From Chitinivibrio alkaliphilus ACht1 (GTDB taxonomy: Bacteria > Fibrobacterota > Chitinivibrionia > Chitinivibrionales > Chitinivibrionaceae): 64,000 bases of DNA. The first letter of the stretch is position 1; each line of letters starts with the position of its first letter. A program made the translations under genes and the position numbers. The notes below the pieces were generated by a model. The model did not search any database, was not told where the DNA came from, and was given only the letters and a program-made list of their open reading frames with translations. The stretch spans positions 1-64,000 of the forward strand of contig NZ_ASJR01000002.1 of assembly GCF_000474745.1 (NCBI RefSeq), in the 5' to 3' direction. Shown here one piece after another: positions 1-64,000 of the stretch.

Positions 1-2992
1 TCTCAACGTACTTCCCTGAAAAGTCCTCGAACGCATTTGTGACGGCGAACTCAACCTCTTTGCCCAGAGCTTTGAAGTGTTCCTTGCCGCATGCGATCTT
101 GGCTTTTTCAGTTGGGCGTAGCGCATCGGTGAATAAGGTGCTTTTGGTCTCAACAACAAAGTAAAGCTTCTCTTTGCCATCCACCTCAATCAATACAGCC
201 CAGTCCGGGTTATAGGTGCCCAGAGGCGTGTCGATTTTGAACCAGTCCGGGAGCTTGGCGTATAGCTTGATGTCATCGCTTCGTTCAAAAGCAGTGGCGA
301 ACTCCAGCTCCACGTCGGAATCGTAGACCACATGGTCAAAGACTGACTTCTGGCTTTCAACCATGTTCTTCTGTAGATAGCCAAACAGCTCGTTATCGCT
401 GAACAGTTCCTGAGCGTAAAAATGTTCATCCCCGATCTTGTGATACTTAATCCCGTCGACTACAAAGAGACGCATCTGGTGCTGGATGATGGTCGATACC
501 TGCTCGATGAACTTCTGCGGGTTGTTTTTAAAGGACTCAAGGCGGCCACTGTCGTTGATAATCTTAACAATAGTCCGGCGGGTCAGGTTGGTTTCATTCT
601 GGAGGTAAGTGATCAGATCCGGGAGCTCGAAAGATCGTGACTCGTAGACACTGGCTGTTTCCTGAACCTGCTCTGCGTGAACACCACCACGATCAATCTC
701 GGCCTTGGCTTTTCGATAAATAAACCTGGCCTTGCCCACCTGCAGATTGCCTTTAATCTCTTCAGCGCATTTTGCGGCAAGTGTCTCTACATCAAAATCG
801 ACTCTAAAAGTGGTCTTGTATTTGATCCGGTCCCAAAGCTCTTTGAACTCCGGACTTAAAAATACGGATTTATTCAGCGACACCTTTTTCTTGTCGTCAC
901 GGTTCTTGATATTGAGATTGCCGGAAACTTTCTTCAGCACCGCAGCAATATGCGGGGCTTGTTCTTTGAATTCCTCCGGCAGCTCAAGCTCACCACTTTT
1001 TAGGGCAGTCTTTAAGGAGTCCTGCACCTTGCCTTTGGTATCAATGTAACCAGTGGTTTTCAGGTGATCCCAAAGCTTCTTGGAAGCATCGACTCCAAGG
1101 TGTTCATTGTTGTAGTCGTCAACCGGAACAACGATGTTGGCAAACAGGTGCTCTTCAACCACTCCGAATTTAATACCTTCTTCCTGCTCAATCTCTTTCT
1201 GGAGCTGTTCGGCAAATTTTTCATAGGATTCATTTGCCATGACGGTAAGCGTGTTGACCTCAAACCCGTGAACGCGCTCACCATCCTGATTGACACAGAT
1301 TCGAAGACCACGGCCAATTTCCTGACGTTTTTTAATAACCGAATTGGTTTCGTTGAGGGTACAGATCTGGAAGACGTTGGGATTGTCCCAGCCTTCTTTC
1401 AGTGCGGAGTGTGAGAAAATAAACTTCAGCTTTGAGTCAAAGCTGAGGAGTTTCTCCTTCTCCTTCATGATCAGGTTATAGGCGCTCTCATCGGCCAGTG
1501 TTTTCCCGGATGCATCCTTGAGCCTTGCATTTCCCGATGCATCTTTCTTTTTATCAACGGCGAAATACCCGTTATGCACACCGGCAGCAACTGTATTCAG
1601 ATCCGCCCCTTCAAAGAGGGTGCTGTATTTAGGTTTGCGGATTGCCCGGGCATACTCCTTTTCAAACATCAGAGCGAATTTGCCCTTTTGCGGATTGCCG
1701 TCTTCATCGTACCAGCGGTAGTTGGCTACCTTGTCGATGAAAAACAGGCTGAGGACCTTGATACCCTGGGGACGCAGACGCATCTCTTTATCCAGATGTT
1801 CTTCGATGGTCTTGCGGATCTGCAGGCACTTGTATTCGTCTGGGTCAACTTCGCCAATGGCCTGACCCAATTTTAAAATTTCCGGCTTACTGGTGAAGCT
1901 GATGTATTCGTTGCCTTTTTCGCAGTAGATATCCTCTATGATGTAACCATCGTAAATATCACGCCCACCACTTTTATCCAGCAAATCGTCACCGCTTTTC
2001 ACCTTAATCTTTTTACGCTTCATCGAACCGTTTTTAAGGCGACTATCAATTTCAACTTGAGCGGTAATCGGGCTTTTTTTATTGTTGACGCTCAGGAGCT
2101 TAATGTAGGCCTTGTTGTGGCCGTCTTTGACTTCAACTCCGGCAACCTCGATCTGCTTTACCAATTTCTTCTCATAGGCATCGACGGAATCCAGCTTGTA
2201 GAGCATGTGATGCTTGTCCACATGAGTAGCCGAGTAACGCAGCGTGCAGAGCGGATTAAGTGAGCGAATAGCCTCTTTACTCTTTGAGGTCGTGTCAACA
2301 CTCTGGGGTTCATCTACAATAACGATTGGGTTGGTTTCCTGAATGTATTCAATCGGCTTGGCCCCGGTCATACGGTCATGGGAACGGTGGATGATATTGG
2401 CCTTGTTTTCCTTTTCCGGATCACTGAAACTTTTTCTGAAGGCATCAATATTGATCACCATGACCTGAATATCAGGGCTGGTGGCAAAATTCCTCACATC
2501 GGAAAGCTTACTGGAGTCATAGACAAAATAGTCGAAACTGACATTCTCATAAAGCTCACGGAAATGGTCCACCGTGATTTGCAACGACTTATACACCCCT
2601 TCTTTAATGGCTATGGACGGAACAACAATGATGAATTTGGTGAAGCCGTAAAGCCGGTTCATTTCAAAGATAGAGCGCAGATAGACATAGGTTTTTCCGG
2701 TTCCGGTCTCCATCTCCACGGTAAAATCCATGGAATTCATTTTTTCGGAAGGAGCCAGCCCATTTTTCAACTGAATCTTGCGGATATTTTTGTGGATGTC
2801 CTCCGGCAGAAGTTTTAAGCGGTTACCGACACCCAGATTGTTTTCCATGCTGGGAATGACCTGCTGGGTGGTGTATTGCAGTGGAGCCACCGTAAAATTG
2901 GTCTGGCAAATTTCCTGCCCTTCAAATACCCCGGTGACTGATTCTATAGCCTGCTTCTGGAAATCCAGATTTGCGTCGAATTTAATTTTCAC
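1..2992 (-). CDS. res: Type III restriction enzyme, Res subunit (3' end cut by window edge)
   Basis: ATP-dependent restriction subunit that pairs with the Mod protein encoded just upstream to cleave unmodified DNA. An open frame of about 996 codons runs off the left edge. It starts at a GTG preceded by GAGGTG. Residues 95-101 are the Walker A ETGTGKT, 227-230 the DEPQ Walker B-type motif, and about 558-574 the helicase motif VI region (GRGLRICVNQDGERV). Near the visible C-terminus PD at 929-930 and ETK at 948-950 form the PD-(D/E)xK nuclease core seen at the end of type III Res proteins, so only a short tail should be missing. I followed the frame from 2992 to 2 and saw no break. It is the last gene of the minus-strand cluster. 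Confidence 0.93.
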   Translation of the reverse strand, partial: MKIKFDANLDFQKQAIESVTGVFEGQEICQTNFTVAPLQYTTQQVIPSMENNLGVGNRLKLLPEDIHKNIRKIQLKNGLAPSEKMNSMDFTVEMETGTGKTYVYLRSIFEMNRLYGFTKFIIVVPSIAIKEGVYKSLQITVDHFRELYENVSFDYFVYDSSKLSDVRNFATSPDIQVMVINIDAFRKSFSDPEKENKANIIHRSHDRMTGAKPIEYIQETNPIVIVDEPQSVDTTSKSKEAIRSLNPLCTLRYSATHVDKHHMLYKLDSVDAYEKKLVKQIEVAGVEVKDGHNKAYIKLLSVNNKKSPITAQVEIDSRLKNGSMKRKKIKVKSGDDLLDKSGGRDIYDGYIIEDIYCEKGNEYISFTSKPEILKLGQAIGEVDPDEYKCLQIRKTIEEHLDKEMRLRPQGIKVLSLFFIDKVANYRWYDEDGNPQKGKFALMFEKEYARAIRKPKYSTLFEGADLNTVAAGVHNGYFAVDKKKDASGNARLKDASGKTLADESAYNLIMKEKEKLLSFDSKLKFIFSHSALKEGWDNPNVFQICTLNETNSVIKKRQEIGRGLRICVNQDGERVHGFEVNTLTVMANESYEKFAEQLQKEIEQEEGIKFGVVEEHLFANIVVPVDDYNNEHLGVDASKKLWDHLKTTGYIDTKGKVQDSLKTALKSGELELPEEFKEQAPHIAAVLKKVSGNLNIKNRDDKKKVSLNKSVFLSPEFKELWDRIKYKTTFRVDFDVETLAAKCAEEIKGNLQVGKARFIYRKAKAEIDRGGVHAEQVQETASVYESRSFELPDLITYLQNETNLTRRTIVKIINDSGRLESFKNNPQKFIEQVSTIIQHQMRLFVVDGIKYHKIGDEHFYAQELFSDNELFGYLQKNMVESQKSVFDHVVYDSDVELEFATAFERSDDIKLYAKLPDWFKIDTPLGTYNPDWAVLIEVDGKEKLYFVVETKSTLFTDALRPTEKAKIACGKEHFKALGKEVEFAVTNAFEDFSGKYVE

Positions 2993-3180
2993 TTTGCACC
3001 TCTGTTTTAAGCACGGAAGACACAGAAGACACAGAAGGATTTTTTAACCACGAAAGGTTATCTATCAACATGCTCTGGTTCTTTGTTTTTATCTCTATTG
3101 CTCGCTTTTGAGTGGTATGTTCCAAAATGGAAACAACCACTTTCTCAGTGTATTCGTGTTTATTCGTGTTCATTCGTGGT
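2993..3180. repeat. Intergenic tract built from GAAGACACAG / ACACGAATAA-type repeats
   Basis: Between the YhcG-like gene and res. It holds a left block at 3009-3038 (short units ending in GAAGACACAG), an isolated AACCACGAA at 3046-3054, and a right block at 3145-3180 whose reverse complement begins ACCACGAATGAACACG and continues with ACACGAAT units. Related blocks lie at 4350-4408 and 6691-6762. The blocks face each other as imperfect inverted repeats ending in ACCACGAA or ACCACGGAA. Low-complexity repeats of this kind are scattered through many bacterial genomes. The right block also supplies the stop and the last codons of the YhcG-like gene. Confidence 0.65.
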
Positions 3181-4408
3181 GCCCTCCTTGATTCTGAACT
3201 TCCGAGGAATCCTCGTGAGTTGCTTCCCATTCTGCCTGGGCCTCTTCTAATTGTTTTTTGAGTGCTTCTTTGTCGGGAAGGTAAAGCTGATATTCAGATG
3301 CATAAATGTTGGCATTTTCAGGCAGGGTTAGCTCAACCAGTTCATCGCTTTTGGTCAGACAAAGTAAAATGCCGATGGTAGGTTTTTCGTCATCGGTTTT
3401 AACATAGCGGTCGAAGTAGTTGACATACATCTGCATCTGTCCGAGATCCTGGTGCTTCAGGTCGCCGACTTTCAGATCAATCACGACATAACAACGCAAG
3501 AGACGGTTGTAGAAAACCAGATCAACATAGAAATGGCGGTTATCAAAAGAGAACCGCTTTTGGCGAGATTCAAACAGGAAGCCTTTACCCAGCTCCAAAA
3601 GGAAATGCTCAATTTTATCAATCAATGCCGTTTCAAGATCATGCTCACTGTAGCTTTTTCGTTCTTCCAAGCCTGTAAATTCGAGAATGTATGGACTTTT
3701 AATGACATCATCTGCTTTTTCAACAAGTTGCCCATGAGTTGAAAGTTGTTTTACCTCGTTCTTGTCTCGGCTTAAGGCGAGACGCTCATACAGGGCAGAA
3801 TTGATTTGCCTTTCCAGTTCACGGTATCCCCAACCGTTCTCAGCAGCCTCCAGCTCATAGAACTGCCGCTCATCCCGGTTTTTCACTGTCAGAAGCGTCA
3901 CATAATGCGTCCAGCCGAGTACAAAGCGCTCACTCAATTTTGCAGTCATTGCCTGCAAAATGTCTGAATTGCCAATCAGCTGAAAACATTGGTCAGGCAG
4001 TGACTGACCAATGTTTGAAGATTCAACAGACGCTGCCTGTTGAATCTGAACCTGTTGAGATGATTTTGCAGGCAGTGCCTGCAAAATGTCTGAGTAGGTA
4101 ACATGAAACTTCCTGAACGAAGCTAAATTACGCTCAGAGCACCCTTTAATGCTTAATTGAAAAGCCAACTCTTTAAGTAACTGTTTGCCGTATTCAGCCC
4201 GATCTGCACCATTTTGCTCAAACTCCACGATATACCAGCCAAACAGCCAGTTGCGGACAACTAACGCAATATCCACCGACTTTGCTGCCTGGGATTGCAT
4301 GGCAGCCTGCGTCTGCTCAAACAGTCCAACTAAACCATCAAAACCCACTTTCGTGTGTTCCGTGGTTCCCTTCTTCTTTCGTGTCTTTTCGTGTTTTTCG
4401 TGGTTCAT
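3170..4408 (-). CDS. YhcG/DUF1016 family PD-(D/E)xK nuclease-domain protein
   Basis: 412 residues. An N-terminal DUF1016-type helical domain lies at about 43-105 (YGKQLLKELAFQL, SERNLASFRKFH), a linker at 107-158, and the C-terminal PD-(D/E)xK nuclease fold with D296 (FYVDLVFYN) and D311-K313 (VVIDLKVG). YhcG proteins often sit in restriction islands; their job there is not settled. The ATG at 4408 lies one base past the mod stop, with AAGGAG inside the end of mod, so translation is probably coupled. Residues 1-20 (MNHEKHEKTRKKKGTTEHTK) are encoded by a dispersed DNA repeat, and the linker by four stem-loop repeats. Both are unusual additions to the family core. Confidence 0.88.
   Translation of the reverse strand: MNHEKHEKTRKKKGTTEHTKVGFDGLVGLFEQTQAAMQSQAAKSVDIALVVRNWLFGWYIVEFEQNGADRAEYGKQLLKELAFQLSIKGCSERNLASFRKFHVTYSDILQALPAKSSQQVQIQQAASVESSNIGQSLPDQCFQLIGNSDILQAMTAKLSERFVLGWTHYVTLLTVKNRDERQFYELEAAENGWGYRELERQINSALYERLALSRDKNEVKQLSTHGQLVEKADDVIKSPYILEFTGLEERKSYSEHDLETALIDKIEHFLLELGKGFLFESRQKRFSFDNRHFYVDLVFYNRLLRCYVVIDLKVGDLKHQDLGQMQMYVNYFDRYVKTDDEKPTIGILLCLTKSDELVELTLPENANIYASEYQLYLPDKEALKKQLEEAQAEWEATHEDSSEVQNQGGHHE
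3937..4087. repeat. Four consecutive stem-loops sharing a loop core, inside the YhcG-like gene
   Basis: Four perfect inverted repeats lie in 151 bases: arms 3937-3945/3953-3961, 3984-3996/4004-4016, 4019-4029/4037-4047 and 4063-4071/4079-4087. Each has a 7-base loop. Read on the suitable strand, every unit contains CAG, then GCARYGN, then CTG. The outer arms differ (ATTTTG twice, AAACATTGGT, GATTCAA with one more pair). The last unit can also pair 12 bases around a single-base loop. All four are in the same reading phase and encode related peptides, DILQALPAK, IQQAASVES, NIGQSLPDQ and DILQAMTAK, in the linker between the two domains. Confidence 0.85.
4350..4408. repeat. Dispersed TTCGTGT-type repeat encoding the N-terminus of the YhcG-like protein
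   Basis: On the minus strand this block reads as a series of ACGAAAAACACGAA-like units starting at the ATG of the nuclease gene and encoding MNHEKHEKTR plus the following TTEHTK. It belongs to the family at 3009-3180 and 6691-6762. Confidence 0.6.
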
Positions 4409-4409
4409 C

Positions 4410-6254
4410 TTACAAGCTCCTTACATCGATAATGCCAGCCTGTTTGAGAATCTGAACCGCATTGGTTTTGACCACGTCATCCTTGAAGCCGGAGTCCTTG
4501 AATACCACGCGCATGATTTCCGGATTGAGCTCATCCTTCAGCTTCGCAATGCCTTCGACCACCTCAAGGGAAATGGCATCCGATAGACAGATAATCAGTG
4601 CTCCCATACCGATATCGAATACCTTTTGACCGGCAATGGTGTGTTCAGTTATGGGCAACGTAAGATCCAGACCATACTTGAGCAGGACCTCGTAAAGGAC
4701 ATCTTCCTCACGACGGTCGGTTTTGATGTTGGAGATGAAGTCTTCGAGAGTGCGCTCCGTCATATCAAAGTCGACCTCCCATGGTTTGATATTGGTGGAG
4801 TCGAGCTTGAATACCTTGAAGCCAAGGTCACCTTGATATTCTGGGTTTTCTGCTTTGATCTTTGCGGCAGCCCGGCGGATGCGCTCTTTGCCAATCTCGG
4901 AGATGGTTTTGTAACCTGCTTTGTAGGCTTCTGATTTTTCATCACAAGCTTCAGGTAGTTGCACCATGATGAATTTGCGGTTGCCACTTTCTTCGGCGTT
5001 GAGCTTCATAGCAGCATGAGCAGTCACACTTGAGCCTGCAAAAAAATCTAAAATGACATCATTTCCATTGCATACTTGCGGAATTAATGTTGTAAGAAGT
5101 GAAAGTGGTTTAGAATAATCGAAAACATTGCCCCCCATCAATTCTTGAATATTCCGTGTTGCCTCTGTGTTTAATCCTACTCTATCCATCATTAAAGTAG
5201 AGAACGGGTTGTGTGTACTCTTTAGTTCATCTCTGAACCGTTTTTGCATTGGTCTTTTGGATGTATCCTTCGGGAACACAATTCGCCCCTCCTTGATCAT
5301 CCGATCCATTGATTCTGGTATAAATGCCCAAACCCGATTAGGATTAAACGGATAAACATTTCCTGTTGCAGGATCAACTAAATCATAAGCCTGGTTGGGG
5401 CGCATTGAAGCATTCATTCCGACAGTTAGGTTATCCAAAATCCATGGGCCACGTGGATCATTGTCAGGATTTGAATATCGCTTAAAATCTTTTTGGAAGC
5501 CTTTAAAGTCTTTCAGATCTCCTTTTTGAAAGCAGATAACATAGTCATGGTCTGCAGATACATTGTTATCTGCCATTGCAGAGGAAACCCGTCTTTTCCA
5601 GACTAACTCTGCAACAAAATTTTCTTCCCCAAAAACCTCATCAGAGATTTTCCGAAGATTAGAAACTTCAGTATCATCAATAGATATAAAGATAACCCCA
5701 TTATCCTTCAACAAATTCCTCGCCAGCTTCAGGCGAGGATACATCATGTTCAACCAGTCGGTATGATAGCGCCCACTGGTTTCGGGATTGTTTGAGAGGT
5801 TACGGCCTTCACCATCCACCTGACCGGTGATCTCTTTATAGTTTTTGATGTTGTCTTTGAAATTGTCCTTATAAACAAAGTCATGTCCAGTATTGTACGG
5901 CGGATCGATATAGATCATCTTCACTTTTTTGTGATAGCTCTTCTGCAGGAGCTTGAGCACTTCAAGGTTATCGCCTTCAATGAAAATATTCTGGGTGGTG
6001 TCCCAATCCACTGACTCGTCCTTGCAGGGGCGCAGGGCGCCTGTGCTTGGCGTCTGGGCGATCATTCGGGCTTTGCTTTTACCGTTCCATGTAAAGCTGT
6101 AGCGTTCGTCGCGGTCGTCCACAAATGTGCCGAGCACTTCCTTCAGGGCTTCAAAGTCCACCTTGCCTTCGGTGAAGGCTTCCGGAAACAGCTCCTTCAG
6201 CTTGCCAACATTTTCGGCTACGATGTCCATTGTTTTACCGTCCATTTTTTCCAT
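4410..6254 (-). CDS. mod: Type III DNA N-methyltransferase, Mod subunit
   Basis: Adenine-specific methylase and specificity subunit of the type III system. 614 residues from the ATG at 6254, which has AGAGAGG seven bases upstream; the frame is open a little further but without a ribosome site. DPPY is at 117-120 and the AdoMet-binding DFFAGSS at 403-409, so the catalytic motif precedes the binding motif (beta-class order), as usual for Mod proteins. The roughly 280 residues between them include the target-recognition region (about 220-380). This part of the gene (about 5030-5700) looks more AT-rich than its flanks, consistent with exchange of specificity domains. It is followed at one base by the YhcG-like gene and then res. 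Confidence 0.94.
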   Translation of the reverse strand: MEKMDGKTMDIVAENVGKLKELFPEAFTEGKVDFEALKEVLGTFVDDRDERYSFTWNGKSKARMIAQTPSTGALRPCKDESVDWDTTQNIFIEGDNLEVLKLLQKSYHKKVKMIYIDPPYNTGHDFVYKDNFKDNIKNYKEITGQVDGEGRNLSNNPETSGRYHTDWLNMMYPRLKLARNLLKDNGVIFISIDDTEVSNLRKISDEVFGEENFVAELVWKRRVSSAMADNNVSADHDYVICFQKGDLKDFKGFQKDFKRYSNPDNDPRGPWILDNLTVGMNASMRPNQAYDLVDPATGNVYPFNPNRVWAFIPESMDRMIKEGRIVFPKDTSKRPMQKRFRDELKSTHNPFSTLMMDRVGLNTEATRNIQELMGGNVFDYSKPLSLLTTLIPQVCNGNDVILDFFAGSSVTAHAAMKLNAEESGNRKFIMVQLPEACDEKSEAYKAGYKTISEIGKERIRRAAAKIKAENPEYQGDLGFKVFKLDSTNIKPWEVDFDMTERTLEDFISNIKTDRREEDVLYEVLLKYGLDLTLPITEHTIAGQKVFDIGMGALIICLSDAISLEVVEGIAKLKDELNPEIMRVVFKDSGFKDDVVKTNAVQILKQAGIIDVRSL

Positions 6255-6270
6255 GATTAAACCTCTCTTA

Positions 6271-7104
6271 TTACAGGCTCGCAGCCAGTTGCCTGAGCTC
6301 TTGTTCAAATTTCTTGATTTGTGTATTCAGCTCCACCTGCCGGTTAAAAGCCGCTTTTTTCAGCTGCCCGCGCAGCTCCGATATTCTTGATTCAATTTCC
6401 CGGCACCGCGTCAACTGCTCCAGCCGATCTCCGGCCTTGCCGATGGTAAAACTTCCGGACAACACCGAACATTCGTATCCGGTAAAGCGATCCGTCCAGG
6501 CATTGTATAGAGTGCCATAGGTCTGAAGCGGCATATTGTCCCATGCAAGTGATGCGACAAATGCCGCTTCTCGGTCATTGAATGCCCCGCTGTGCATCCA
6601 GCCGGTGGTATAGAAACGCTCGGCAACATAAGCTCCTTGCTCGGTCTGACTGAAACGTTTAGGAGCGATGCTCAGGGCAAAAGATTTATTAACCACGGAA
6701 GACACAGAAGACACGGAATTAATACTTTCTTTTTCAGTGTATTCGGTGTGTTCTGTGGTTCCAACATAAAAACCAATCATCAGCGGGTAAGGAATTATTC
6801 GGTGGATAATTTCTGCGATTCGTTTGTGGCCTTTCTGGGAGTTCATTTCAACCTGTAGAACCGCCACCTCAAGGTATTCCCGTTCATTGTCCCTGTAGGG
6901 TAGAACAGGACAAGTTGATGGCTTCAGGGTGTATTCCCAATACACGTTTTTCACGTTTTCCCGAAACAGCTTTTTGTCGCTGGCGACAAGTTCACCACTT
7001 TCAAGAAACTGCTTTTTGGGAACCCGTTTACCCAGCAGGGCCGCCTCCGGAAAGGAGATGGCATTCCAGACGTAATCAATGGCTGCTTTTTTATTATCTG
7101 GCAT
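6271..7104 (-). CDS. DUF4391 family protein, interrupted in frame by a repeat
   Basis: 277 residues from an ATG with GAGGAGG six bases upstream, overlapping the helicase gene by 11 bases. The N-terminal part (FPEAALLGKRVPKK, VYWEYTLKPSTCP) matches the DUF4391 family commonly encoded with type III systems and SNF2 helicases; no biochemical role is established. The C-terminus (about 235-277) is predicted helical and coiled-coil-like. Residues about 116-140 (TEHTEYTEKE, NSVSSVSSVV) come from a 72-base dispersed repeat inserted in frame between a core strand (PLMIGFYVG) and its continuation (FALSIAPKRF). The gene is therefore open but structurally disturbed. Confidence 0.8.
   Translation of the reverse strand: MPDNKKAAIDYVWNAISFPEAALLGKRVPKKQFLESGELVASDKKLFRENVKNVYWEYTLKPSTCPVLPYRDNEREYLEVAVLQVEMNSQKGHKRIAEIIHRIIPYPLMIGFYVGTTEHTEYTEKESINSVSSVSSVVNKSFALSIAPKRFSQTEQGAYVAERFYTTGWMHSGAFNDREAAFVASLAWDNMPLQTYGTLYNAWTDRFTGYECSVLSGSFTIGKAGDRLEQLTRCREIESRISELRGQLKKAAFNRQVELNTQIKKFEQELRQLAASL
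6691..6762. repeat. 72-base inverted-repeat element inserted in frame in the DUF4391 gene
   Basis: The left end reads AACCACGGAAGACACAG; the right end, reverse complemented, reads GGAACCACAGAACACACCG. The two ends are imperfect inverted repeats of one another around an A/T-rich centre. The length is exactly 24 codons, so the host frame is kept. Same family as 3009-3180 and 4350-4408. Confidence 0.7.
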
Positions 7105-10100
7105 CGTCAGCCTCCTCACCCAAAAGGATCAGGTAGCTGACCACTTCAAAATCATCCATACCCTTAAAGCTGTTTTTATTGATGACGGTGCCACCGGGAG
7201 AGAAAAGACTCTCCACGCCGCGCTCTTCAGCTGCGCCGGTCAGAGCCTGCACGGCTTTGGACAGCAGATTACGGTAGTGAGACATATCGGAACCTTTGCG
7301 TGTCAGGTTGGAAAGCCGGGTGGTGGCTTCACCCTCAACGGACTTTCCATGGATGCTCATCTTTTTTAGCAGGTCCAGAATCTTTTTTGTCTGAGTGAAT
7401 TGCAAAAGAACTGAACCGTCGTTTGATACATAGACCAGATAGTAAGGCGACAAGGCATAGGTGGAGTCTGAAACGGTTTGAGCGCCTTCATTTTTAAGGC
7501 AAAAAATTACTCCCGGAGACAGGTCGTCTTTTAGGGTATCGTCAATGGTGGCAACAGCAAAAGCGCCCGGCGGAATCCGCTCCAGCAGATTCTCATGTTC
7601 TTTTATGTAGTCAGTGAGGTCCATGCGAAAGTCGTTCAGCGTGAGGTCGGTGATGGAGATGCCACCCTCGACATCATCAATATCGACCACTTCGTTCTGA
7701 AGTTTTTCGAGCTGTTTGCGGCGGTATTCGAGGTCATTCATCTTTCCGGAATCGGTAAACTCGATGACGTTCTCTTCACCGGTGGCCGAGATATCCAGCA
7801 GAACCATGCGGCCGGAAACACGGGCCTCAAGATTGATGTATTCATCCAGCTCCATGTTGGGCCAGAAGTTCACCAGTTGAATTTTGTCATTCTTTGAGCC
7901 CAGTCGATCAACACGTCCAAAACGCTGAATGATTCGAACCGGATTCCAGTGGATGTCATAGTTGATCAGGTAATCACAATCCTGCAGGTTTTGCCCCTCT
8001 GAAATACAGTCGGTGGCAATCAGCAGGTCAATCTCAGCTGTAAGAGAAGAATCGATCTTGTCACGTTCTTTTGATACCGGAGAGAAGGAGGTGATGATCG
8101 AGGCCAGGTCTTTGCGTATGCCGGGCATCTCGGTTTTATTTTCTCCGGAGCCGGTCACCAAGGCAGCATAGACACCCAACTCTTTGTTGGCCCATCCGGC
8201 TATGTTGTCATAGAGATACTTGGCCGTGTCTGCAAACGCCGTAAAAATAATGAGCTTCTTATTGTCCGGATTGATCGGGTTGGCAACTTTGTAACGAATG
8301 AGCTCCTTCAGTTTCCTGAGTTTTTCATCTTGCGGCGCTTTGACGGACTGTGAAGAGGCAATCAGTTTTTCCAGAATCTCCCGGTCTTCTTCAAGCTCTT
8401 GCTTCCAGCGGACCGTATCCATGTCCTGAATCAGGACTTTGACCTTCTTGCCGACAACAAAAGGAGAGAAGGCATCATCTTCAATTTCGATCTCTTCGAT
8501 ATCAAACTCTTCAACCGCTGCATTGTTGTCATGGTCTGCAATTTTCTGGATCAACCCTGTTACTTCACCGAGCAGTTTTTCCAGCGTCATGGTGAAGGAG
8601 TTGATTGAACTTTCCATTCGCTTGAACAGGTTAACCCGCATCAGATGAATCAAGCTCTGTTCACGGTCGACCTGTCTGAACACGGAACCGCCAGCAACCT
8701 TTCGGTCATACTTGCGGCTGTACTCTTCAGCCTTTTGCGGCAGGACATATTTCAGCGGAGCATAGGCGCTCAGATTAAGCAGCCGAATGTCTCTATTAAT
8801 ACTTTCAAGCGCCGGGAAGCGTCCCTCCGTATCAATGTCTGTCTTGATATTGACGGGCTTGAGCCTCTCCGGAAATTTTCCGATCTCCGTTACATCATAA
8901 TACTTTTCGATATGCTTTCTGGATCGGGCAATGGTGAGAAGATCCAGCAATTTGAAATAGTCAAAATTCAAAGTCTCCAGCAGGGACTCCGTGGTTCTTT
9001 CTCGGTCGTCCAGATTCAGCCATGCATTGAAGCGCGTCTGAGCCATTTTCAAAGTCTGCTCTATACTGGTAATACCGTTGGTCTTCAATGCGTCGTCTTT
9101 TGCCTCAACGATAAAAGCGACTTGGTTTTTCAGGTCGTTCATCCGGTTGTTTACCGGGGTGGCTGATAGCATCAGCACTTTGGTTTTTACACCTGCTTTG
9201 ATGATCTCATTCATCAGTTTGGAATATCGGGTCAGAGAATCATCCTTGCGAGCCGGGTTGTTTCTAAAGTTGTGCGACTCGTCGATAACGATCAAGTCGT
9301 AGTTCCCCCAGTTCAGGGTCTCTAAATTGATCTCCCCTGACATGCCGCGCACACGGGTCAAGTCCGTGTGATTGAGGACATCAAAGTTAAACCTGTCGGA
9401 AGCGAGAATGTTTCGTTTGTCGTTAACGGTGTATAAGGTCCAGTTTTCCCGGAGCTTTTTGGGGCATAAGACCAGCACTCTATCGTTGCGGAGTTCATAG
9501 TATTTGATTACCGCCAGCGCTTCAAAGGTCTTACCCAGTCCCACGCTGTCTGCAATGATGCAGCCATTGTAACGCTCTATTTTATCGATGGCTCCAAGAA
9601 CGCCATCCCGCTGAAATTTGTAAAGCTTTTGCCAGACTTGAGTGCTTTTAATTCCGGTCTGGGTCTTGATGATTTTGTCTTCATCCAACTCGCCGATAAA
9701 ATCCCTGAAGATATTGAATAGAGTCAGGAAGTAGATTTGCTGGGGAGTTTTATCGGTATAAATGAGCGAAAGTGCTTCCTGCAGGATCGCTTCAAAATCA
9801 TTGCTGTTTTTACCTGAGGCCCACAGCTCATCAAACCATTTGATGAGTGAATGCGCCTCATCAGAACTGCGAAAGCAGGTGTTCATGTGGTGGGATTCAG
9901 ATGGAACGATACCCAGACCGTCAGTGGTAAAGGATGAACTGCCCACAATGGCAAGGTGTTCATCGCTACCGGCATGAGATAAATGAATAAGGTTCTGGTG
10001 GACCGATGATGGCAACTCGCGGACTTCGCATTTTTGTTTCAGCCACTGGGCGCACTCTCGTGCAACCCGAGTAACATCAAGCCGATTGCGCAGACGACGA

Positions 10101-10339
10101 TCCAAGTGATTCCCGGAAAGGTTTTTCAGAAACCCCTCTTTGTCGCTATAACACGGAACAAGCAGCTTAAACTTGGAAACCTTTGAAAGCTCCCTTTTAA
10201 GCTCGTCATAGGCGTAAAGAGAAAACAGAGCGGAAACCACAGAAAGAGTGCATCCACCTGCGATATTTTCTTTGAGCTCGGAAACAACATTTCCCAGAGA
10301 TTTGTTATCAAGTATTGATGTTTTCTTCTGCGCTTTCAA
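7094..10339 (-). CDS. SNF2-type helicase with N-terminal PLD-like domain
   Basis: Large SF2 ATPase of a defence cluster, probably a DNA translocase or remodeller acting with the type III proteins. The N-terminal part has a degenerate phospholipase D-like patch (HLAIVGSSSFTTDG, about residues 128-141). The helicase core has Walker A DSVGLGKT at about 264-271, DESH at 353-356 and motif V/VI (TDCISEGQNL, QRFGRVDRLGS) around 790-830. The frame opens at a TTG (10354); I prefer the TTG at 10339 because AAGGA lies five bases before it, giving 1081 residues. The stop overlaps the DUF4391 start. The PLD patch lacks a clear HxK, so nuclease activity is doubtful. Confidence 0.87.
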   Translation of the reverse strand: MKAQKKTSILDNKSLGNVVSELKENIAGGCTLSVVSALFSLYAYDELKRELSKVSKFKLLVPCYSDKEGFLKNLSGNHLDRRLRNRLDVTRVARECAQWLKQKCEVRELPSSVHQNLIHLSHAGSDEHLAIVGSSSFTTDGLGIVPSESHHMNTCFRSSDEAHSLIKWFDELWASGKNSNDFEAILQEALSLIYTDKTPQQIYFLTLFNIFRDFIGELDEDKIIKTQTGIKSTQVWQKLYKFQRDGVLGAIDKIERYNGCIIADSVGLGKTFEALAVIKYYELRNDRVLVLCPKKLRENWTLYTVNDKRNILASDRFNFDVLNHTDLTRVRGMSGEINLETLNWGNYDLIVIDESHNFRNNPARKDDSLTRYSKLMNEIIKAGVKTKVLMLSATPVNNRMNDLKNQVAFIVEAKDDALKTNGITSIEQTLKMAQTRFNAWLNLDDRERTTESLLETLNFDYFKLLDLLTIARSRKHIEKYYDVTEIGKFPERLKPVNIKTDIDTEGRFPALESINRDIRLLNLSAYAPLKYVLPQKAEEYSRKYDRKVAGGSVFRQVDREQSLIHLMRVNLFKRMESSINSFTMTLEKLLGEVTGLIQKIADHDNNAAVEEFDIEEIEIEDDAFSPFVVGKKVKVLIQDMDTVRWKQELEEDREILEKLIASSQSVKAPQDEKLRKLKELIRYKVANPINPDNKKLIIFTAFADTAKYLYDNIAGWANKELGVYAALVTGSGENKTEMPGIRKDLASIITSFSPVSKERDKIDSSLTAEIDLLIATDCISEGQNLQDCDYLINYDIHWNPVRIIQRFGRVDRLGSKNDKIQLVNFWPNMELDEYINLEARVSGRMVLLDISATGEENVIEFTDSGKMNDLEYRRKQLEKLQNEVVDIDDVEGGISITDLTLNDFRMDLTDYIKEHENLLERIPPGAFAVATIDDTLKDDLSPGVIFCLKNEGAQTVSDSTYALSPYYLVYVSNDGSVLLQFTQTKKILDLLKKMSIHGKSVEGEATTRLSNLTRKGSDMSHYRNLLSKAVQALTGAAEERGVESLFSPGGTVINKNSFKGMDDFEVVSYLILLGEEADDAR

Positions 10340-10368
10340 TTTAATCCTTACCAAAGTAAAACTTCTTC

Positions 10369-10390
10369 AGCCCGCCATGGACGGCGGGCT
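10369..10390 (-). terminator. GC-rich hairpin between vsr and the PLD-SNF2 helicase gene
   Basis: AGCCCGCC and GGCGGGCT pair across a six-base loop. It lies past the vsr stop and could end the upstream operon, but on the minus strand it is followed by GAAGAAGTTTTAC, not a clean T run. Confidence 0.35.
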
Positions 10391-10466
10391 TCTTGGGGCG
10401 CGGGGATTTTAAGATCTTCCACTTTTCCATTCTATCTTCTTCTTTCTGTATTGGTGCGGTATTGCC

Positions 10467-10559
10467 TATAACGTTTCGCGGCTATATGAAGTTTTTGCGG
10501 AACGCAGTGGAGCAAAAATTTGGGTGAAGCGAAGCGGAACCATATAGCCGCTGTTGTAT
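10467..10559. other. attC-like (integron-type) folded site
   Basis: A 93-base inverted structure downstream of vsr. The ends are TATAAC and GTTGTA. Inside them GCGGCTATATG (10478-10488) pairs perfectly with CATATAGCCGC (10541-10551). A further inner stem joins AAGTTTTTGC (10489-10498) to GCAAAAATTT (10512-10521) with one mismatch. The spacers between the end boxes and the first stem are unequal (GTTTC against T), as in attC sites, whose ends are RYYYAAC and GTTRRRY. The boxes here only approximate that consensus and no integrase is in the window. It could instead be another large palindromic repeat. Confidence 0.45.
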
Positions 10560-10575
10560 GACGTGCTTGGGAGGC
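10553..10575 (+). repeat. Boundary repeat, copy 1 (inverted relative to 17372-17394)
   Basis: GTTGTATGA, two bases (CG), then TGCTTGGGAGGC. The reverse complement of 17372-17394 is identical except for the two middle bases (AA). The two copies bracket the six-gene dcm-vsr operon. Confidence 0.7.
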
Positions 10576-10613
10576 GGTTTTCATGGCTACTACTTCTATA
10601 TACATGTGCATCC

Positions 10614-11084
10614 TTAATTCCTCTTAAAAACTTGCCCATTTCTTTCAGCTGGAGCACAGGACGTGCGGCAGCTGACATTTTTAATCAACATATTTTCCAG
10701 TCGCTTTTTTAATTTATCTATATCTCTCAATTCACACTCCCAAACGACTAAATAATTAATACCCATTTTTTCAATTTGGCTTTTAACATTATTATCGCGG
10801 TTTATATTTTTCTTAAATTTTAAATCCCAGAACTCTATATTTGATTTTGGTGTATAGGCGTATTTGCACCCTTGATGTCTATGCCAAAAACAACCATGTA
10901 CAAATATTGCAGTGTTGTATTTGCGAAGAAAAATATCTGGTTTTCCAAGAATATCAATCGGATTAATTCTATATCGGTACCCCATTTTATGAAGAACTGT
11001 TCGAACTTCTTTTTCTATTTTTGTATTTTTAGATCTTATTCTGGACATATTCCAGCTTCGCTTTTCAGGAGTTAAACTATCCAT
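10614..11084 (-). CDS. vsr: Very short patch repair endonuclease (Vsr)
   Basis: Nicks 5' of T in T:G mismatches that arise when 5-methylcytosine in Dcm sites deaminates. 156 residues. Catalytic D50 lies in GKPDIFLRKY and H63 and H68 in FVHGCFWH. Zinc-site residues include C73 and C117 (VVWEC), at the same spacing as in the E. coli enzyme. The ATG directly follows the HNH stop (TGAATG) with GGAGAG upstream, so the two are coupled. The last 20 residues (CRTSCAPAERNGQVFKRN) look unlike the family and lie next to the attC-like site, suggesting the native 3' end was replaced. It is the last gene of the operon started by dcm. Confidence 0.94.
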   Translation of the reverse strand: MDSLTPEKRSWNMSRIRSKNTKIEKEVRTVLHKMGYRYRINPIDILGKPDIFLRKYNTAIFVHGCFWHRHQGCKYAYTPKSNIEFWDLKFKKNINRDNNVKSQIEKMGINYLVVWECELRDIDKLKKRLENMLIKNVSCRTSCAPAERNGQVFKRN

Positions 11085-11915
11085 TCAAAGCTCTCCAGAT
11101 AGGATTTGAAGTAGATCCTCTGGACTCAAGGCTGGTTTACGACGGTGTAGCATTGCGTGGCAATTAGGACAGACCGGAAGAAGATCTTTTCCAGGATCGA
11201 GAGAATAACTTCCACCCATTTGAGAAACTGGGACAATATGATGGACGTGAATAAAACCTTCGCCCAGCTCACCGTATTTAGCACCAAAATCGAAATCACA
11301 AATCCTGCAGGCCGTTCCATGAATTTCAATACAAGCAGCCCGGTTGATTCGGCTCCTTTCATATTGTTTAACCAACTTGAGCAGCGCTGCACCTTCGCTT
11401 TCACCTTCAATTGCAGATTCATTAATTTCTTCAAGTGGGAGAAGTGCAAGTGCAAGACCCAAAAAACCAGTTGCCCACGGAAAGGTAGCATCAAAGTCAT
11501 ACCCCGATGTCTTCTCCACAACAACTCCAACCTTCTTCATTGAGATTCGAATGGTTCCCCAGTCGTGTGGCCAAGAAGATGGCTTAGATGCATCAACATG
11601 CACAGAATCTAGTTTTAAAGTAACTTGAGCCCCTTTTGACTTAAGACTGTCTGAAAATACCGCGAAAGCAGCTTGTTGTGAAGGTGTTGCGGTTTTCATC
11701 CCGAGGATGAGTCCGGATGCATAATTCCCTGGAATAAAAGCTGCCGACACAGTTCTCCAGCCAAGGTGAAGCTCGACACGAAATGATATGGTGCGCTCAA
11801 TCCCACATGGGCCGATAATAATTTTTTGCCCGTTATTCTCCACAGTTGCACTTGCTTCTACTTCCAGACCAAATCGCTCTGTTAGAGCACGGGACAGATG
11901 TGCCGTATCAATCAT
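11085..11915 (-). CDS. HNH endonuclease
   Basis: 276 residues from an ATG five bases past the ATPase stop; a TTG nine bases upstream is the alternative. The C-terminal 80 residues carry the HNH fold: CRICDFDFG and VCPNCHAML supply two pairs of cysteines, and HVHHIVPVSQ plus the N and H of PNCHAMLH supply the nuclease centre. The first 170 residues form an unrecognised domain (FRVELHLGWRTVSAAF). This is the only complete nuclease signature in the operon apart from Vsr, so it is the likely cutting subunit of the system. A related layout (N-terminal domain plus HNH with four Cys) occurs in McrA-like enzymes. Confidence 0.85.
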   Translation of the reverse strand: MIDTAHLSRALTERFGLEVEASATVENNGQKIIIGPCGIERTISFRVELHLGWRTVSAAFIPGNYASGLILGMKTATPSQQAAFAVFSDSLKSKGAQVTLKLDSVHVDASKPSSWPHDWGTIRISMKKVGVVVEKTSGYDFDATFPWATGFLGLALALLPLEEINESAIEGESEGAALLKLVKQYERSRINRAACIEIHGTACRICDFDFGAKYGELGEGFIHVHHIVPVSQMGGSYSLDPGKDLLPVCPNCHAMLHRRKPALSPEDLLQILSGEL

Positions 11916-11920
11916 AATTA

Positions 11921-13519
11921 TCAATCTTCCAGATCAGGTTCAGGAAGATCCTCAACCAGTTTTCTTAACAGGCGCGATACTTCGAAGCGCAATTCCTCAA
12001 AATGGTTTTTCGTGGCTTCGTTGATTGTTCCAAGCTCTGCTTCGACCAAAGCCCAAAGCAGGGAGTCCATTCCTTGAATAGTCACATCAGATGCCAAGTT
12101 GGGAACATAGACCTTGTGGTAATAGGGATGGCCGGTGTTTACCCTTACTGCATGATGGCCGTCAATAATTGCCGGAGCCCACAGGATTCCGTCGTCAATA
12201 CTATCTGCCGGTTGCACACAAACCTGCCTGGGAGCCGTGGATTCGCTCACTTTTAATTTCAGGCGGACTGTGCCGGATTTGTTCTTAACTTCCACATCAC
12301 CGGCAGCAGAATCGACAACAGTGACTTCTGCGTTACGTAGATCTTGCTCTTTGCTTGAAATGGAGCGATTAGAGCCTTCATGGGCGTCTTTGGCTTCATC
12401 GCTAACTTTCTTGCGCTGCCCACGTCTGTAACGCTCGTTGGCCGCATTTCTCGGTGCTGGAAGAAACTCGTTCAGAACCCAGTTATACAATTCTTCATTC
12501 AACAAAATCCGGGATTTTTTTATATCAACTTGGAATGCTTCATCTGACTCGTGGGTAAACGAGAACTCAACTCTGAGAAGCGACAAGTGAGGTTCTTTTG
12601 TAAACATGCCCAGCCAATCTGCAGGATGAATAAGGCGGTTTTCCCGATAGATATAAATGCCCTGCATGTTATTTGTAAGGCGTGCACGTTTAGCTGCTTC
12701 CTGAGATGAGAAGTATTCCCGTCGCGGGAGGACAAAAGCACGGATAGAGAATTCAACCGGACTGCCGTCAGGAAGTTCGGCTTCGAGCTTTTTTTCTGCA
12801 ACAAGCTCGGTATCACCTTCATCCTCGCAAAATGGGTCCCAAGGAGCAACTGTCTGTCCATTCAGAATTATTTTGATATTTCGCGAACGTTCATCAGTAA
12901 CATTCAGGAAACGTTGATAAACCATGGCTGCATGATCTCTGAATCCGGTCACAACCCTGTCCAATGCATTACGAGCATGCTTGCCACCCGGCTCAGAGTA
13001 GTTTTTCATCATCCGGTCGACTTTGTCCCACATGACAAGTGTGCCTGATGAACTTGGGGCAACTTCGTTAAGCAGATCCTCTTCAAATTCTATAGGAACA
13101 TCAAGAAGGAGTTCCCATTCTGAAGCATTGACCACATGATCAAGATCCCATGTTGCCTTCACCAAACTGTTTTCACCTGAACTGCGTGTGATAACCGAGA
13201 GCCTTCGGCAAAATGCGGTGGATGCTGTCTTCAGGCCAAGACCGAATTTTCCCAAGCGCTTCGGATCAACAAGTCCCTGCGCCCCATATGTCATTCCGTT
13301 TAAGAGAGCCTGCTCATCCATCCCGCAGCCATCGTCGGCAACAGAAACAAGAATATCTCCATCGGGGTCCATGTTGATCCTGATATCGATTTTTGTTGCA
13401 CCGGCGTCAACAGAGTTGTCCACAATATCAGCAAGCGCAGTGTTGAAGTCATATCCGGTATCCCTAAGTCCTTCTATAAGGCGAGCCGGATTTGGAGGCA
13501 GTGTTTGTTTTCGCGACAT
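11921..13519 (-). CDS. GHKL ATPase, MORC/MutL-like, of a restriction operon
   Basis: 532 residues. The N-terminal GHKL ATP-binding fold shows the N box ADIVDNSVDAGA (30-41), the G1 box DDGCGMD (62-68) and the G2 box GKFGLGLKTAS (90-100). The following 250 residues include a region rich in basic and aromatic residues (RREYFSSQEAAKRARL) typical of the S5-like transducer part. MutL/MORC-type ATPases linked to restriction-modification genes are known; they are thought to clamp DNA and dimerise on ATP. It starts 14 bases after the EcoRII-N gene stop. No endonuclease motif of the MutL C-terminal type was seen. Confidence 0.86.
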   Translation of the reverse strand: MSRKQTLPPNPARLIEGLRDTGYDFNTALADIVDNSVDAGATKIDIRINMDPDGDILVSVADDGCGMDEQALLNGMTYGAQGLVDPKRLGKFGLGLKTASTAFCRRLSVITRSSGENSLVKATWDLDHVVNASEWELLLDVPIEFEEDLLNEVAPSSSGTLVMWDKVDRMMKNYSEPGGKHARNALDRVVTGFRDHAAMVYQRFLNVTDERSRNIKIILNGQTVAPWDPFCEDEGDTELVAEKKLEAELPDGSPVEFSIRAFVLPRREYFSSQEAAKRARLTNNMQGIYIYRENRLIHPADWLGMFTKEPHLSLLRVEFSFTHESDEAFQVDIKKSRILLNEELYNWVLNEFLPAPRNAANERYRRGQRKKVSDEAKDAHEGSNRSISSKEQDLRNAEVTVVDSAAGDVEVKNKSGTVRLKLKVSESTAPRQVCVQPADSIDDGILWAPAIIDGHHAVRVNTGHPYYHKVYVPNLASDVTIQGMDSLLWALVEAELGTINEATKNHFEELRFEVSRLLRKLVEDLPEPDLED

Positions 13520-13533
13520 ATTCTTCTCCCGTT

Positions 13534-13968
13534 CTATATTTTAACAACTTTCCATGAATTACTGAGCTTCAGCGGACCAGAGCCAATTTTTTTAACTCCG
13601 TCTTTCTGATATTTCACCGAGTAAAAGCCATTTACATCCCTAGACAGAGTGAGTGTATCCCCCGACTTAAGATTGTATGCACTCATATACCTAGTCATGC
13701 CGGTCAGACGATATTCGTTCCGGGTACCACCAAAAAACTTGTTGTTATAGTAGATGAAGGAGAATGACCACTGTTCACCCATGTGATCATGGAAGGCAAT
13801 AAGGAACCTTGGATTCTTCTCCTCATTATTCAGTTCAGGAAAAAAGGACAGGATCTCTGGCTTTTTAGGGATGAGAATGCCAGCCTGATGACCACCTGTT
13901 TCACCTGTATCATTGCGACTCAGCATTTTTTCAATAGCATTTGTTCTTGTTATCATTGGACTCTCCAT
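13534..13968 (-). CDS. Free-standing EcoRII-N-like DNA-recognition domain protein
   Basis: 144 residues covering only the effector-binding (B3-like) domain of EcoRII. LSRNDTGETGGHQAG (16-30) and IYYNNKFFGGTRNEYRLT (72-89) line up with LSANDTGATGGHQVG and YYNSRHFGKTRNEKRIT of EcoRII. In EcoRII this loop region contacts CCWGG; R and E of TRNE are kept, while the first lysine is glycine here. The EcoRII catalytic domain is absent. It sits between two ATPase genes. The start may be the ATG at 13956, which has a better ribosome site (GGAGAG). Probable role: sequence-specific recognition subunit of the operon-encoded system. Confidence 0.82.
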   Translation of the reverse strand: MESPMITRTNAIEKMLSRNDTGETGGHQAGILIPKKPEILSFFPELNNEEKNPRFLIAFHDHMGEQWSFSFIYYNNKFFGGTRNEYRLTGMTRYMSAYNLKSGDTLTLSRDVNGFYSVKYQKDGVKKIGSGPLKLSNSWKVVKI

Positions 13969-14029
13969 TCAGAATATCCTGATGGGGCAACTTCAGAGGG
14001 ACGTTGCGTGTCTGGAAAACTTGAGTTGA

Positions 14030-15997
14030 TCACTGTTTCACTCCTTTCGGCGTATTGATTGGTGATAGCTGAAGTGCCCTTGCAATATCTGCGGTTTCCA
14101 CCTCCGGAGCTTCGGTACCGACTACAGCTACCTCCGCAAGTTGGCGTTTCCGATCCAGACGATCGTTAATGACTTCTTCCACTGTATCTGGATAGAAAAG
14201 ACGGTGGACAGTAACAGGCAGGATTTGGCCCCGCCGAAAAGCACGTGCAGTTGCTTGGTCCTCGACTGCCGGATTCCATTCAAGTGTATAGTGAATCACA
14301 TGGTTGGCAGCAGTTATGTTCAGCCCTGTTCCCGCAGCCCTTGGATTCAAAATCAGCACAGCAGAACCGGCAACAGCAGAAAATGTATCGACCACTTCCT
14401 GCCTTTCTACTACAGGTGTTCTTCCATCAATTTGCCAAGATGGAATGGAGAAGCGCATTGGCAACTCACTGGTCAACAGATCAGACATGGCAATGAACGA
14501 AGTAAAGATGATAGCCTTTTCTTTGTTTAGAACTATTTCTTCAAGGATTTCGAGCAAACGACAGAATTTCGAGCTCTGCATTGGAGATATGTGTGCATCA
14601 TTCGTTTCATCCTCCAAGAGAATCGGATGAGTGCAGAACTGACGCAGGCGCAACAGGGAGATCAGAGTGGCAGACTTTCCATATTCGTCAGCGACCTGTT
14701 GTCTTATGAGATCGTATTGCCCTATCTCGGCGTCACTCATATTGACCGGCTGCGGTATAATGATCTTCTCTGGAAGATCAGTGGCCACATCAGCAACTCT
14801 GCGTCGGAGCATGAGTGGGGAGACGACGGTTTCAAGCTTCTCCGCGCTTTGATAGTCATCACCATAGATGTGGTCAAATGCCTCGCGGGAACCTAACAGG
14901 CCCGGGCAGGAGAAGTCCATGATGGACCAGAGATCCGCCAGTTTGTTCTCAACGGGAGTCCCTGTAACAGCAATAGCGACCCGTCTTTTCAGTCCCTTGG
15001 CAGCTATAGCCCGGCGTGTTTCTGGGTTTTTGATCGCTTGGGCTTCATCCAAAACGACAAATCCCCACTCTATCATGCCAAATAGTCCCTGGTCCCTGAC
15101 AGCTGTGTCGTATGAACACACAACAATATCATACTTCTTCAGTTGTGAAGGGAAGCCGGTACGTTCGTTGCCTGAATGGACATAAACCGTCATTCCGGGA
15201 GAGAATCGAGCAAACTCCCTTCGCCAGTTTTCAAGAAGCGTGGCCGGAGCAATAATCAGTGCAGGTTGATTCCAGTCAACCTTGAAATAACTCAGAACAG
15301 CAATGACCTGAAGAGTTTTACCCAAGCCCATTTCATCAGCCAGAACACATCCAAGCCCTTCTTCAGAAATACTCTTTAGCCAGGAAAAACCATTTTTCTG
15401 GTAGGGGTACAAGTCGGCCTGGAAGCCGTTACATGAAAGGAGCTCAAGTGCCTGATCGCATCCACCATCGGATATTCTGCAGTCATTTGGAAGTTCTGAT
15501 GCAGTTTCAACAGAAACCAATGATGAATCCATCTTCGTGAGTTCCAGAGCCTGCCTAAGAGTAACTGGTCCTGAACCATCGGCCTTGATTTCATTCAGGA
15601 TTGAGCGGATGTCTTGAATGTTTTCAGGAATAAGTGGATACCAGCTGTTGGTGCCAACGATGATCTGGTCTGAGTAAGGAACCTGTTCAATGGAAAAGGA
15701 ACGGCCACTTGAAGAAGCACACAGTTCCACTGCCGGCCGCTGCAACGGGCTGGTCGGCATCAGGAGCTTTATTCTCAATTCACATGGGAAACGGTTAAAG
15801 CGAAGAACAGGCAAGTGATCTGACGGTTTTGCATCCACCACCACACCGGCAGCCCTCTGATACCCCTTGAATTCAACACGTACAATGTCTGCGGCGCTAA
15901 CAGAATACTGTTTTTTCGTAAGCTGTATGGCCACGACTCCATCTGAAAGCACCCAGGTTTTGAAGAAATCTTCTGTGTGTTCCCGCAGATCCCCCAT
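14030..15997 (-). CDS. SNF2-family DNA-dependent ATPase
   Basis: 655 residues. The N-terminal 195 residues are unrecognised. The SF2 core starts with QADLYPYQKNGFSWL (Q-motif-like), then Walker A DEMGLGKT (221-228), DEAQ (317-320), TGTP motif III, and motifs V and VI (NPRAAGTGLN, QATARAFRRGQ) near 555-590. These are translocase features, not strand-separating helicase features. Only two bases separate it from the dcm stop. In this operon it probably moves DNA or bound proteins on behalf of the recognition and nuclease subunits. Confidence 0.9.
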   Translation of the reverse strand: MGDLREHTEDFFKTWVLSDGVVAIQLTKKQYSVSAADIVRVEFKGYQRAAGVVVDAKPSDHLPVLRFNRFPCELRIKLLMPTSPLQRPAVELCASSSGRSFSIEQVPYSDQIIVGTNSWYPLIPENIQDIRSILNEIKADGSGPVTLRQALELTKMDSSLVSVETASELPNDCRISDGGCDQALELLSCNGFQADLYPYQKNGFSWLKSISEEGLGCVLADEMGLGKTLQVIAVLSYFKVDWNQPALIIAPATLLENWRREFARFSPGMTVYVHSGNERTGFPSQLKKYDIVVCSYDTAVRDQGLFGMIEWGFVVLDEAQAIKNPETRRAIAAKGLKRRVAIAVTGTPVENKLADLWSIMDFSCPGLLGSREAFDHIYGDDYQSAEKLETVVSPLMLRRRVADVATDLPEKIIIPQPVNMSDAEIGQYDLIRQQVADEYGKSATLISLLRLRQFCTHPILLEDETNDAHISPMQSSKFCRLLEILEEIVLNKEKAIIFTSFIAMSDLLTSELPMRFSIPSWQIDGRTPVVERQEVVDTFSAVAGSAVLILNPRAAGTGLNITAANHVIHYTLEWNPAVEDQATARAFRRGQILPVTVHRLFYPDTVEEVINDRLDRKRQLAEVAVVGTEAPEVETADIARALQLSPINTPKGVKQ

Positions 15998-15999
15998 GA

Positions 16000-17265
16000 T
16001 CAGCCTCTTTCTTTAAATATTTTGGCTATTTCTTTAGCTGCAGAGCGGATGGCCGGAACAACTACGCTATTGCCGATCTGTTTGTACGCCTGGGTCTTGG
16101 AGACCGGGAACACAAAGTGTTCAGGATCATATCCTTGGAGCTGCATTGCTTCTTCCACAGATAGTCGTCTTGGGCGGTCGCCCTTTTGAGCAATCAGAAT
16201 CTCAGCCCCATCCTTATGGTACCTAGCGGAGATTGTCCTGGTAACAGTATCATCGGCGATTGGAAAGCGATGAATACCATAGCCAAATCCATTTCCTTTA
16301 GCGGCGTGGTTTGCTTTGTGACGCTCTAGGGTATCCCATGTGCCCGGACCGAGAGTGTATCCAGCAAGTTTTTTGTGAATAATCGAAGGTAGGGTCGGAT
16401 AGCTGTATTCAGCTCCAGGTGCTATAGGAATGACAATCTCCTCCTTCTCTATCTTTATCTGTTTGGGGTCATATCCAACAATGAAGATTCTTTCGCGGTG
16501 TTGTGGGACCCAATTTGCTCCGTCAACCACTTTCCAGTTGATTACATACCCAAGGTTTTCTTCCAGCGCATGCCGGATTACTTCAAATGTTTCACCTTTG
16601 TTATGTGAGAGCAGGTTCTTCACGTTTTCTAGGATAAATGCCTTCGGTCGTTTGATACGAAGAATCTCTTTAATTTCAAAGAACAGCGTTCCTTGGGTTT
16701 CATCCTCAAATCCATGCTTACGTCCAAGCGAGTTCTTCTTCGAAACACCTGCCAGAGAAAACGGCTGACAGGGAAAACCGGCACAAAGCACATCGTGATC
16801 AGGGATATCTGATTTATTTATTTTTCGAATGTCACCGTATGGAGTTTCGCCATAATTAGCTTCATAAGTCTTTTTTGCGTATTTATCCCATTCACTCGTG
16901 AACACACATTTACCACCTACACTTTGAAACGCTTGCCGAAAACCACCTATACCGGCAAAGAGATCAATAAATGTAAAATTCCATTTTTCAGGCGGTGGAT
17001 AAGGAAGATCATCCCAGACAATGGGCAATTTAAGTTGGTAAGGTTCTTCATCTTCCGCTACTGATAATTTGGATTTGAATTTATTGGGAGCACTATAACC
17101 ATCAATTAGCTCTGAAATAACAATCTGTTTATGATATTTATTAAAAAGAGGTGGTAATTTCTCAGGGTTTTGCAACCAATGCGTTAAGGCCGCTCTTAAT
17201 TCTTTGTCTTCCGCGAACTCTTCTAGTGCAGTTATTGACTTTTCAATTGCAAGGCTATGCTTCAT
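16000..17265 (-). CDS. dcm: DNA (cytosine-5) methyltransferase, Dcm/EcoRII type
   Basis: 421 residues. The catalytic domain starts at about 97 with FIDLFAGIGG; C166 lies in AGFPCQPFSLAG, ENVKN near 217, and QHRERIFIVG near 255. The target-recognition region KGNGFGYG and VTRTISARYHKDGAEIL closely follow the matching stretch of E. coli Dcm (CCWGG), as does the shared GVSKKNSLGR. The extra 90 N-terminal residues are helical, as in Dcm. First gene of the six-gene operon. Site specificity CCWGG is an inference from this similarity and from the EcoRII-N and Vsr neighbours. Confidence 0.94.
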   Translation of the reverse strand: MKHSLAIEKSITALEEFAEDKELRAALTHWLQNPEKLPPLFNKYHKQIVISELIDGYSAPNKFKSKLSVAEDEEPYQLKLPIVWDDLPYPPPEKWNFTFIDLFAGIGGFRQAFQSVGGKCVFTSEWDKYAKKTYEANYGETPYGDIRKINKSDIPDHDVLCAGFPCQPFSLAGVSKKNSLGRKHGFEDETQGTLFFEIKEILRIKRPKAFILENVKNLLSHNKGETFEVIRHALEENLGYVINWKVVDGANWVPQHRERIFIVGYDPKQIKIEKEEIVIPIAPGAEYSYPTLPSIIHKKLAGYTLGPGTWDTLERHKANHAAKGNGFGYGIHRFPIADDTVTRTISARYHKDGAEILIAQKGDRPRRLSVEEAMQLQGYDPEHFVFPVSKTQAYKQIGNSVVVPAIRSAAKEIAKIFKERG

Positions 17266-17371
17266 TTTTGTTTATTTCCTTTTATCTGCTCAACATGGAC
17301 GTTGGGCATTCTTAATGGGCAAGTTTTTTTCTTCATTCTCTTCGCACATGTTTCTTTCATGGTAGCTGGTA

Positions 17372-17394
17372 GCCTCCCAAGCATTTCATACAAC
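17372..17394 (-). repeat. Boundary repeat, copy 2 (inverted relative to 10553-10575)
   Basis: The minus strand reads GTTGTATGA, AA, then TGCTTGGGAGGC, 21 of 23 bases identical to 10553-10575. It lies 107 bases upstream of the dcm start. Confidence 0.7.
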
Positions 17395-17480
17395 GTCCTA
17401 GTAGATAGCACCACCATGGTAGTGTTATTTTTCCTTTATCCTTATATTACAAGGTATATGATACCCACCAAAATCTGTGG

Positions 17481-17506
17481 TTATCATACACCACGGTGTA
17501 TGATAA
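17481..17506. promoter_or_regulatory. 26-base palindrome upstream of dcm, likely operator
   Basis: TTATCATACACC and GGTGTATGATAA are perfect 12-base arms around AC. GGTATATGATACC (17454-17466) and CCATATATGG (17509-17518) flank it, and TTATCATAA recurs near 17540. The repeated TATCATA core suggests a dimeric regulator site. No regulator gene for it is in the window. Confidence 0.45.
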
Positions 17507-17852
17507 CTCCATATATGGAAGGTATTGTACACTTCTGTTATTATCATAAAAATCCCATCCAACGCATTTTGTCTTTTGTGTGATCGTAACACGCAACTCC
17601 CTTGTTTTGCATGTATTCTTTCATTTTCAAGTAAAATCAATATACATTTGTTCACACACCAGGGGGATTTTCTCAAAATTTTATTCACATCAATACAAAA
17701 CATCTATTTCAAAGGGCTGCCGGAGTGCCTGTGTTGCGACGAGAGGGGGTCAGAGCGTAACATGATGCTCTCGTGTATCCACGAGGCGGAGTCTGAAGGA
17801 TCTGCCCATAGAAAATGGAAGAGATTGTGCGGTGCGGATGACTTCTGTATCG

Positions 17853-17918
17853 GGGGCACCACAGAGAGACAAAACTCCACAGCATGTGTCATAGGATCAT
17901 GCCCCCCTGTGTTGCCCC
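17853..17918 (+). other. Predicted RNA stem-loop upstream of the AraC gene
   Basis: GGGGCACCACAG (17853-17864) pairs with CTGTGTTGCCCC (17907-17918) with one mismatch. AAAACTCC (17871-17878) has its complement GGAGTTTT at 17931-17938, followed by more T. The two pairings interleave and would compete, so the segment could be a structured leader or an old terminator. It matches no RNA family I know. Confidence 0.3.
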
Positions 17919-18046
17919 AAAAAAAGCATGGGAGTTTTTTTCTTCCGGCAGGGCTGTTTTTTCACCAATTCTATACTATATTATGATATACATCTTTCCC
18001 GAAAGGGGAGTAGGGGGATACCGTACGGCAGGTTGCAAGGGGTATT

Positions 18047-19132
18047 ATGATTAAGAAAAACTTTCTACAAAATAAAACCTATGCCCGGTTTTTGGCCATT
18101 GCGGGTATCCTTATGGCCGTGATTTCCACGGTGCATTTTTTTGTCCATCCACTGGAAATAATTCCCGGTGTAACACCCCTTGAGATAGAATCCTATGCCG
18201 ATAGTGACGACTATGCAGAGGGGAGCTCTGCAGTGCTGGATATACAGAAAAACCCGGGATATCTTGGAATGCTCTATCGCATCGGTGAAGAGCGCCAGTT
18301 TCCCTATGCGGGTATTGCCCTGAGTAGGCCCGATACCTCTTTCTGGGACCTTACCCGATATGATCGGGTGCGCATACATGTGAATCCGGAGATGAGCGCC
18401 CCCTTTACCCTTCTTTGTGCTACCATGGTGGAGGGGTTTTCCACTTCCGATGCAGCCTTGACATGGCGGCTTTTTCAGGAGGATATCAGCGATGTTTCCG
18501 TAGAAATTGATCTTTCCCTTTCAGATCTGCGGACCCCCGTATGGTGGTTTCAGGAAAACCGCATCCCCCAAAACAGAAATCGTGAAAGCCTTGGACGGGT
18601 ACGACAGATCCGTTTTCAAAGTCATCCACAGACTCCCCGCAATGCTCCCATGCGCCTGCACATAGAAAAGATCCGTTTTTACCGATCCTTTCATGGATAT
18701 CTTCTCTGGTGGGGGGTATCGGCACTCCTTATTCTCCCCCTGCTTGTTTCCCGCCACAGAAAAAAAAGCGTGCTCTCCTATACCCCCCTGGATGTGTCTT
18801 CTCAGCTGGCGGAGGACCTGGGTATTATCGAAGAATATCTGGGACGGGAGTATTCCCGCCTTGACATGTCTTTACAGAGGGCTATCGGGGAAACGGGGCT
18901 TTCTGAAAAAAGGATTCGCACGGTACTGCAAAAGGGGCGGGGCATGGGTTTTAAGGAGTATCTTGACACCCTTCGCATAGAGGAAGCGGCGCGTTTGCTC
19001 CGTGAGACTGACCGGCAGATCAATGAAATAGCCCTCTATACGGGATATCGCCATCCCACCACCTTTACAAAAATATTTCGTCGCTTCCATGGGTGTTCCC
19101 CCCGGGAGTATCGGCAAAAAAACTCATCCTGA
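18047..19132 (+). CDS. Membrane-anchored AraC-family transcription regulator
   Basis: 361 residues. A hydrophobic segment at about 14-34 and a second at about 220-238 (GYLLWWGVSALLILPLLV) flank an extracytoplasmic domain of about 185 residues. The C-terminal 100 residues are an AraC-type double helix-turn-helix (GFKEYLDTLRIEEAARLL, INEIALYTGYRHPTTFTKIF, FHGCSPREYRQ). Such one-component regulators can sense an outside ligand and bind DNA from the membrane. Its position upstream of GH16 and PL14-like genes suggests a sugar or cell-surface polymer as signal (inference). AAGGGG lies five bases before the ATG. The outer domain resembles a carbohydrate-binding jelly roll in composition, but I cannot assign it. 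Confidence 0.88.
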   Translation: MIKKNFLQNKTYARFLAIAGILMAVISTVHFFVHPLEIIPGVTPLEIESYADSDDYAEGSSAVLDIQKNPGYLGMLYRIGEERQFPYAGIALSRPDTSFWDLTRYDRVRIHVNPEMSAPFTLLCATMVEGFSTSDAALTWRLFQEDISDVSVEIDLSLSDLRTPVWWFQENRIPQNRNRESLGRVRQIRFQSHPQTPRNAPMRLHIEKIRFYRSFHGYLLWWGVSALLILPLLVSRHRKKSVLSYTPLDVSSQLAEDLGIIEEYLGREYSRLDMSLQRAIGETGLSEKRIRTVLQKGRGMGFKEYLDTLRIEEAARLLRETDRQINEIALYTGYRHPTTFTKIFRRFHGCSPREYRQKNSS

Positions 19133-19281
19133 GGTCTGCTTTTTTTCCCGGGAATATTTGCATTTTTATACAAAAGCTGCTGTCTTCAGAAAAAAACATG
19201 CCTGTGCCGTTTTTTCAGTATTGGAAGGATTTATTGTGCCATGCCGGTGTATTCTTTCTGTGAGACGGGAAATGTCCCGCC

Positions 19282-19310
19282 TTGCAGAATATATGCAGGT
19301 AGGGTATACT
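19282..19310 (+). promoter_or_regulatory. Sigma70-type promoter for the GH16 gene
   Basis: TTGCAG (19282-19287), a 17-base spacer, and TATACT (19305-19310). The expected start, near 19317, would leave a leader of about 12 bases containing GGAGG (19319-19323), which is tight but workable. Confidence 0.5.
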
Positions 19311-19328
19311 AAAAATATGGAGGCAGTT

Positions 19329-20534
19329 ATGAAAAAATGTATGGTGTTGTTGGCAGTGGTGCTGTGTGGAGGATCTCTTCTGGGAGATGATGTCCCCGTG
19401 AATCTTATTGACGGATTCATGGCGGAGTTTGACGCTCCTGAACCCACAAAGAATGTGGAATATTTCAGCTACGGATCCGGGGGAAATCAGGCTGATTTTA
19501 CCTGGTATGCCGGTGTTGAGTCTGCCCGTGAGGAGGGAACACGAACCCTTGCCCTTACCATGGACTCAGAGGATGCCCCCGGTGCGTGGCAGGGGCCCAA
19601 TATGAATACGGGGTTTACGCAATTTGGTACCTACGCTACGCGGGTACGTATCCCCCATACGGATGATCAGCCCAACGTTGGCGGTGTGGTGGGGTTTTAC
19701 ACCTTCTATAATGATGAATGGGCGGAGGATATGGAGAATGACTGGACAGGGACGGGTCTCTACGATAACAGTGAGATAGATTTTGAATGGCTTATCGCAG
19801 ATCCGGAGGTGCTCTATCTTTCCGCGTATACGGATTATCACGGCCCCACGGGGGAGACCCGCCAGGTTTCCCGTATTCTCAATCTTGCCGAAGGGCATAT
19901 CTATTCCACCACCTATCGGGAACGTCTCGGCAGCGATGGGGTAGATCTGCACGGGGCGGAAAATTATCCTGAAACCATTCCGGCCATAGAAAATTTCAAC
20001 GCTGCGGATCGCTTTTATACCTACGGATTTGACTGGGAGCCCGATCGAATTCGCTGGTGGATACTGCATCCGGAAACAAAGGATACGGTGGTCCTCTGGG
20101 ATTATCAGGGGCCCCAGGAGCGCATCACCCAGAAACCGGCCCGGCTCATGCTCAATATCTGGCATACAGACAGTTGGTCGGTAATTACCAATCCCCACTC
20201 CACGGAGGCACCGCAGGCAGACACCTTCAGTGTTGAGTTTGATTGGGTGAGCTATGACCCCCTGGATGATGAGACAGGGGCGATCGTTCATGAAGGTGGG
20301 CACTCCGCTTCTTCCCTCGTACGGGTAGAACATGGTGCAGAAGGAGGTGTTCTCCATTTTGCTGAAAAAGGTGTACATCACGTTGTCCTGTATGATCTTG
20401 CCGGTGCTCGTTTGGCTGCCTATAGCGTGGGAGATCGAGCGTGGCAGCTGCCTCGATTTACGGGGCCGGTTATTCTTGGTATCACCTCTTCTACGGGAAG
20501 ACAAGAGTATCGGCGCATTGTTCCACGACCGTAA
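19329..20534 (+). CDS. Secreted glycoside hydrolase family 16 protein
   Basis: 401 residues from an ATG preceded by GGAGG at five bases; the frame is open much further upstream into the AraC gene, but that part is not gene-like. Signal peptide 1-19 (LLAVVLCGGSLLG). The GH16 beta-jelly-roll carries the catalytic ExDxE as E149-I-D-F-E153, with the nucleophile and acid/base both kept. GH16 enzymes cut beta-1,3/1,4-glucans or galactans; the substrate cannot be told here. The last 80 residues (about 320-401: VVLYDLAGARLAAYSV) form a sorting-type tail seen in T9SS-like secreted proteins. Confidence 0.88.
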   Translation: MKKCMVLLAVVLCGGSLLGDDVPVNLIDGFMAEFDAPEPTKNVEYFSYGSGGNQADFTWYAGVESAREEGTRTLALTMDSEDAPGAWQGPNMNTGFTQFGTYATRVRIPHTDDQPNVGGVVGFYTFYNDEWAEDMENDWTGTGLYDNSEIDFEWLIADPEVLYLSAYTDYHGPTGETRQVSRILNLAEGHIYSTTYRERLGSDGVDLHGAENYPETIPAIENFNAADRFYTYGFDWEPDRIRWWILHPETKDTVVLWDYQGPQERITQKPARLMLNIWHTDSWSVITNPHSTEAPQADTFSVEFDWVSYDPLDDETGAIVHEGGHSASSLVRVEHGAEGGVLHFAEKGVHHVVLYDLAGARLAAYSVGDRAWQLPRFTGPVILGITSSTGRQEYRRIVPRP

Positions 20535-20559
20535 TAGCGCTCGGAATCTTTTGGTACAC

Positions 20560-20591
20560 GGGGGGAACGGGGTATTCGTTTCCCCTTTTTT
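20560..20591 (+). terminator. Rho-independent terminator after the GH16 gene
   Basis: GGGGGAACG pairs with CGTTTCCCC (one bulged base) around a short loop and is followed by six T. Confidence 0.7.
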
Positions 20592-20676
20592 AAAGAGAAC
20601 TGTTTTTTTCTGTGCGGTTTCGGTGTAGCTGGGGTATACTTGTTATATACTTTTTCCCATCTTCGGAGGCGTGTCT

Positions 20677-22476
20677 ATGAACTATCCATGGAACAGTGTT
20701 ATATTCTCATCCCGTGTACGGGTCGCTCTTTTTTTCTCTGTCCTTGCCCTGGGAGCATCAGAACCACTTCTCTTTGTAGATTTTAACGACCATTCTCCCG
20801 GGCCCTATACCCAGGCCATGGCTGAGGCTGATTTTCCCAATGCGCAGTGGTATATGGGCATGGAACAGGGGCGTGGTGAGATTGTCCAAGGGGCCCAAGA
20901 GGGTGAACAGGCCTTACGTATGGTCTATCCCGGAAACACCTTTGGCCCCCACGAAAACGGAATTCAGATAAAGGCAGTTCTTTCAGAGACCGTTGATACG
21001 GCATGGGCAGTGTATACGGTACGTTTTGAAGAGGGCTTTGACTTTGTGCGGGGCGGAAAGCTTCCCGGCCTGTGCGGAGGGGACTGTATCACCGGTGGTC
21101 AGACACCTGATGGGACCAATGGATGGAGCGCTCGTATCATGTGGCGCTCAGAGGGGGATGGAGTGCAATATGTCTATCTGCCCGATCACCGGGCGGCTGA
21201 TTTTCCCTGGAATTATGTCCTGCCGCAAAAACGCTTTGAGCCTGAAAAATGGCACACCGTGGTAACCCGAATTATCATGAACACCCCCGGTGAGTCAGAT
21301 GGGTCAATATACTCATGGTTTGACGGTGAACTGTCCCTTGTACGTGAAGATCTAACCTTTCGTGATATTGAAGAGCTTGCCATTGATGTCTTCTATATTT
21401 CCACTTTCTTTGGCGGAAGTTCCCAGGACTGGGCACCCCCCTACGATGTGTACGCTGAATACGGCTCATTTCTGGTTTCACAGGATCAGGCAACCCCCAA
21501 ACCACAGGCCCTTTTTTCCACCAGTCACACCACGGGGGTTGTTCCCTTTGCAGTGGGTATTGACAGTCGTATGAGCCTTGGACGGGATCTTTCATACCGC
21601 CTGGAATTCGGCAGTGATGGTGTCGTCTCTGATTCAGCCGTTGATACAAAAAAGATTACCGCGCCGGGAATCTACACCTTGGCTGCGCAGGTCACAGACT
21701 CCCTTGGGCAAACATCCCGTGAGACCACCACCCTCTACGCCCTAGACTCCCTTGATGCCATTGCATCCACACAGTGGCAGGGGGTAGACTTTCAGGATAC
21801 CCTTGCTGATTCGGAAAAATATCTTAATATGCGTGTTACCATTCTTGATACGGGGTCAACCGTCTATGTCGGCCCGGCTATACGGGAAGATGTTGACGGA
21901 GAGTGGCATCTCTTTGGTTCACTGCGGATACAGGATGGTCTTGCCGCAGCTCTCAACGGGGACACACGGGAATATGACACGGCCCATGGGGTGGTTCTTG
22001 AGGATGACAGTATTACCGTGAGTTTTCGCATGAATTATGATGAAATGACCTACTCGGTGTGGATTGATGATGAGCAGATTGGCGGAGCGTATCCCTATCG
22101 TGGCTACTCCCTGGCGATGTCTCACTATGGTATCGGAGCAGACTCCGATTATGCAGCACGTATCAGTCAGGTAGGCACGGGATATTCGAGAGAGTTGGAT
22201 GAGCCCGTACGTCTTCATTCCGTCGTAGATTCTTCCCGCCCACTCTCTCGGCCAGACTACTCCCTAAGGGCACAGGGGATGGTTTTGTCCTTTACTCATT
22301 TTGGGAGTGCTGAGGCAAAGGTACACCTGTATGATCCTGCCGGGAAAGCCCTTACCAGCTTTTCTGCACAGGGTGTTACGCCCGTGGAGCTTTCTCTTCC
22401 TGCAAAGGGAGTGTATGTATATCGTGTTGAAACGGAGGGGAGGCAGAGCACGGGCTCTTTCCGTGTCTCTCCCTGA
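20677..22476 (+). CDS. Secreted polysaccharide lyase family 14-like protein with C-terminal tail
   Basis: 599 residues from the ATG with GGAGG seven bases upstream; the GTG six bases earlier is too close to the ribosome site. Signal peptide about 1-27. The N-terminal domain (about 30-265) shows GGKLPGLCGG (126-135), then GWSARIMWR (149-157) and VQYVYLPD, the core pattern of PL14-type alginate/glucuronan lyases. A PKD-like domain (about 280-350, FSTSHTTGVVPFAVGID) and a second beta-sandwich (about 365-500) follow. The end (VHLYDPAGKALTSFSAQG, GVYVYRVETEG) is a T9SS-like sorting tail. Lyase activity on a uronic polysaccharide is an inference from the fold. Divergent members of this fold can be binding proteins. 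Confidence 0.75.
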   Translation: MNYPWNSVIFSSRVRVALFFSVLALGASEPLLFVDFNDHSPGPYTQAMAEADFPNAQWYMGMEQGRGEIVQGAQEGEQALRMVYPGNTFGPHENGIQIKAVLSETVDTAWAVYTVRFEEGFDFVRGGKLPGLCGGDCITGGQTPDGTNGWSARIMWRSEGDGVQYVYLPDHRAADFPWNYVLPQKRFEPEKWHTVVTRIIMNTPGESDGSIYSWFDGELSLVREDLTFRDIEELAIDVFYISTFFGGSSQDWAPPYDVYAEYGSFLVSQDQATPKPQALFSTSHTTGVVPFAVGIDSRMSLGRDLSYRLEFGSDGVVSDSAVDTKKITAPGIYTLAAQVTDSLGQTSRETTTLYALDSLDAIASTQWQGVDFQDTLADSEKYLNMRVTILDTGSTVYVGPAIREDVDGEWHLFGSLRIQDGLAAALNGDTREYDTAHGVVLEDDSITVSFRMNYDEMTYSVWIDDEQIGGAYPYRGYSLAMSHYGIGADSDYAARISQVGTGYSRELDEPVRLHSVVDSSRPLSRPDYSLRAQGMVLSFTHFGSAEAKVHLYDPAGKALTSFSAQGVTPVELSLPAKGVYVYRVETEGRQSTGSFRVSP

Positions 22477-22704
22477 GTTTTGGGGCCTTGAGTTTAGAGA
22501 TACTGAGAGCAGAGCCTTCTTTACCGGACAGGGTATATGCCTCTCACGTTTTCGTAGTATCGTGGTATGCGAAATGATACAAAAAAGGTTGCCGTTTCTC
22601 CCCCGGAAGAGGCATCTGATCTTCCCCGTAGAGCATATTTTTCCTTGCAACGGTGGGCGTAACACGATACGGTGAAGGTATGGGTAGTTTTTTTGAAAGG
22701 CCCC

Positions 22705-23889
22705 ATGAAACATAAAATAGGTGTGTGTATCTGTATGCTTTTGAGTATGGCTGTTGCAGAGATCGGCAAAATCACCTTTTCTTTTCTTGATGATGATGCA
22801 GATAAGGTTTACTTTGATGGTGATGACTTTGAGATTTCTATTACCAACAGCAGGTTCGCAGAGATTCCGGATTTTGCACCTCTTACCATAGAGACAGTCC
22901 TGTTTCTCTCTGAATCCCGGGATGATTATATCGATGTTGATCTCCTTTCAAACAAGAAGGTTGGCAGCATAGAGGCAGACAGCCTTACCCTTTCGGGAAA
23001 TGTTGTGTTTCCTGATACTGCAGGGGTCATCGGTGTTCGTATTATCGCCGGTTCTCCTGTGGATATGACAATTGGTCCTATTCCGGTAATAGACAGTGCT
23101 CTTCTTGAGCCGGGAAGTGACTATGGTATGGCCATAACCGGTGTGGCTGTTCCCGAGGGGGATGTGGTGGAAACACCATCCTTTGCCGATGTGGAACATT
23201 TGTTTGACACTCCCGACTCAATCGTGTTTGTGCGTGATGATATGGGGTCTATTACCTTTCCACCGGGGATCAATATTATTGATCACCGGGAGCAGCTTCA
23301 TTGGCTTCCTGATGCGTTGAATATTGAGGTTGATGGCGAAAATCGTGATTTCTTTGTCGAGATTGATCCGGCGTCGGCCGATTTTCTTGCAGAGGAATCC
23401 GCCGTGGTTACTCTGCACAACATTCCCTTTACCGAAGCGGTGGTGCGGCGAAGCTCCTTTGGAGAAGCAGCTCATGAGGAATCTCCGGAGGATGAGCGGG
23501 CAACCACAACCTTGCAGATAGCAGAGGAAACGGCTGTGTTTGAAGTTGACGGATTCAGTAGGTATTCTCTCATGGATACACGGACTGATCGTATTCGAGA
23601 AGACTTTGTCGATTCTCCAAGCAGGGATATCTCCCTTGCGTATCATGGGGGAACGAATGCATTGACTGTACGGGTTCCAGAGGCACTACGGGGAACGGTG
23701 CAGCTCTTTACTCTGCGGGGTGAATTGGTGTATGAGAGTGATGAGAATATCTCTTTTCAGCAAGGTAAAACCACACTCTTACTTGAAGATACGGTCCTGC
23801 CACGGGGACAATATCTGGGGGTGTTTTCCGGTATTTCAGCAGGAGGGCAGTCCCGTCGTAGTACTCAGACGATTCCCCACATCCCGTAA
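22705..23889 (+). CDS. Secreted protein of unknown function with sorting-type tail
   Basis: 394 residues from the ATG at 22705, chosen because the hydrophobic signal sequence (IGVCICMLLSMAVA) begins right there. AAAGG four bases upstream is a weak ribosome site, and a GTG at 22672 is possible. The mature protein is very acidic and beta-rich (FLDDDADKVYFDGDDFEI), with no cysteines after the signal peptide and no family I recognise. The C-terminal 90 residues (LTVRVPEALRGTVQLFTLRG, LPRGQYLGVFSG) resemble the tails of the two preceding secreted proteins, so it probably uses the same export route and stays at the cell surface. Confidence 0.7.
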   Translation: MKHKIGVCICMLLSMAVAEIGKITFSFLDDDADKVYFDGDDFEISITNSRFAEIPDFAPLTIETVLFLSESRDDYIDVDLLSNKKVGSIEADSLTLSGNVVFPDTAGVIGVRIIAGSPVDMTIGPIPVIDSALLEPGSDYGMAITGVAVPEGDVVETPSFADVEHLFDTPDSIVFVRDDMGSITFPPGINIIDHREQLHWLPDALNIEVDGENRDFFVEIDPASADFLAEESAVVTLHNIPFTEAVVRRSSFGEAAHEESPEDERATTTLQIAEETAVFEVDGFSRYSLMDTRTDRIREDFVDSPSRDISLAYHGGTNALTVRVPEALRGTVQLFTLRGELVYESDENISFQQGKTTLLLEDTVLPRGQYLGVFSGISAGGQSRRSTQTIPHIP

Positions 23890-23926
23890 GGCTTTGTGGT
23901 CATCACATAGGTAGACGATGCGAGAG

Positions 23927-23950
23927 ACGGGGGAGGGCTTTCTCCCCCGT
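23927..23950. terminator. Hairpin between convergent genes
   Basis: ACGGGGGAG pairs with CTCCCCCGT around a six-base loop, six bases before the purL stop and 38 bases after the unknown secreted-protein gene. There is no T run on either side, so its strength is uncertain. Confidence 0.5.
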
Positions 23951-23955
23951 ATACA

Positions 23956-26900
23956 TTAAAGAAAGTACTTTACTCCCGATTGAAAGATCTTTTGATCCTT
24001 CTCACCGTGAATATTTTTCCCCACTCCCGTACCAATCCGTTCGGAATGGCCCATTTTCCCCAGTATCCGCCCGTCCGGTGAGGTGATCCCCTCAATACCC
24101 CAGACAGAGCCGTTGGGATTATGCGGCATGGCCTCCGTGGGTTTTCCCTGAAGGTCCACATACTGCGTGGCAATCTGCCCCGCCTCAGCCAGGCGTGTAC
24201 GCCATGCCTCATCGGCAAAAAACCGTCCTTCGCCGTGGGATACGGCTATTGAGTGAAGATCGCCGGTGGCCACCTGATGAAACCACGGGGAGAGGGTTGA
24301 GCTGATTTTTGTGGCTACCATCTGCGAAACATGGCGGCCAATGGTATTAAAGGTGAGGGTTGGGGTGTCTTTGCGGAGTTCGCAGATTTCTCCGTAGGGT
24401 AAAAGCCCCAGTTTTATGAGGGCCTGAAAACCGTTACAGATACCAAGAATAAGACCGTCACGGGAGTTGAGCAGCTCCATTACCGCATCCTGAATACGGG
24501 GATTGCGAAAATAGGAGGCGATAAATTTTCCCGAACCCTCCGGTTCATCCCCCGCGGAAAAGCCACCGGGAAACATGAGAATCTGGGCGTTTTTAATGGC
24601 CTCAACGGTGCGGGAAATACTTTCTTCCACATCGGTGCGGGTGAGGTTGCGGAGAACCTGCATCTGCGGTATTCCTCCGGCGCGCTCAAAGGCCCTCGCC
24701 GTATCATATTCACAGTTTGTCCCCGGAAAAACGGGGATAAAAACACGGGGTCGTGCCGTGGTGGTACCGCTTTTCTGAATCGTCGGCGGGCTATAGGAAA
24801 TGTCCCGACTTTCTCCCGGCTCTCCCGCCGTGGTGGGGTATACATCCTCAAGGGGGGTGGCCCAGAGGGTGTGGGCCTTTTCAAGATCAATGGAAAAGCC
24901 CGCCATGGTGATGGTAAAATCTTTTTGTACCTGCCCGAGAATAGACGCGCTGTCCATGGTAAGGGGTGCACTGCTTTCGCAGATAAGGGCGCCGTATTCC
25001 GGTGTGAAAAGACTTGCTTCATCGAGGACAGAGGTAAGGTTGGCACCGAATTTATTTCCAAAGGCCATCTTTGAAAGGGCGCCAGCGATGCCTCCCGGCC
25101 CCACGGTATGGGCTGAGACAATGGTGCCATCTGCGATGGCTGCGGTTACTGTATCGTAGAGAGCGCAGAGGGCGGGAAAATCGGGGATACCCTCTTCTGT
25201 CAGAGGCACAGAGAGGAGGGAGAGATAATTGCCCGGATTTTTCAGTTCCGGAGAAATGATCGTGTCCACGGAGGCGGGGGCAACGGCAAAGGAGATGAGG
25301 GTTGGGGGAACGCTGATATCCTCATAGGTACCCGACATGGAGTCCTTTCCGCCGATGGCGGCTGTCCCAAAGCCCCGTTGGGCATGGAGTGCTCCAAGGA
25401 GGGCCGCAAGGGGTTTTCCCCAGATGGCGGGATCATCCCCGAGGCGTTCAAAATATTCCTGCAGACTGAGGCGGACTCGTTTTCGAGAGCCCCCGGCGGC
25501 AACAATACGCGCCACCGATTCCACCACGGCATAGAGGGCTCCGTGGAAGGGAGACCAGCTTGAAAGGGTGGGATCAAATCCATAGGACATCAGGGAGGCC
25601 GTGCGGGAGTCTCCCCGCTGCATGGGGAGTTTTGCCGCCATGACCTGCGTGGGGGTCTCCTGGTATTTTCCGCCGAAAGGCAGAAGGATGGATCCTGCTC
25701 CAATAGTGGAGTCAAAGCGTTCCACCAATCCCTTTTTACTGCAGACGTTGAGGTCTGCCAGGGCGGCGTACCATTTTTCCGGCAGGGTGTGGGCTTTTTG
25801 CACAGCTTCAGGGGCTTCGTCGAGGGGGTTTTCACCTTCGGGGGCCGTCACAGACACGGGCATACTCTGCAATACGCCGTTGGTATCAATGAAATCGCGG
25901 GAGAGATTGACAATGTTGTCACCCCGCCACTGCATAATTACCCGGCGCTCCTGTGTCACCTCTGCCACGGAGACCGCCTCAAGGTTTTCCTCCCGGGACA
26001 GGGCGATAATTTTTTCCCGGTCTGCCCGGTCTATACAGACGGCCATGCGCTCCTGCGATTCTGATATGGCAAGCTCTGTGCCGTCAAGGCCGGTATACTT
26101 TGTGGGAACCGCATCAAGATCTATAATAAGGCCTTCGGCTATCTCACCGATGGCCACGGCCACACCGCCGGCACCAAAATCGTTACATACCTTTATTTTT
26201 GTGCTGAATTCGGGGTTGCGAAAGAGCCGCTGCAGTTTGCGTTCCGTGGGGGGATTTCCCTTTTGTACTTCCGCTCCGCTTTGGGATACCGATTCTTCGG
26301 TCTGGGCCTTGGATGACCCCGTGGCTCCACCACATCCGTCCCGTCCCGTACGGCCGCCGATAAGAATAATGCAGTCCCCCGGCGCAGGTTCACCGCGAAG
26401 GACGTTTTTCTTTGGGGCACCGGCCACAACAGCACCAACTTCCATACGCTTGGCACGGTAGCCGGAATGATAGATTTCATCCACAAGCCCCGTGGCAAGG
26501 CCAATCTGATTTCCGTAGGAGGAGTAGCCCTCTGCGGCTTCCACACAGATTTTCCTCTGGGGAAGTTTCCCCGGGAGGGTTTTATCCAGGGGGGTGCGTG
26601 GGTCGTCGGCTCCGCTGACCCGCATGGCCTGATAGACATAGGAACGACCCGAGAGGGGGTCCCGTATGGCTCCGCCGAGGCAGGTTGCCGCGCCGCCGAA
26701 GGGTTCTATCTCCGTTGGGTGATTGTGGGTTTCGTTTTTAAACATGAGGAGCCAGGGTTCTTTTTTCCCCTCCATGGTTTCTGCCTCCACCTCTATGGAA
26801 CAGGCGTTTACCTCGTTGCTTACTTCCAGATCGGCGAGTTTTCCCTGTGCCCGGAGGTGTTTCATGGCGATCACGGCAATATCCATGAGACACTCCGCCT

Positions 26901-27702
26901 TGCGGGGAGTATCGCCATATACCTCTTTTCGGCATGCGCGGTAGTCCGCAAGGGCCTTTTTAACAGGGGCGGTATGGGGGTGTTCTTCGATGGAAATATC
27001 CCGCAGGCGGGTCATGAAGGTGGTATGACGGCAGTGGTCAGACCAATACGTATCAAGGAGTTTTATTTCTGTAATGGTGGGGTTTCGCTTTTCTTCATCG
27101 CGAAAATAGGCCTGACAATGGAGGATATCTTCGCGGTTCATGGCAAGGCCCAGCTCTTCCCGCAGGGCGCGGGCACGATCCTCATCCCCTTCGATAAACC
27201 CCTCAAGGACAGCTACTTTTTTGGGTACGGGGGGAGTGACCTGGAGCGTTTCGGGGGTATCCATGGAGGCTTCATGGGAATCCACGGGATTGATGAGGTA
27301 GGTTTTTACGGCGTCAATTTCTTCAGTGGAAAGGGGGCCCTTCAGGACAATTACTTCCGCACACCGTACGGGGGACAGCTCACCATGGGTCATAATCTGT
27401 ATGGCCTGTGCGGCAGAGTCGGCCCGCTGATCAAACTGACCGGGGAGATACTCAATGGCAAAGGCGTGCTCGTCATCATCCAGAGATAAGGTGTCTGCGG
27501 TGGTATCCACGGGGGGTTCCGAAAGGATAACCGGGGTAATCATGGTGAAATCAGTTTCACTCAAACCTTCCACATCGTAGCGGATAAGGATGCGGAGGTC
27601 TCTGAGGTGTGATATATTGAGATGGTCGCGCAGGTCGTCCTTCATGCGCCGGGCGGCAATATTAAAGCCCGGTTTCTTTTCTACAAAGAGTCTTCTTACC
27701 AC
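23956..27702 (-). CDS. purL: Phosphoribosylformylglycinamidine synthase (long PurL, synthase plus glutaminase)
   Basis: Fourth step of purine synthesis: FGAR + glutamine + ATP to FGAM. 1248 residues from a GTG (27702) with GGAG five bases upstream; this start gives VRRLFVEKKPGF, the usual family beginning, while the open frame starts at a TTG six codons earlier. The synthase part includes DTYWSDHCRHTTF and the KNETHNHPTEIEPFGGAAT block. The C-terminal glutaminase domain starts at RPRVFIPVFPGTNCEYD and has the catalytic Cys in LGICNGFQ. The long fused form occurs in proteobacteria, clostridia and Bacteroidetes. Last gene of a long minus-strand run. Confidence 0.95.
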   Translation of the reverse strand: MVRRLFVEKKPGFNIAARRMKDDLRDHLNISHLRDLRILIRYDVEGLSETDFTMITPVILSEPPVDTTADTLSLDDDEHAFAIEYLPGQFDQRADSAAQAIQIMTHGELSPVRCAEVIVLKGPLSTEEIDAVKTYLINPVDSHEASMDTPETLQVTPPVPKKVAVLEGFIEGDEDRARALREELGLAMNREDILHCQAYFRDEEKRNPTITEIKLLDTYWSDHCRHTTFMTRLRDISIEEHPHTAPVKKALADYRACRKEVYGDTPRKAECLMDIAVIAMKHLRAQGKLADLEVSNEVNACSIEVEAETMEGKKEPWLLMFKNETHNHPTEIEPFGGAATCLGGAIRDPLSGRSYVYQAMRVSGADDPRTPLDKTLPGKLPQRKICVEAAEGYSSYGNQIGLATGLVDEIYHSGYRAKRMEVGAVVAGAPKKNVLRGEPAPGDCIILIGGRTGRDGCGGATGSSKAQTEESVSQSGAEVQKGNPPTERKLQRLFRNPEFSTKIKVCNDFGAGGVAVAIGEIAEGLIIDLDAVPTKYTGLDGTELAISESQERMAVCIDRADREKIIALSREENLEAVSVAEVTQERRVIMQWRGDNIVNLSRDFIDTNGVLQSMPVSVTAPEGENPLDEAPEAVQKAHTLPEKWYAALADLNVCSKKGLVERFDSTIGAGSILLPFGGKYQETPTQVMAAKLPMQRGDSRTASLMSYGFDPTLSSWSPFHGALYAVVESVARIVAAGGSRKRVRLSLQEYFERLGDDPAIWGKPLAALLGALHAQRGFGTAAIGGKDSMSGTYEDISVPPTLISFAVAPASVDTIISPELKNPGNYLSLLSVPLTEEGIPDFPALCALYDTVTAAIADGTIVSAHTVGPGGIAGALSKMAFGNKFGANLTSVLDEASLFTPEYGALICESSAPLTMDSASILGQVQKDFTITMAGFSIDLEKAHTLWATPLEDVYPTTAGEPGESRDISYSPPTIQKSGTTTARPRVFIPVFPGTNCEYDTARAFERAGGIPQMQVLRNLTRTDVEESISRTVEAIKNAQILMFPGGFSAGDEPEGSGKFIASYFRNPRIQDAVMELLNSRDGLILGICNGFQALIKLGLLPYGEICELRKDTPTLTFNTIGRHVSQMVATKISSTLSPWFHQVATGDLHSIAVSHGEGRFFADEAWRTRLAEAGQIATQYVDLQGKPTEAMPHNPNGSVWGIEGITSPDGRILGKMGHSERIGTGVGKNIHGEKDQKIFQSGVKYFL

Positions 27703-27729
27703 GAATGCTCCATATTTCAAAGGTTGGTG

Positions 27730-28923
27730 TTACTGTTTTTGTCGTGCTTCACGCAGTGCGTCTTCAAAGAAGGGGAGGGCTCCGTCTATTTTTTCGTCAT
27801 CCACACAGTAGGAGAGGCGAAAATAGCCCGGTTTCCCAAAGGCCGATCCGGGTACGGTCAGAACCCGTTTTGCCGTGAGAAGATCCACAAAGGCCTGTTC
27901 ATCCATCCCGGCGGGAACAGCGGGAAACATATAGAAGGCTCCCCCCGGATAGGGGAGTTCATAGCCCATATGGCGCAGGGCTGTATAGAGTCGGTCCCGT
28001 TTGCCCTTATACCAGGAAAGGTCAATGGTGACATCCTGAATCTGTGCCACCACACGCTGCATCAGGGCCGGTGCATTGACAAAGCCCAGGGTGCGGTTGG
28101 TGAAGGCACAGGCCTGATAGATCAGGGCGGGCTCCTGTGTACGGGGAGATATGGCAATATAGCCGATACGCTCTCCCGGCAGCCCCAGATCCTTTGAGTG
28201 ACTTGTTACCATGAAGGTGTGTTCGTAGGCTGCAAAGGCACTGCTGCAGTGGGGTACATCGTAGACAAGCTTACGATAGGGCGCATCGTCAATAAGATAG
28301 AGGGGCTTTTTCCTCCCGGCGGAATGACGGGCCAGAATTTCCCCCAACCTGTTGAGCTCGTCCTGGGTGTAGACCACGCCCGTGGGATTGTTGGGATTAT
28401 TGATAATCACCGCACCGGTTTTTTCGGTGATGGCATGGTCAATTTTTTCCAGGGGAAGGTGGAAATCACGGTCACATTCCACCGTGCGCAGGTTGATACC
28501 GTGATTGTCACAGTAAAAACCGTACTCCACAAAATAGGGCGCCACCGTGAGCACCTCTTCCCCGGGGTTTACCACCGCCTTTAACAGAGTATTTAAGCCG
28601 CCGCCGGCGCCCACGGTCATGATGATTGATTCGTCATGAAAGGGGAGGTTGTACTCTTTTTCCAGCTGTACTGCCACGGCACGTCTTGTTTCTTCATAGC
28701 CCGTGTTTGCCATGTATTTATGCCGTCCGTGGGTGGTGTCCTGTGCGTGTCGGGCAAGGGCCCGGGAAAACTCCTGCGGTGGTTCCAGGTCGGGATTTCC
28801 GATGGAAAAATCGTATACGGGACGCCCCGATCCGTCCGCCTTGAGGCGAGCCCCCTCTTCAAAGAGCTTGCGGATCATGGAGCCTTTTTGCATATACGCG
28901 GCGATTTTCTCTGATATAGCCAT
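27730..28923 (-). CDS. PLP-dependent class I/II aminotransferase
   Basis: 397 residues of the aspartate aminotransferase fold I type. NNPNNPTGVVY carries the substrate and cofactor-binding Asn, DDAPYRKLVYD the PLP-contacting Asp and Tyr, and SHSKDLGLPGERIGY the Schiff-base Lys. YDFSIGNPDLEPP near the N-terminus is the family's substrate-gate region. It resembles amino-acid aminotransferases annotated as aspartate or aromatic, but the exact substrate cannot be read from sequence. It lies between ileS and purL with short gaps (39 and 27 bases), so it is probably co-transcribed. Confidence 0.9.
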   Translation of the reverse strand: MAISEKIAAYMQKGSMIRKLFEEGARLKADGSGRPVYDFSIGNPDLEPPQEFSRALARHAQDTTHGRHKYMANTGYEETRRAVAVQLEKEYNLPFHDESIIMTVGAGGGLNTLLKAVVNPGEEVLTVAPYFVEYGFYCDNHGINLRTVECDRDFHLPLEKIDHAITEKTGAVIINNPNNPTGVVYTQDELNRLGEILARHSAGRKKPLYLIDDAPYRKLVYDVPHCSSAFAAYEHTFMVTSHSKDLGLPGERIGYIAISPRTQEPALIYQACAFTNRTLGFVNAPALMQRVVAQIQDVTIDLSWYKGKRDRLYTALRHMGYELPYPGGAFYMFPAVPAGMDEQAFVDLLTAKRVLTVPGSAFGKPGYFRLSYCVDDEKIDGALPFFEDALREARQKQ

Positions 28924-28962
28924 GGTTCTCCTCTCACGGAACGGGACAGCCCTCTGCCCCGG

Positions 28963-31900
28963 TTAAGCTTTTTGTGACGTAATTCCCACGGAATACTCTT
29001 CCACGGTGCAGGTTTCACGGGCTTCACGGGCATCATCGAAGGTGAGTTTTTCCGTGAGGGTTTCACTTTGAATTATTTCCATGAAGTCACCCATGGCATC
29101 ACGTAGAGGTGCGGGGCAGGAAAGGGTGAGAGTAATTCTGTCAGACACCTCATACCCGCTCTCTTTTCGATGATTTTGAATGCGGTTTATCAGTTCCCGC
29201 ACCAGCCCCTCCCTGGCGAGACTCTCCGTAATTTCTGTATTCAAGGCAAGGGTTACTTCACCATCGGTTTCCACCTCAACCCCTTCTTTTTTGTTTCGAA
29301 CAAGGAGTATATCTTCAAAGGTTATATCCCTGCCTAAAACAGAGCGGGTTGCTCCCGCTTCAAGGTCGGTAATATCCTCCGGGGTGAAGGCGGTAATTTC
29401 CGGGCCAACCTTCTTCATTTCCTTACCAAAAATGGGGCCGAGCTTTTTAAAATTTGGTTTTGCTGAAATATGAAGAACCGACTCTTCACGCTCTTCCAGC
29501 CGCACATCTTTCACATTCAGCTCGTCCATAATAAGATGCTTCATATCTGCAACAAGGTGGCGTTTATGGGCATCGCGAATGATAACAGTAATATCAGACA
29601 GGGGCTGACGATTTTTTATACCGTAGCGACTGCGCAAGAGACGACCAATTCCCACGGCATTACGAACCAAGGCCATTTGAGTGATAATGTCTTCGTCAAC
29701 CTGTTTTTCTTGCGTACGGGGGAAGTCACAGAGGTGCACCGATTCTGGCGCATCGGGGGTTGTGCCGCAGACAAGATTCTCATAGACGGCATCGGTGAGG
29801 AAGGGGAGAAAGGGGGCCATGACCTTGGAAAACTCCACCAAAACATGATAGAGGGTTTGGTATGCATTCTCCTTATCTCCATCATTTTGTGATTTCCAGA
29901 AACGCCGACGTGATCGACGAATGTACCAGTTGGTAAGATTATCAATAAAATCAACCATGAGAGGCACAACCTTATAGAGATTGTACTCCTCCATTTCGCG
30001 GTTTACATCGCGGATGACATAGGCCAGAAGGGAGATAACCCATCGGTCAAGCTCGTTGTCGCTGGCGGGAGCTTCGGTTGATGTTGGTTTCCAGGAATCG
30101 ATGTTGGCATAGGTAACAAAAAAGGAGTAGGCATTCCAAAAGGGAATAAGGATGGAACGGGCCATCTCCCGGACACCCTCTTCGGAAAAACGCAGGTTTT
30201 CCGCCTTTACCGCCGGAGAGTTTATGAGAAACAGGCGGATGGCATCGGCACCAACCTTATCCATAATCTCCTGGGGTGGCGCGTAATTTTTTAGTCGTTT
30301 TGACATTTTGTTGCCGTCTTCGGCGAGAATAATGCCGTTGACGATTACATTTTGAAAGGCTTCGCGGCCAAACAGGGCCGAACTGAGCACCGTGAGCGTG
30401 TAGAACCACCCCCGAGTCTGGTCAATTCCCTCGGCAATAAAATTTGCGGGGAAGTTTTTCTCGAAGTACTCCTTGTTTTCAAAGGGATAGTGGTTTTGCG
30501 CATAGGGCATGGAGCCCGACTCAAACCAGCAGTCCAGCACCTCGGGAGTCCGTTCCATGGCATTTTCACACTCAGGGCAGGAGAGTGTCAAGGCGTTGAC
30601 TATATGGGAGTGAAGATCGTTTTCAGATATCTCCGTAGAGCCCACCGCCTCTGCCCATGCGGGGTCAATATTGAATTTTTCAAGCTGGGATTGTGCCTTG
30701 TCCCGAAGGGCTTTTTTTATACGGCTCACGACCTCTTTATGTGCTGTTTTACCTGCCTCTTCATTGCCCTTTCCGGCACGGACGTGAAGATCTTTCAGGG
30801 AGCCCACACACTCTATATGTCCGCATTCACAGCGCCAGAGTGGTATGGGGGTTCCCCAGTAGCGGTTTCGTGCGATATTCCAGTCGGGTGCACCCTCGAT
30901 GCCTTTTCCAAAGCGGCCTTTCTGTAAATGACCCGGCACCCAGTGGATACGGGAGTTATTCTCGTGCATATTGGGTTTGAGGGGTTCTATCTGCATAAAC
31001 CAGGTGTTGATTGCCTTATAGATAAGGGGAGTATCACAGCGATAGCAAAAGGGGTAGCGGTGGGTAATGGTTTGTTTATGTACCAAGCGGCCCGTTTCTT
31101 TGATGTCCGCCACAATCTGCACATTGGCATCATGAACAAATTGTCCCGCATAGTCGCATACTTCTTCGGTATATCGTCCCTCTTCGTCCACGGGACAGAC
31201 AATGGGAAGGCCGAGTTCTTTTCCCACAAGGAAGTCATCTTCCCCGAAGGCGGGGGCGATATGAACAATGCCTGTGCCGTCTTCGGTGGAGACAAAGTCG
31301 GCGGTGTGTACCTGGAAAAATTTCTCCGACCGTTCAGCAAAATAGGGAAACATGGGGGTATAGGAGAGACCGGTGAGATCACGTCCCGTATATGTTTCCA
31401 CCACCGTATAGTCCGATTCATTTTTGTAATAGGCTGAAAGACGTGCTTCGGCAAGGATAAAAAACTCATCTCCGTCCTGTACCTTTACGTAGGGGATATC
31501 CGGTCCCACGGCAAGGGCGACGTTTGAGGGGAGTGTCCAGGGGGTGGTGGTCCATACGAGGATGGAGGTATTTTCCTGTCCTTTTACGGGCATTTTTACC
31601 GTAATAGAGATATCTTTTTTATCCTGATAGCCCTCGTTTACTTCAAAATTTGAAAGGGGGGTTGTACAGCGGGGGCAATAGGGCTGTACACGAAAGCCTT
31701 CGTAGATAAGTCCCTTTCCCCAAATCTCCTTAAAGACCCACCAGATGGATTCCATATAGGGGGCGTCCATGGTGCGGTACTGGTTGTCAAAATCGACCCA
31801 TCGCCCCATGCGTTCTACCACTTCCTGCCATTGTGAGGTGTAGCGCAGGACTATGGAGCGACACGCCTCGTTGAAGAGGTGGAGTCCCATATCATCAATC

Positions 31901-32238
31901 TCTTTTTTTCCTGATACCTGAAACTCCTTTTCCATCTCATTCTCAACGGGAAGCCCGTGGGTATCCCACCCGAAGCGGCGGTCTACATGGTGTCCCCGCA
32001 TGGTCCAGTAGCGGGGGACGATATCCTTGATGGTTCCCGCAAGAAGATGCCCGTAATGGGGAAGTCCTGTTGCAAAGGGAGGTCCGTCATAAAACACAAA
32101 GTCTTCTGTTTCGTTTTGTCTGGTCTTTTCCAGAGACTTTTGGAAGGTTTTATTCTTTTTCCATGTGGCAAGGATTTTTTCCTCAACCCGGGGAAAGTTT
32201 ACCTTTGTGTCAACCGCTTTGAAGTAGCCTTGTGCCAT
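28963..32238 (-). CDS. ileS: Isoleucyl-tRNA synthetase, type 2
   Basis: 1091 residues. The HIGH-type motif is HYGH in GLPHYGHLLAGTIKDIV. The editing domain carries GWDTHGLPVE and TTPWTLPSN. The second signature is KMSKR in DGNKMSKRLKNYAPP. The HYGH variant, the TIKDIV context and the long C-terminal region mark the eukaryote-like type 2 enzyme, a class known for mupirocin resistance. The N-terminus overlaps the end of the purine nucleoside phosphorylase gene by 40 bases. GGAA lies eight bases before the ATG. Confidence 0.96.
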   Translation of the reverse strand: MAQGYFKAVDTKVNFPRVEEKILATWKKNKTFQKSLEKTRQNETEDFVFYDGPPFATGLPHYGHLLAGTIKDIVPRYWTMRGHHVDRRFGWDTHGLPVENEMEKEFQVSGKKEIDDMGLHLFNEACRSIVLRYTSQWQEVVERMGRWVDFDNQYRTMDAPYMESIWWVFKEIWGKGLIYEGFRVQPYCPRCTTPLSNFEVNEGYQDKKDISITVKMPVKGQENTSILVWTTTPWTLPSNVALAVGPDIPYVKVQDGDEFFILAEARLSAYYKNESDYTVVETYTGRDLTGLSYTPMFPYFAERSEKFFQVHTADFVSTEDGTGIVHIAPAFGEDDFLVGKELGLPIVCPVDEEGRYTEEVCDYAGQFVHDANVQIVADIKETGRLVHKQTITHRYPFCYRCDTPLIYKAINTWFMQIEPLKPNMHENNSRIHWVPGHLQKGRFGKGIEGAPDWNIARNRYWGTPIPLWRCECGHIECVGSLKDLHVRAGKGNEEAGKTAHKEVVSRIKKALRDKAQSQLEKFNIDPAWAEAVGSTEISENDLHSHIVNALTLSCPECENAMERTPEVLDCWFESGSMPYAQNHYPFENKEYFEKNFPANFIAEGIDQTRGWFYTLTVLSSALFGREAFQNVIVNGIILAEDGNKMSKRLKNYAPPQEIMDKVGADAIRLFLINSPAVKAENLRFSEEGVREMARSILIPFWNAYSFFVTYANIDSWKPTSTEAPASDNELDRWVISLLAYVIRDVNREMEEYNLYKVVPLMVDFIDNLTNWYIRRSRRRFWKSQNDGDKENAYQTLYHVLVEFSKVMAPFLPFLTDAVYENLVCGTTPDAPESVHLCDFPRTQEKQVDEDIITQMALVRNAVGIGRLLRSRYGIKNRQPLSDITVIIRDAHKRHLVADMKHLIMDELNVKDVRLEEREESVLHISAKPNFKKLGPIFGKEMKKVGPEITAFTPEDITDLEAGATRSVLGRDITFEDILLVRNKKEGVEVETDGEVTLALNTEITESLAREGLVRELINRIQNHRKESGYEVSDRITLTLSCPAPLRDAMGDFMEIIQSETLTEKLTFDDAREARETCTVEEYSVGITSQKA

Positions 32239-33032
32239 AGCAATTCCAACACCTTTAGTATAAATTTATTTCGTTTCTGTTCTGTTTGTTTTGCCCGTTT
32301 TTGTGCTGCTCGGGGAAGAGCGGGAGCAGCGCTGTCGCAGGCTGAATCTGTCACGAGTGAAATACCGCCCACACGCATGCCACAGTGGGCTGCTGCAATG
32401 GCTTCCATGACCGTGCTCATTCCAACCGTGTGCGCCCCCCACATACGATACATGGCGTTTTCTGCCGGGGTTGGTGTTTCCGGTCCAGAAATGCCGGCAT
32501 ACACACCGCAGTGTGTGGGAAGGGAGAGCTCCCGTCCTGCCTGGATCAGTATCTCTGTAACACCTCCAGAATATACTTCATGGAGCGAAGGATAACGAGG
32601 GCCGATTTTATAATTATCTGTGCCGCGAAGGGGGGAACATCCCGTGAGGTTAATATGGTCTTCTATGAAAAAGAGCGCCCCTGGTGGCACCGTGGGACAG
32701 CATGCTCCTGATGCATTGGTAAGAAGCAGGGTTTCTATGCCCAGGCTTTGGGCGATATAGACGGGAGTAACCACCTGTTGCGGGGTATAGCACTCATAGA
32801 GATGGGAGCGTCCCTCAAAAATAAGGATATGTTTGCTGCCCTTCTGTGCCACATGCATATTTCCCCGATGGTGCGAGGTTGTGCAGTGTGGCATGGGCTC
32901 TATGTCGTGGTAGGGAATTGTGGTGACAACCTTGATGTGGTGTACGAGGTTGTTCCAGCCCGAACCAAGAATAAGAGCCTCTCTAAGATTATAGGATCTG
33001 AGGGTGGTATGGAGCGGGGGCGATAGAATCAT
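32199..33032 (-). CDS. punA: Purine nucleoside phosphorylase, trimeric type
   Basis: Phosphorolysis of purine nucleosides in salvage. 277 residues. LILGSGWNNLV holds the phosphate-binding loop, GRSHLYECY the substrate loop, TNASGACCP the NAAGG-like segment, GPETPTPAEN the base-binding Glu, and VGMSTVMEAIAA the ribose and phosphate contacts. The residue equal to Asn243 of the human enzyme is Asp here (SLVTDSACD), which may widen base choice. The C-terminal 40 residues (KRAKQTEQKRNKF) are basic and shared with the start of ileS. Spaced 17 bases from divIVA upstream. Confidence 0.88.
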   Translation of the reverse strand: MILSPPLHTTLRSYNLREALILGSGWNNLVHHIKVVTTIPYHDIEPMPHCTTSHHRGNMHVAQKGSKHILIFEGRSHLYECYTPQQVVTPVYIAQSLGIETLLLTNASGACCPTVPPGALFFIEDHINLTGCSPLRGTDNYKIGPRYPSLHEVYSGGVTEILIQAGRELSLPTHCGVYAGISGPETPTPAENAMYRMWGAHTVGMSTVMEAIAAAHCGMRVGGISLVTDSACDSAAPALPRAAQKRAKQTEQKRNKFILKVLELLWHKATSKRLTQR

Positions 33033-33049
33033 GAATCTATAGGGAGGCC

Positions 33050-33535
33050 TTATTCGTCATCGTGAGAGGCGTCGTCATCGTCAAGATGTCCTCCCATTAC
33101 ATCGAGATACGAGAGTTGGTCACGCAGCATTGCGCGAAATCGGGCGAGGAAACTCTCTTTCTGTGCCTGTAGAGAGCGTATCTCTCCGGTTAACTCATGA
33201 ATTCGTGAACGGGTTTCGTCTTCATAGCGGTCGGCCCGTACCTGCGCGTCCTTGAGAATGAGCTCCGCTTCTTTTTGGGCATTGGCCCGTGCATCGTCGG
33301 TGGCTCGTTGTGCCGTCATAAGGGTCTCATTCATGGTGTGCTCAATTTTTTTATAATGCCCCACCTGTCCCGTGAGCTCTTTAATTTTGGTCGCCATGGC
33401 ATTGTTTTTTGCAGAAAGGTCGGCCACTTCGTCGGCAATCTGCTGAAGAAAGCTCATGACATGATCTTCATCAAGACCATTGAACAGCTGTTTCCGAAAT
33501 TTGTAATTCCTAATTTCAATAGGGGTTATTTCCAT
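33050..33535 (-). CDS. divIVA: DivIVA-domain protein
   Basis: 161 residues. The N-terminal lipid-binding DivIVA motif (ITPIEIRNYKFRKQLFNGLDEDHVMSFL, about 3-30, written in the family as P.di..k.F....GY...eVd.FL) is followed by a long coiled coil (32-135) and an acidic tail (DDDDASHDDE). Such proteins collect at curved membrane and recruit division, polarity or wall-synthesis factors. The yggT gene just upstream is the usual neighbour of divIVA/sepF/yggS in many bacteria, which supports a cell-division role. Confidence 0.9.
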   Translation of the reverse strand: MEITPIEIRNYKFRKQLFNGLDEDHVMSFLQQIADEVADLSAKNNAMATKIKELTGQVGHYKKIEHTMNETLMTAQRATDDARANAQKEAELILKDAQVRADRYEDETRSRIHELTGEIRSLQAQKESFLARFRAMLRDQLSYLDVMGGHLDDDDASHDDE

Positions 33536-33558
33536 GGAGCCTCACAGAGATGACGTTC

Positions 33559-33798
33559 TCAAAGGGTTAGTGCCAGACGTTTCACAATATCTATGAATAT
33601 AAATAAAATAATTGGTGAAAAATCAATGCCCATTGAGTTTTGCGGTAAAAAAGATCGTATCGGCGCAAGAAGGGGATCTACCACAGAGCACACCCAGCGG
33701 GTAAATTCATTTGCCGATTCATACTGCAACCACGAGAGGATAATCCGAATAAGCAAGAGAAGCTCTGCTGCATTAAAAAGCAGGACAAGAACCCACAT
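33559..33798 (-). CDS. yggT: YggT family membrane protein
   Basis: 79 residues with two transmembrane segments, about 3-22 (VLVLLFNAAELLLLIRIIL) and 58-78 (FSPIILFIFIDIVKRLAL), joined by SWLQYESANEFTRWV and DPLLAPIRSFLP, the family's signature loop. It is a small integral membrane protein of poorly known function, linked to osmotic tolerance and, through gene context, to division. It is encoded directly after yggS with no gap. Confidence 0.92.
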   Translation of the reverse strand: MWVLVLLFNAAELLLLIRIILSWLQYESANEFTRWVCSVVDPLLAPIRSFLPQNSMGIDFSPIILFIFIDIVKRLALTL

Positions 33799-34491
33799 TT
33801 ACTCCTCCCGTGATCCAACAATGCGTGAGCCAATTCGCACCATGGTGGCTCCTTCGGCAATGGCGAGGGGGAAATCGCCACTCATGCCCATGGAGAGTTC
33901 TACGCGTTTTTCGTGGCAGAGGTCCTGGATTGATTCGCCGAGGGCCCGCAGGGTTGCAAAGGCCGCACGGGTTTGCTGTTCTGTTCCCCCCAGGGGGCCC
34001 ATGGTCATAAGTCCCCGCAGGGAAAGATGGGGCTTTTGGGCAATTAATTCGCACAGGTGACGTGCTTCTTCAGGACGGCAGCCCGACTTTTGCGCTTCAC
34101 CGGAGGTGTTCACCTGCAGACAGATATTGATTGTCTTAGAAAGCTCCCCGGCAGCATCGTTCAGCTTGGTGATAATCTTAGGTCGATCCACCGAATGAGC
34201 CCAATCGATATAGGGAGCAACCTTGTTCACCTTATTACTCTGCAGTTGTCCGATAAGGTGCATGGTAAAGTTTCCCTGTAACTGGGGGACTTTCTCCATG
34301 ATTTCCTGTGGACGGTTTTCGCCGATATGTACATTGCCGCGAGAGATTACCGCCTGTGCCAAGGCACAGGGTTTTCTCTTGGTCACCACAATGCAGGTGA
34401 TCTCTGAGGGATCACGTCCTGCGTCGGTACAGGCGCGGTTAATTTCTTCATGCACCTGTGCTACGGTTGTGTCAAGATATGAATATTCCAT
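33799..34491 (-). CDS. yggS: YggS family PLP-binding protein
   Basis: 230 residues of the PLP homeostasis protein family (PLPBP), a single-domain TIM barrel. The PLP lysine lies in the first strand (TCIVVTKRKP). Other family patches are HIGENRPQEIMEK, HLIGQLQSNKVNKV, VDRPKI, ICLQVNTSGEAQKSG, RGLMTMGPLGG and ELSMGMSGDFPLAI, ending with IRIGSRIVGSRE in the usual form MVRIGSRIVG. GGAG lies five bases before the ATG. It belongs to the trpS-yggS-yggT-divIVA run. Confidence 0.94.
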   Translation of the reverse strand: MEYSYLDTTVAQVHEEINRACTDAGRDPSEITCIVVTKRKPCALAQAVISRGNVHIGENRPQEIMEKVPQLQGNFTMHLIGQLQSNKVNKVAPYIDWAHSVDRPKIITKLNDAAGELSKTINICLQVNTSGEAQKSGCRPEEARHLCELIAQKPHLSLRGLMTMGPLGGTEQQTRAAFATLRALGESIQDLCHEKRVELSMGMSGDFPLAIAEGATMVRIGSRIVGSREE

Positions 34492-34509
34492 GGTATCTCC
34501 GTACTGGTT

Positions 34510-35508
34510 TTAGTTAAATCCCATGGCTTTGCGAAGCTGGGATATTTTTGCCGCTGCTTTTTCTCGCGCCTTTTCCGCTCCTTTTTGGAGAATCGCATCA
34601 ATTTGTGCAGTATCTCCCATGAGTTCGTTGTAGATGGCTCGTTTTGGCCCAATAATCTCTTCAAGAACCTCGTAGAGGGCGGTTTTGGCTTCTCCCCACC
34701 CCATGCCACCCGCGCGGTACCGTGCGGCCAGATCTTCCTGCTGTTGCTGCGTAGCAAAGAGAGAATAGAGCGCAAAAACGCTACACTGTTGCGGGTCTTT
34801 TACTTCGTGAATTTCCTGAGAGTTTGTTTGTATTTTCATGATTTTTTTACGAAACTGTTTTTGCGGAATAAACAAGGGGATCGTGTTGTTGTAGCTTTTA
34901 CTCATTTTACGCCCGTCCTGTCCAATAACCAAGGCGGTATTGGTGTGGGTGATGGCCCGGGGAATCCGGAGGAGCTCATCTTTGTAGTTTGCGTTAATAG
35001 TTTGCGCAATATCGGCAGCCATCTCCAAATGCTGCACTTGATCTTTCCCTACGGGCACCACGTGGGCATCAAAGAGAAGAATATCTGCTGCCATGAGAAT
35101 GGGGTATGTGTAGAGCCCCATATTAACGCCGAAGTCGTGATCTTTGCCCGCTGCAACGTTTGCCTGCACCAGTGCCTTATAGGCATGGGCGCGATTCATC
35201 AGCCCCTTGGCAGTAAAGGCCATGAGCATGGTGGTAAGCTCGAAGGTTTCTGGCACGTCTGACTGACGATAAAACAGGACCTTTTCAGGATCAAGGCCAC
35301 AGGCAATCCACGTGGCGGCTACTTCATAGGTCATTTGTCGCAGTTCATGGGCATCGCGCACGCTGTTGAGCGCATGGTAATCGGCGATAAAGTAGTGCGC
35401 ATGATACTCCTGAGCAAGTTCAAGGGCAGGGGCTATGGCCCCCATGTAATTTCCAAGATGGGGCATACCCGTGGGCTTTATTCCCGTGAGTGAAATTTTT
35501 CGGTCCAT
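34510..35508 (-). CDS. trpS: Tryptophanyl-tRNA synthetase
   Basis: 332 residues from the ATG at 35508, with AAGGAG five bases upstream; the frame is open further up but that stretch has no homology. The class I signatures are present: TGMPHLGNYMG (HIGH-type) and GRKMSKSYNN (KMSKS). The fingerprint residues of the bacterial tryptophan pocket surround MLMAFTAKGLMNRAHAYK and YTYPILMAADILLF. First gene of the minus-strand run ending with purL, and divergent from the GGGPS gene 100 bases away. Confidence 0.95.
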   Translation of the reverse strand: MDRKISLTGIKPTGMPHLGNYMGAIAPALELAQEYHAHYFIADYHALNSVRDAHELRQMTYEVAATWIACGLDPEKVLFYRQSDVPETFELTTMLMAFTAKGLMNRAHAYKALVQANVAAGKDHDFGVNMGLYTYPILMAADILLFDAHVVPVGKDQVQHLEMAADIAQTINANYKDELLRIPRAITHTNTALVIGQDGRKMSKSYNNTIPLFIPQKQFRKKIMKIQTNSQEIHEVKDPQQCSVFALYSLFATQQQQEDLAARYRAGGMGWGEAKTALYEVLEEIIGPKRAIYNELMGDTAQIDAILQKGAEKAREKAAAKISQLRKAMGFN

Positions 35509-35607
35509 CTCTGCTCCTTTTGTATTTTTGCAAAAAATAGTTTTTGCCCCTAAACAGGGGGAGAGCAATAACGTATATTTGGACAGGTAGTTCTTGCTGA
35601 GGTAGAT

Positions 35608-36366
35608 ATGACAGAAACGGTGTATAGAGACATTCAGGAGCGAACCCGTCGAGGAGAAAAACTTCTCTGGGTGCTGCTTGATCCAGATGATGCAACCCCT
35701 CGTGAGGCGGGGGAGCGCGCGCGTACGGCAGAGGATCACGGAGCCCATGCCATTCTTGTGGGCGGGTCTCTCATGTCCAGTGTTCATTTTGATGAATTTG
35801 TTTTGTCCGTACGGGATGCCGTGAATATTCCCGTGTTGCTCTTTCCCGGAGATGCCACACAGATTTCTGCCCATGCTCATGGGGTGTTGTTCCTTACGCT
35901 TCTTTCGGGCCGAAACCCCAATTTTTTAATTGGGGAGCAGCTCAAGGGAGCTCCGCGCATTCGCCAAGCCGGTATAGAGCCCATGGCCACAGCCTACCTT
36001 CTTGTTGAGTCGGGAAATACCACCTCCGTGGAGTTTATGAGTAACACAAAGCCCTTGCCACGGGACAAGCCGGATATTGCAGCCATGCATGCCCTTGCCG
36101 CTGAGTATATGGGACAGAAACTACTCTACCTTGAAGCGGGCAGTGGCGCTCATTCCTCAGTACCGCCGGCGCTCATTACGGCTGTTCGTCATAGTACCTC
36201 TCTGCCACTCATTGTCGGTGGCGGCTTGCGTAGTGTGGCCCATGTGCAGGAGAAGCTTGCGGCCGGTGCCGATATTATTGTTACGGGCACTGTTGTTTCC
36301 GAAGCAGGGGGCACACAGACCCTTGCAGATTTTGCGCGGGTGGTGCGTGAGGCATGGCGCAGGTGA
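35608..36366 (+). CDS. Geranylgeranylglyceryl (heptaprenylglyceryl) phosphate synthase
   Basis: 252 residues of the PcrB/GGGPS TIM-barrel family, which joins a polyprenyl diphosphate to sn-glycerol-1-phosphate. LLDPDDATP, HAILVGGSLM, LLFPGDATQIS, LTLLSGRNPNFLIGE, YLEAGSGA and IVGGGLRS are family motifs; the last two bind glycerol-1-phosphate. The enzyme is central to archaeal lipids but also occurs in the FCB group, where the product's role is unclear. I see no partner digeranylgeranyl transferase in this window. GAGG lies five bases before the ATG. Confidence 0.93.
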   Translation: MTETVYRDIQERTRRGEKLLWVLLDPDDATPREAGERARTAEDHGAHAILVGGSLMSSVHFDEFVLSVRDAVNIPVLLFPGDATQISAHAHGVLFLTLLSGRNPNFLIGEQLKGAPRIRQAGIEPMATAYLLVESGNTTSVEFMSNTKPLPRDKPDIAAMHALAAEYMGQKLLYLEAGSGAHSSVPPALITAVRHSTSLPLIVGGGLRSVAHVQEKLAAGADIIVTGTVVSEAGGTQTLADFARVVREAWRR

Positions 36367-36437
36367 TCTTTTTCTGTACCTACTAAAAAAATCAGGCAAC
36401 TGCGTAGCACGTAGTATATATTTTACGGAGGGAGTGG

Positions 36438-36454
36438 GTAGTATAGCATACTAC
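36438..36454. promoter_or_regulatory. Palindrome upstream of the first pseudopilin operon
   Basis: GTAGTAT, three bases, ATACTAC; a further GTAGTATA lies at 36411. It sits 32 bases before the first ATG, so an operator is possible. Confidence 0.35.
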
Positions 36455-36485
36455 TGAAAATCACAATACAAGAACTGGATGGGAC

Positions 36486-37022
36486 ATGAAACATAAGTAT
36501 TCACACGGTTTTACCTTGGTAGAAGTGTTAGTGGTGGTGGCCATAATCGGAATTTTGGCGACCACTGTTACCTTTGCCGTGGGGCCTTTAGTAGAGCGTC
36601 GTCGAGCGGAGGCGCAGGTTGTTTCCCTCTTTTCACAGTTGCGAAATGTGCGGGCAAAGGCCATCGCTCTCAACCGGCGGCTGTACGTTGAGCTACAGAG
36701 TAGTCCCGATGATATTCGTCTTGTCGATGAAAATGACACGGTCTATCCCTCGGTGTTTACAGACCCCCTTGATCTGTTTCAATATGGAGATCTTCCTGCG
36801 GGGCTTGCCGGGTTTGATGGGTCAGAGCCTATTCAGGGAGATTGGGCTAATCATGACAGAATTACCTTTCACCACGACGGCATTGGAACAATTACCTCCG
36901 GGGTGGTGTATCTACAAAATATTCAACGCCCTGATGAAGGGTTTGCCCTGGTTCGAACGTCAGAACGAAATACCTTATCACTCTATTTTTGGGACGGAGC
37001 ACAATGGCTGAAGCGGGAGTAA
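36486..37022 (+). CDS. GspH/FimT-type pseudopilin, operon copy 1
   Basis: 178 residues. Class III signal MKHKYSHG^FTLVEV with Glu at +5 and a hydrophobic helix LVVVAIIGILATTVTFAVG. After processing by a prepilin peptidase it should sit in the inner membrane as a minor pilin or pseudopilin. The globular part has the FimT/GspH look (SLFSQLRNVRAKAIALNRRLYV). First of four overlapping or adjacent genes with H-, I-, J- and K-like products; the same set repeats from 41324. The start of the next gene overlaps its end by 19 bases. Confidence 0.9.
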   Translation: MKHKYSHGFTLVEVLVVVAIIGILATTVTFAVGPLVERRRAEAQVVSLFSQLRNVRAKAIALNRRLYVELQSSPDDIRLVDENDTVYPSVFTDPLDLFQYGDLPAGLAGFDGSEPIQGDWANHDRITFHHDGIGTITSGVVYLQNIQRPDEGFALVRTSERNTLSLYFWDGAQWLKRE

Positions 37023-38602
37023 ATAAACACGGTTTTTCCGTGGCGGAAGTAATGATTGCCATGGTAGTTCTTGGTATTGCCATCACCATTACCACCTCTA
37101 CCATTCTTCATATTGCCCAGCAGGGTGATGACACAAAGGTAAGTAACTACGGCTACATGCTTACCAAGGAAAAATTAATGGAGTATACGCGCGATGGAGC
37201 CCCCTCGCGGAGCGTGGGCACCTACGAAGATACGCAGGAACGTGAGGGGATACGTTATACACGTGAGGCTGAGGTGACCACGGAGCAAACGGTTATTGTC
37301 ACTACGACATGGGCTGTGAACGGCAGAAAAGATTCCGTGGTACTGCGCGGCCGACTCCGTGGATCTCCCTGTCCCGACATAGGGAACAACTCTCCCCCAG
37401 AAAGTCTTACCGTATACCACGGTGTAGCGGGAGACTCCCATTTTACTCTTGAGGACGGTGAGAGTGCGGATGATTCGGTACGGTTTTTTGTTGCTGAAGG
37501 AGACTCTCTCTCCCAAAACACACGCCTTGCCACTTTGGTGGGGCATGATCCTGATATTGAAGAGGGAGATCGCCTCTCCTTTCATCTGGATGATACAGAG
37601 GGGGACAATGCCTTTTTTCGCATTACACGTGATGAACTGTATCCGGCCCAGCCCCTTGATACCGGGGAGTACACCCTCTTCATAGAGGTGCGAGATTGTT
37701 TTGATGAAACTCTTACAGCGGAAATGACTATACTGGTGGAACAGGAGTTTTCCTTCTCCATTACTGTCCCGGATGTGTCCATTCACGAGCACTACCCCGA
37801 TACATCCCCGTACTATGATACGTTTGCCTATGCTGACCCAGATTCTCGCGAGGTGGTGCAGGCAGAACTCACGGGGGGGAGTATTGCATTTTCAGATCTT
37901 GATACAATAGAGCTCATCGAGGACGGCGGTGGTATATTCGCTATTACCGATGAGGGATTGGTGTATATTCAAGAGGGGCGAGAAAAAGATTTGGATTATG
38001 ATACGGGCACGCAAAATTACACCCTCCGTGTTACAGCAGAGTATGATGAAACAAACACTGCCTCTGCGTTTTTTACGGTCTCGTTAAAAGATGTCAATGA
38101 GCCACCCACGGGGGGCACCCTTTCCAATGTTAGGGTGCCGAAAATACCTGTAGGTACTGGATTTACCCCCTCTGTGGGCATACTTCGGGCCGAAGACCCT
38201 GATCGAGATGAGAGCCACACCTTTGAGATCACATCGGGAAGCAATGTCGAAATTACAAATGATTCGATCCTCAGGTTTATTGGCTCTGATGATGAATCGC
38301 CTGAATCGGTTACCATAGAGGTGACAGATCGTCACAATGTAGATTCCGACACGTTTCTGGGAACTGTTTTTACAGAGACAGTTACAGTTAATCTAAAGCG
38401 TAAAGATCATTCATGGTTCCGTAATACAGATAATGTGCCTGTATTTAATGATAACTTTGAATGGGCTTCTGCAGAATTGGGAGATCTTGTTCGTCATGGG
38501 GAGCGTATCTATGAGGTGGTGAATACTGATGGGGCCGCATGGGGGCAGATTTCGAGTGCTAATTTTGAAAAGCGATTTGATGTGCCAGAGGAGAGTGAAT
38601 AA
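37004..38602 (+). CDS. GspI/PilV-type pilin enlarged by cadherin-like repeats and a chitin-binding-type C-terminus, copy 1
   Basis: 532 residues from the ATG at 37004 (GGAG four bases upstream). Type IV signal G^FSVAEVMIAMVVLG. GspI/PilV proteins are usually 120-200 residues; here the pilin head is followed at about 130-475 by beta-rich domains with cadherin-like calcium patterns (DFDETL-like turns, LDYDTGTQNYTLRV, VSLKDVNEPP). The last 50 residues (about 482-518: FEWASAELGDLVRHG, YEVV, AAWGQI) follow a degenerate CBM5/12 pattern (W, GD.V, Y, W). It is probably exposed at a pilus or pseudopilus tip as an adhesin. Confidence 0.82.
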   Translation: MAEAGVNKHGFSVAEVMIAMVVLGIAITITTSTILHIAQQGDDTKVSNYGYMLTKEKLMEYTRDGAPSRSVGTYEDTQEREGIRYTREAEVTTEQTVIVTTTWAVNGRKDSVVLRGRLRGSPCPDIGNNSPPESLTVYHGVAGDSHFTLEDGESADDSVRFFVAEGDSLSQNTRLATLVGHDPDIEEGDRLSFHLDDTEGDNAFFRITRDELYPAQPLDTGEYTLFIEVRDCFDETLTAEMTILVEQEFSFSITVPDVSIHEHYPDTSPYYDTFAYADPDSREVVQAELTGGSIAFSDLDTIELIEDGGGIFAITDEGLVYIQEGREKDLDYDTGTQNYTLRVTAEYDETNTASAFFTVSLKDVNEPPTGGTLSNVRVPKIPVGTGFTPSVGILRAEDPDRDESHTFEITSGSNVEITNDSILRFIGSDDESPESVTIEVTDRHNVDSDTFLGTVFTETVTVNLKRKDHSWFRNTDNVPVFNDNFEWASAELGDLVRHGERIYEVVNTDGAAWGQISSANFEKRFDVPEESE

Positions 38603-39447
38603 TGACACGGAGATATCAAGGGGAAGCATCCTCCTCCTTCCCCACGGGAAATTGTCGTGGCGTAACCTTGGTAGAACTGATTGTATACATGGTGGTAAGT
38701 ATCTTTGTGATCACCTTTTCTCTGGAACTTATCACATCCCTACTTACCAATATGGAGCAAGAGCGTCGCGTGGTGGATATTCAACACGATGGCTCAGATA
38801 TTATCAATATGCTTCTGCGGGATGTGGGCTCCATGGGGTTTAAATACTACCTTGGCACGTCCAATGGCACCGATTTTGTCCGCTATCGTATTCCGGGAAC
38901 ATGGACGGGGGCCGATGTCTATGAGACAGCTCCTGACCCACTTCCCGCAGACTCCGCTGCCTCGTTTTTTGTTGAAAAAGCTGTGGGGGGGGATGTCCTC
39001 GACTCTCTGACGTTCTTTCGCGGGCTCATGGAAACCTCTCTTGAACCGGCAGACCAACCGGCAGAACGGGTCTCCTATTTTGTCAATGGGGGTAAATTGA
39101 AACGGGTTTTGACGTCCTTTGTCGATGGTTCCTATGATGCTGCTCAGGGCGACACCGTGGTGATACATGATAATACCGTGGGGCTGGTATTTACCTTTTC
39201 CCCTGACTATGAACGCTGGTATGCAGATCCTTCAGGACAGCGCGATGAGATTCGCTATATGCGCATCAGCCTGCTTATTCGTTCCACACGGGAGGGAAGC
39301 GTTCAAACCAACCGAGATTTCATTTTGGCACGGGCCGCTGATCTCGAAGACCTGGATACCGATATGGTGTACAGTGTTGAAAGTGACCGGCATTTGTATC
39401 GAAAATATGAAGCAACCGTAGAGGTACCGAGTAATGGAATATTATAA
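38602..39447 (+). CDS. GspJ/PilW-type pseudopilin, copy 1
   Basis: 281 residues. G^VTLVELIVYMVVSIFVITFSLELITSLL is the type IV leader and helix, with Glu at +5; the leader before it (19 residues, ending NCRG) is long. The body is acidic. The start overlaps the preceding stop by one base (TAATG), so translation is coupled. The sequence stays parallel to the paralogue at 43525 (EQERRVVDIQHDGSDIINM, YRIPGTWTG, FFRGLMET), confirming an operon duplication. Confidence 0.88.
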   Translation: MTRRYQGEASSSFPTGNCRGVTLVELIVYMVVSIFVITFSLELITSLLTNMEQERRVVDIQHDGSDIINMLLRDVGSMGFKYYLGTSNGTDFVRYRIPGTWTGADVYETAPDPLPADSAASFFVEKAVGGDVLDSLTFFRGLMETSLEPADQPAERVSYFVNGGKLKRVLTSFVDGSYDAAQGDTVVIHDNTVGLVFTFSPDYERWYADPSGQRDEIRYMRISLLIRSTREGSVQTNRDFILARAADLEDLDTDMVYSVESDRHLYRKYEATVEVPSNGIL

Positions 39448-41050
39448 TTCAAAGGGAATGTCCCTTGCCTACGCCATAATAGCGGTGGTTGTATTAGGGA
39501 TAATTGCGGCAACACTCCTCAGTATTTCTCACAGTCATCGTATACAGGAGATTCAGTATACAAACTCTTTGAGCGCGCGAGCTGCAGTTCATGCGGGGCT
39601 CAATGATGCCCGTTCCTTTTTTGAAAGCCGCGATATGGAAGATTCCGTGGTGGCGTTGTTAAACCGCTGGGTAGATGGTGACGCAGATGCGGTACGGGAT
39701 CGGTGGGTATTAGATCGTGACGTTGGAGATAGTCTCTGGATTGTCTCTGGTAATATGGAGTACCGTGTTGAAGTGGTAGGGTTTGATCCAAACACTTACT
39801 CCATATCGATTTTTTCTGAGGGCGTGGGTCGTGGTGGCGCTCGTGCATCAGCGCTTGGGGTGTATACCCTCCACGGATTAGAACGGAGAGTCGAGAATGT
39901 TACCGTGCCGATTAATGCGTTGCAGATAGATAACGGGAACTACGAGTTCAATGTACAACTAACGATTAATGGGCCAACCTCAGTGCGGCGTGTTATGAGG
40001 ATGAATAACGGACCGGTACGCTTTAACGGTCCCTTTCGGTTTGATGCAGACCATGATGGAGAGCTGGAAACAAGTAGCATTGGTGTCACCACCCGATTTG
40101 ATGGTTCGGCCTATTTTGCCGGTCCACTACATTATGATGGTGGAGAATATCGTTTCATGGATAACGTCGGCTTTGCCCAGGATTTTCGTTATGGATCCTC
40201 AGGGTTTACTATGGAAGGGGGGAACATCTTTTTTAATGGTGCCGTAGATAAGGATGGGGGAGGAACGGATGATCTTGGCGGAGCAGATCTTCATTACTCA
40301 GAGTCTGCCAGTGTGACAACCGCGAATGGAGAAGTGACTCCCTTGGAAAATCAGTTTACCAATAAGGGCAATGTCCATACTGATTATGGAGATGATATTG
40401 ATACTCTGCCCAATCATGTGGGTGTTCATGAAAAGCTCGGCTTGGTACATTTTAACTATAATCTCCCCTTACAGCATGGAGATATATGGCGCCCCACGGG
40501 GCCTATTACGGCAGAAGAGTTAAACACGGAGTTTGCACAACGAGAGCTCTGGGAAGATGAATTTCTTGTGGTTCATTTTGATAATATCAGCTCTGGCGGC
40601 ATGCTTATTCAATCACATGGGGTGGAGTTTGACGGAAAAGCGATTATTATTATTAATGGAGCAGCTTGGCAGGGGATACGTCTCAATACCACCTCCACGG
40701 CAAATGTGGCAATTTATGCAGAAGACTACGATGGGTCCTCCTATGCTTTCCATGAGCCGGAGTATATGCGCGGGTTTATTTATTTTAACTCCGTAAGTGA
40801 TGACAATCAACAAACCTTTCGGGCTCGTCATCCATTGTCTCATTATGACGGGGCTATTTATGCGGGGAAAGATGCGGGGACGAAGTTTGATGGAGGATGG
40901 AATGCTCATCAAATGGTGACCTTTAACCCCGACGTGATCAACGAGCTTGCAGCGGTGGGGCTTTTTAGCGACCCCGATGATTATGAAGAGAATGTTATTG
41001 TGGTTTCTCCCAACGGCATCTCTTCATCGCTTCTGAGCCGTTCGTTCTAA
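39434..41050 (+). CDS. GspK/PilX-type pseudopilin, copy 1
   Basis: 538 residues. Leader MEYYNSKG^MSLAYAIIAV lacks Glu at +5, as expected for GspK/PilX, the tip-capping minor pilin. After the helix and a PilX-like region (ARAAVHAGLNDARSFFES, GRGGARASALGVY) comes a large beta-rich C-terminal domain (about 150-538) with repeated FNGPFRFDAD and FAGPLHYDGG segments, unlike standard GspK. The start overlaps the J-like gene by 14 bases. Confidence 0.85.
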   Translation: MEYYNSKGMSLAYAIIAVVVLGIIAATLLSISHSHRIQEIQYTNSLSARAAVHAGLNDARSFFESRDMEDSVVALLNRWVDGDADAVRDRWVLDRDVGDSLWIVSGNMEYRVEVVGFDPNTYSISIFSEGVGRGGARASALGVYTLHGLERRVENVTVPINALQIDNGNYEFNVQLTINGPTSVRRVMRMNNGPVRFNGPFRFDADHDGELETSSIGVTTRFDGSAYFAGPLHYDGGEYRFMDNVGFAQDFRYGSSGFTMEGGNIFFNGAVDKDGGGTDDLGGADLHYSESASVTTANGEVTPLENQFTNKGNVHTDYGDDIDTLPNHVGVHEKLGLVHFNYNLPLQHGDIWRPTGPITAEELNTEFAQRELWEDEFLVVHFDNISSGGMLIQSHGVEFDGKAIIIINGAAWQGIRLNTTSTANVAIYAEDYDGSSYAFHEPEYMRGFIYFNSVSDDNQQTFRARHPLSHYDGAIYAGKDAGTKFDGGWNAHQMVTFNPDVINELAAVGLFSDPDDYEENVIVVSPNGISSSLLSRSF

Positions 41051-41070
41051 GTACGGCTGTGTTGCCTCGT

Positions 41071-41092
41071 CCTTTGGGGAAAGGCTTTTTTT
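41071..41092 (+). terminator. Small terminator after pseudopilin operon 1
   Basis: CCTTT, four G, AAAGG, then C and seven T (41085-41092 region). Short stem, good T run. Confidence 0.55.
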
Positions 41093-41142
41093 ACCCCCAT
41101 ATTTTTCTCTCTTCCCTGTTTCTCAGAGAGTACTCCTATACA

Positions 41143-41173
41143 AAAGCCCCCTCTTTTAGAATGAGGGGGCTTT
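41143..41173 (+). terminator. Strong hairpin between the two pseudopilin operons
   Basis: AAAGCCCCCTC and GAGGGGGCTTT are perfect 11-base arms around a nine-base loop; only three T follow. Together with the smaller hairpin before it, this separates the two operon copies. Confidence 0.65.
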
Positions 41174-41323
41174 CAGTATCCTCTTTTTGTGCTTTTATGT
41201 AAAACTTCTTCATAAAAAGAAGAGATACAAGGTTGACCTTTTTTACTAAAAATGCAAAATTAAGTGGTAAAATTGTTTTTTTCCGTTATACTTATAAGAG
41301 GAAGCCTTATAGAGCGGGGAACA

Positions 41324-41938
41324 ATGGATGTTTCATCCAAACGCGGGTTTACCCTTGTAGAAGTGTTAGTTGTTGTTGCAATTATTGGTATTTTAGCAAC
41401 AACAGTTACCTTTTCCATTGGAAACCTTGTTGCCCGGAGACGTTTTGAACGGGATATTTTTGCAGTACGATCTCAGTTGAGATCTTTGCGGGCTCGGGCC
41501 ATTGCGGATGATACGCCATACATTGTCGATTTTTCCGGTGGAAACATACAGGTGCACGCCTTTGATGGGCCTTCAGCGGTGATACCGGCAATGCCCTCTC
41601 AGCATCTCCGTGATGTAACCGATGAAGTTCTTCCGGATGGGTTGCGCACTTTGTCTGTTGGCCCCTTTCCCGCAGAGGCTGCATCGCAATTGGGAACGAA
41701 GCTGGGTATATCCCTCTCAACAGAGGCGGTTCAGGGAGACTGGGAGAGTCCTTCGGGCGCCTCCGGAAGTAACCGTCTTATTTTCTTCAATGACGAAATA
41801 GGCTCAATGAATCACGGACTCATATACATTCCAAATACGGAGCTTCCCCAGGAAGGGGCAGCCATAGTTAAAACAGAAGCAGGTACTACCCTGCATGTCT
41901 TTAAATGGAATGGTGGGTCATGGGTACAACGAGAGTAA
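41324..41938 (+). CDS. GspH/FimT-type pseudopilin, operon copy 2
   Basis: 204 residues from the ATG at 41324 (GGGGA upstream); the frame is open further up but lacks pilin features. Leader MDVSSKRG^FTLVEVLVVVAIIGILATTVTF is nearly identical to the copy 1 helix, while the globular part diverges (RRRFERDIFAVRSQLRSLRARAIA, then VHAFDGPSAVIPAMPS). First gene of the second four-gene set. Confidence 0.9.
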   Translation: MDVSSKRGFTLVEVLVVVAIIGILATTVTFSIGNLVARRRFERDIFAVRSQLRSLRARAIADDTPYIVDFSGGNIQVHAFDGPSAVIPAMPSQHLRDVTDEVLPDGLRTLSVGPFPAEAASQLGTKLGISLSTEAVQGDWESPSGASGSNRLIFFNDEIGSMNHGLIYIPNTELPQEGAAIVKTEAGTTLHVFKWNGGSWVQRE

Positions 41939-43512
41939 AAAATTCGGGGTTTTCCGTAGCAGAAGTCATGATTGCCATGGTGGTGCTTGGCATTGGCATA
42001 ACAGTTGCCACCTCGACAATGATGTTTTTATCAGACAGAAGTGGTGATACGCAAGAGAGTAATGTTGCGTATGAATTGACACGGCAGAAGTTGGTTTCTC
42101 TTACGGGAGGGTCTTCTGTTGTTGAGCGAGACGGCAGTGATTCGCCTCAGAGGGACGGAGTGACCTATGATCGTTCCTGGGAGGTAGATGATTCTGGCCA
42201 TCCCGCTGTAGTCACTGTGACAACGGCATGGCAAACCCGTGCAGGACGTTCTGATTCAGTACGACTTACGGGATATATTCGCGGAGATGTCTGTCCTGAT
42301 ATAGAAAATAATGATGCCCCGGATAGTCTTGAAATACGTAATGAAGAGGGAGAGGTGGTTGATCATGATCAGCTTCCCCTTGTTATTACCATACCGGAGG
42401 GCGGCACCAGCGGGATAGATCGGTTTGTGGCTGAACTCATTGGTCATGACCCCGACAGTGCTGAGGGTGATTTTGCCCAGCCATCTCTGGAAGCGGGGGA
42501 GGCGGATAATGATCATTTTCGTATTGTTGGCAGAAAGTTGCATACGGCTGAGGCACTTTCTCCAGGTTCCTATACCGTAGATGTGCTTCTTACTGACTGT
42601 TTTGGAGAAACCCTATCAACATCTATTTCGGTGCATTTGGTGGAGGCGGTACTCCCGCAAATAGAAGACGCTGTGCTCGACACATTATTTGAGCAGGTGA
42701 GCGATGATCCCCAGGTGGAGCGTCTTATTCCAAAGGACACCGTACTGCATACAATGGAAGTAAACAATGCATCACGGGCACAAATTTCGTGGTCCATTGT
42801 GGGCGGGAATCCTGATTCCATCTTTGGAATTCGCAACGAGCAGCCCCATAAGGGCCGTATATATGTACGTGCCCCGGAAGAAATAAACTATGATGAGGGC
42901 GTACAGGAGTACTCCTTACAGATTCAAGGTCTTTTGGGTGATCTTTCCGGCAGTGCCACCGTGACAATACCCATTGGTGATGTTATCCAGACTCCTGAAA
43001 GCACTGCTCTGACTAATACCACCATTGAGGCCGGCTCACCCCAGGGGACGGTGGTTGGCGTGTTTGAAACGGAGGACCCCGATATTGATGCCGATCATAG
43101 CTATGAGGTGTATAACTGGGATGTGCCTGTGGGTGATCTCTTTGCTGCTGTTGAAGACACCCTAGTAGTGAATGCTTCTGCAGGAGTGCCTGCTGATTTC
43201 TCTGGTTCTACCGAAATAAATGTTGAAACGAGAGATCGGGAGGATACTGAAACATCTATCCAAACCACCTTTTTTATAGAAGTAACTCCCGCCCCAGAGA
43301 ATGGAGAAAATGGCGATGATACCGGGGAAAGTGAAGGGAGTGATCCCTGTGCGGGAGTTGATGAGTGGCCATTAGGCTCCTATTCCATAGGTGATTTGGT
43401 TGTAAATAACGGAAAACTGTGGGAGTGTATCAATGCTGGCCAAGGACATAGGGAGCCAAGTGGTCCACACGGTGATCATGGCTGGGAAGAAATTAACGTA
43501 TGTGCACCATAG
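41920..43512 (+). CDS. GspI/PilV-type pilin with cadherin-like repeats and CBM5/12-like chitin-binding C-terminus, copy 2
   Basis: 530 residues. Leader MGTTRVKNSG^FSVAEVMIAMVVLG; the ATG at 41920 is chosen to match copy 1, and an ATG five codons earlier is possible. Cadherin-like domains run to about 455 (LSPGSYTVDVLLTDCFGETL, INYDEGVQEYSLQI). An acidic GENGDDTGESEGSDPC linker leads to the last 55 residues: EWPLGSYSIGDLVVNNGKLW, then EC, P and a final W before the C-terminal Cys. This W/Y-GD-V-G-W pattern is that of family 5/12 carbohydrate-binding modules, which mostly bind chitin. It is a likely pilus-borne chitin adhesin. Confidence 0.85.
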   Translation: MGTTRVKNSGFSVAEVMIAMVVLGIGITVATSTMMFLSDRSGDTQESNVAYELTRQKLVSLTGGSSVVERDGSDSPQRDGVTYDRSWEVDDSGHPAVVTVTTAWQTRAGRSDSVRLTGYIRGDVCPDIENNDAPDSLEIRNEEGEVVDHDQLPLVITIPEGGTSGIDRFVAELIGHDPDSAEGDFAQPSLEAGEADNDHFRIVGRKLHTAEALSPGSYTVDVLLTDCFGETLSTSISVHLVEAVLPQIEDAVLDTLFEQVSDDPQVERLIPKDTVLHTMEVNNASRAQISWSIVGGNPDSIFGIRNEQPHKGRIYVRAPEEINYDEGVQEYSLQIQGLLGDLSGSATVTIPIGDVIQTPESTALTNTTIEAGSPQGTVVGVFETEDPDIDADHSYEVYNWDVPVGDLFAAVEDTLVVNASAGVPADFSGSTEINVETRDREDTETSIQTTFFIEVTPAPENGENGDDTGESEGSDPCAGVDEWPLGSYSIGDLVVNNGKLWECINAGQGHREPSGPHGDHGWEEINVCAP

Positions 43513-43524
43513 GAGACAGCAGCA

Positions 43525-44370
43525 ATGAAAACCACTAATCCACTTGGAAATTCCAGAGGTGTTACCCTTGTAGAGCTTATTGTCTACATGGTGGTAAGCC
43601 TCTTTGTTGTTACGTACTCCCTCGATTTTATCACCTCTCTTCTGACAGGAGCAGAACATGAGCGTCGCGTTGTAGATCTTCAGCATTCCGGGACAGATCT
43701 CATTAACATTATTTCCCGTGATATGGGTACCATGGGGTTTAAACATTATCTTATCGCAGACACTGTGGATTTCGCAGACACTGTGGATTATCGTGAGGAA
43801 CACCGACTAGCCCGTATTCCGGGAACCTGGACCGGAAGCTTTGCCTATTCTTCTCCACCAGACCCTATGCCCAATGATTCCGCCGCCTCGTTTCTATTTA
43901 TTCAAGGCGACGCTTCCCTTATTGATACCCTCACATTTTTCCGTGGTGTTATGGAGACAATCCGCGTACCTGAGCGGGTAGAACAGGTTTCCTATACTCT
44001 CAGTGGTGATTCGCTGTATCGCCGAATCACCCCCCTTGATATAGATCTTTCTTCCCCACCAGAGCCGGAATTTTCAGATTGGGATGCAACGCAGGAGACT
44101 GTTACGGTTCTTGCGGATAATGTGGTTGCTCTTACGTATGAATTTTCCCCTGATTTTCAAACCTGGACAGATGACCCCGAAGGGGGGCGTCATACAATCC
44201 GGTATGTGAGAGTCACTCTGTTGGTTCGTTCTTCTATGCCCGGTGGAGTAGTCACGGAGCGAACCTTTGAATTTCCGGGAGATCGTGAATATACTCCTCC
44301 GGCACAGAGTAAAAATGTATACCGTAAATATGAATCGATCATTGAGGTACCGAGCAATGGAATATTATAA
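43525..44370 (+). CDS. GspJ/PilW-type pseudopilin, copy 2
   Basis: 281 residues, the same length as its copy 1 paralogue. Leader MKTTNPLGNSRG^VTLVELIVYMVVSLFV. AGGAGA lies eight bases before the ATG. Conserved blocks EHERRVVDLQHSGTDLINI, ARIPGTWTG, TFFRGVMET and YEFSPDFQTW match copy 1. A short direct duplication is visible near residues 75-85 (DTVDFADTVDY). Confidence 0.88.
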   Translation: MKTTNPLGNSRGVTLVELIVYMVVSLFVVTYSLDFITSLLTGAEHERRVVDLQHSGTDLINIISRDMGTMGFKHYLIADTVDFADTVDYREEHRLARIPGTWTGSFAYSSPPDPMPNDSAASFLFIQGDASLIDTLTFFRGVMETIRVPERVEQVSYTLSGDSLYRRITPLDIDLSSPPEPEFSDWDATQETVTVLADNVVALTYEFSPDFQTWTDDPEGGRHTIRYVRVTLLVRSSMPGGVVTERTFEFPGDREYTPPAQSKNVYRKYESIIEVPSNGIL

Positions 44371-45997
44371 TCGTCGGGGCATGTCCCTGTCATACACTGT
44401 AATTGCAATTGCCCTTGTGGGCATTATATCGGCTACATTACTCAATCTCAGTCACTCTCAGCAGATGGCGCAGATTAGTTTTACTAATTCTCAAAGCGCT
44501 CGGTCTGCTGTTCACAGTGGGTTTACCAAGGCCTTAGCCTTTTTTGAAACCGCTGATTCGACGGACCAAGAAGAGGTGGTGACCTTTTTGAATCGATGGG
44601 CAAATGATTCTAAAAACAAGGAAGTTTGGCTTATTGGTGATGATGATAGTTATGATTCTCTTGATACGCATACGCGATTTCGTGTGCAGGTTACGGGATT
44701 CGACCCACACACTTCAGCTATTTCTCTTTATTCGGAAGGGATTGGCCGAGGTGGTGCGCGGGCGAGCGCCATGGGGGTGTATCGATTGGAGGGGATGGGT
44801 GATGAAGAGCGTGAAATACCGAACCAGAATGCAATTTATATGGAGGATGATGTTTCATTAGAATTGCGAGGCCCTGTACAAATCAACGGTGGGACACGAT
44901 TTAGTTCATCAGTAAATTTTGATGAGCAAACATCCGGTTCAGTTTTCAATGGTTTTTTTCAAACGCAGGCTTCTGATGGGCAGATGGTGTACAAAGGTCA
45001 CTTTGAATTTACAGATAATGCTTTATTTTATACACGTCCAAGACTTGAATTACGTTCACATCCATCAATTCAGCCTTCATCATTTACCTTTAGAGGCAAG
45101 GGTGGCTTTCCTGAAGGCGCTGTTAGTGCGGGCGCTGATGCACCATTTGTTTTTGCAGAAGACACGTCAAGTTCATTTTGGTTGGAGAATCCCCAAATTG
45201 ATTGGGGTGATGGGAATTATAACTTCAATAATAGAAGTATCTATTATGCTGAAGGGGCCTTTCCAAATGAAAGTTGGATTGATGGGGATAATAATACCAT
45301 TCACGGACCAAGTATGACTGTGGAATATATTGAAGATTCTCTGTCTCTTCCGCCGGAATGCCCGTATTCTATTAATCTTGATGTTATACCGGATGATAAA
45401 ATTATTGACTTAAGCAGTACTGATGCAGATGCCACTTATTTTGAAAATCTTGCAACTTCAAACGCAACATGGAATGGGTTTACGGTTATTCGCATATCAG
45501 ATGCCACTGTAAATGTGTACGATACTGGTTCCTTAATTACCAGTAGGTTTATTGTTATTGTGGAAAATAATGGTACATTACAGCCAACCTCAACAGGCTC
45601 TATGTTTTCGGTTGAACCTAATGGTCATTTCACTATTATAAATAATGGAGGAGCTGTTAGTAATATTGGGGGGTGGGATTACTTTCGTGGTTTGTTTTAC
45701 AGGATGTCAGGAACATTTCATGTGGGAGGATCTGAAAATACTGTAGATAATTTCCAAGGTGCAATCTATGTTCAATATGATGAAGAAGGGGGTGCTATTC
45801 AGTGGTATCCAAGCTTTCCTTCAGCAAATGCGACGATCACTTTTGATGCTGTAGTGCTGAATGAATTGGACGTAAAAGGAGATGGTAATGGAGATAGGCG
45901 GTTTCTTTGTTTTTCCTGTGAAGAAGAAGAGGAAGAAATTGAAGTTGTAATTGTTGAAGACAGATTACGCGGGGTATTGCTCAGCCGGAGTTTTTAG
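44357..45997 (+). CDS. GspK/PilX-type pseudopilin, copy 2
   Basis: 546 residues from the ATG at 44357, which overlaps the J-like gene by 14 bases exactly as in copy 1 (GAGGTACCGAGCA before ATG). Leader MEYYNRRG^MSLSYTVIAIALVGIISATLL, without Glu at +5. The N-terminal third follows copy 1, but from about residue 150 the sequence is new and AT-richer (about 44,850-45,850), with low-complexity aromatic and Asn-rich stretches (WGDGNYNFNNRSIYY). Both copies end in LLSRSF, showing that the middle diverged or was replaced while the ends were kept. Confidence 0.85.
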   Translation: MEYYNRRGMSLSYTVIAIALVGIISATLLNLSHSQQMAQISFTNSQSARSAVHSGFTKALAFFETADSTDQEEVVTFLNRWANDSKNKEVWLIGDDDSYDSLDTHTRFRVQVTGFDPHTSAISLYSEGIGRGGARASAMGVYRLEGMGDEEREIPNQNAIYMEDDVSLELRGPVQINGGTRFSSSVNFDEQTSGSVFNGFFQTQASDGQMVYKGHFEFTDNALFYTRPRLELRSHPSIQPSSFTFRGKGGFPEGAVSAGADAPFVFAEDTSSSFWLENPQIDWGDGNYNFNNRSIYYAEGAFPNESWIDGDNNTIHGPSMTVEYIEDSLSLPPECPYSINLDVIPDDKIIDLSSTDADATYFENLATSNATWNGFTVIRISDATVNVYDTGSLITSRFIVIVENNGTLQPTSTGSMFSVEPNGHFTIINNGGAVSNIGGWDYFRGLFYRMSGTFHVGGSENTVDNFQGAIYVQYDEEGGAIQWYPSFPSANATITFDAVVLNELDVKGDGNGDRRFLCFSCEEEEEEIEVVIVEDRLRGVLLSRSF

Positions 45998-46020
45998 TGT
46001 TCAAGTTTGTCCCATTGCAT

Positions 46021-46051
46021 AAAAAGAGCTGCCGTAGAGGCAGCTCTTTTT
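46021..46051. terminator. Bidirectional terminator between pseudopilin operon 2 and the deacetylase gene
   Basis: AAAAAGAGCTGCC and GGCAGCTCTTTTT are perfect 13-base arms with a five-base loop; the outer A and T runs serve both convergent genes. Confidence 0.85.
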
Positions 46052-46076
46052 GTTTGGCTTTGAAACGCCCTTGCTA

Positions 46077-48218
46077 CTAACGCAGCATATAGCGAGCTGT
46101 GGCATCAAGCCCTTCACCGGTAATCCGTACAACCACAACATTGGATGAGAGTCTCTGGTCAAAAGAGATCTCAGAAACACCAGCAGAGAGCTGTTGTTGC
46201 GTGGTGGAAATCCGTCTACCATCAGCGGTATAAATACCGATGGTATAGGAGCCGCTTCGTGGAGTAGAGAGGCTCAGACCGTGGCGATGCACATTACCTA
46301 TGGCAAGTGATGCGGGTTGCGTGGCACGCTCTTCAATAAGAGATGTTTCGGAATATCCAAAGAGTTTTACCGAATACAACTGTATTTCAACACTGCCTTC
46401 TTCAGCTGTTCCAAAGGATACTCCGGAAAAATCAGCAAGATCGAAATCTTCTGGCCCCCACACGTGAGAGAATTCATCCTCTGTTGCTGCAACCCGAAGA
46501 GTTTTTTCTTCTCCAGCCTCCAGGGATACATTGTAGCCATAGGTACCTGTTCCAAGGCCGAGGGTGATGTTCTTTGTGGCACTGTATACCACTTCAATAT
46601 GGGTAATGCCTTCAAGATCTCCATCAATATACCCAGCGCCAGAGGCCCAGGCCCATTCATTCTCATCGCCATCGCTTTCACCTTGCGTCAGAATCATGGA
46701 TACAATACCGTCTTCTTCTTCTACCACGGCATCAGAACCTGTATCATAGCCATCGAAATCACCTTCCCATGAAGCCATACCAATCAATTCTGTATATTCT
46801 GCTGGCTCTACTACTTCAATGGTAAATTCCTTTTCTAAGGAAAGACCACCTTGGTCTGTCGCTTTGAGAATAAGAGTATAGGTTCCTACGGCTAGATCTT
46901 CCTCTGCGTAGAGAGAACGATTATCAATAGAAAAGGGGCCGGAAACAACTTCTATGGTATGTACATCACCGGGTTGATCAATAACGGTGACTGTTCCAAC
47001 ACTCTTTTGTCCTTCCTCTATGACGGTATTGCTCAGTCTGATATCTGTGGGAGCTTCATTGTCTTCTTCCTCAATAGACCAGGCGTAATCGTCAGGGTTG
47101 AACTCATCAGCAGAAACGGGGTCATTCATGTAGGCAAAAACCTGCGCACCATTTACAAACCAGACATTTTCCTTTGTGAGGGCGTAGTCGATAAATGCTT
47201 CAATAATAGCGCGTCTATCTTCACTGTCCTGAACATTGGGAAATCCTTCTGCATCATAATCATCCACGTAGTATTGTGAGTGCATACCGAACGCCATGGG
47301 AGCTCGGGTACCGTTCAGCTTTTCATCGAGGGTATGTTTTAAGGCGTTTATTGATTGTTCTTTATTAAACAACACACCGCCTTCTGGTTCTGCCCACATA
47401 TTCCAGTCAAGCCCAGTTACTTGTCCAGTGGTGTTCCACCCGGCAAGCTCTTCCAGGTACTCCCAGTCATCAGGGTGTGCTTCAAGGGAGTAGGCCGGTA
47501 GTTGCCACAGTCCGGGGTGGCTGCGTACGGGGGTATCGTGTTCCGTGATCCACCAAGAGTTTTCAGATCCCTCAATAATTCCGTCGGCCATATCATATGG
47601 CCAAACATGCTTTGCAGGACCTCCCTGCGATTCTGTCACTGAACAGTCATACTCAAACCCCAATTCACGAACCACTGAAAAAACGGAATCGGAAAACGCG
47701 AGGTATGGAGTACGGAAACCGCGCATGTGTTCACGAGGAACACCAGCTAATTGTAGTAACTCAAGATTTTTTTCTATATCTTCACGAATCTCTTCTTTTG
47801 AAAAACGAATTTGATCTTCATTATCGCCGATGATGTTCCAATCTTCATCGCGTTCCCACGCAGATCCAGATACATAGTGGGGGTGGCCATAGCCGTGACA
47901 TGATACTTCATGGCCATTTTGGTATGCTCGCGCATGGGCGTCAACAAGCTCTTGATTGTGAATCTCACCGTCTCTGTCTACCCACCCTCCGGCGGTACCG
48001 GTGTTTGAATAGAATGACATGCGCAGGGGTGTACCGTCAGCATGTTCCTTTGATGCAAGATATTCTACAATCCAGTCCATTCCTTCTGCGCTGGTATTAT
48101 CATCTGATCCCAGAATAATAAATTGCGGTGGATTGTCAATGGGAGCACCGGAAGCTGCGACAGTTCCGGCAGATACAAGGGCAAAGAGCAGTATGCCCAG
48201 AGAAATACACACTTTCAT
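46077..48218 (-). CDS. Secreted polysaccharide (chitin) deacetylase-like protein with sorting tail
   Basis: 713 residues from the ATG with GGAGG five bases upstream. Signal peptide 1-22. The NodB/CE4-like domain (about 28-370) has FIILGSDDN (D39, D40) for the metal Asp, H108 and H112 in EVSCHGYGHPH for the metal His residues, and RGFRTPYLAF for the catalytic-site Arg and Pro. GMHSQYYVDD resembles the final motif of chitin deacetylases from arthropods and some bacteria. A cadherin-like repeat (about 385-465), a beta-sandwich module (470-620) and a C-terminal sorting-type domain (YTIGIYTADGRRISTTQQQL) follow. Deacetylation of chitin is the likely role but rests on similarity alone. Confidence 0.83.
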   Translation of the reverse strand: MKVCISLGILLFALVSAGTVAASGAPIDNPPQFIILGSDDNTSAEGMDWIVEYLASKEHADGTPLRMSFYSNTGTAGGWVDRDGEIHNQELVDAHARAYQNGHEVSCHGYGHPHYVSGSAWERDEDWNIIGDNEDQIRFSKEEIREDIEKNLELLQLAGVPREHMRGFRTPYLAFSDSVFSVVRELGFEYDCSVTESQGGPAKHVWPYDMADGIIEGSENSWWITEHDTPVRSHPGLWQLPAYSLEAHPDDWEYLEELAGWNTTGQVTGLDWNMWAEPEGGVLFNKEQSINALKHTLDEKLNGTRAPMAFGMHSQYYVDDYDAEGFPNVQDSEDRRAIIEAFIDYALTKENVWFVNGAQVFAYMNDPVSADEFNPDDYAWSIEEEDNEAPTDIRLSNTVIEEGQKSVGTVTVIDQPGDVHTIEVVSGPFSIDNRSLYAEEDLAVGTYTLILKATDQGGLSLEKEFTIEVVEPAEYTELIGMASWEGDFDGYDTGSDAVVEEEDGIVSMILTQGESDGDENEWAWASGAGYIDGDLEGITHIEVVYSATKNITLGLGTGTYGYNVSLEAGEEKTLRVAATEDEFSHVWGPEDFDLADFSGVSFGTAEEGSVEIQLYSVKLFGYSETSLIEERATQPASLAIGNVHRHGLSLSTPRSGSYTIGIYTADGRRISTTQQQLSAGVSEISFDQRLSSNVVVVRITGEGLDATARYMLR

Positions 48219-48344
48219 AAAAACCTCCAACGTTACCTATAAAAGGGTAGCTCTGTGAATATACTCTGATGTTCACAAAAAAGGTTTAGATTATATGCAA
48301 AAAAGGTTGATAAATTTCTGCGTGCTCTATAATAGGACATGTTT

Positions 48345-48378
48345 AAAAAAAAAGCTTCCCTCACAGGGAGGGAAGCTT
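48345..48378 (-). terminator. Terminator of the second deacetylase gene
   Basis: On the minus strand AAGCTTCCCTC pairs with GAGGGAAGCTT (five-base loop) and is followed by eight or nine T. Confidence 0.85.
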
Positions 48379-48403
48379 GATAAAATGTCAAAAGTATGAC
48401 GTC

Positions 48404-50881
48404 TTATCGAAGAATATGACGGGACACAGCATTCTTGTTCTGACCGTGTACACGTACCACAAACATTCCTGTGGAAAGTCGATTTGTAAAGTTCATACTA
48501 TTTACACCGGCAGATAGATTTTGTGATACTTCTTGTATCAGTCGTCCATCAGCAGCATAGAGTGAAACAGTATAGGTTCCGCTTTCAGGAACTGTAAGGT
48601 TCAGACCTTGACGAGTTACTTCGTCAATTGACAGACTCTGACGGGTCGAAACATCTTCAGTCACAAGAGGTGTTCCATCATCGGGTGTTCCTGGATCACC
48701 TTCGTAGATAAACTGAAGCTGTTCTACCGTAATGGTACCGGTCACTTCTTCTGTATAATCATCGTTGTCAAGGGCAATAGCAGGATATGCTACCGCTGCA
48801 GGATCTAGGTCAAAGCGGTCATCAGAGGAGATCCATGAAGGTTGTCGGGAATCAAGAATTCCAACTTCAATGGTTGTTTCCACTTCAGATTTTGGTAGAG
48901 AAATTCTGTGAGCTGTACCGGCATCTCCGGTTTCCGGCATGGGGAGCTGTATTTCAAAATCAGCATCTGATGAGTAGGTAACAGAGATACGACGGACATT
49001 TTCCAAGGTAAAGTCTTCTGTAACCCACATTCCTGCACTGGCCCATGCTCCTTCACCTTCAGGACGGGTAATGGTTATGATGTTGTCATCTTCAACAATA
49101 ACCGCATCACTGTCTTTTTCCATATTACTATAGAAAGAAACAACATCGATTGGAGATGTGTCACCGTTGTCATCACCATGGTCGTCGTCACTATCGTCGC
49201 CGTCGTCATCACCATGGTCATCGTCGTCGAAATCTACGCCAATGACTTTTACTGAAGTAAGCGTGATTTCAACAGGTCCTTCTTCGACTGTTCCAAAGGT
49301 AATCCCGGAAATATCTTCCATTATAAGTTCATCATCACCCCATACATAGTCAAGGTCAGAAATGGCGATCGTCTCAGTTTCATTGGTTCCTGCAGAGACT
49401 TCTGTAGAAAAACCTTGGGCATCGGTTCCGACACCAACGGTGAAAGAGGCATCAGCTGTATAAGAGATCTCTATATGAGTAACGCCGTCAAAGGTCTCTG
49501 CCACAGAGGCCGTTGCGGACGCACTGGGCCAGTCATCGTCATCTTCTGGTTTTTCTCCTTGAGTAAGTTCCAGGATAACATTCATCTCATCGGCGTCATC
49601 CACATTCGCTTCAGATCCTGTGCCAAAATCATCAGCCCATGAACTCCATGATGCACGTCCAAGAAGTTCGGTGTAGACATCAAAATCACCGTCGTCATCA
49701 CCATGATCACCATCATCGTCACCGTGGTCATCATCATCGTCACCGTGGTCATCATCAACTTCCCACGTATAATTATCTGGGTCAAAAGATGAAGCAGAGA
49801 CGGGGTTTTCCATGAACTGAATTACTTGAGCACCAGTTACAAACCACACGTTATCTTTCGTGAGAGCGTAATCAATAAATGCTTCAATTACTTCACGGCG
49901 ATCTTGATAATTTTCCATGTGGGGGAAACCACTCGCATCGTAGTCATCAACATAGTATTGCGAGTGCATCCCAATTGTCATTGGTGCTCTCGTTCCCTCC
50001 AGGGATTGATCGAGGGTATATTTTAATGCATTGATAGATTGGGTCTTGTTCAGTTTATGACCGCCTTCTGGATTTGCCCACATATTGTAGTCAAGACCAG
50101 TGATTTCTCCCTCAGTGTTCCAGCTGGCTTGCTCTTGCAGGTACCCCCAGTCATCGGGATGCGCTTGAAAGGAATACACAGGTAGCTGCCACAGGCCGCG
50201 ATGACTTCCCACGTGCACATCGTAATTTTGCATATACCAGGGCTCATTCCGTACCCCGTTTTCCATGGTATACGGCCAGTTGTTTCCAGCAGGACCGCCT
50301 TGGCTTTCTGTTACTGAGTGATCGTAAACAAAGCCCGCATTATTAATCTCAGTAAAGGCAGGGTCAGTGAATGCGAGATAAGGAACGCGAAATCCCTGCA
50401 TATGCTCACGGGGAACACCTGCCATCTTTAGTTTCTCGATGTTTTTTTCAATCATTGCTTGGATAGAGTCCCGTGATGCTCTATAGCGATAATCGGGGTT
50501 CTCAATCATGCCTTGTTCTTCACTTGACCACACCTCTGGTGCTGTGTTTAAAAAGTACATGTGGTCATGCGTGTGAGAAGAAACCTCATGTCCATCTTGG
50601 TAGGCACGAGCATGAATTTGAACAAGGTCACTTTGAGCATCGTCCCACCCTCTCAAGGTATTTGAGTAAAAGGACATGCGCAGGGGGGTGCCGTCGGCAT
50701 GTGTTTTTGATGCGAGATACTCTACAATCCACTCCATCCCTTCAGTGCTGGTATTATCATCCGACCCTAACACAATAAGTTGTGGTGGATTGTTGACCGG
50801 CGCCGATAGGGAATGAGCGCGTCCAAAGGATAGCGATACTGCACAAAGAAGCATCGCGGTGAGTACAGATAGGTATTTCAT
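48404..50881 (-). CDS. Secreted polysaccharide (chitin) deacetylase-like protein with Asp/His/Gly-rich linkers
   Basis: 825 residues from the ATG at 50881 (GGAGG four bases upstream). Signal peptide about 1-20. The NodB/CE4-like domain closely follows the protein encoded at 46077 (VLGSDDNTSTEGMEWIVEYL; D41, D42; H103 and H107 in SSHTHDH; QGFRVPYLAF). Two beta-sandwich modules (about 405-545 and 585-735) are preceded by linkers of DHGD units at about 374-401 and 547-577. The C-terminal tail (YTVSLYAADGRLIQEVSQ, GMFVVRVHG) is of the sorting type. The longer open frame that begins in the tRNA-Ala gene is not a plausible start. Confidence 0.83.
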   Translation of the reverse strand: MKYLSVLTAMLLCAVSLSFGRAHSLSAPVNNPPQLIVLGSDDNTSTEGMEWIVEYLASKTHADGTPLRMSFYSNTLRGWDDAQSDLVQIHARAYQDGHEVSSHTHDHMYFLNTAPEVWSSEEQGMIENPDYRYRASRDSIQAMIEKNIEKLKMAGVPREHMQGFRVPYLAFTDPAFTEINNAGFVYDHSVTESQGGPAGNNWPYTMENGVRNEPWYMQNYDVHVGSHRGLWQLPVYSFQAHPDDWGYLQEQASWNTEGEITGLDYNMWANPEGGHKLNKTQSINALKYTLDQSLEGTRAPMTIGMHSQYYVDDYDASGFPHMENYQDRREVIEAFIDYALTKDNVWFVTGAQVIQFMENPVSASSFDPDNYTWEVDDDHGDDDDDHGDDDGDHGDDDGDFDVYTELLGRASWSSWADDFGTGSEANVDDADEMNVILELTQGEKPEDDDDWPSASATASVAETFDGVTHIEISYTADASFTVGVGTDAQGFSTEVSAGTNETETIAISDLDYVWGDDELIMEDISGITFGTVEEGPVEITLTSVKVIGVDFDDDDHGDDDGDDSDDDHGDDNGDTSPIDVVSFYSNMEKDSDAVIVEDDNIITITRPEGEGAWASAGMWVTEDFTLENVRRISVTYSSDADFEIQLPMPETGDAGTAHRISLPKSEVETTIEVGILDSRQPSWISSDDRFDLDPAAVAYPAIALDNDDYTEEVTGTITVEQLQFIYEGDPGTPDDGTPLVTEDVSTRQSLSIDEVTRQGLNLTVPESGTYTVSLYAADGRLIQEVSQNLSAGVNSMNFTNRLSTGMFVVRVHGQNKNAVSRHILR

Positions 50882-51120
50882 AAAACCTCCGAAAAAAAAC
50901 TGTATGTCCCTAATATACGCATTACCCATTCGTTTTGATTTAGATAATACCGAAAAAAGATTGTTGAAACGAACAGAGGAGGGAAATGCGTGGTTTTTGC
51001 TCATTATATCAAAGAATAGAGAGGTAATACGAAGGGGTTGTGAAAAAAGAGTAAAACCTAAACACGGTGACTCTATCAAGAGAAAGAAACAAAAAGAAGA
51101 GGTGGGAAAATGGTGAGTAA

Positions 51121-51196
51121 TGGTGGAGCTGAGGGGGTTCGAACCCCTGACCTCAACGCTGCCAGCGTCGCGCTCTCCCAACTGAGCTACAGCCCC
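51121..51196 (-). tRNA. tRNA-Ala (GGC)
   Basis: 76 bases on the minus strand: acceptor GGGGCTG/CAGCTCC (one G-T pair) ending in an encoded CCA, D arm GCTCAGTTGGGAGAGC, anticodon loop CTGGCAG with GGC, and T arm AGGGGTTCGAACCCCC. All stems pair. It lies between rdgB and the second deacetylase gene. Confidence 0.96.
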
Positions 51197-51219
51197 AAAC
51201 GTGACACAATATATATGCT

Positions 51220-51831
51220 CTATTGATAAAATGCAAGATATTGTGGAAATTTTTCTGCCATGGCACGTAAGGCACTACTTCTATGGCTGATCTTTTCTTT
51301 GATTTTGTCTCCTAATTCAGCAAAACTCCGTGTGTATCCTGTGGGAATAAAGAGTGGATCATATCCAAATCCTTCCGTGCCGGAGGGGGTTTCTGCGATG
51401 GTGCCTTCACAGGAGCCGGAAAAGGTATGAGCCTTATTCTCAGGAGAAAGAAGGGTTATTACCGCACGGTAGCGGGCTGTTCGTTTTTCCGGGGCAACAC
51501 CACTGAGCTCTGACAATAACTTTGCATTATTTGCCGAATCATTGCATGGCTCGCCTGCGTAGCGCGCAGAGTAAACTCCCGGGGCTCCCTGCAGAGCATT
51601 GACTTCCAAACCTGAATCATCAGCTATGATCCACCCCGAATGTTTTGCATACAGCCAGCGTGCTTTTTGCAAACTGTTTTCTTCAAAGGTTGTTCCTGTT
51701 TCGGGGATATCTGGGACTGAAGAGTAGAGGTCCCTAAGAGATGAGATCTGCAGTGCAGGGATTCGCGGGGAAAGATAGTCCCGAATTTCTCGCACTTTGT
51801 GCTGGTTACCGCTGGCAATAATAAGATTCAT
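51220..51831 (-). CDS. rdgB: Non-canonical purine NTP pyrophosphatase (RdgB/HAM1)
   Basis: Hydrolyses dITP, XTP and ITP to keep them out of nucleic acid. 203 residues, the usual family size. LIIASGNQHKVREI is the nucleotide-binding start, TFEENSLQKARWLY and IIADDSGLEVNALQGAPGVYSARYAG carry the catalytic Asp/Glu and base pocket, and GFGYDPLFIP and SHRSSALRAM complete the site. The start overlaps the U32 peptidase stop by four bases (ATGA), so the two are translated together. Confidence 0.96.
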   Translation of the reverse strand: MNLIIASGNQHKVREIRDYLSPRIPALQISSLRDLYSSVPDIPETGTTFEENSLQKARWLYAKHSGWIIADDSGLEVNALQGAPGVYSARYAGEPCNDSANNAKLLSELSGVAPEKRTARYRAVITLLSPENKAHTFSGSCEGTIAETPSGTEGFGYDPLFIPTGYTRSFAELGDKIKEKISHRSSALRAMAEKFPQYLAFYQ

Positions 51832-53831
51832 TTCAATCCTCGTTTATGGTTAAAAAGGTCACCCTCTAGTTTCAATGATCGTTGAACAGCCGTGACAGTT
51901 CTATCAACCATTTTTTTATCGGGGGGATAAAAACTGAGGTCAATAAGAAATTGGGATATACCGCACTCGGTTAATTTTTTAATACGATGGGTGAGAGCTA
52001 GGGGCGTCTGGCTGACCAACTGAGTCAAGCCATCATTTTGATGGAGTCCATAGGGCGTCCCGTCGCTGTCTTCTACAACGCTCTGCACAGAAACGGTGGG
52101 GCGTACGCGTGAAACAAAAACGGGTATTCGCATAAATACGGGCATAATACCCCGGGATGAACCGGTGCGTTTTAGGTTTAAAATATCATCTTCTGGGGAA
52201 TACATAAATGCAGAAAAGCCCATGTCATGCAATACTTTTTGGGTGTATCTATTTACGGTCCAGATAGAATAGTCTGCATAGAGCGTATCCTGAGAAAGAT
52301 CAAAGAAGGATATAAAACCAATATTACCAAGCATCCAGCGAGAAAATCCTGCTTTTTTCAATGAATCAATTCTTTTTTTCCATGCTCCTGTTTCACTTTC
52401 AGCAATATACGGAGGAAGAGACAGTATCATCTTTTTCCGTATTCCCGCAGGAATTTTCTCCGGATGTAATTGCTTTGAGCCCTGAATATGGAGAGAACAG
52501 ATAAGGGTACCCATGGAGGGCGTGAGGTGTTGTATCCAGTTCGGATCATCAAAGCGTAGATAGAGCTTTTTCTTTTCTGCTTTCGGAGTTGGGTGGTCAA
52601 GGGGCTTCATTACCATTTTGGCGCTTACTCGTGGATGGGGGGAAAGAGTTCGTGGCGTACAGCTTACCTGTGTTGTGCGCCATTTCTTTTCCCGTTTGTC
52701 CTTGCGGGAAATAATAAAAAGCTCCCCCTCTTTTTCACCCTGTATTCCTTGCAAGGTGATGGTGGAAAAACCGGAACTATTTTCTTTCAAGGAGAGCAGT
52801 TTACAGGAGATTCCTTCTTGGCCGTTCTGAGGTTGAAAGCGAAGGCTGTCCCCTTCCACCAAGGGGTGCTCTCCCTGTTCAAATATATAGGATGAGCCCA
52901 TGCTTCCAATAATTTTTCCTGCGGAAAGCCCCGTGCCGAGGGGAGCACCGGCAGAGACAATACCTGTTGCCTGTGGACCGGAGAGGAGGAAGTCGGTTTT
53001 GGGACGACCAAAATCACCTTTCAAGGCTGCCTCGGTTTCAGCACGATCCTTTTCTCCATCAAGATATGCCCGATAGGCAGAGGTAACAGCATATACATAG
53101 GAGCTGTTTTTCATTCGCCCTTCAATTTTCAAACTATCGATGCCGATGGTGCGAAATTCATCAATGTAGTCAAGGGCTTGGAAATCCTTCGGTGAAAAGT
53201 AAAACCCCTTTCTTCGCCCTGCCGTAAAGGGGCGTCGACACACCATTCTGCAACGCCCGCGGTTTCCGGAATGACCTCCAATAAAACTTGAGGCCAAACA
53301 GTTTCCCGAGAGGGAGTAACAGAGAGCACCGTGGATAAAGAGCTCTATCTCAAGATCTGTTTTGTTGCGAATCTTATAAATATCACGCAAAGAGAGTTCT
53401 CTGGCCGGCACCACGCGGCGAATACCCAGGCGTTTTGCCGCTTCAAACCCACCCAGAGTATGCAGGGTCATCTGCGTACTTCCGTGGAGTTCGAGGTGGG
53501 GAAAGTGGCGCTGCATCATGGCAGCCATGCCGAGATCTTGTACGATAACCGCATCGGGCTGTAAATCGTGGAGGGTGTTACATTGTTGTATAAAGGCGGG
53601 TATTTCCCCATCTTTTACAAGAGTATTGAGGGTGATGTAAACCCGTACTCCCTGTTTCTGAGCTGCCGGTATAAGGTAGCTGAGGGTTTTGGGGGTTAAG
53701 AGGGTGCTTCTCTGGCGGGCGTTAAAGTCTCCCATGCCAAGATAGACCGCATCGGCACCCGCATCAAGGGCCGCATGGAATGATTCAATAGATCCTGCGG
53801 GGGCAAGAAGCTCCGGTTTTTTTTCTGGCAT
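51828..53831 (-). CDS. Peptidase U32 family protein
   Basis: 667 residues from the ATG at 53831, where the family domain begins (PELLAPAGSIESFHAALDAGADAVYLG). An upstream extension is open but unsupported, and the ribosome site (AAGGA at 10 bases) is weak. Conserved U32 patches are LELHGSTQMTLHT, VVPARELSL, LEIELFIHGALCYSLSGNCL, GNRGRCRMVCRRPF and DSLKIEGRMKN; the Cys residues are those that can bind an Fe-S cluster in related RNA-hydroxylation proteins. The long C-terminal part (about 400-667) is the second U32-type domain of the large subfamily. Substrate unknown: collagenase-like and RNA-modification roles are both reported for U32. Confidence 0.88.
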   Translation of the reverse strand: MPEKKPELLAPAGSIESFHAALDAGADAVYLGMGDFNARQRSTLLTPKTLSYLIPAAQKQGVRVYITLNTLVKDGEIPAFIQQCNTLHDLQPDAVIVQDLGMAAMMQRHFPHLELHGSTQMTLHTLGGFEAAKRLGIRRVVPARELSLRDIYKIRNKTDLEIELFIHGALCYSLSGNCLASSFIGGHSGNRGRCRMVCRRPFTAGRRKGFYFSPKDFQALDYIDEFRTIGIDSLKIEGRMKNSSYVYAVTSAYRAYLDGEKDRAETEAALKGDFGRPKTDFLLSGPQATGIVSAGAPLGTGLSAGKIIGSMGSSYIFEQGEHPLVEGDSLRFQPQNGQEGISCKLLSLKENSSGFSTITLQGIQGEKEGELFIISRKDKREKKWRTTQVSCTPRTLSPHPRVSAKMVMKPLDHPTPKAEKKKLYLRFDDPNWIQHLTPSMGTLICSLHIQGSKQLHPEKIPAGIRKKMILSLPPYIAESETGAWKKRIDSLKKAGFSRWMLGNIGFISFFDLSQDTLYADYSIWTVNRYTQKVLHDMGFSAFMYSPEDDILNLKRTGSSRGIMPVFMRIPVFVSRVRPTVSVQSVVEDSDGTPYGLHQNDGLTQLVSQTPLALTHRIKKLTECGISQFLIDLSFYPPDKKMVDRTVTAVQRSLKLEGDLFNHKRGLK

Positions 53832-53991
53832 GGTTGCACTATCCTTTTGGTTGGGGTATGAATACGGACTGGGTATTCTACCGTTTCTTCGTTTTTCTCT
53901 TCTGCCGTGAACAGTCTTCATGCATGAAGTACCCACGCCACACAGTAAAATATTATATTCTACGCAGTAAGTAAATGACACAAACTGTAAA

Positions 53992-54052
53992 GAGGTACGT
54001 GATGGATGTAGCAGCCCTGGAAAAGCTCTTAAAAAAACAATGTCCCGCTTAG
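53992..54052 (+). other. Short leader frame with ribosome site and A7 slip tract before the phosphomutase
   Basis: GAGG (53992-53995) stands six bases before an ATG at 54002 that opens MDVAALEKLLKKQCPA and stops at 54050-54052. The frame crosses seven A (54031-54037, context TT-A7-C). A -1 slip there would continue as KK-T-MSRLDELI in the phosphomutase frame, whose own first ATG (54040) has no ribosome site. Confidence 0.5.
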
Positions 54053-56127
54053 ATGAATTAATCGCTCAGAAGATCTTTCTCGTTGACTCCTTGGAGACAG
54101 GAACCCTTCTTTCCCGGAGTTCACGGGCCGATCTTTTTCCCGACGGTTCAGAGTCGGCTTTGGAAGAGTTACTCTTGTCTGATTTTTTTGAAAAATACGG
54201 AACGCCTGTCTTAATTGATATGCAAAAGGCCGTATCGCTCTATCTTTCTTCTACGGAGCCTGATACGGGGGAGCGTCAAAAAACAGCTCTCATGATGGGG
54301 CGGGTGAATTTTATGGGTACCGATGGTATTCGTGGAAAAGTAGTGTTAAACCCCCATAAAGATTTTATTGCGGCGCTTTTATCTGATAATGCCTTTACGC
54401 CCGATTTAGTTCGAATTACCTCCTTCGCCTTTGCAGAAATTTTAAAACGAAATGAAATCGCACGGCCCGGCGATACCTTTGTGGTTGGAAACGACGGTCG
54501 TGATAAGGCCTATGAGTGGAAACTCATTACTGCCGTACGTGATGGGTTTCTTCGTGCGGGAATCAATGTGCTGGATATTGGGGTGGTTCCTACCGCTATT
54601 ATACCCTTGAAAATGCTGCAAAATAGTTTTCGGGGCGGGGCGTGTCTCACTGCTTCTCACAACCCGTCTAATCAGAATGGAATTAAGTTTTTTATTGATG
54701 GTGCAAAGCTTCTGCCCGAGGGAGACCTGGGAGATTACACCTTATCTGCCTATATGTTCAACTACTGCCGTTTGGAAGAGCTGCCCGATCCCTGCGCCTC
54801 CGTTGAAGAGCAGAATGTTGAAGATGAGGCTCGGAACTTCATGAAGCAGGTGCTTCCTGATTCGATGGAATCCATCTTGCAGGAGTGTACCTTGGTTTTT
54901 GATTCTGCCAATGGGGCGACTCACACCATCGGAACTGCTTTGTTAAAAGAGCTTAAGGTCAACTTTGCCTGTACAAATGAGACACCTCGAGGTGATAATA
55001 TCAATCGCGAATGTGGTGTCGCAGAGATAGAAGGAACAGAACTCTTTACAGCGCAGGAGTATGATGCACATATTCCCTTTGTGCAGGAACTTTTTGACCG
55101 TGGCCGCGCTGAAGGAAGTGGAAAGGTTTGGGGTGTTCCCCTAGATGGTGACGGTGACCGGGGATTTTTGCTGTATTATGATAAAGATAGCGATGCCGTA
55201 CATGTTCTTGACGGTGATAAATGTGGGTATATCCTTGCACGCTATCTCATAGAGAAAAAAGGCGCTGATCCAAAAAACACTTGGTTTATTTCAACAATCG
55301 AATCAGATATTATGACCGCAAATGCTGCGGAGAAAAATCTGGGGCTCAATAAAAAAGTTGTAGCTGTGGGAGACAAGTGGATTGGAAACTTTTCTGAAGG
55401 ACAACTCTTAGTCGGTCTTGAAATATCAGGGCACCTCATCTTCCCCATTGAAGTAGAAAATAATGCGGGGGAGTCGCAAGAGCTTCTCTCCGGTGTAGGG
55501 CTTCTCACGGGTTTGATAACTCTTGCAGCGGTAAAAGAACTCAATCTATACCGAGAAGAGATCTTGACACCCTTTGAGCCGGGATTTTCCGAAACCTTAT
55601 ACACCTATTTTGTGGATAAATCTCTTTTTTATCGGGGGAGTGATATCTGGAAACAGGATGTTGATCTCATAGAAGAGGAGGTTGCCGCAGCTAAAAAAGA
55701 GGGGCATCTGCCTGGGGATGTACAAGTATCCTATGAGGAAAAGGAAGATATCAATGTGCTCTATGCAAATATTATGAGCGGTGACGCTCTTTTAGGTGTT
55801 CTCTTTGCACGAAATAGCGGTACAGAGGATAAAAACGCGGTGTATGTGAAGGGACAGCAGGAGTATAAGGGGGTTCTTAGCAAAATTGGAACGCGTGTAC
55901 AAGGGTTTCATATTGCAGTGATGAAAAACACGTCGTCCGTAGAATATTTTTGTGAAAAAACGGTGAAAGATGCCGTGGCAAGTGGTTCAACCAGTGTTGA
56001 TGATGTGCTGAGTCTCCTGGAGAATGCAGGAAAAGAAGTATCGGAAACTGATCTTTTTGCCGTATTACACGGTATGAAAAAAGAGGGCGTTGTTCACGTA
56101 GAAGGACGTACGGTCTCCAGCAAATAG
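54040..56127 (+). CDS. Phosphohexomutase (phosphoglucomutase/phosphomannomutase family)
   Basis: Interconverts hexose 6- and 1-phosphates. 695 residues, longer than the usual 450-580. The domains show GTDGIRGK (substrate loop), the active-site phosphoserine in TASHNPSNQNG (about 203-213), the metal loop DGDGDRGF (about 369-376) and the sugar-specificity loop GLEISGHLIF (about 463-472). SGTED of the phosphate-binding loop lies near 592. About 60-100 extra N-terminal and 80 extra C-terminal residues (a helical domain, SVDDVLSLLENAGKEV) are unusual. The first ATG lacks a ribosome site, so the true start may be upstream through a frameshift. Confidence 0.88.
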   Translation: MSRLDELIAQKIFLVDSLETGTLLSRSSRADLFPDGSESALEELLLSDFFEKYGTPVLIDMQKAVSLYLSSTEPDTGERQKTALMMGRVNFMGTDGIRGKVVLNPHKDFIAALLSDNAFTPDLVRITSFAFAEILKRNEIARPGDTFVVGNDGRDKAYEWKLITAVRDGFLRAGINVLDIGVVPTAIIPLKMLQNSFRGGACLTASHNPSNQNGIKFFIDGAKLLPEGDLGDYTLSAYMFNYCRLEELPDPCASVEEQNVEDEARNFMKQVLPDSMESILQECTLVFDSANGATHTIGTALLKELKVNFACTNETPRGDNINRECGVAEIEGTELFTAQEYDAHIPFVQELFDRGRAEGSGKVWGVPLDGDGDRGFLLYYDKDSDAVHVLDGDKCGYILARYLIEKKGADPKNTWFISTIESDIMTANAAEKNLGLNKKVVAVGDKWIGNFSEGQLLVGLEISGHLIFPIEVENNAGESQELLSGVGLLTGLITLAAVKELNLYREEILTPFEPGFSETLYTYFVDKSLFYRGSDIWKQDVDLIEEEVAAAKKEGHLPGDVQVSYEEKEDINVLYANIMSGDALLGVLFARNSGTEDKNAVYVKGQQEYKGVLSKIGTRVQGFHIAVMKNTSSVEYFCEKTVKDAVASGSTSVDDVLSLLENAGKEVSETDLFAVLHGMKKEGVVHVEGRTVSSK

Positions 56128-56147
56128 GATATACCAGGAATAAACAG

Positions 56148-56182
56148 GGCGGACCATCTGATTTCAGTGGGCCGCCTTTTTT
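56148..56182 (+). terminator. Terminator after the phosphomutase gene
   Basis: GGCGG-A-CCA pairs with TGG-G-CCGCC around a 12-base loop and is followed by six T. Confidence 0.8.
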
Positions 56183-56297
56183 GTTTAGCTCAGATTTTTT
56201 ATCAACTTTGTGATGCTTAGAGGGGTCTTCGGAGGACGTGTCTGAAGAGGAGCTGATTCTTTTTGTATGCCATATGCTGGGTGGCGAGTTGTTTTTC

Positions 56298-57530
56298 TCA
56301 TCTACTGATGGTACGAATATCCTCGCCGGAGGGGGTTTGATAGAGCCGCAGATTGAACAGCGGCGCCGCGGCAAACACATGGTCAAAAATATCTGCTTGA
56401 ATTGCCTCGTAAGAGGCCCAACGAATGTCTTTTGTAAATGCGTATATTTGTATGGCAAGGCCTTGGGCTGTGGGTTCAAGCTGACGTACCATGTGGAGGA
56501 GGCCGGTTTCAATGTCGGGGTGCCGACTGATATAGGCCGAAAGGTATGCGCGAAAAGTACCGATATTTGTCAGATGCCGTTCGTTCAGATTCTCTGGTGA
56601 TGGGGTTTCCACAGTGGGAGTGTGAACTTCACGAAGTTTCTGGGAAAAATAAGGAGAGAGTAAATCAATGCTCTTTAGTTGTTGTAATTCATCTTTGCTC
56701 AGAAAGTGAATCGTTGAGAGATCAATAAAAATGCTGCGGGATATACGTCGCCCTCCAATCTCCCGTAAACCGCGCCAGTTTTTAAACGAGTCTGATATGA
56801 GTGAGTAGGTGGGGATTGTCGTGATGGTATTATCCCAATTTTGAATTTTAACGGTGGTAAGGGTGATATCGATAACGGTACCATCGGCACTATATTTTGA
56901 CATCTCCAGCCAGTCTCCCACGGCAAGCATTTTATTTGCAGAAAGTTGAATACCCGCGACAAATCCAAGGATGGGGTCTTTAAACACAAGCATCAATACT
57001 GCTGTTAATGCTCCTAACCCGCTAAGAAGGATGAGGGGTGATTTTTGGAGTATGAGTGATGCCGTAATAATAAGAGCAAAAAGTACTACAACAATTTTAA
57101 TGACTTGCGTAAATACTTTCAGAGGAATTTGATGTGAAAAGGGTACGCTTTCATAATAAACGATACTGGCGTTGAGCAGGGCGAACAGAAGTGTTGCTGT
57201 AACATATACAATATAAACATGGGTAATCAAAGTGGGAAGTACAAGATACGGTGTGTCGGGCGGAAGAAAATGGCGGCTGAGAAAGAGGAAAAGCATGGCG
57301 GAGAAAAGTCTGCTGAGTCGTTTGAAAAACCGAAATTTAAGTAAGATCTGATCCCAGCGAACGGGAGTACGTTCCGCGATTCGTCCGATACTGGGGAGAA
57401 TGAGTGTCCGGGAAATAAAAAAGACGCAGATTGCAGTGCCAAGAGAAACAAGGAGAATCAGCAACGCGCTTATCTGTTCTGCAGCAGGGATTTCATGGGT
57501 GAGCAAGAAAGAATATATGTTGGAAAACAT
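56298..57530 (-). CDS. MscS-family mechanosensitive channel
   Basis: 410 residues. Five hydrophobic segments (about 20-43, 76-92, 97-120, 135-160, 165-190) lead to the pore helix ILLSGLGALTAVLMLVFKDPILGFVAGIQL, the MscS TM3 signature with its Gly/Ala pattern. The beta domain follows (VGDWLEMSKYSADGTVIDITLTTVKIQNWDNTI), with the cytoplasmic alpha-beta part after it. The length and the VGDW region resemble the YbdG subfamily. Gated by membrane tension to release solutes during hypo-osmotic shock. Spaced 30 bases from the glycosyltransferase gene. Confidence 0.92.
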   Translation of the reverse strand: MFSNIYSFLLTHEIPAAEQISALLILLVSLGTAICVFFISRTLILPSIGRIAERTPVRWDQILLKFRFFKRLSRLFSAMLFLFLSRHFLPPDTPYLVLPTLITHVYIVYVTATLLFALLNASIVYYESVPFSHQIPLKVFTQVIKIVVVLFALIITASLILQKSPLILLSGLGALTAVLMLVFKDPILGFVAGIQLSANKMLAVGDWLEMSKYSADGTVIDITLTTVKIQNWDNTITTIPTYSLISDSFKNWRGLREIGGRRISRSIFIDLSTIHFLSKDELQQLKSIDLLSPYFSQKLREVHTPTVETPSPENLNERHLTNIGTFRAYLSAYISRHPDIETGLLHMVRQLEPTAQGLAIQIYAFTKDIRWASYEAIQADIFDHVFAAAPLFNLRLYQTPSGEDIRTISR

Positions 57531-57560
57531 GATTGATCCTTATATTGTACAGGGGCGATA

Positions 57561-58751
57561 CTACTCCCCGTGGGAACAGATATCCTGATACATGGCGTAG
57601 GTTTGTTCGGCAATGGCTGTCCGGGAGTAGAAGTGTTCATAGCGTTTTTGCGCTCCTTCCACCATGGCTCGATGTGTATCTTGGCATCGATATCGAGTAA
57701 TCTGCTGGGCCAAGGCGTTGCTCTCTCCTTCTGGAAAAAGAAACCCCGTTTCCTCATGGATGACGATATCGGTCATGCCGCCGGAATTGGAGGCGATAAG
57801 TGCCAGACCCATGCGCTGGGCTTCTAAGAGCACCATACCGAGTCCTTCGGTTTCGCCCTTCCAGTCGGTGAGAGAGGGCAGTATGAAAATATCTGATTCT
57901 CCCATGATTGTGCTTAAATCCTTGGGAGAAAGCTGTCGGATATGGCGGATTCGGTGTTCTACCTTGAGTCGCTTCATTTGCTCAGAGAGTGATGTTTCTT
58001 CAGGACCGGTCCCCACAATGGTAAGTTCGTATTCAGGGGGAAGCAGGGCGAGACTTTCTACAAGGACGTGCACCCCTTTCCGTTTGATGAGCCGCCCGAT
58101 ACAGAGAAGTTTTGTGCCCCCATAAAACCGTGGAGGTGAGAGAGGAAACTGCTCTTCACGGATTGGCATGGGAATTCGCAGGGTCTTTCTTGCCGGCAAA
58201 GAAAACATATTCATGGTGAGGTCTTGTACATACGTAGAGATAGTCTGAACACGTGCCGCCTTCTTAAAGACGGGGCGGGCAATGTGCGTAAGAAGGGGGA
58301 ATTTTTTTAAAATAAACACATCGGTTCCATGCGTTGTAATAACATAGGGGGTTCTATGAAAGAAGGAGGCTAAATACATGATAAACCCTGAGGGAATCCA
58401 CCAGTGGACGTGTACAAGGTCAAACCGTTCTTTTCGCAGGATACGACATAGCTTGAAAAAACAAGTGGCCATATATGCTCCGAAAAGTACCTTGTTCCAA
58501 AGGTTTTTCAAAACGAGCTCATGCATCTGTCCCGTATAGGCTAAACGCTCCCATTTTTCGGGGGCATACTGAAAGCGTTGCACATGCCATGTTCCCTGTT
58601 TCTCACAAGGTGAAAGCCCTGCTTGATGGGGGGCAAGTACAACGTATTCAACGCCTAAGTGAGCCACCGCCTCATGGTAGTTCCAAAGAAACGGGGCGAC
58701 CGCATCTTCATGTGTTCTCGGAAACACGTGGGTGAGAGTAAGGACTTTCAC
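57561..58751 (-). CDS. Glycosyltransferase family 4 (group 1)
   Basis: 396 residues from the GTG at 58751, which overlaps the upstream stop (GTGA) and gives VKVLTLTHVFP, a typical GT4 start. A TTG at 58775 with a GTGGAG ribosome site is an alternative that adds eight residues. N-terminal acceptor domain with HVHWWIPSG and TTHGTDVF; C-terminal nucleotide-sugar domain with LLCIGRLIKRKGVH, LTIVGTGPEE, ILPSLTDWKGETEGLGMVLLEA (the E(x7)E motif) and SNSGGMTDIV. Likely acts in surface polysaccharide or glycolipid synthesis with the YfhO-like membrane protein. Sugar unknown. Confidence 0.9.
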   Translation of the reverse strand: MKVLTLTHVFPRTHEDAVAPFLWNYHEAVAHLGVEYVVLAPHQAGLSPCEKQGTWHVQRFQYAPEKWERLAYTGQMHELVLKNLWNKVLFGAYMATCFFKLCRILRKERFDLVHVHWWIPSGFIMYLASFFHRTPYVITTHGTDVFILKKFPLLTHIARPVFKKAARVQTISTYVQDLTMNMFSLPARKTLRIPMPIREEQFPLSPPRFYGGTKLLCIGRLIKRKGVHVLVESLALLPPEYELTIVGTGPEETSLSEQMKRLKVEHRIRHIRQLSPKDLSTIMGESDIFILPSLTDWKGETEGLGMVLLEAQRMGLALIASNSGGMTDIVIHEETGFLFPEGESNALAQQITRYRCQDTHRAMVEGAQKRYEHFYSRTAIAEQTYAMYQDICSHGE

Positions 58752-61111
58752 CGTACGTTTCCGTAGCGTTTCCAAAGAAATGCTCCACCAAGATACACCC
58801 AGTATCCGCCCATGAGAAATACGAGAATACGAAATGGGGGAAGAATGGTATCGAGATAGGGGGACGTTGCCCGTAGTTCTATCTCATGGGTTCCCTCCGG
58901 TATGGTGATAGCCATCCACGCGAGATCACTTTGGTAGATATCCTGTTTTTCCCCGTTGAGATATATTTCCCATCCGGGATAGTACACTTCGGATATTCGT
59001 AGAATTCCCTCGTCAGGGGCTGTTATACGCGCCTTCCGTGTATTCGGGGTGTATCGCTTCCATTTGGTTTGAAGTTCAGAAGATTCTGTTTTCCGTGATG
59101 GAATTGGAGGTTCTTCCTGGAGTAGCACCGTAGAACGGGCGTCAAACCCTGGTTGTTCAAGAGTGGTTTGTATTTCCTGTTCTGTCATCACTTCATAGTG
59201 GGTTGTAAAGGAAAGGCGTGGGAGATAGTTTTGATTTTCCACAGGAAGAAAACCTTCACGTGTACGAAGAATGAAGTAGCGGCAGTTCGCTATATTCAAG
59301 CGATTACTTCCAAAGGGAAGCTGTTGAAAATTAAGGCCTTCTCCTCGTTGGTCCATAAAGGGCATGAGATAATTTCTACCTCCCTGACCGCGAAACTCAC
59401 GATACCATGCGAGCTCGTTGTCGTGAAACCCATCGACACCTTCTAACCCGTAAATTCCGGCAATATTTTGTATCCTGGTGAAGCCGGGTAAAAAGAATAC
59501 GCGAAAGGGTTCATCCTCCATCTTTTCAGCTAAGGCATTCAGTTGCGGGTCACTTGCAGTATAGGGGGTTGCGTCTTCAATTTTTATAAATTTATTGTTT
59601 ACACGAATTGTGTCGATGCAGCCCATTACAAGGAGAATGGCTAAAACGGTATATCGCCCAAGTTTTTTCTGTATGAGAAGGAGTATGGTGATAAGAGCAG
59701 TCATGGTTATGAGAAACCATCCTGTGAGAGCTCCCGTAAAATTATCAGAAAAATTTCTTCGAAAGATTTGTTCTTTTTCAGGAAGGGTTTCCGTAAGAGG
59801 AGAGAGAAGCCCATACACAAAGCCTTCATTGCTAAAGAGTATCAAAAGAAACAGCGATACCCCCATGAGAGCATAGAGGGTACGTTCCACCCGTTTTTTT
59901 TGCGCTTCGGCAAGATTTGTATAATACCCGGTGAAAAGATCTTGGAGAAACAGGCAACTGAGGAGAACCACAGCAAAGGAGTACCAAAACATGATCATGC
60001 TCAGAGCACGAAATTTATCCACCCCCGGTATGGTGTGATAGGCAAGGGTGAGCAGTGGAGTGTGGGTGCCCATACTGAGAAGCACTGAAAATAGACCAAC
60101 ACCAAACCAAAAAAAACGGGTCTTGGTCGGCCGTGTATAGAGGGCAAGAAAAGCCAAAAGTGTTGCCACGGCGCCAACATACTCCGTATTTAATTTAAAG
60201 GGGTTTTCACTCCAGTAATACTCCAACCAATTCCCGAATTCGGGAACCCATAGAGAAAAGAATTCAGGCCAGTGTAAACTCCATGTGGCAACAAAGTCGA
60301 TACCGCGATCTTCTCCCCGTACGGAAAGGCCATCCATGACAAAAGAAAAGGCGGGGTAGAGTTGTATCCCCCCGATAATAAGGACAATACCCATGGCCCC
60401 CCAGAATGCTCCGGCACGTGAAATAAGGGAAGAGAGTTCTTTTGTTTCCGTATATCTCACCCAGCTATCGTATACCCAGTAGGCAAAGAGCCCCCAGAGC
60501 ATGAAATAGGTCATTTGAATGTGCGATGTAAATAGAGCCATACTGATGGCGGTGCCAAGGAGGGTTGTCTTAAAGAGGGTTGGTCGTGCCAGGAGAGAAC
60601 GTAGAGACCAGACAATAAGCGGGAGTAAGGCAATAACAAACATTTTTCCATCATGTCCCGGATGCACATGGGAGAAAAATTGTGGGTTCAGCATGTAGAA
60701 CATACCTCCCATAAACGCAACAAGAGGCTTCATCTTGAAGGAGTAGAACAGCATGAGATACATGGTAACTCCCGCAAGAAACACATGGAGTACCATTTTA
60801 ATCCCCTCTGCCCGAACAAGGGGGGTGGTTTTATAAAACGGAAGGGAGAGGGGGTACATAATATCCCCTGCTGTAGCATCGACCGTGGGCATTCCTCCGA
60901 GAACTGCGGGGTTCCACAGGGAAAACTCCCCCTCGTTCTGTAAGGTTGTTTGAAAGGACTGCTTTTTGCCTAAATCCTTAATACGGTCACTGTGTTGGTC
61001 TGCCAAGATAGTTGAGCTATCAAAGAGAAATTCATGAAAGAGAACGAGGGTTGTGAGGGCAAACACGGCGATACAGAGAGTGTGCACTGTCTTTGGCGAG
61101 TTTTTAAGCAT
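58748..61111 (-). CDS. YfhO-like polytopic membrane protein
   Basis: 787 residues with about a dozen transmembrane segments in the first 500 and again at the C-terminus (FRILVFLMGGYWVYLGGAFLW), and a soluble beta domain between (about 600-760). The start (DQHSDRIKDLG, WNPAVLGGMPTVDA, SLPFY) resembles the first extracytoplasmic loop of GT-C/YfhO proteins; NPQFFSHVHPGHDGKMF and YPGWEIYLNGE are family patches. YfhO members help glycosylate lipoteichoic acid in Gram-positives; the role in this organism is unknown, but the adjoining glycosyltransferase fits surface-glycan work. It overlaps that gene by four bases. Confidence 0.85.
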   Translation of the reverse strand: MLKNSPKTVHTLCIAVFALTTLVLFHEFLFDSSTILADQHSDRIKDLGKKQSFQTTLQNEGEFSLWNPAVLGGMPTVDATAGDIMYPLSLPFYKTTPLVRAEGIKMVLHVFLAGVTMYLMLFYSFKMKPLVAFMGGMFYMLNPQFFSHVHPGHDGKMFVIALLPLIVWSLRSLLARPTLFKTTLLGTAISMALFTSHIQMTYFMLWGLFAYWVYDSWVRYTETKELSSLISRAGAFWGAMGIVLIIGGIQLYPAFSFVMDGLSVRGEDRGIDFVATWSLHWPEFFSLWVPEFGNWLEYYWSENPFKLNTEYVGAVATLLAFLALYTRPTKTRFFWFGVGLFSVLLSMGTHTPLLTLAYHTIPGVDKFRALSMIMFWYSFAVVLLSCLFLQDLFTGYYTNLAEAQKKRVERTLYALMGVSLFLLILFSNEGFVYGLLSPLTETLPEKEQIFRRNFSDNFTGALTGWFLITMTALITILLLIQKKLGRYTVLAILLVMGCIDTIRVNNKFIKIEDATPYTASDPQLNALAEKMEDEPFRVFFLPGFTRIQNIAGIYGLEGVDGFHDNELAWYREFRGQGGRNYLMPFMDQRGEGLNFQQLPFGSNRLNIANCRYFILRTREGFLPVENQNYLPRLSFTTHYEVMTEQEIQTTLEQPGFDARSTVLLQEEPPIPSRKTESSELQTKWKRYTPNTRKARITAPDEGILRISEVYYPGWEIYLNGEKQDIYQSDLAWMAITIPEGTHEIELRATSPYLDTILPPFRILVFLMGGYWVYLGGAFLWKRYGNVR

Positions 61112-61174
61112 ACCAATCCTTTTGCAGAAACGTGATTATCATAAAATAATGAATGGGGAAAGTGGTGTGTCAAG

Positions 61175-61193
61175 AAGGGGGGTATCCCCCCTT
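61175..61193 (-). terminator. Hairpin just after pheT
   Basis: AAGGGGGG, TAT, CCCCCCTT lies directly beyond the pheT stop; on the minus strand it is followed by CTTGACAC, so termination would be partial at best. Confidence 0.4.
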
Positions 61194-61194
61194 T

Positions 61195-63618
61195 CTAGAC
61201 TTTTAGAGGAAACCCTGCTGTTTCTAATTCAGCAACAATTTTATCCTGTTGTGTTTCCAAAAACTCATGGTCCAAGGTTCCCTGCGGATTCAGAAAGCTG
61301 GTCTGAATTGTGACGGCTTTTTCCGCATCGTTGAGGGAAAATACATCAGCAACTTTTACCGATATCACATGGGGTATCTTGAGACGTTCCACTGCCCGTA
61401 CAACCGTATCAGCCGATGTGTGGTGCGGGGTACGAAGGGTGCAGTCAAAGGTTGAACCGGGGTATTTGGGAAGAGGAGTATACCGAACCTTCTCCCGGGG
61501 TTTCAGGCTTTGTAACTCTTGGATAGACATAACTGCCATGGAAAGAGTTCCTTTTATTTTAAAGGTTCGTGCCATCAACGGATGAAGTGTTGTGAGAAAT
61601 CCCTTGTTTTTCCCCATGGTTTTAATATCGAGGGTTTCATAGGGATGAAGGCCGGTCCATTCTCGATGGACCAGAGCATTGGGAAATTTCTCCCGAGGCT
61701 CGTTAAGGGTAACTGGAATGGCAAGATAGCGTATCAATTCTTCAAGGAGATTTCGCAATTCAATGAAACGGTTTTCGTTTCTATCATATAGAGCGATGGT
61801 TACAACTGTTTCCTCTTTAGAGAAATTATCTTTATCGTTTTGATACTGTCTTCCAATTTCAAAGGCGGAAAAGCGAGGGAAATTCTTTGCATTTTGCCCC
61901 GCCATTTCTAACAGAGAGGGGACAACGCTGGGGCGCATAATTTCATGGTCCCGTGAGAGAGCATTTTTTAAGGTGAGAGATTCATTTTTTTCATGCCAAT
62001 CCGCTTTTTCTAAGAGAGATCTTCCGATCATGGGGTAGGTCATGGTTTCAATGAGATTTCCTCGTAACACAAGAAAATCGCGGAGTTTACGGGTAAATTG
62101 AATCTCCGTGGCAGGACGAAGGGGGCGGATCGTCTCGTAGGTAGGAACAGGGGCGATATTGTCATATCCGATAATTCGTCCTACCTCTTCAATAATATCC
62201 GCATCGCACTCAATATCCTTGGTTGCACGATAGGAAGGAACTGTTATGGAAAACAGGTCTTCCTCTATTTTAAGGGAGAAATCGAGTTTTGTAAGAATCT
62301 CTGCAATGTGGTCACGGGAGATTTCTTTTCCGAGAATAGCACAGATTTTGTCTGTGGATACGGTGATAACACGCGGGGTATAGGGGGTGCTGAGATCAGC
62401 CCCGCCTTTTTGTATAGCCCCTTCTACTACAGCATGGGGGCATTGTGAGCGTACGAGCTCAAGAGTACGAAGAAGTGTTCTTTCAAGAAGCTGTGAGTCA
62501 AGAGACTTTTCATACCGCTGAGATGAATCTGTGCGTAGGCCGATCCGTGCAGAGGTTGTACGGACTTCGCTGGCTTTCCAATTAGCAACCTCAATAAAAA
62601 TGGTTTCTGTGTCTTCCGTAACACCGCTGTTTGCGCCTCCCATAATGCCGGCGATAACAAGAGGCTTTTCCCCGTCAGATACAACGGTGTCTCCAGCTTT
62701 AAGGGAGCGAATTTCCCCGTCAAGGGTCTCAAAGGATATCTCTTCTTTAAGCCGTTCTACGCGAATCGTATTGTCTGTGATATGGTCGCGGTCGAAAATA
62801 TGCAGGGGGATGCCCAGTTCCAGCATAACATAATTTGATATATCCACGATGTTATTTATGGGACGGATGCCGCAGTTCGTAAGACGTTGCTGCATCCACT
62901 GTGGACTTTGGCTTATCTGTATACCCGATAGGGAGAGTCCCAAATAGGCTTTGCAAGCTGAATCTTCTTCTACGTGAAGCTGTACGGGGGCCTTTCCCGT
63001 TCCGAGTTGGCGTAGTTCTTCACACCACTCCGGGGTAAAGGGATTTTGTAACGGGGTATTAAACACAGCCGCAAACTCCCGTGCCATTCCGAAATGCCCC
63101 CAGAGGTCGGGGCGATGGGTAATCGATTTGTTGTCAATATCGAGAAGTACATCGCGGCTCACACCGTATATGCTGTGCAAGGGGGTTCCCGGGGGGGTGT
63201 CTTCAGGAAGAGAGAGTAGCCCTTCGTGGGAGGTACCGAGGCCAAGTTCGTCTTCTGCACAGAGCATTCCCTGAGACTCCACGCCGCGAATTTTCTTTGG
63301 CACCAAGGTGAACCCGCCGGGGAGGGTCGTTCCAACAGGAGCGAAGGGAACGAGCATACCTCGGTGTACATTGGGAGCACCGCAGACTACACTATGGTGC
63401 GCTTGTCCTGCATCAACTGTAACAATTTGTAGATTGTCAGCATCAGGGTGTGCGGTAATATCGGTTACTTTTGATGCCACCACCTGTTCCATATAGGCTC
63501 CAACCTCCTGTACCGCTTCGACTTCGCAGGTTGCCATGGTGAAGCGTGTACTAATTTCTGCAGGAGGAAGGGAGGGAATATCCGTAAAATCACGAATCCA
63601 TTGTAGAGATATATCCAT
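61195..63618 (-). CDS. pheT: Phenylalanyl-tRNA synthetase, beta subunit
   Basis: 807 residues, normal for the family. An N-terminal EMAP/tRNA-binding domain (about 40-150: ITAHPDADNLQIVTVDAG, VCGAPNV) is followed by B3/B4 editing (GIRPINNIVDISNYVMLELG, HIFD), B5 (ISRDHIAEILTKLDF, VPSYRATKDIECDADIIEEVGRIIGYDNI) and the C-terminal anticodon-binding B8 domain (YPGSTFDCTLRTP, FSLNDAEKAVTIQTSF). It follows pheS at 17 bases. The tetrameric enzyme charges tRNA-Phe. Confidence 0.96.
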   Translation of the reverse strand: MDISLQWIRDFTDIPSLPPAEISTRFTMATCEVEAVQEVGAYMEQVVASKVTDITAHPDADNLQIVTVDAGQAHHSVVCGAPNVHRGMLVPFAPVGTTLPGGFTLVPKKIRGVESQGMLCAEDELGLGTSHEGLLSLPEDTPPGTPLHSIYGVSRDVLLDIDNKSITHRPDLWGHFGMAREFAAVFNTPLQNPFTPEWCEELRQLGTGKAPVQLHVEEDSACKAYLGLSLSGIQISQSPQWMQQRLTNCGIRPINNIVDISNYVMLELGIPLHIFDRDHITDNTIRVERLKEEISFETLDGEIRSLKAGDTVVSDGEKPLVIAGIMGGANSGVTEDTETIFIEVANWKASEVRTTSARIGLRTDSSQRYEKSLDSQLLERTLLRTLELVRSQCPHAVVEGAIQKGGADLSTPYTPRVITVSTDKICAILGKEISRDHIAEILTKLDFSLKIEEDLFSITVPSYRATKDIECDADIIEEVGRIIGYDNIAPVPTYETIRPLRPATEIQFTRKLRDFLVLRGNLIETMTYPMIGRSLLEKADWHEKNESLTLKNALSRDHEIMRPSVVPSLLEMAGQNAKNFPRFSAFEIGRQYQNDKDNFSKEETVVTIALYDRNENRFIELRNLLEELIRYLAIPVTLNEPREKFPNALVHREWTGLHPYETLDIKTMGKNKGFLTTLHPLMARTFKIKGTLSMAVMSIQELQSLKPREKVRYTPLPKYPGSTFDCTLRTPHHTSADTVVRAVERLKIPHVISVKVADVFSLNDAEKAVTIQTSFLNPQGTLDHEFLETQQDKIVAELETAGFPLKV

Positions 63619-63635
63619 GGGGGTATCCTTTATTT

Positions 63636-64000
63636 CTAGTATTCTGAGAATTGTTGTCCAAAACGAAGATCACCGCTGTGAAGATATCGAATATCATCAA
63701 TACCGTAGCGCATCATTACCAACCTGTCAAGGCCAAGTCCAAAGGCAAAACCGTTGTATTTATCTGTATCAACCTGCCCATATTCAAGCACTCTTGGATG
63801 TACCATGCCGCAGGGAAGCAGTTCTACCCATCCAGTTTGTTTACAGACAGAACAGCCCGAACCACCGCAGATAAGGCATTTTATGTCCAATTCAAAACCG
63901 GGTTCTACAAAGGGGAAATAGCCTGGGCGAAGGCGTACTTCCACTTCCTTGCCAAATATCTCAGCAAGAAGCACTTTCATAAAGTAGATGAGATTTGCCA
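63636..64000 (-). CDS. pheS: Phenylalanyl-tRNA synthetase, alpha subunit (5' part beyond the window)
   Basis: The open frame reaches the right edge; about 121 C-terminal residues are visible. They contain class II motif 2 material ([21 protein letters not shown]), the Cys-rich [19 protein letters not shown] insertion, GMVHPRVL, and motif 3 ([21 protein letters not shown]). The ATG at 63980 is internal, since homology continues upstream of it ([15 protein letters not shown]). Confidence 0.95.

What the first reader, a model, noticed from the sequence alone, without database searches (positions are those of the whole stretch)
3937..4087. Four stem-loops with one loop core and different arms, in frame inside a nuclease gene
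Seen: four perfect inverted repeats in a row, each with a 7-base loop of the form GCARYGN between CAG and CTG. Arms differ and two units share the same arms. All preserve the reading phase and encode related nine-residue peptides with a central Q[A/S]. They lengthen the linker between the DUF1016 domain and the nuclease. A constant loop with changing but always complementary arms suggests an element that copies or rewrites its stem, or selection on a folded DNA/RNA form. The linker may be a hypervariable region.
Basis: seen in the sequence. Interest (0 to 1): 0.76.

Follow-up and report, generated by a model that had tools for sequence, protein, structure and literature searches.

The report
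Covarying DNA palindromes inside defence-associated genes
The four hairpins are real and belong to a previously unreported (in the library searched) DNA-level feature: yhcG-type nuclease genes from many bacterial phyla and some archaea, including E. coli yhcG, carry short perfect palindromes at one fixed place, whose arms change from species to species yet stay complementary, and at least three families of phage- and defence-associated DNA-binding genes do the same.

Summary
In detail: four 25-nt palindromes (3937-4087), all in frame, and no other match to their shape in the 2.6-Mb genome. They are not a by-product of the protein. Across 102 DUF1016/YhcG genes there are 83 perfect in-frame units; synonymous codon shuffles give 0.4. 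The variable arm pairs are 78-97% complementary against about 30% expected, and in some genes the palindrome is read in another frame. E. coli yhcG has 1-3 units plus a non-coding copy after the stop, present even where yhcG is absent. In 3,614 of 3,686 E. coli genomes that copy has one of three perfect alleles; these differ by a two-sided arm change and a C/G flip of the centre.

The same design occurs at one codon position in RhuM, ORF6N and Bro-N genes, but not in KilA-N or HTH_25 controls. Arm homogenisation plus centre inversion is the published signature of replication template switching, which I think maintains the palindromes. Why only these gene families keep them is unknown; the best guess is coordinated diversification of a DNA-recognition segment, the main rival a cruciform or self-binding site. 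A sense-mRNA hairpin is disfavoured (no G-U excess). No paper describing this was found.

The parts
3170..4408 (-). DUF1016_N + YhcG_C (PD-(D/E)XK) nuclease gene, 412 aa
   Evidence: ORF list; Pfam PF17761 35-209 and PF06250 234-387; PADLOC phage-defence candidate PDC-S02
4063..4087 (-). palindromic unit 1 ATTTTGCAGGCACTGCCTGCAAAAT (ILQALPAKS), 12/12 pairs
4021..4045 (-). palindromic unit 2 ATTCAACAGGCAGCGTCTGTTGAAT (IQQAASVES), 10/12 pairs, arms 9/9
3988..4012 (-). palindromic unit 3 ATTGGTCAGTCACTGCCTGACCAAT (IGQSLPDQC), 11/12 pairs, arms 9/9
3937..3961 (-). palindromic unit 4 ATTTTGCAGGCAATGACTGCAAAAT (ILQAMTAKL), 11/12 pairs, arms 9/9; the unit just before the conserved LGWTHY
3197..3221 (-). 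second type of palindrome (RhuM type, 10/12) near the 3' end of the same ORF, encoding 'ATHEDSSEVQ', like RhuM 'ATHKDFLLVQ'
   Evidence: RhuM units for comparison

Best explanation
The hairpins are copies of a DNA palindrome (25 nt, 1-nt centre) that sits at a fixed point in the putative DNA-recognition part of DUF1016/YhcG genes, with analogues in RhuM, ORF6N and Bro-N genes. Shown: the palindrome, not the peptide, is what is conserved; arm pairs covary; the centre toggles C/G (DUF1016) or A/T (RhuM); units multiply in frame; copies occur in other frames and in non-coding DNA. Inferred: the palindrome is kept perfect and re-coloured by replication strand-switching (template switching), in which one arm is copied from the other and the centre is flipped. 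A mutation in one arm is thus either erased or copied to both arms, changing two or three coupled residues at once. Inferred: lineages retain it because it gives coordinated in-frame variation of a DNA-recognition segment in proteins under phage conflict. The selective reason is the weakest step.
For: Codon-preserving shuffles: 83 perfect units observed, 0.4 expected. Complementarity in 145 distinct DUF1016 units: pairs -9, -8 and -7 are 113, 132 and 140 of 145, against about 43 expected if independent; pairs +-1 to +-3 also covary, which a hairpin loop cannot explain but strand copying can. In RhuM, pairs 3-5 and 10-12 are 58-61 of 61 against 16-43 expected. Centre base C84/G46/T9/A6 although CTG to TTG would be synonymous; eight arm sets occur with two centres, six of them C/G. 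Imperfect units occur as exact reverse complements: one DUF1016 pair and two RhuM pairs, the RhuM flips exchanging SKME/SILE and AKIA/AIFA. E. coli non-coding copy: 2979, 395 and 240 genomes carry three perfect alleles; no one-arm intermediate can be inferred from the mismatch bands. Arm homogenisation and spacer inversion are the published signature of template switching in coding DNA (PMC8604942). Variation is focal: two E. coli yhcG alleles are 60-70% identical over roughly nt 240-400 and mostly 95-100% identical outside it. In the RhuM model the palindrome encodes the first strand of the wing after the HTH.
Against: Template switching acts on any quasi-palindrome, so alone it does not explain why these families keep one at one position in most phyla sampled while KilA-N (1/21) and HTH_25 (1/25) do not. 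One-sided mutants do persist: the K-12-type unit 1 (CAC/GCG) is exact in 364 E. coli genomes. DUF1016_N is predicted helical and the unit region is low-confidence, so DNA contact is not shown. Neither rate nor mechanism was measured.
Confidence: 0.42

Rival explanations
1. Cis-acting DNA structure: the palindrome is a cruciform, hairpin or dyad binding site read by the encoded protein (YhcG's nuclease resembles structure-specific nucleases) or by a general factor, for self-regulation or self-marking. Selection on the structure keeps the arms complementary.
For: All four families carry DNA-interacting domains and the palindrome lies in the putative recognition segment. Non-coding copies and other-frame copies stay perfect. 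The YhcG nuclease domain is closest to NucS/EndoMS and was related to Holliday-junction-resolvase-like enzymes (PMC1189080). Neutral G.T/A.C counts in RhuM fit a two-strand DNA structure.
Against: Covariation at +-1 is not needed for a hairpin. E. coli lineages without yhcG keep a perfect copy. No upstream operator-like copies with matching arms were noticed. Variable arms exclude a simple sequence-specific operator.
Confidence: 0.3
2. Mobile in-frame palindromic elements, comparable to Rickettsia RPEs, that insert preferentially in these genes and spread as units.
For: Unit number varies (1-3 in E. coli yhcG; up to 7 in L050). Tandem and non-coding copies occur (L090, L384, L385, L355). A RhuM-type palindrome lies in the window's DUF1016 gene.
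Against: Fixed position and codon phase in most genes. No dispersal in the own genome and only 1-6 weak places per E. coli genome. Some outside copies are gene remnants (L092, L110, L118). No insertion/empty pair differing by exactly one unit was found.
Confidence: 0.15
3. RNA stem-loop in the mRNA (translation pausing, autoregulation or self-cleavage).
For: Stable stems with variable but paired arms.
Against: Sense-strand G.U is not preferred over A.C: 24 vs 90 in DUF1016, 12 vs 10 in RhuM. Loop positions covary. No Rfam family matched. A G.T excess on the antisense strand in DUF1016 may reflect codon and stop constraints and was not pursued.
Confidence: 0.08
4. By-product of the encoded peptide.
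For: The peptide I-x-Q-T-L-S-z-w is conserved in many members.
Against: Synonymous shuffles (83 vs 0.4), other reading frames, non-coding copies, and divergent subfamilies with different peptides but still a palindrome at the same place.
Confidence: 0.02

Closest known systems
Rickettsia palindromic elements (RPE) and the Wolbachia / Methanocaldococcus coding palindromes
   Same: Palindromic DNA inside ORFs, in frame, adding a peptide, also found in non-coding DNA.
   Different: RPEs are about 100-150 nt, dispersed over many unrelated genes in one lineage (as summarised in PMC4316617). Here 25 nt, tied to a few gene families at one codon position across phyla, with covarying arms.
PARCEL (palindromic amphipathic repeat coding elements, DUF285)
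   Same: Coding repeats with dyad symmetry whose palindromes vary in sequence; patchy, horizontally spread (PMC2996958).
   Different: A 25-aa amphipathic tandem repeat, mostly membrane or lipoproteins, imperfect dyads. Different proteins, length and position.
Quasipalindrome template-switch mutation (arm homogenisation, spacer inversion)
   Same: The same two signatures, arms copied to each other and centre inverted, in coding DNA (PMC8604942).
   Different: Described as sporadic mutation at chance inverted repeats, not as a conserved gene-family feature.
Coding palindromes in Nematomorpha mitochondrial genes
   Same: Perfect inverted repeats kept inside functional coding sequence (PMC6649704).
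   Different: Up to 284 bp, many places in conserved mitochondrial genes of one animal phylum.

Membership tests
DUF1016/YhcG nuclease (PF17761+PF06250) | Both Pfam domains above the curated cut-off | tested here: met
   94.8 and 182 bits
DUF1016/YhcG nuclease (PF17761+PF06250) | Anti-phage or nuclease activity | not testable with these tools
   Only a listing as defence candidate PDC-S02
Rickettsia palindromic element (RPE) | Length about 100-150 nt | tested here: not met
   Units are 25 nt
Rickettsia palindromic element (RPE) | Dispersed over many unrelated genes of a genome | tested here: not met
   Own genome: pattern occurs only in this gene; a census of 454 kb found coding palindromes repeated only in DUF1016 and RhuM genes
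Rickettsia palindromic element (RPE) | In-frame insertion into ORFs | tested here: met
   All four units in one phase; E. coli alleles with 1-3 units
PARCEL | 25-aa amphipathic tandem repeat (DUF285) | tested here: not met
   Units encode 9 residues; Pfam finds only PF06250 and PF17761
Template-switch quasipalindrome | Homogenised arms | tested here: met
   Arm-pair covariation
Template-switch quasipalindrome | Inversion of the spacer | tested here: met
   Centre toggles C/G or A/T; exact reverse-complement variants
Template-switch quasipalindrome | Observed mutational event from a parent sequence | not tested
   Needs mutation-accumulation lines or dense strain phylogenies

The most novel reading that the evidence does not exclude
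A self-referential DNA feature: phage- and defence-associated DNA-binding proteins (YhcG, RhuM, ORF6N, Bro-N) encode their DNA-recognition segment in a palindrome that is itself a functional DNA site, possibly bound by the protein it encodes, and that is rewritten as a unit, so that recognition residues and site change together. This would be a new kind of built-in diversity generator or self-recognition code.
Probability: 0.25. Interest if true: 0.97.

Novelty: new variant of a known kind. Interest (0 to 1): 0.85.

Why it matters
A nucleic-acid-level signal conserved inside protein-coding genes of several defence and phage protein families, from spirochaetes to archaea to E. coli K-12, has gone unreported as far as the library searched shows. 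It gives a concrete handle on these uncharacterised families (YhcG and RhuM are listed only as phage-defence candidates) and a natural, population-scale system in E. coli for studying template-switch evolution. If the palindrome is functional it points to a regulatory or diversity mechanism not yet described. It also warns that codon-level recoding of such genes may destroy something.

Tried and rejected
By-product of peptide: rejected by synonymous shuffles and frame-shifted or non-coding copies. mRNA hairpin: no sense G-U excess, Rfam silent. Antisense RNA or template-strand ssDNA: the A.C excess in DUF1016 looked striking (90 vs 24) but much of it sits at the position where the complementary base would make a TAA stop or where Lys/Glu codons differ, and RhuM shows none, so not relied on. 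A dispersed repeat in E. coli: not supported. Terminator for the E. coli 3' copy: possible, not tested. ORF6N and Bro-N were chosen as negative controls and turned out positive; KilA-N and HTH_25 then served as true negatives. A wing location was first assumed for all families; AlphaFold supports it for RhuM but predicts DUF1016_N as helical. Foldseek for RhuM gave only weak DdrC hits. PDB sequence searches were empty. A Bro-N covariation table failed because my anchor motif was wrong.

Full report
What is in the window. Window 3170-4408 (-) encodes a 412-aa protein with DUF1016_N and a YhcG-type PD-(D/E)XK nuclease domain, next to an adenine-methyltransferase-like gene and a helicase-like gene on the same strand (function judged from sequence). 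It contains four in-frame 25-nt palindromes. The pattern ATTNNNCAGN7CTGNNNAAT has exactly these four matches in the 2.59-Mb genome. The units lie inside DUF1016_N, between its helical first half and the conserved LGWTHY, not between the two domains.

Not a protein by-product. I fetched 80 homologues from many phyla and some archaea and more from pattern and family searches. Of 102 gene sequences, 93 had at least one stretch with 8 or more of 9 arm pairs somewhere in the gene; restricted to the linker signature, 69 of the 80 unbiased homologues carry units. There were 83 perfect in-frame units; permuting synonymous codons within each gene left 0.4 on average, maximum 2. The consensus is ATTnnnCAGACA-N-TGTCTGn'n'n'AAT, encoding I-x-Q-T-L/V-S-z-w, so residue x is tied to residues z and w (L with AK, A with GQ, G with DQ, P with AE or GE). 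In 145 distinct units the variable pairs are complementary in 113, 132 and 140 cases against about 43 expected from independent columns, and the inner pairs +-1 to +-3 also covary. A 168-genome scan of the phylum with the nnn left free returned 23 places in 21 genomes, nearly all with complementary nnn; the reversed control pattern returned none. Most lie in DUF1016 genes or recognisable remnants. In L108 and L109 the same palindrome is read in another frame (NLTDTVCQI). Divergent subfamilies with unrelated peptides keep a palindrome at the same place, e.g. ATTGTCGTGACGCTGTCACGACAAT on IncH plasmids and ATTGTCCAACAGGCTGTTGGACAAT in Pseudomonadota. These sequences are related by descent and the tests are not tree-corrected.

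E. coli. The chromosomal yhcG gene of E. coli, K-12 included, has the same units: one, two or three depending on the strain. Two alleles differ at 60-70% identity over roughly nucleotides 240-400, the block with the units and the preceding helix, and are mostly 95-100% identical outside it. A further copy lies just after the stop codon, outside any ORF. Among 3,686 genomes it is exactly TGC/GCA with centre G in 2,979, TGC/GCA with centre C in 395, and TCC/GGA with centre C in 240. The mismatch bands leave no room for a sizeable one-arm class; this is inferred from counts, not from reading every sequence. Strains without yhcG, such as the ST131 strain in L164, keep a perfect palindrome with other arms at the empty gltD-nanQ junction. 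One-sided mutants do exist in the coding unit: the K-12-type form is exact in 364 genomes, the perfect form in 2,524.

Other families. RhuM genes carry an analogous palindrome (consensus near AACTnTnnnnAAATTnnnnAnAGTT). Of 84 non-redundant genes 70 have 10 or more of 12 pairs in the expected segment, against 1 of 84 in a control segment of the same genes. Several use another frame (L288, L295, L298). In the AlphaFold model the palindrome encodes the first strand of the wing after the helix-turn-helix. ORF6N and Bro-N genes, picked as negative controls, also have it: palindrome within the matched domain in 26/30 and 15/30 loci, against 1/21 for KilA-N and 1/25 for HTH_25. The ORF6N palindrome encodes 'LRSQxxTS' before 'GGRRYLPYAFTEQG', and L345 has two units in tandem. 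A census of 454 kb of the own genome shows coding palindromes recurring only in DUF1016 and RhuM genes. DUF1016 and RhuM are both listed as single-gene phage-defence candidates, PDC-S02 and PDC-S05.

Mechanism. Two signatures stand out: homogenised arms and an inverting centre. The DUF1016 centre is C or G in 130 of 145 units although CTG to TTG would be silent; the same arms occur with both C and G six times; the E. coli non-coding copy toggles C/G; imperfect units occur as exact reverse complements. Homogenisation plus spacer inversion is the published signature of template switching between short inverted repeats, including in coding DNA (PMC8604942). I therefore hold template switching to be the most likely force keeping and recolouring the palindromes. 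It does not explain why these families have them; I infer retention by selection, most likely for coordinated variation of a DNA-recognition segment, with a functional cruciform or self-binding site as main rival. An mRNA hairpin would favour G-U over A-C mismatches; the counts are 24 vs 90 and 12 vs 10.

Known work. Full-text searches for DUF1016, RhuM, ORF6N or Bro-N with palindromes found no description of this. Rickettsia palindromic elements and PARCELs are the nearest coding palindromes and fail on length, dispersal or protein type. The library is open-access papers only, so an unreachable report cannot be excluded.

Verdict. The mechanism is only partly established.

Noticed in passing
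window 3197-3221: RhuM-type palindrome (AACTTCCGAGGAATCCTCGTGAGTT, 10/12) in frame near the 3' end of the DUF1016 ORF, encoding ATHEDSSEVQ, resembling RhuM ATHKDFLLVQ: a second palindrome type in the same gene or a fused gene remnant.
   Followed up: partly
window 4376-4405 and 3150-3180, also 3000-3060: Short TTCGTG / CACGAA and CACAGAAG simple repeats flank the DUF1016 gene on both sides; the gene's start (MNHEKHEKTRK) is made of one of them.
   Followed up: no
own genome contig C23, L244 about 1400-3500: A second DUF1016 gene directly downstream of a RhuM gene; its own palindrome type (AAACTGTCAGCACTGCTGACACAA) recurs about 200 nt further on in the same gene with centre C changed to G.
   Followed up: partly
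L164 (E. coli ST131 strain), 1500-1530: gltD-nanQ junction without yhcG still carries the perfect palindrome ATTCGCCAGACAGTGTCTGGCGAAT.
   Followed up: partly
L355 about 401-810; L343 1167-1265; L384 2313-2360; L385 905-952; L377 814-936: Clusters of different palindromes of the ORF6N, RhuM and DUF1016 types outside intact genes of those families (some may be gene remnants), suggesting dispersal or decay.
   Followed up: partly
L128, L131 (IncHI plasmids): DUF1016 gene overlaps a site-specific integrase gene in an apparent two-gene unit.
   Followed up: no
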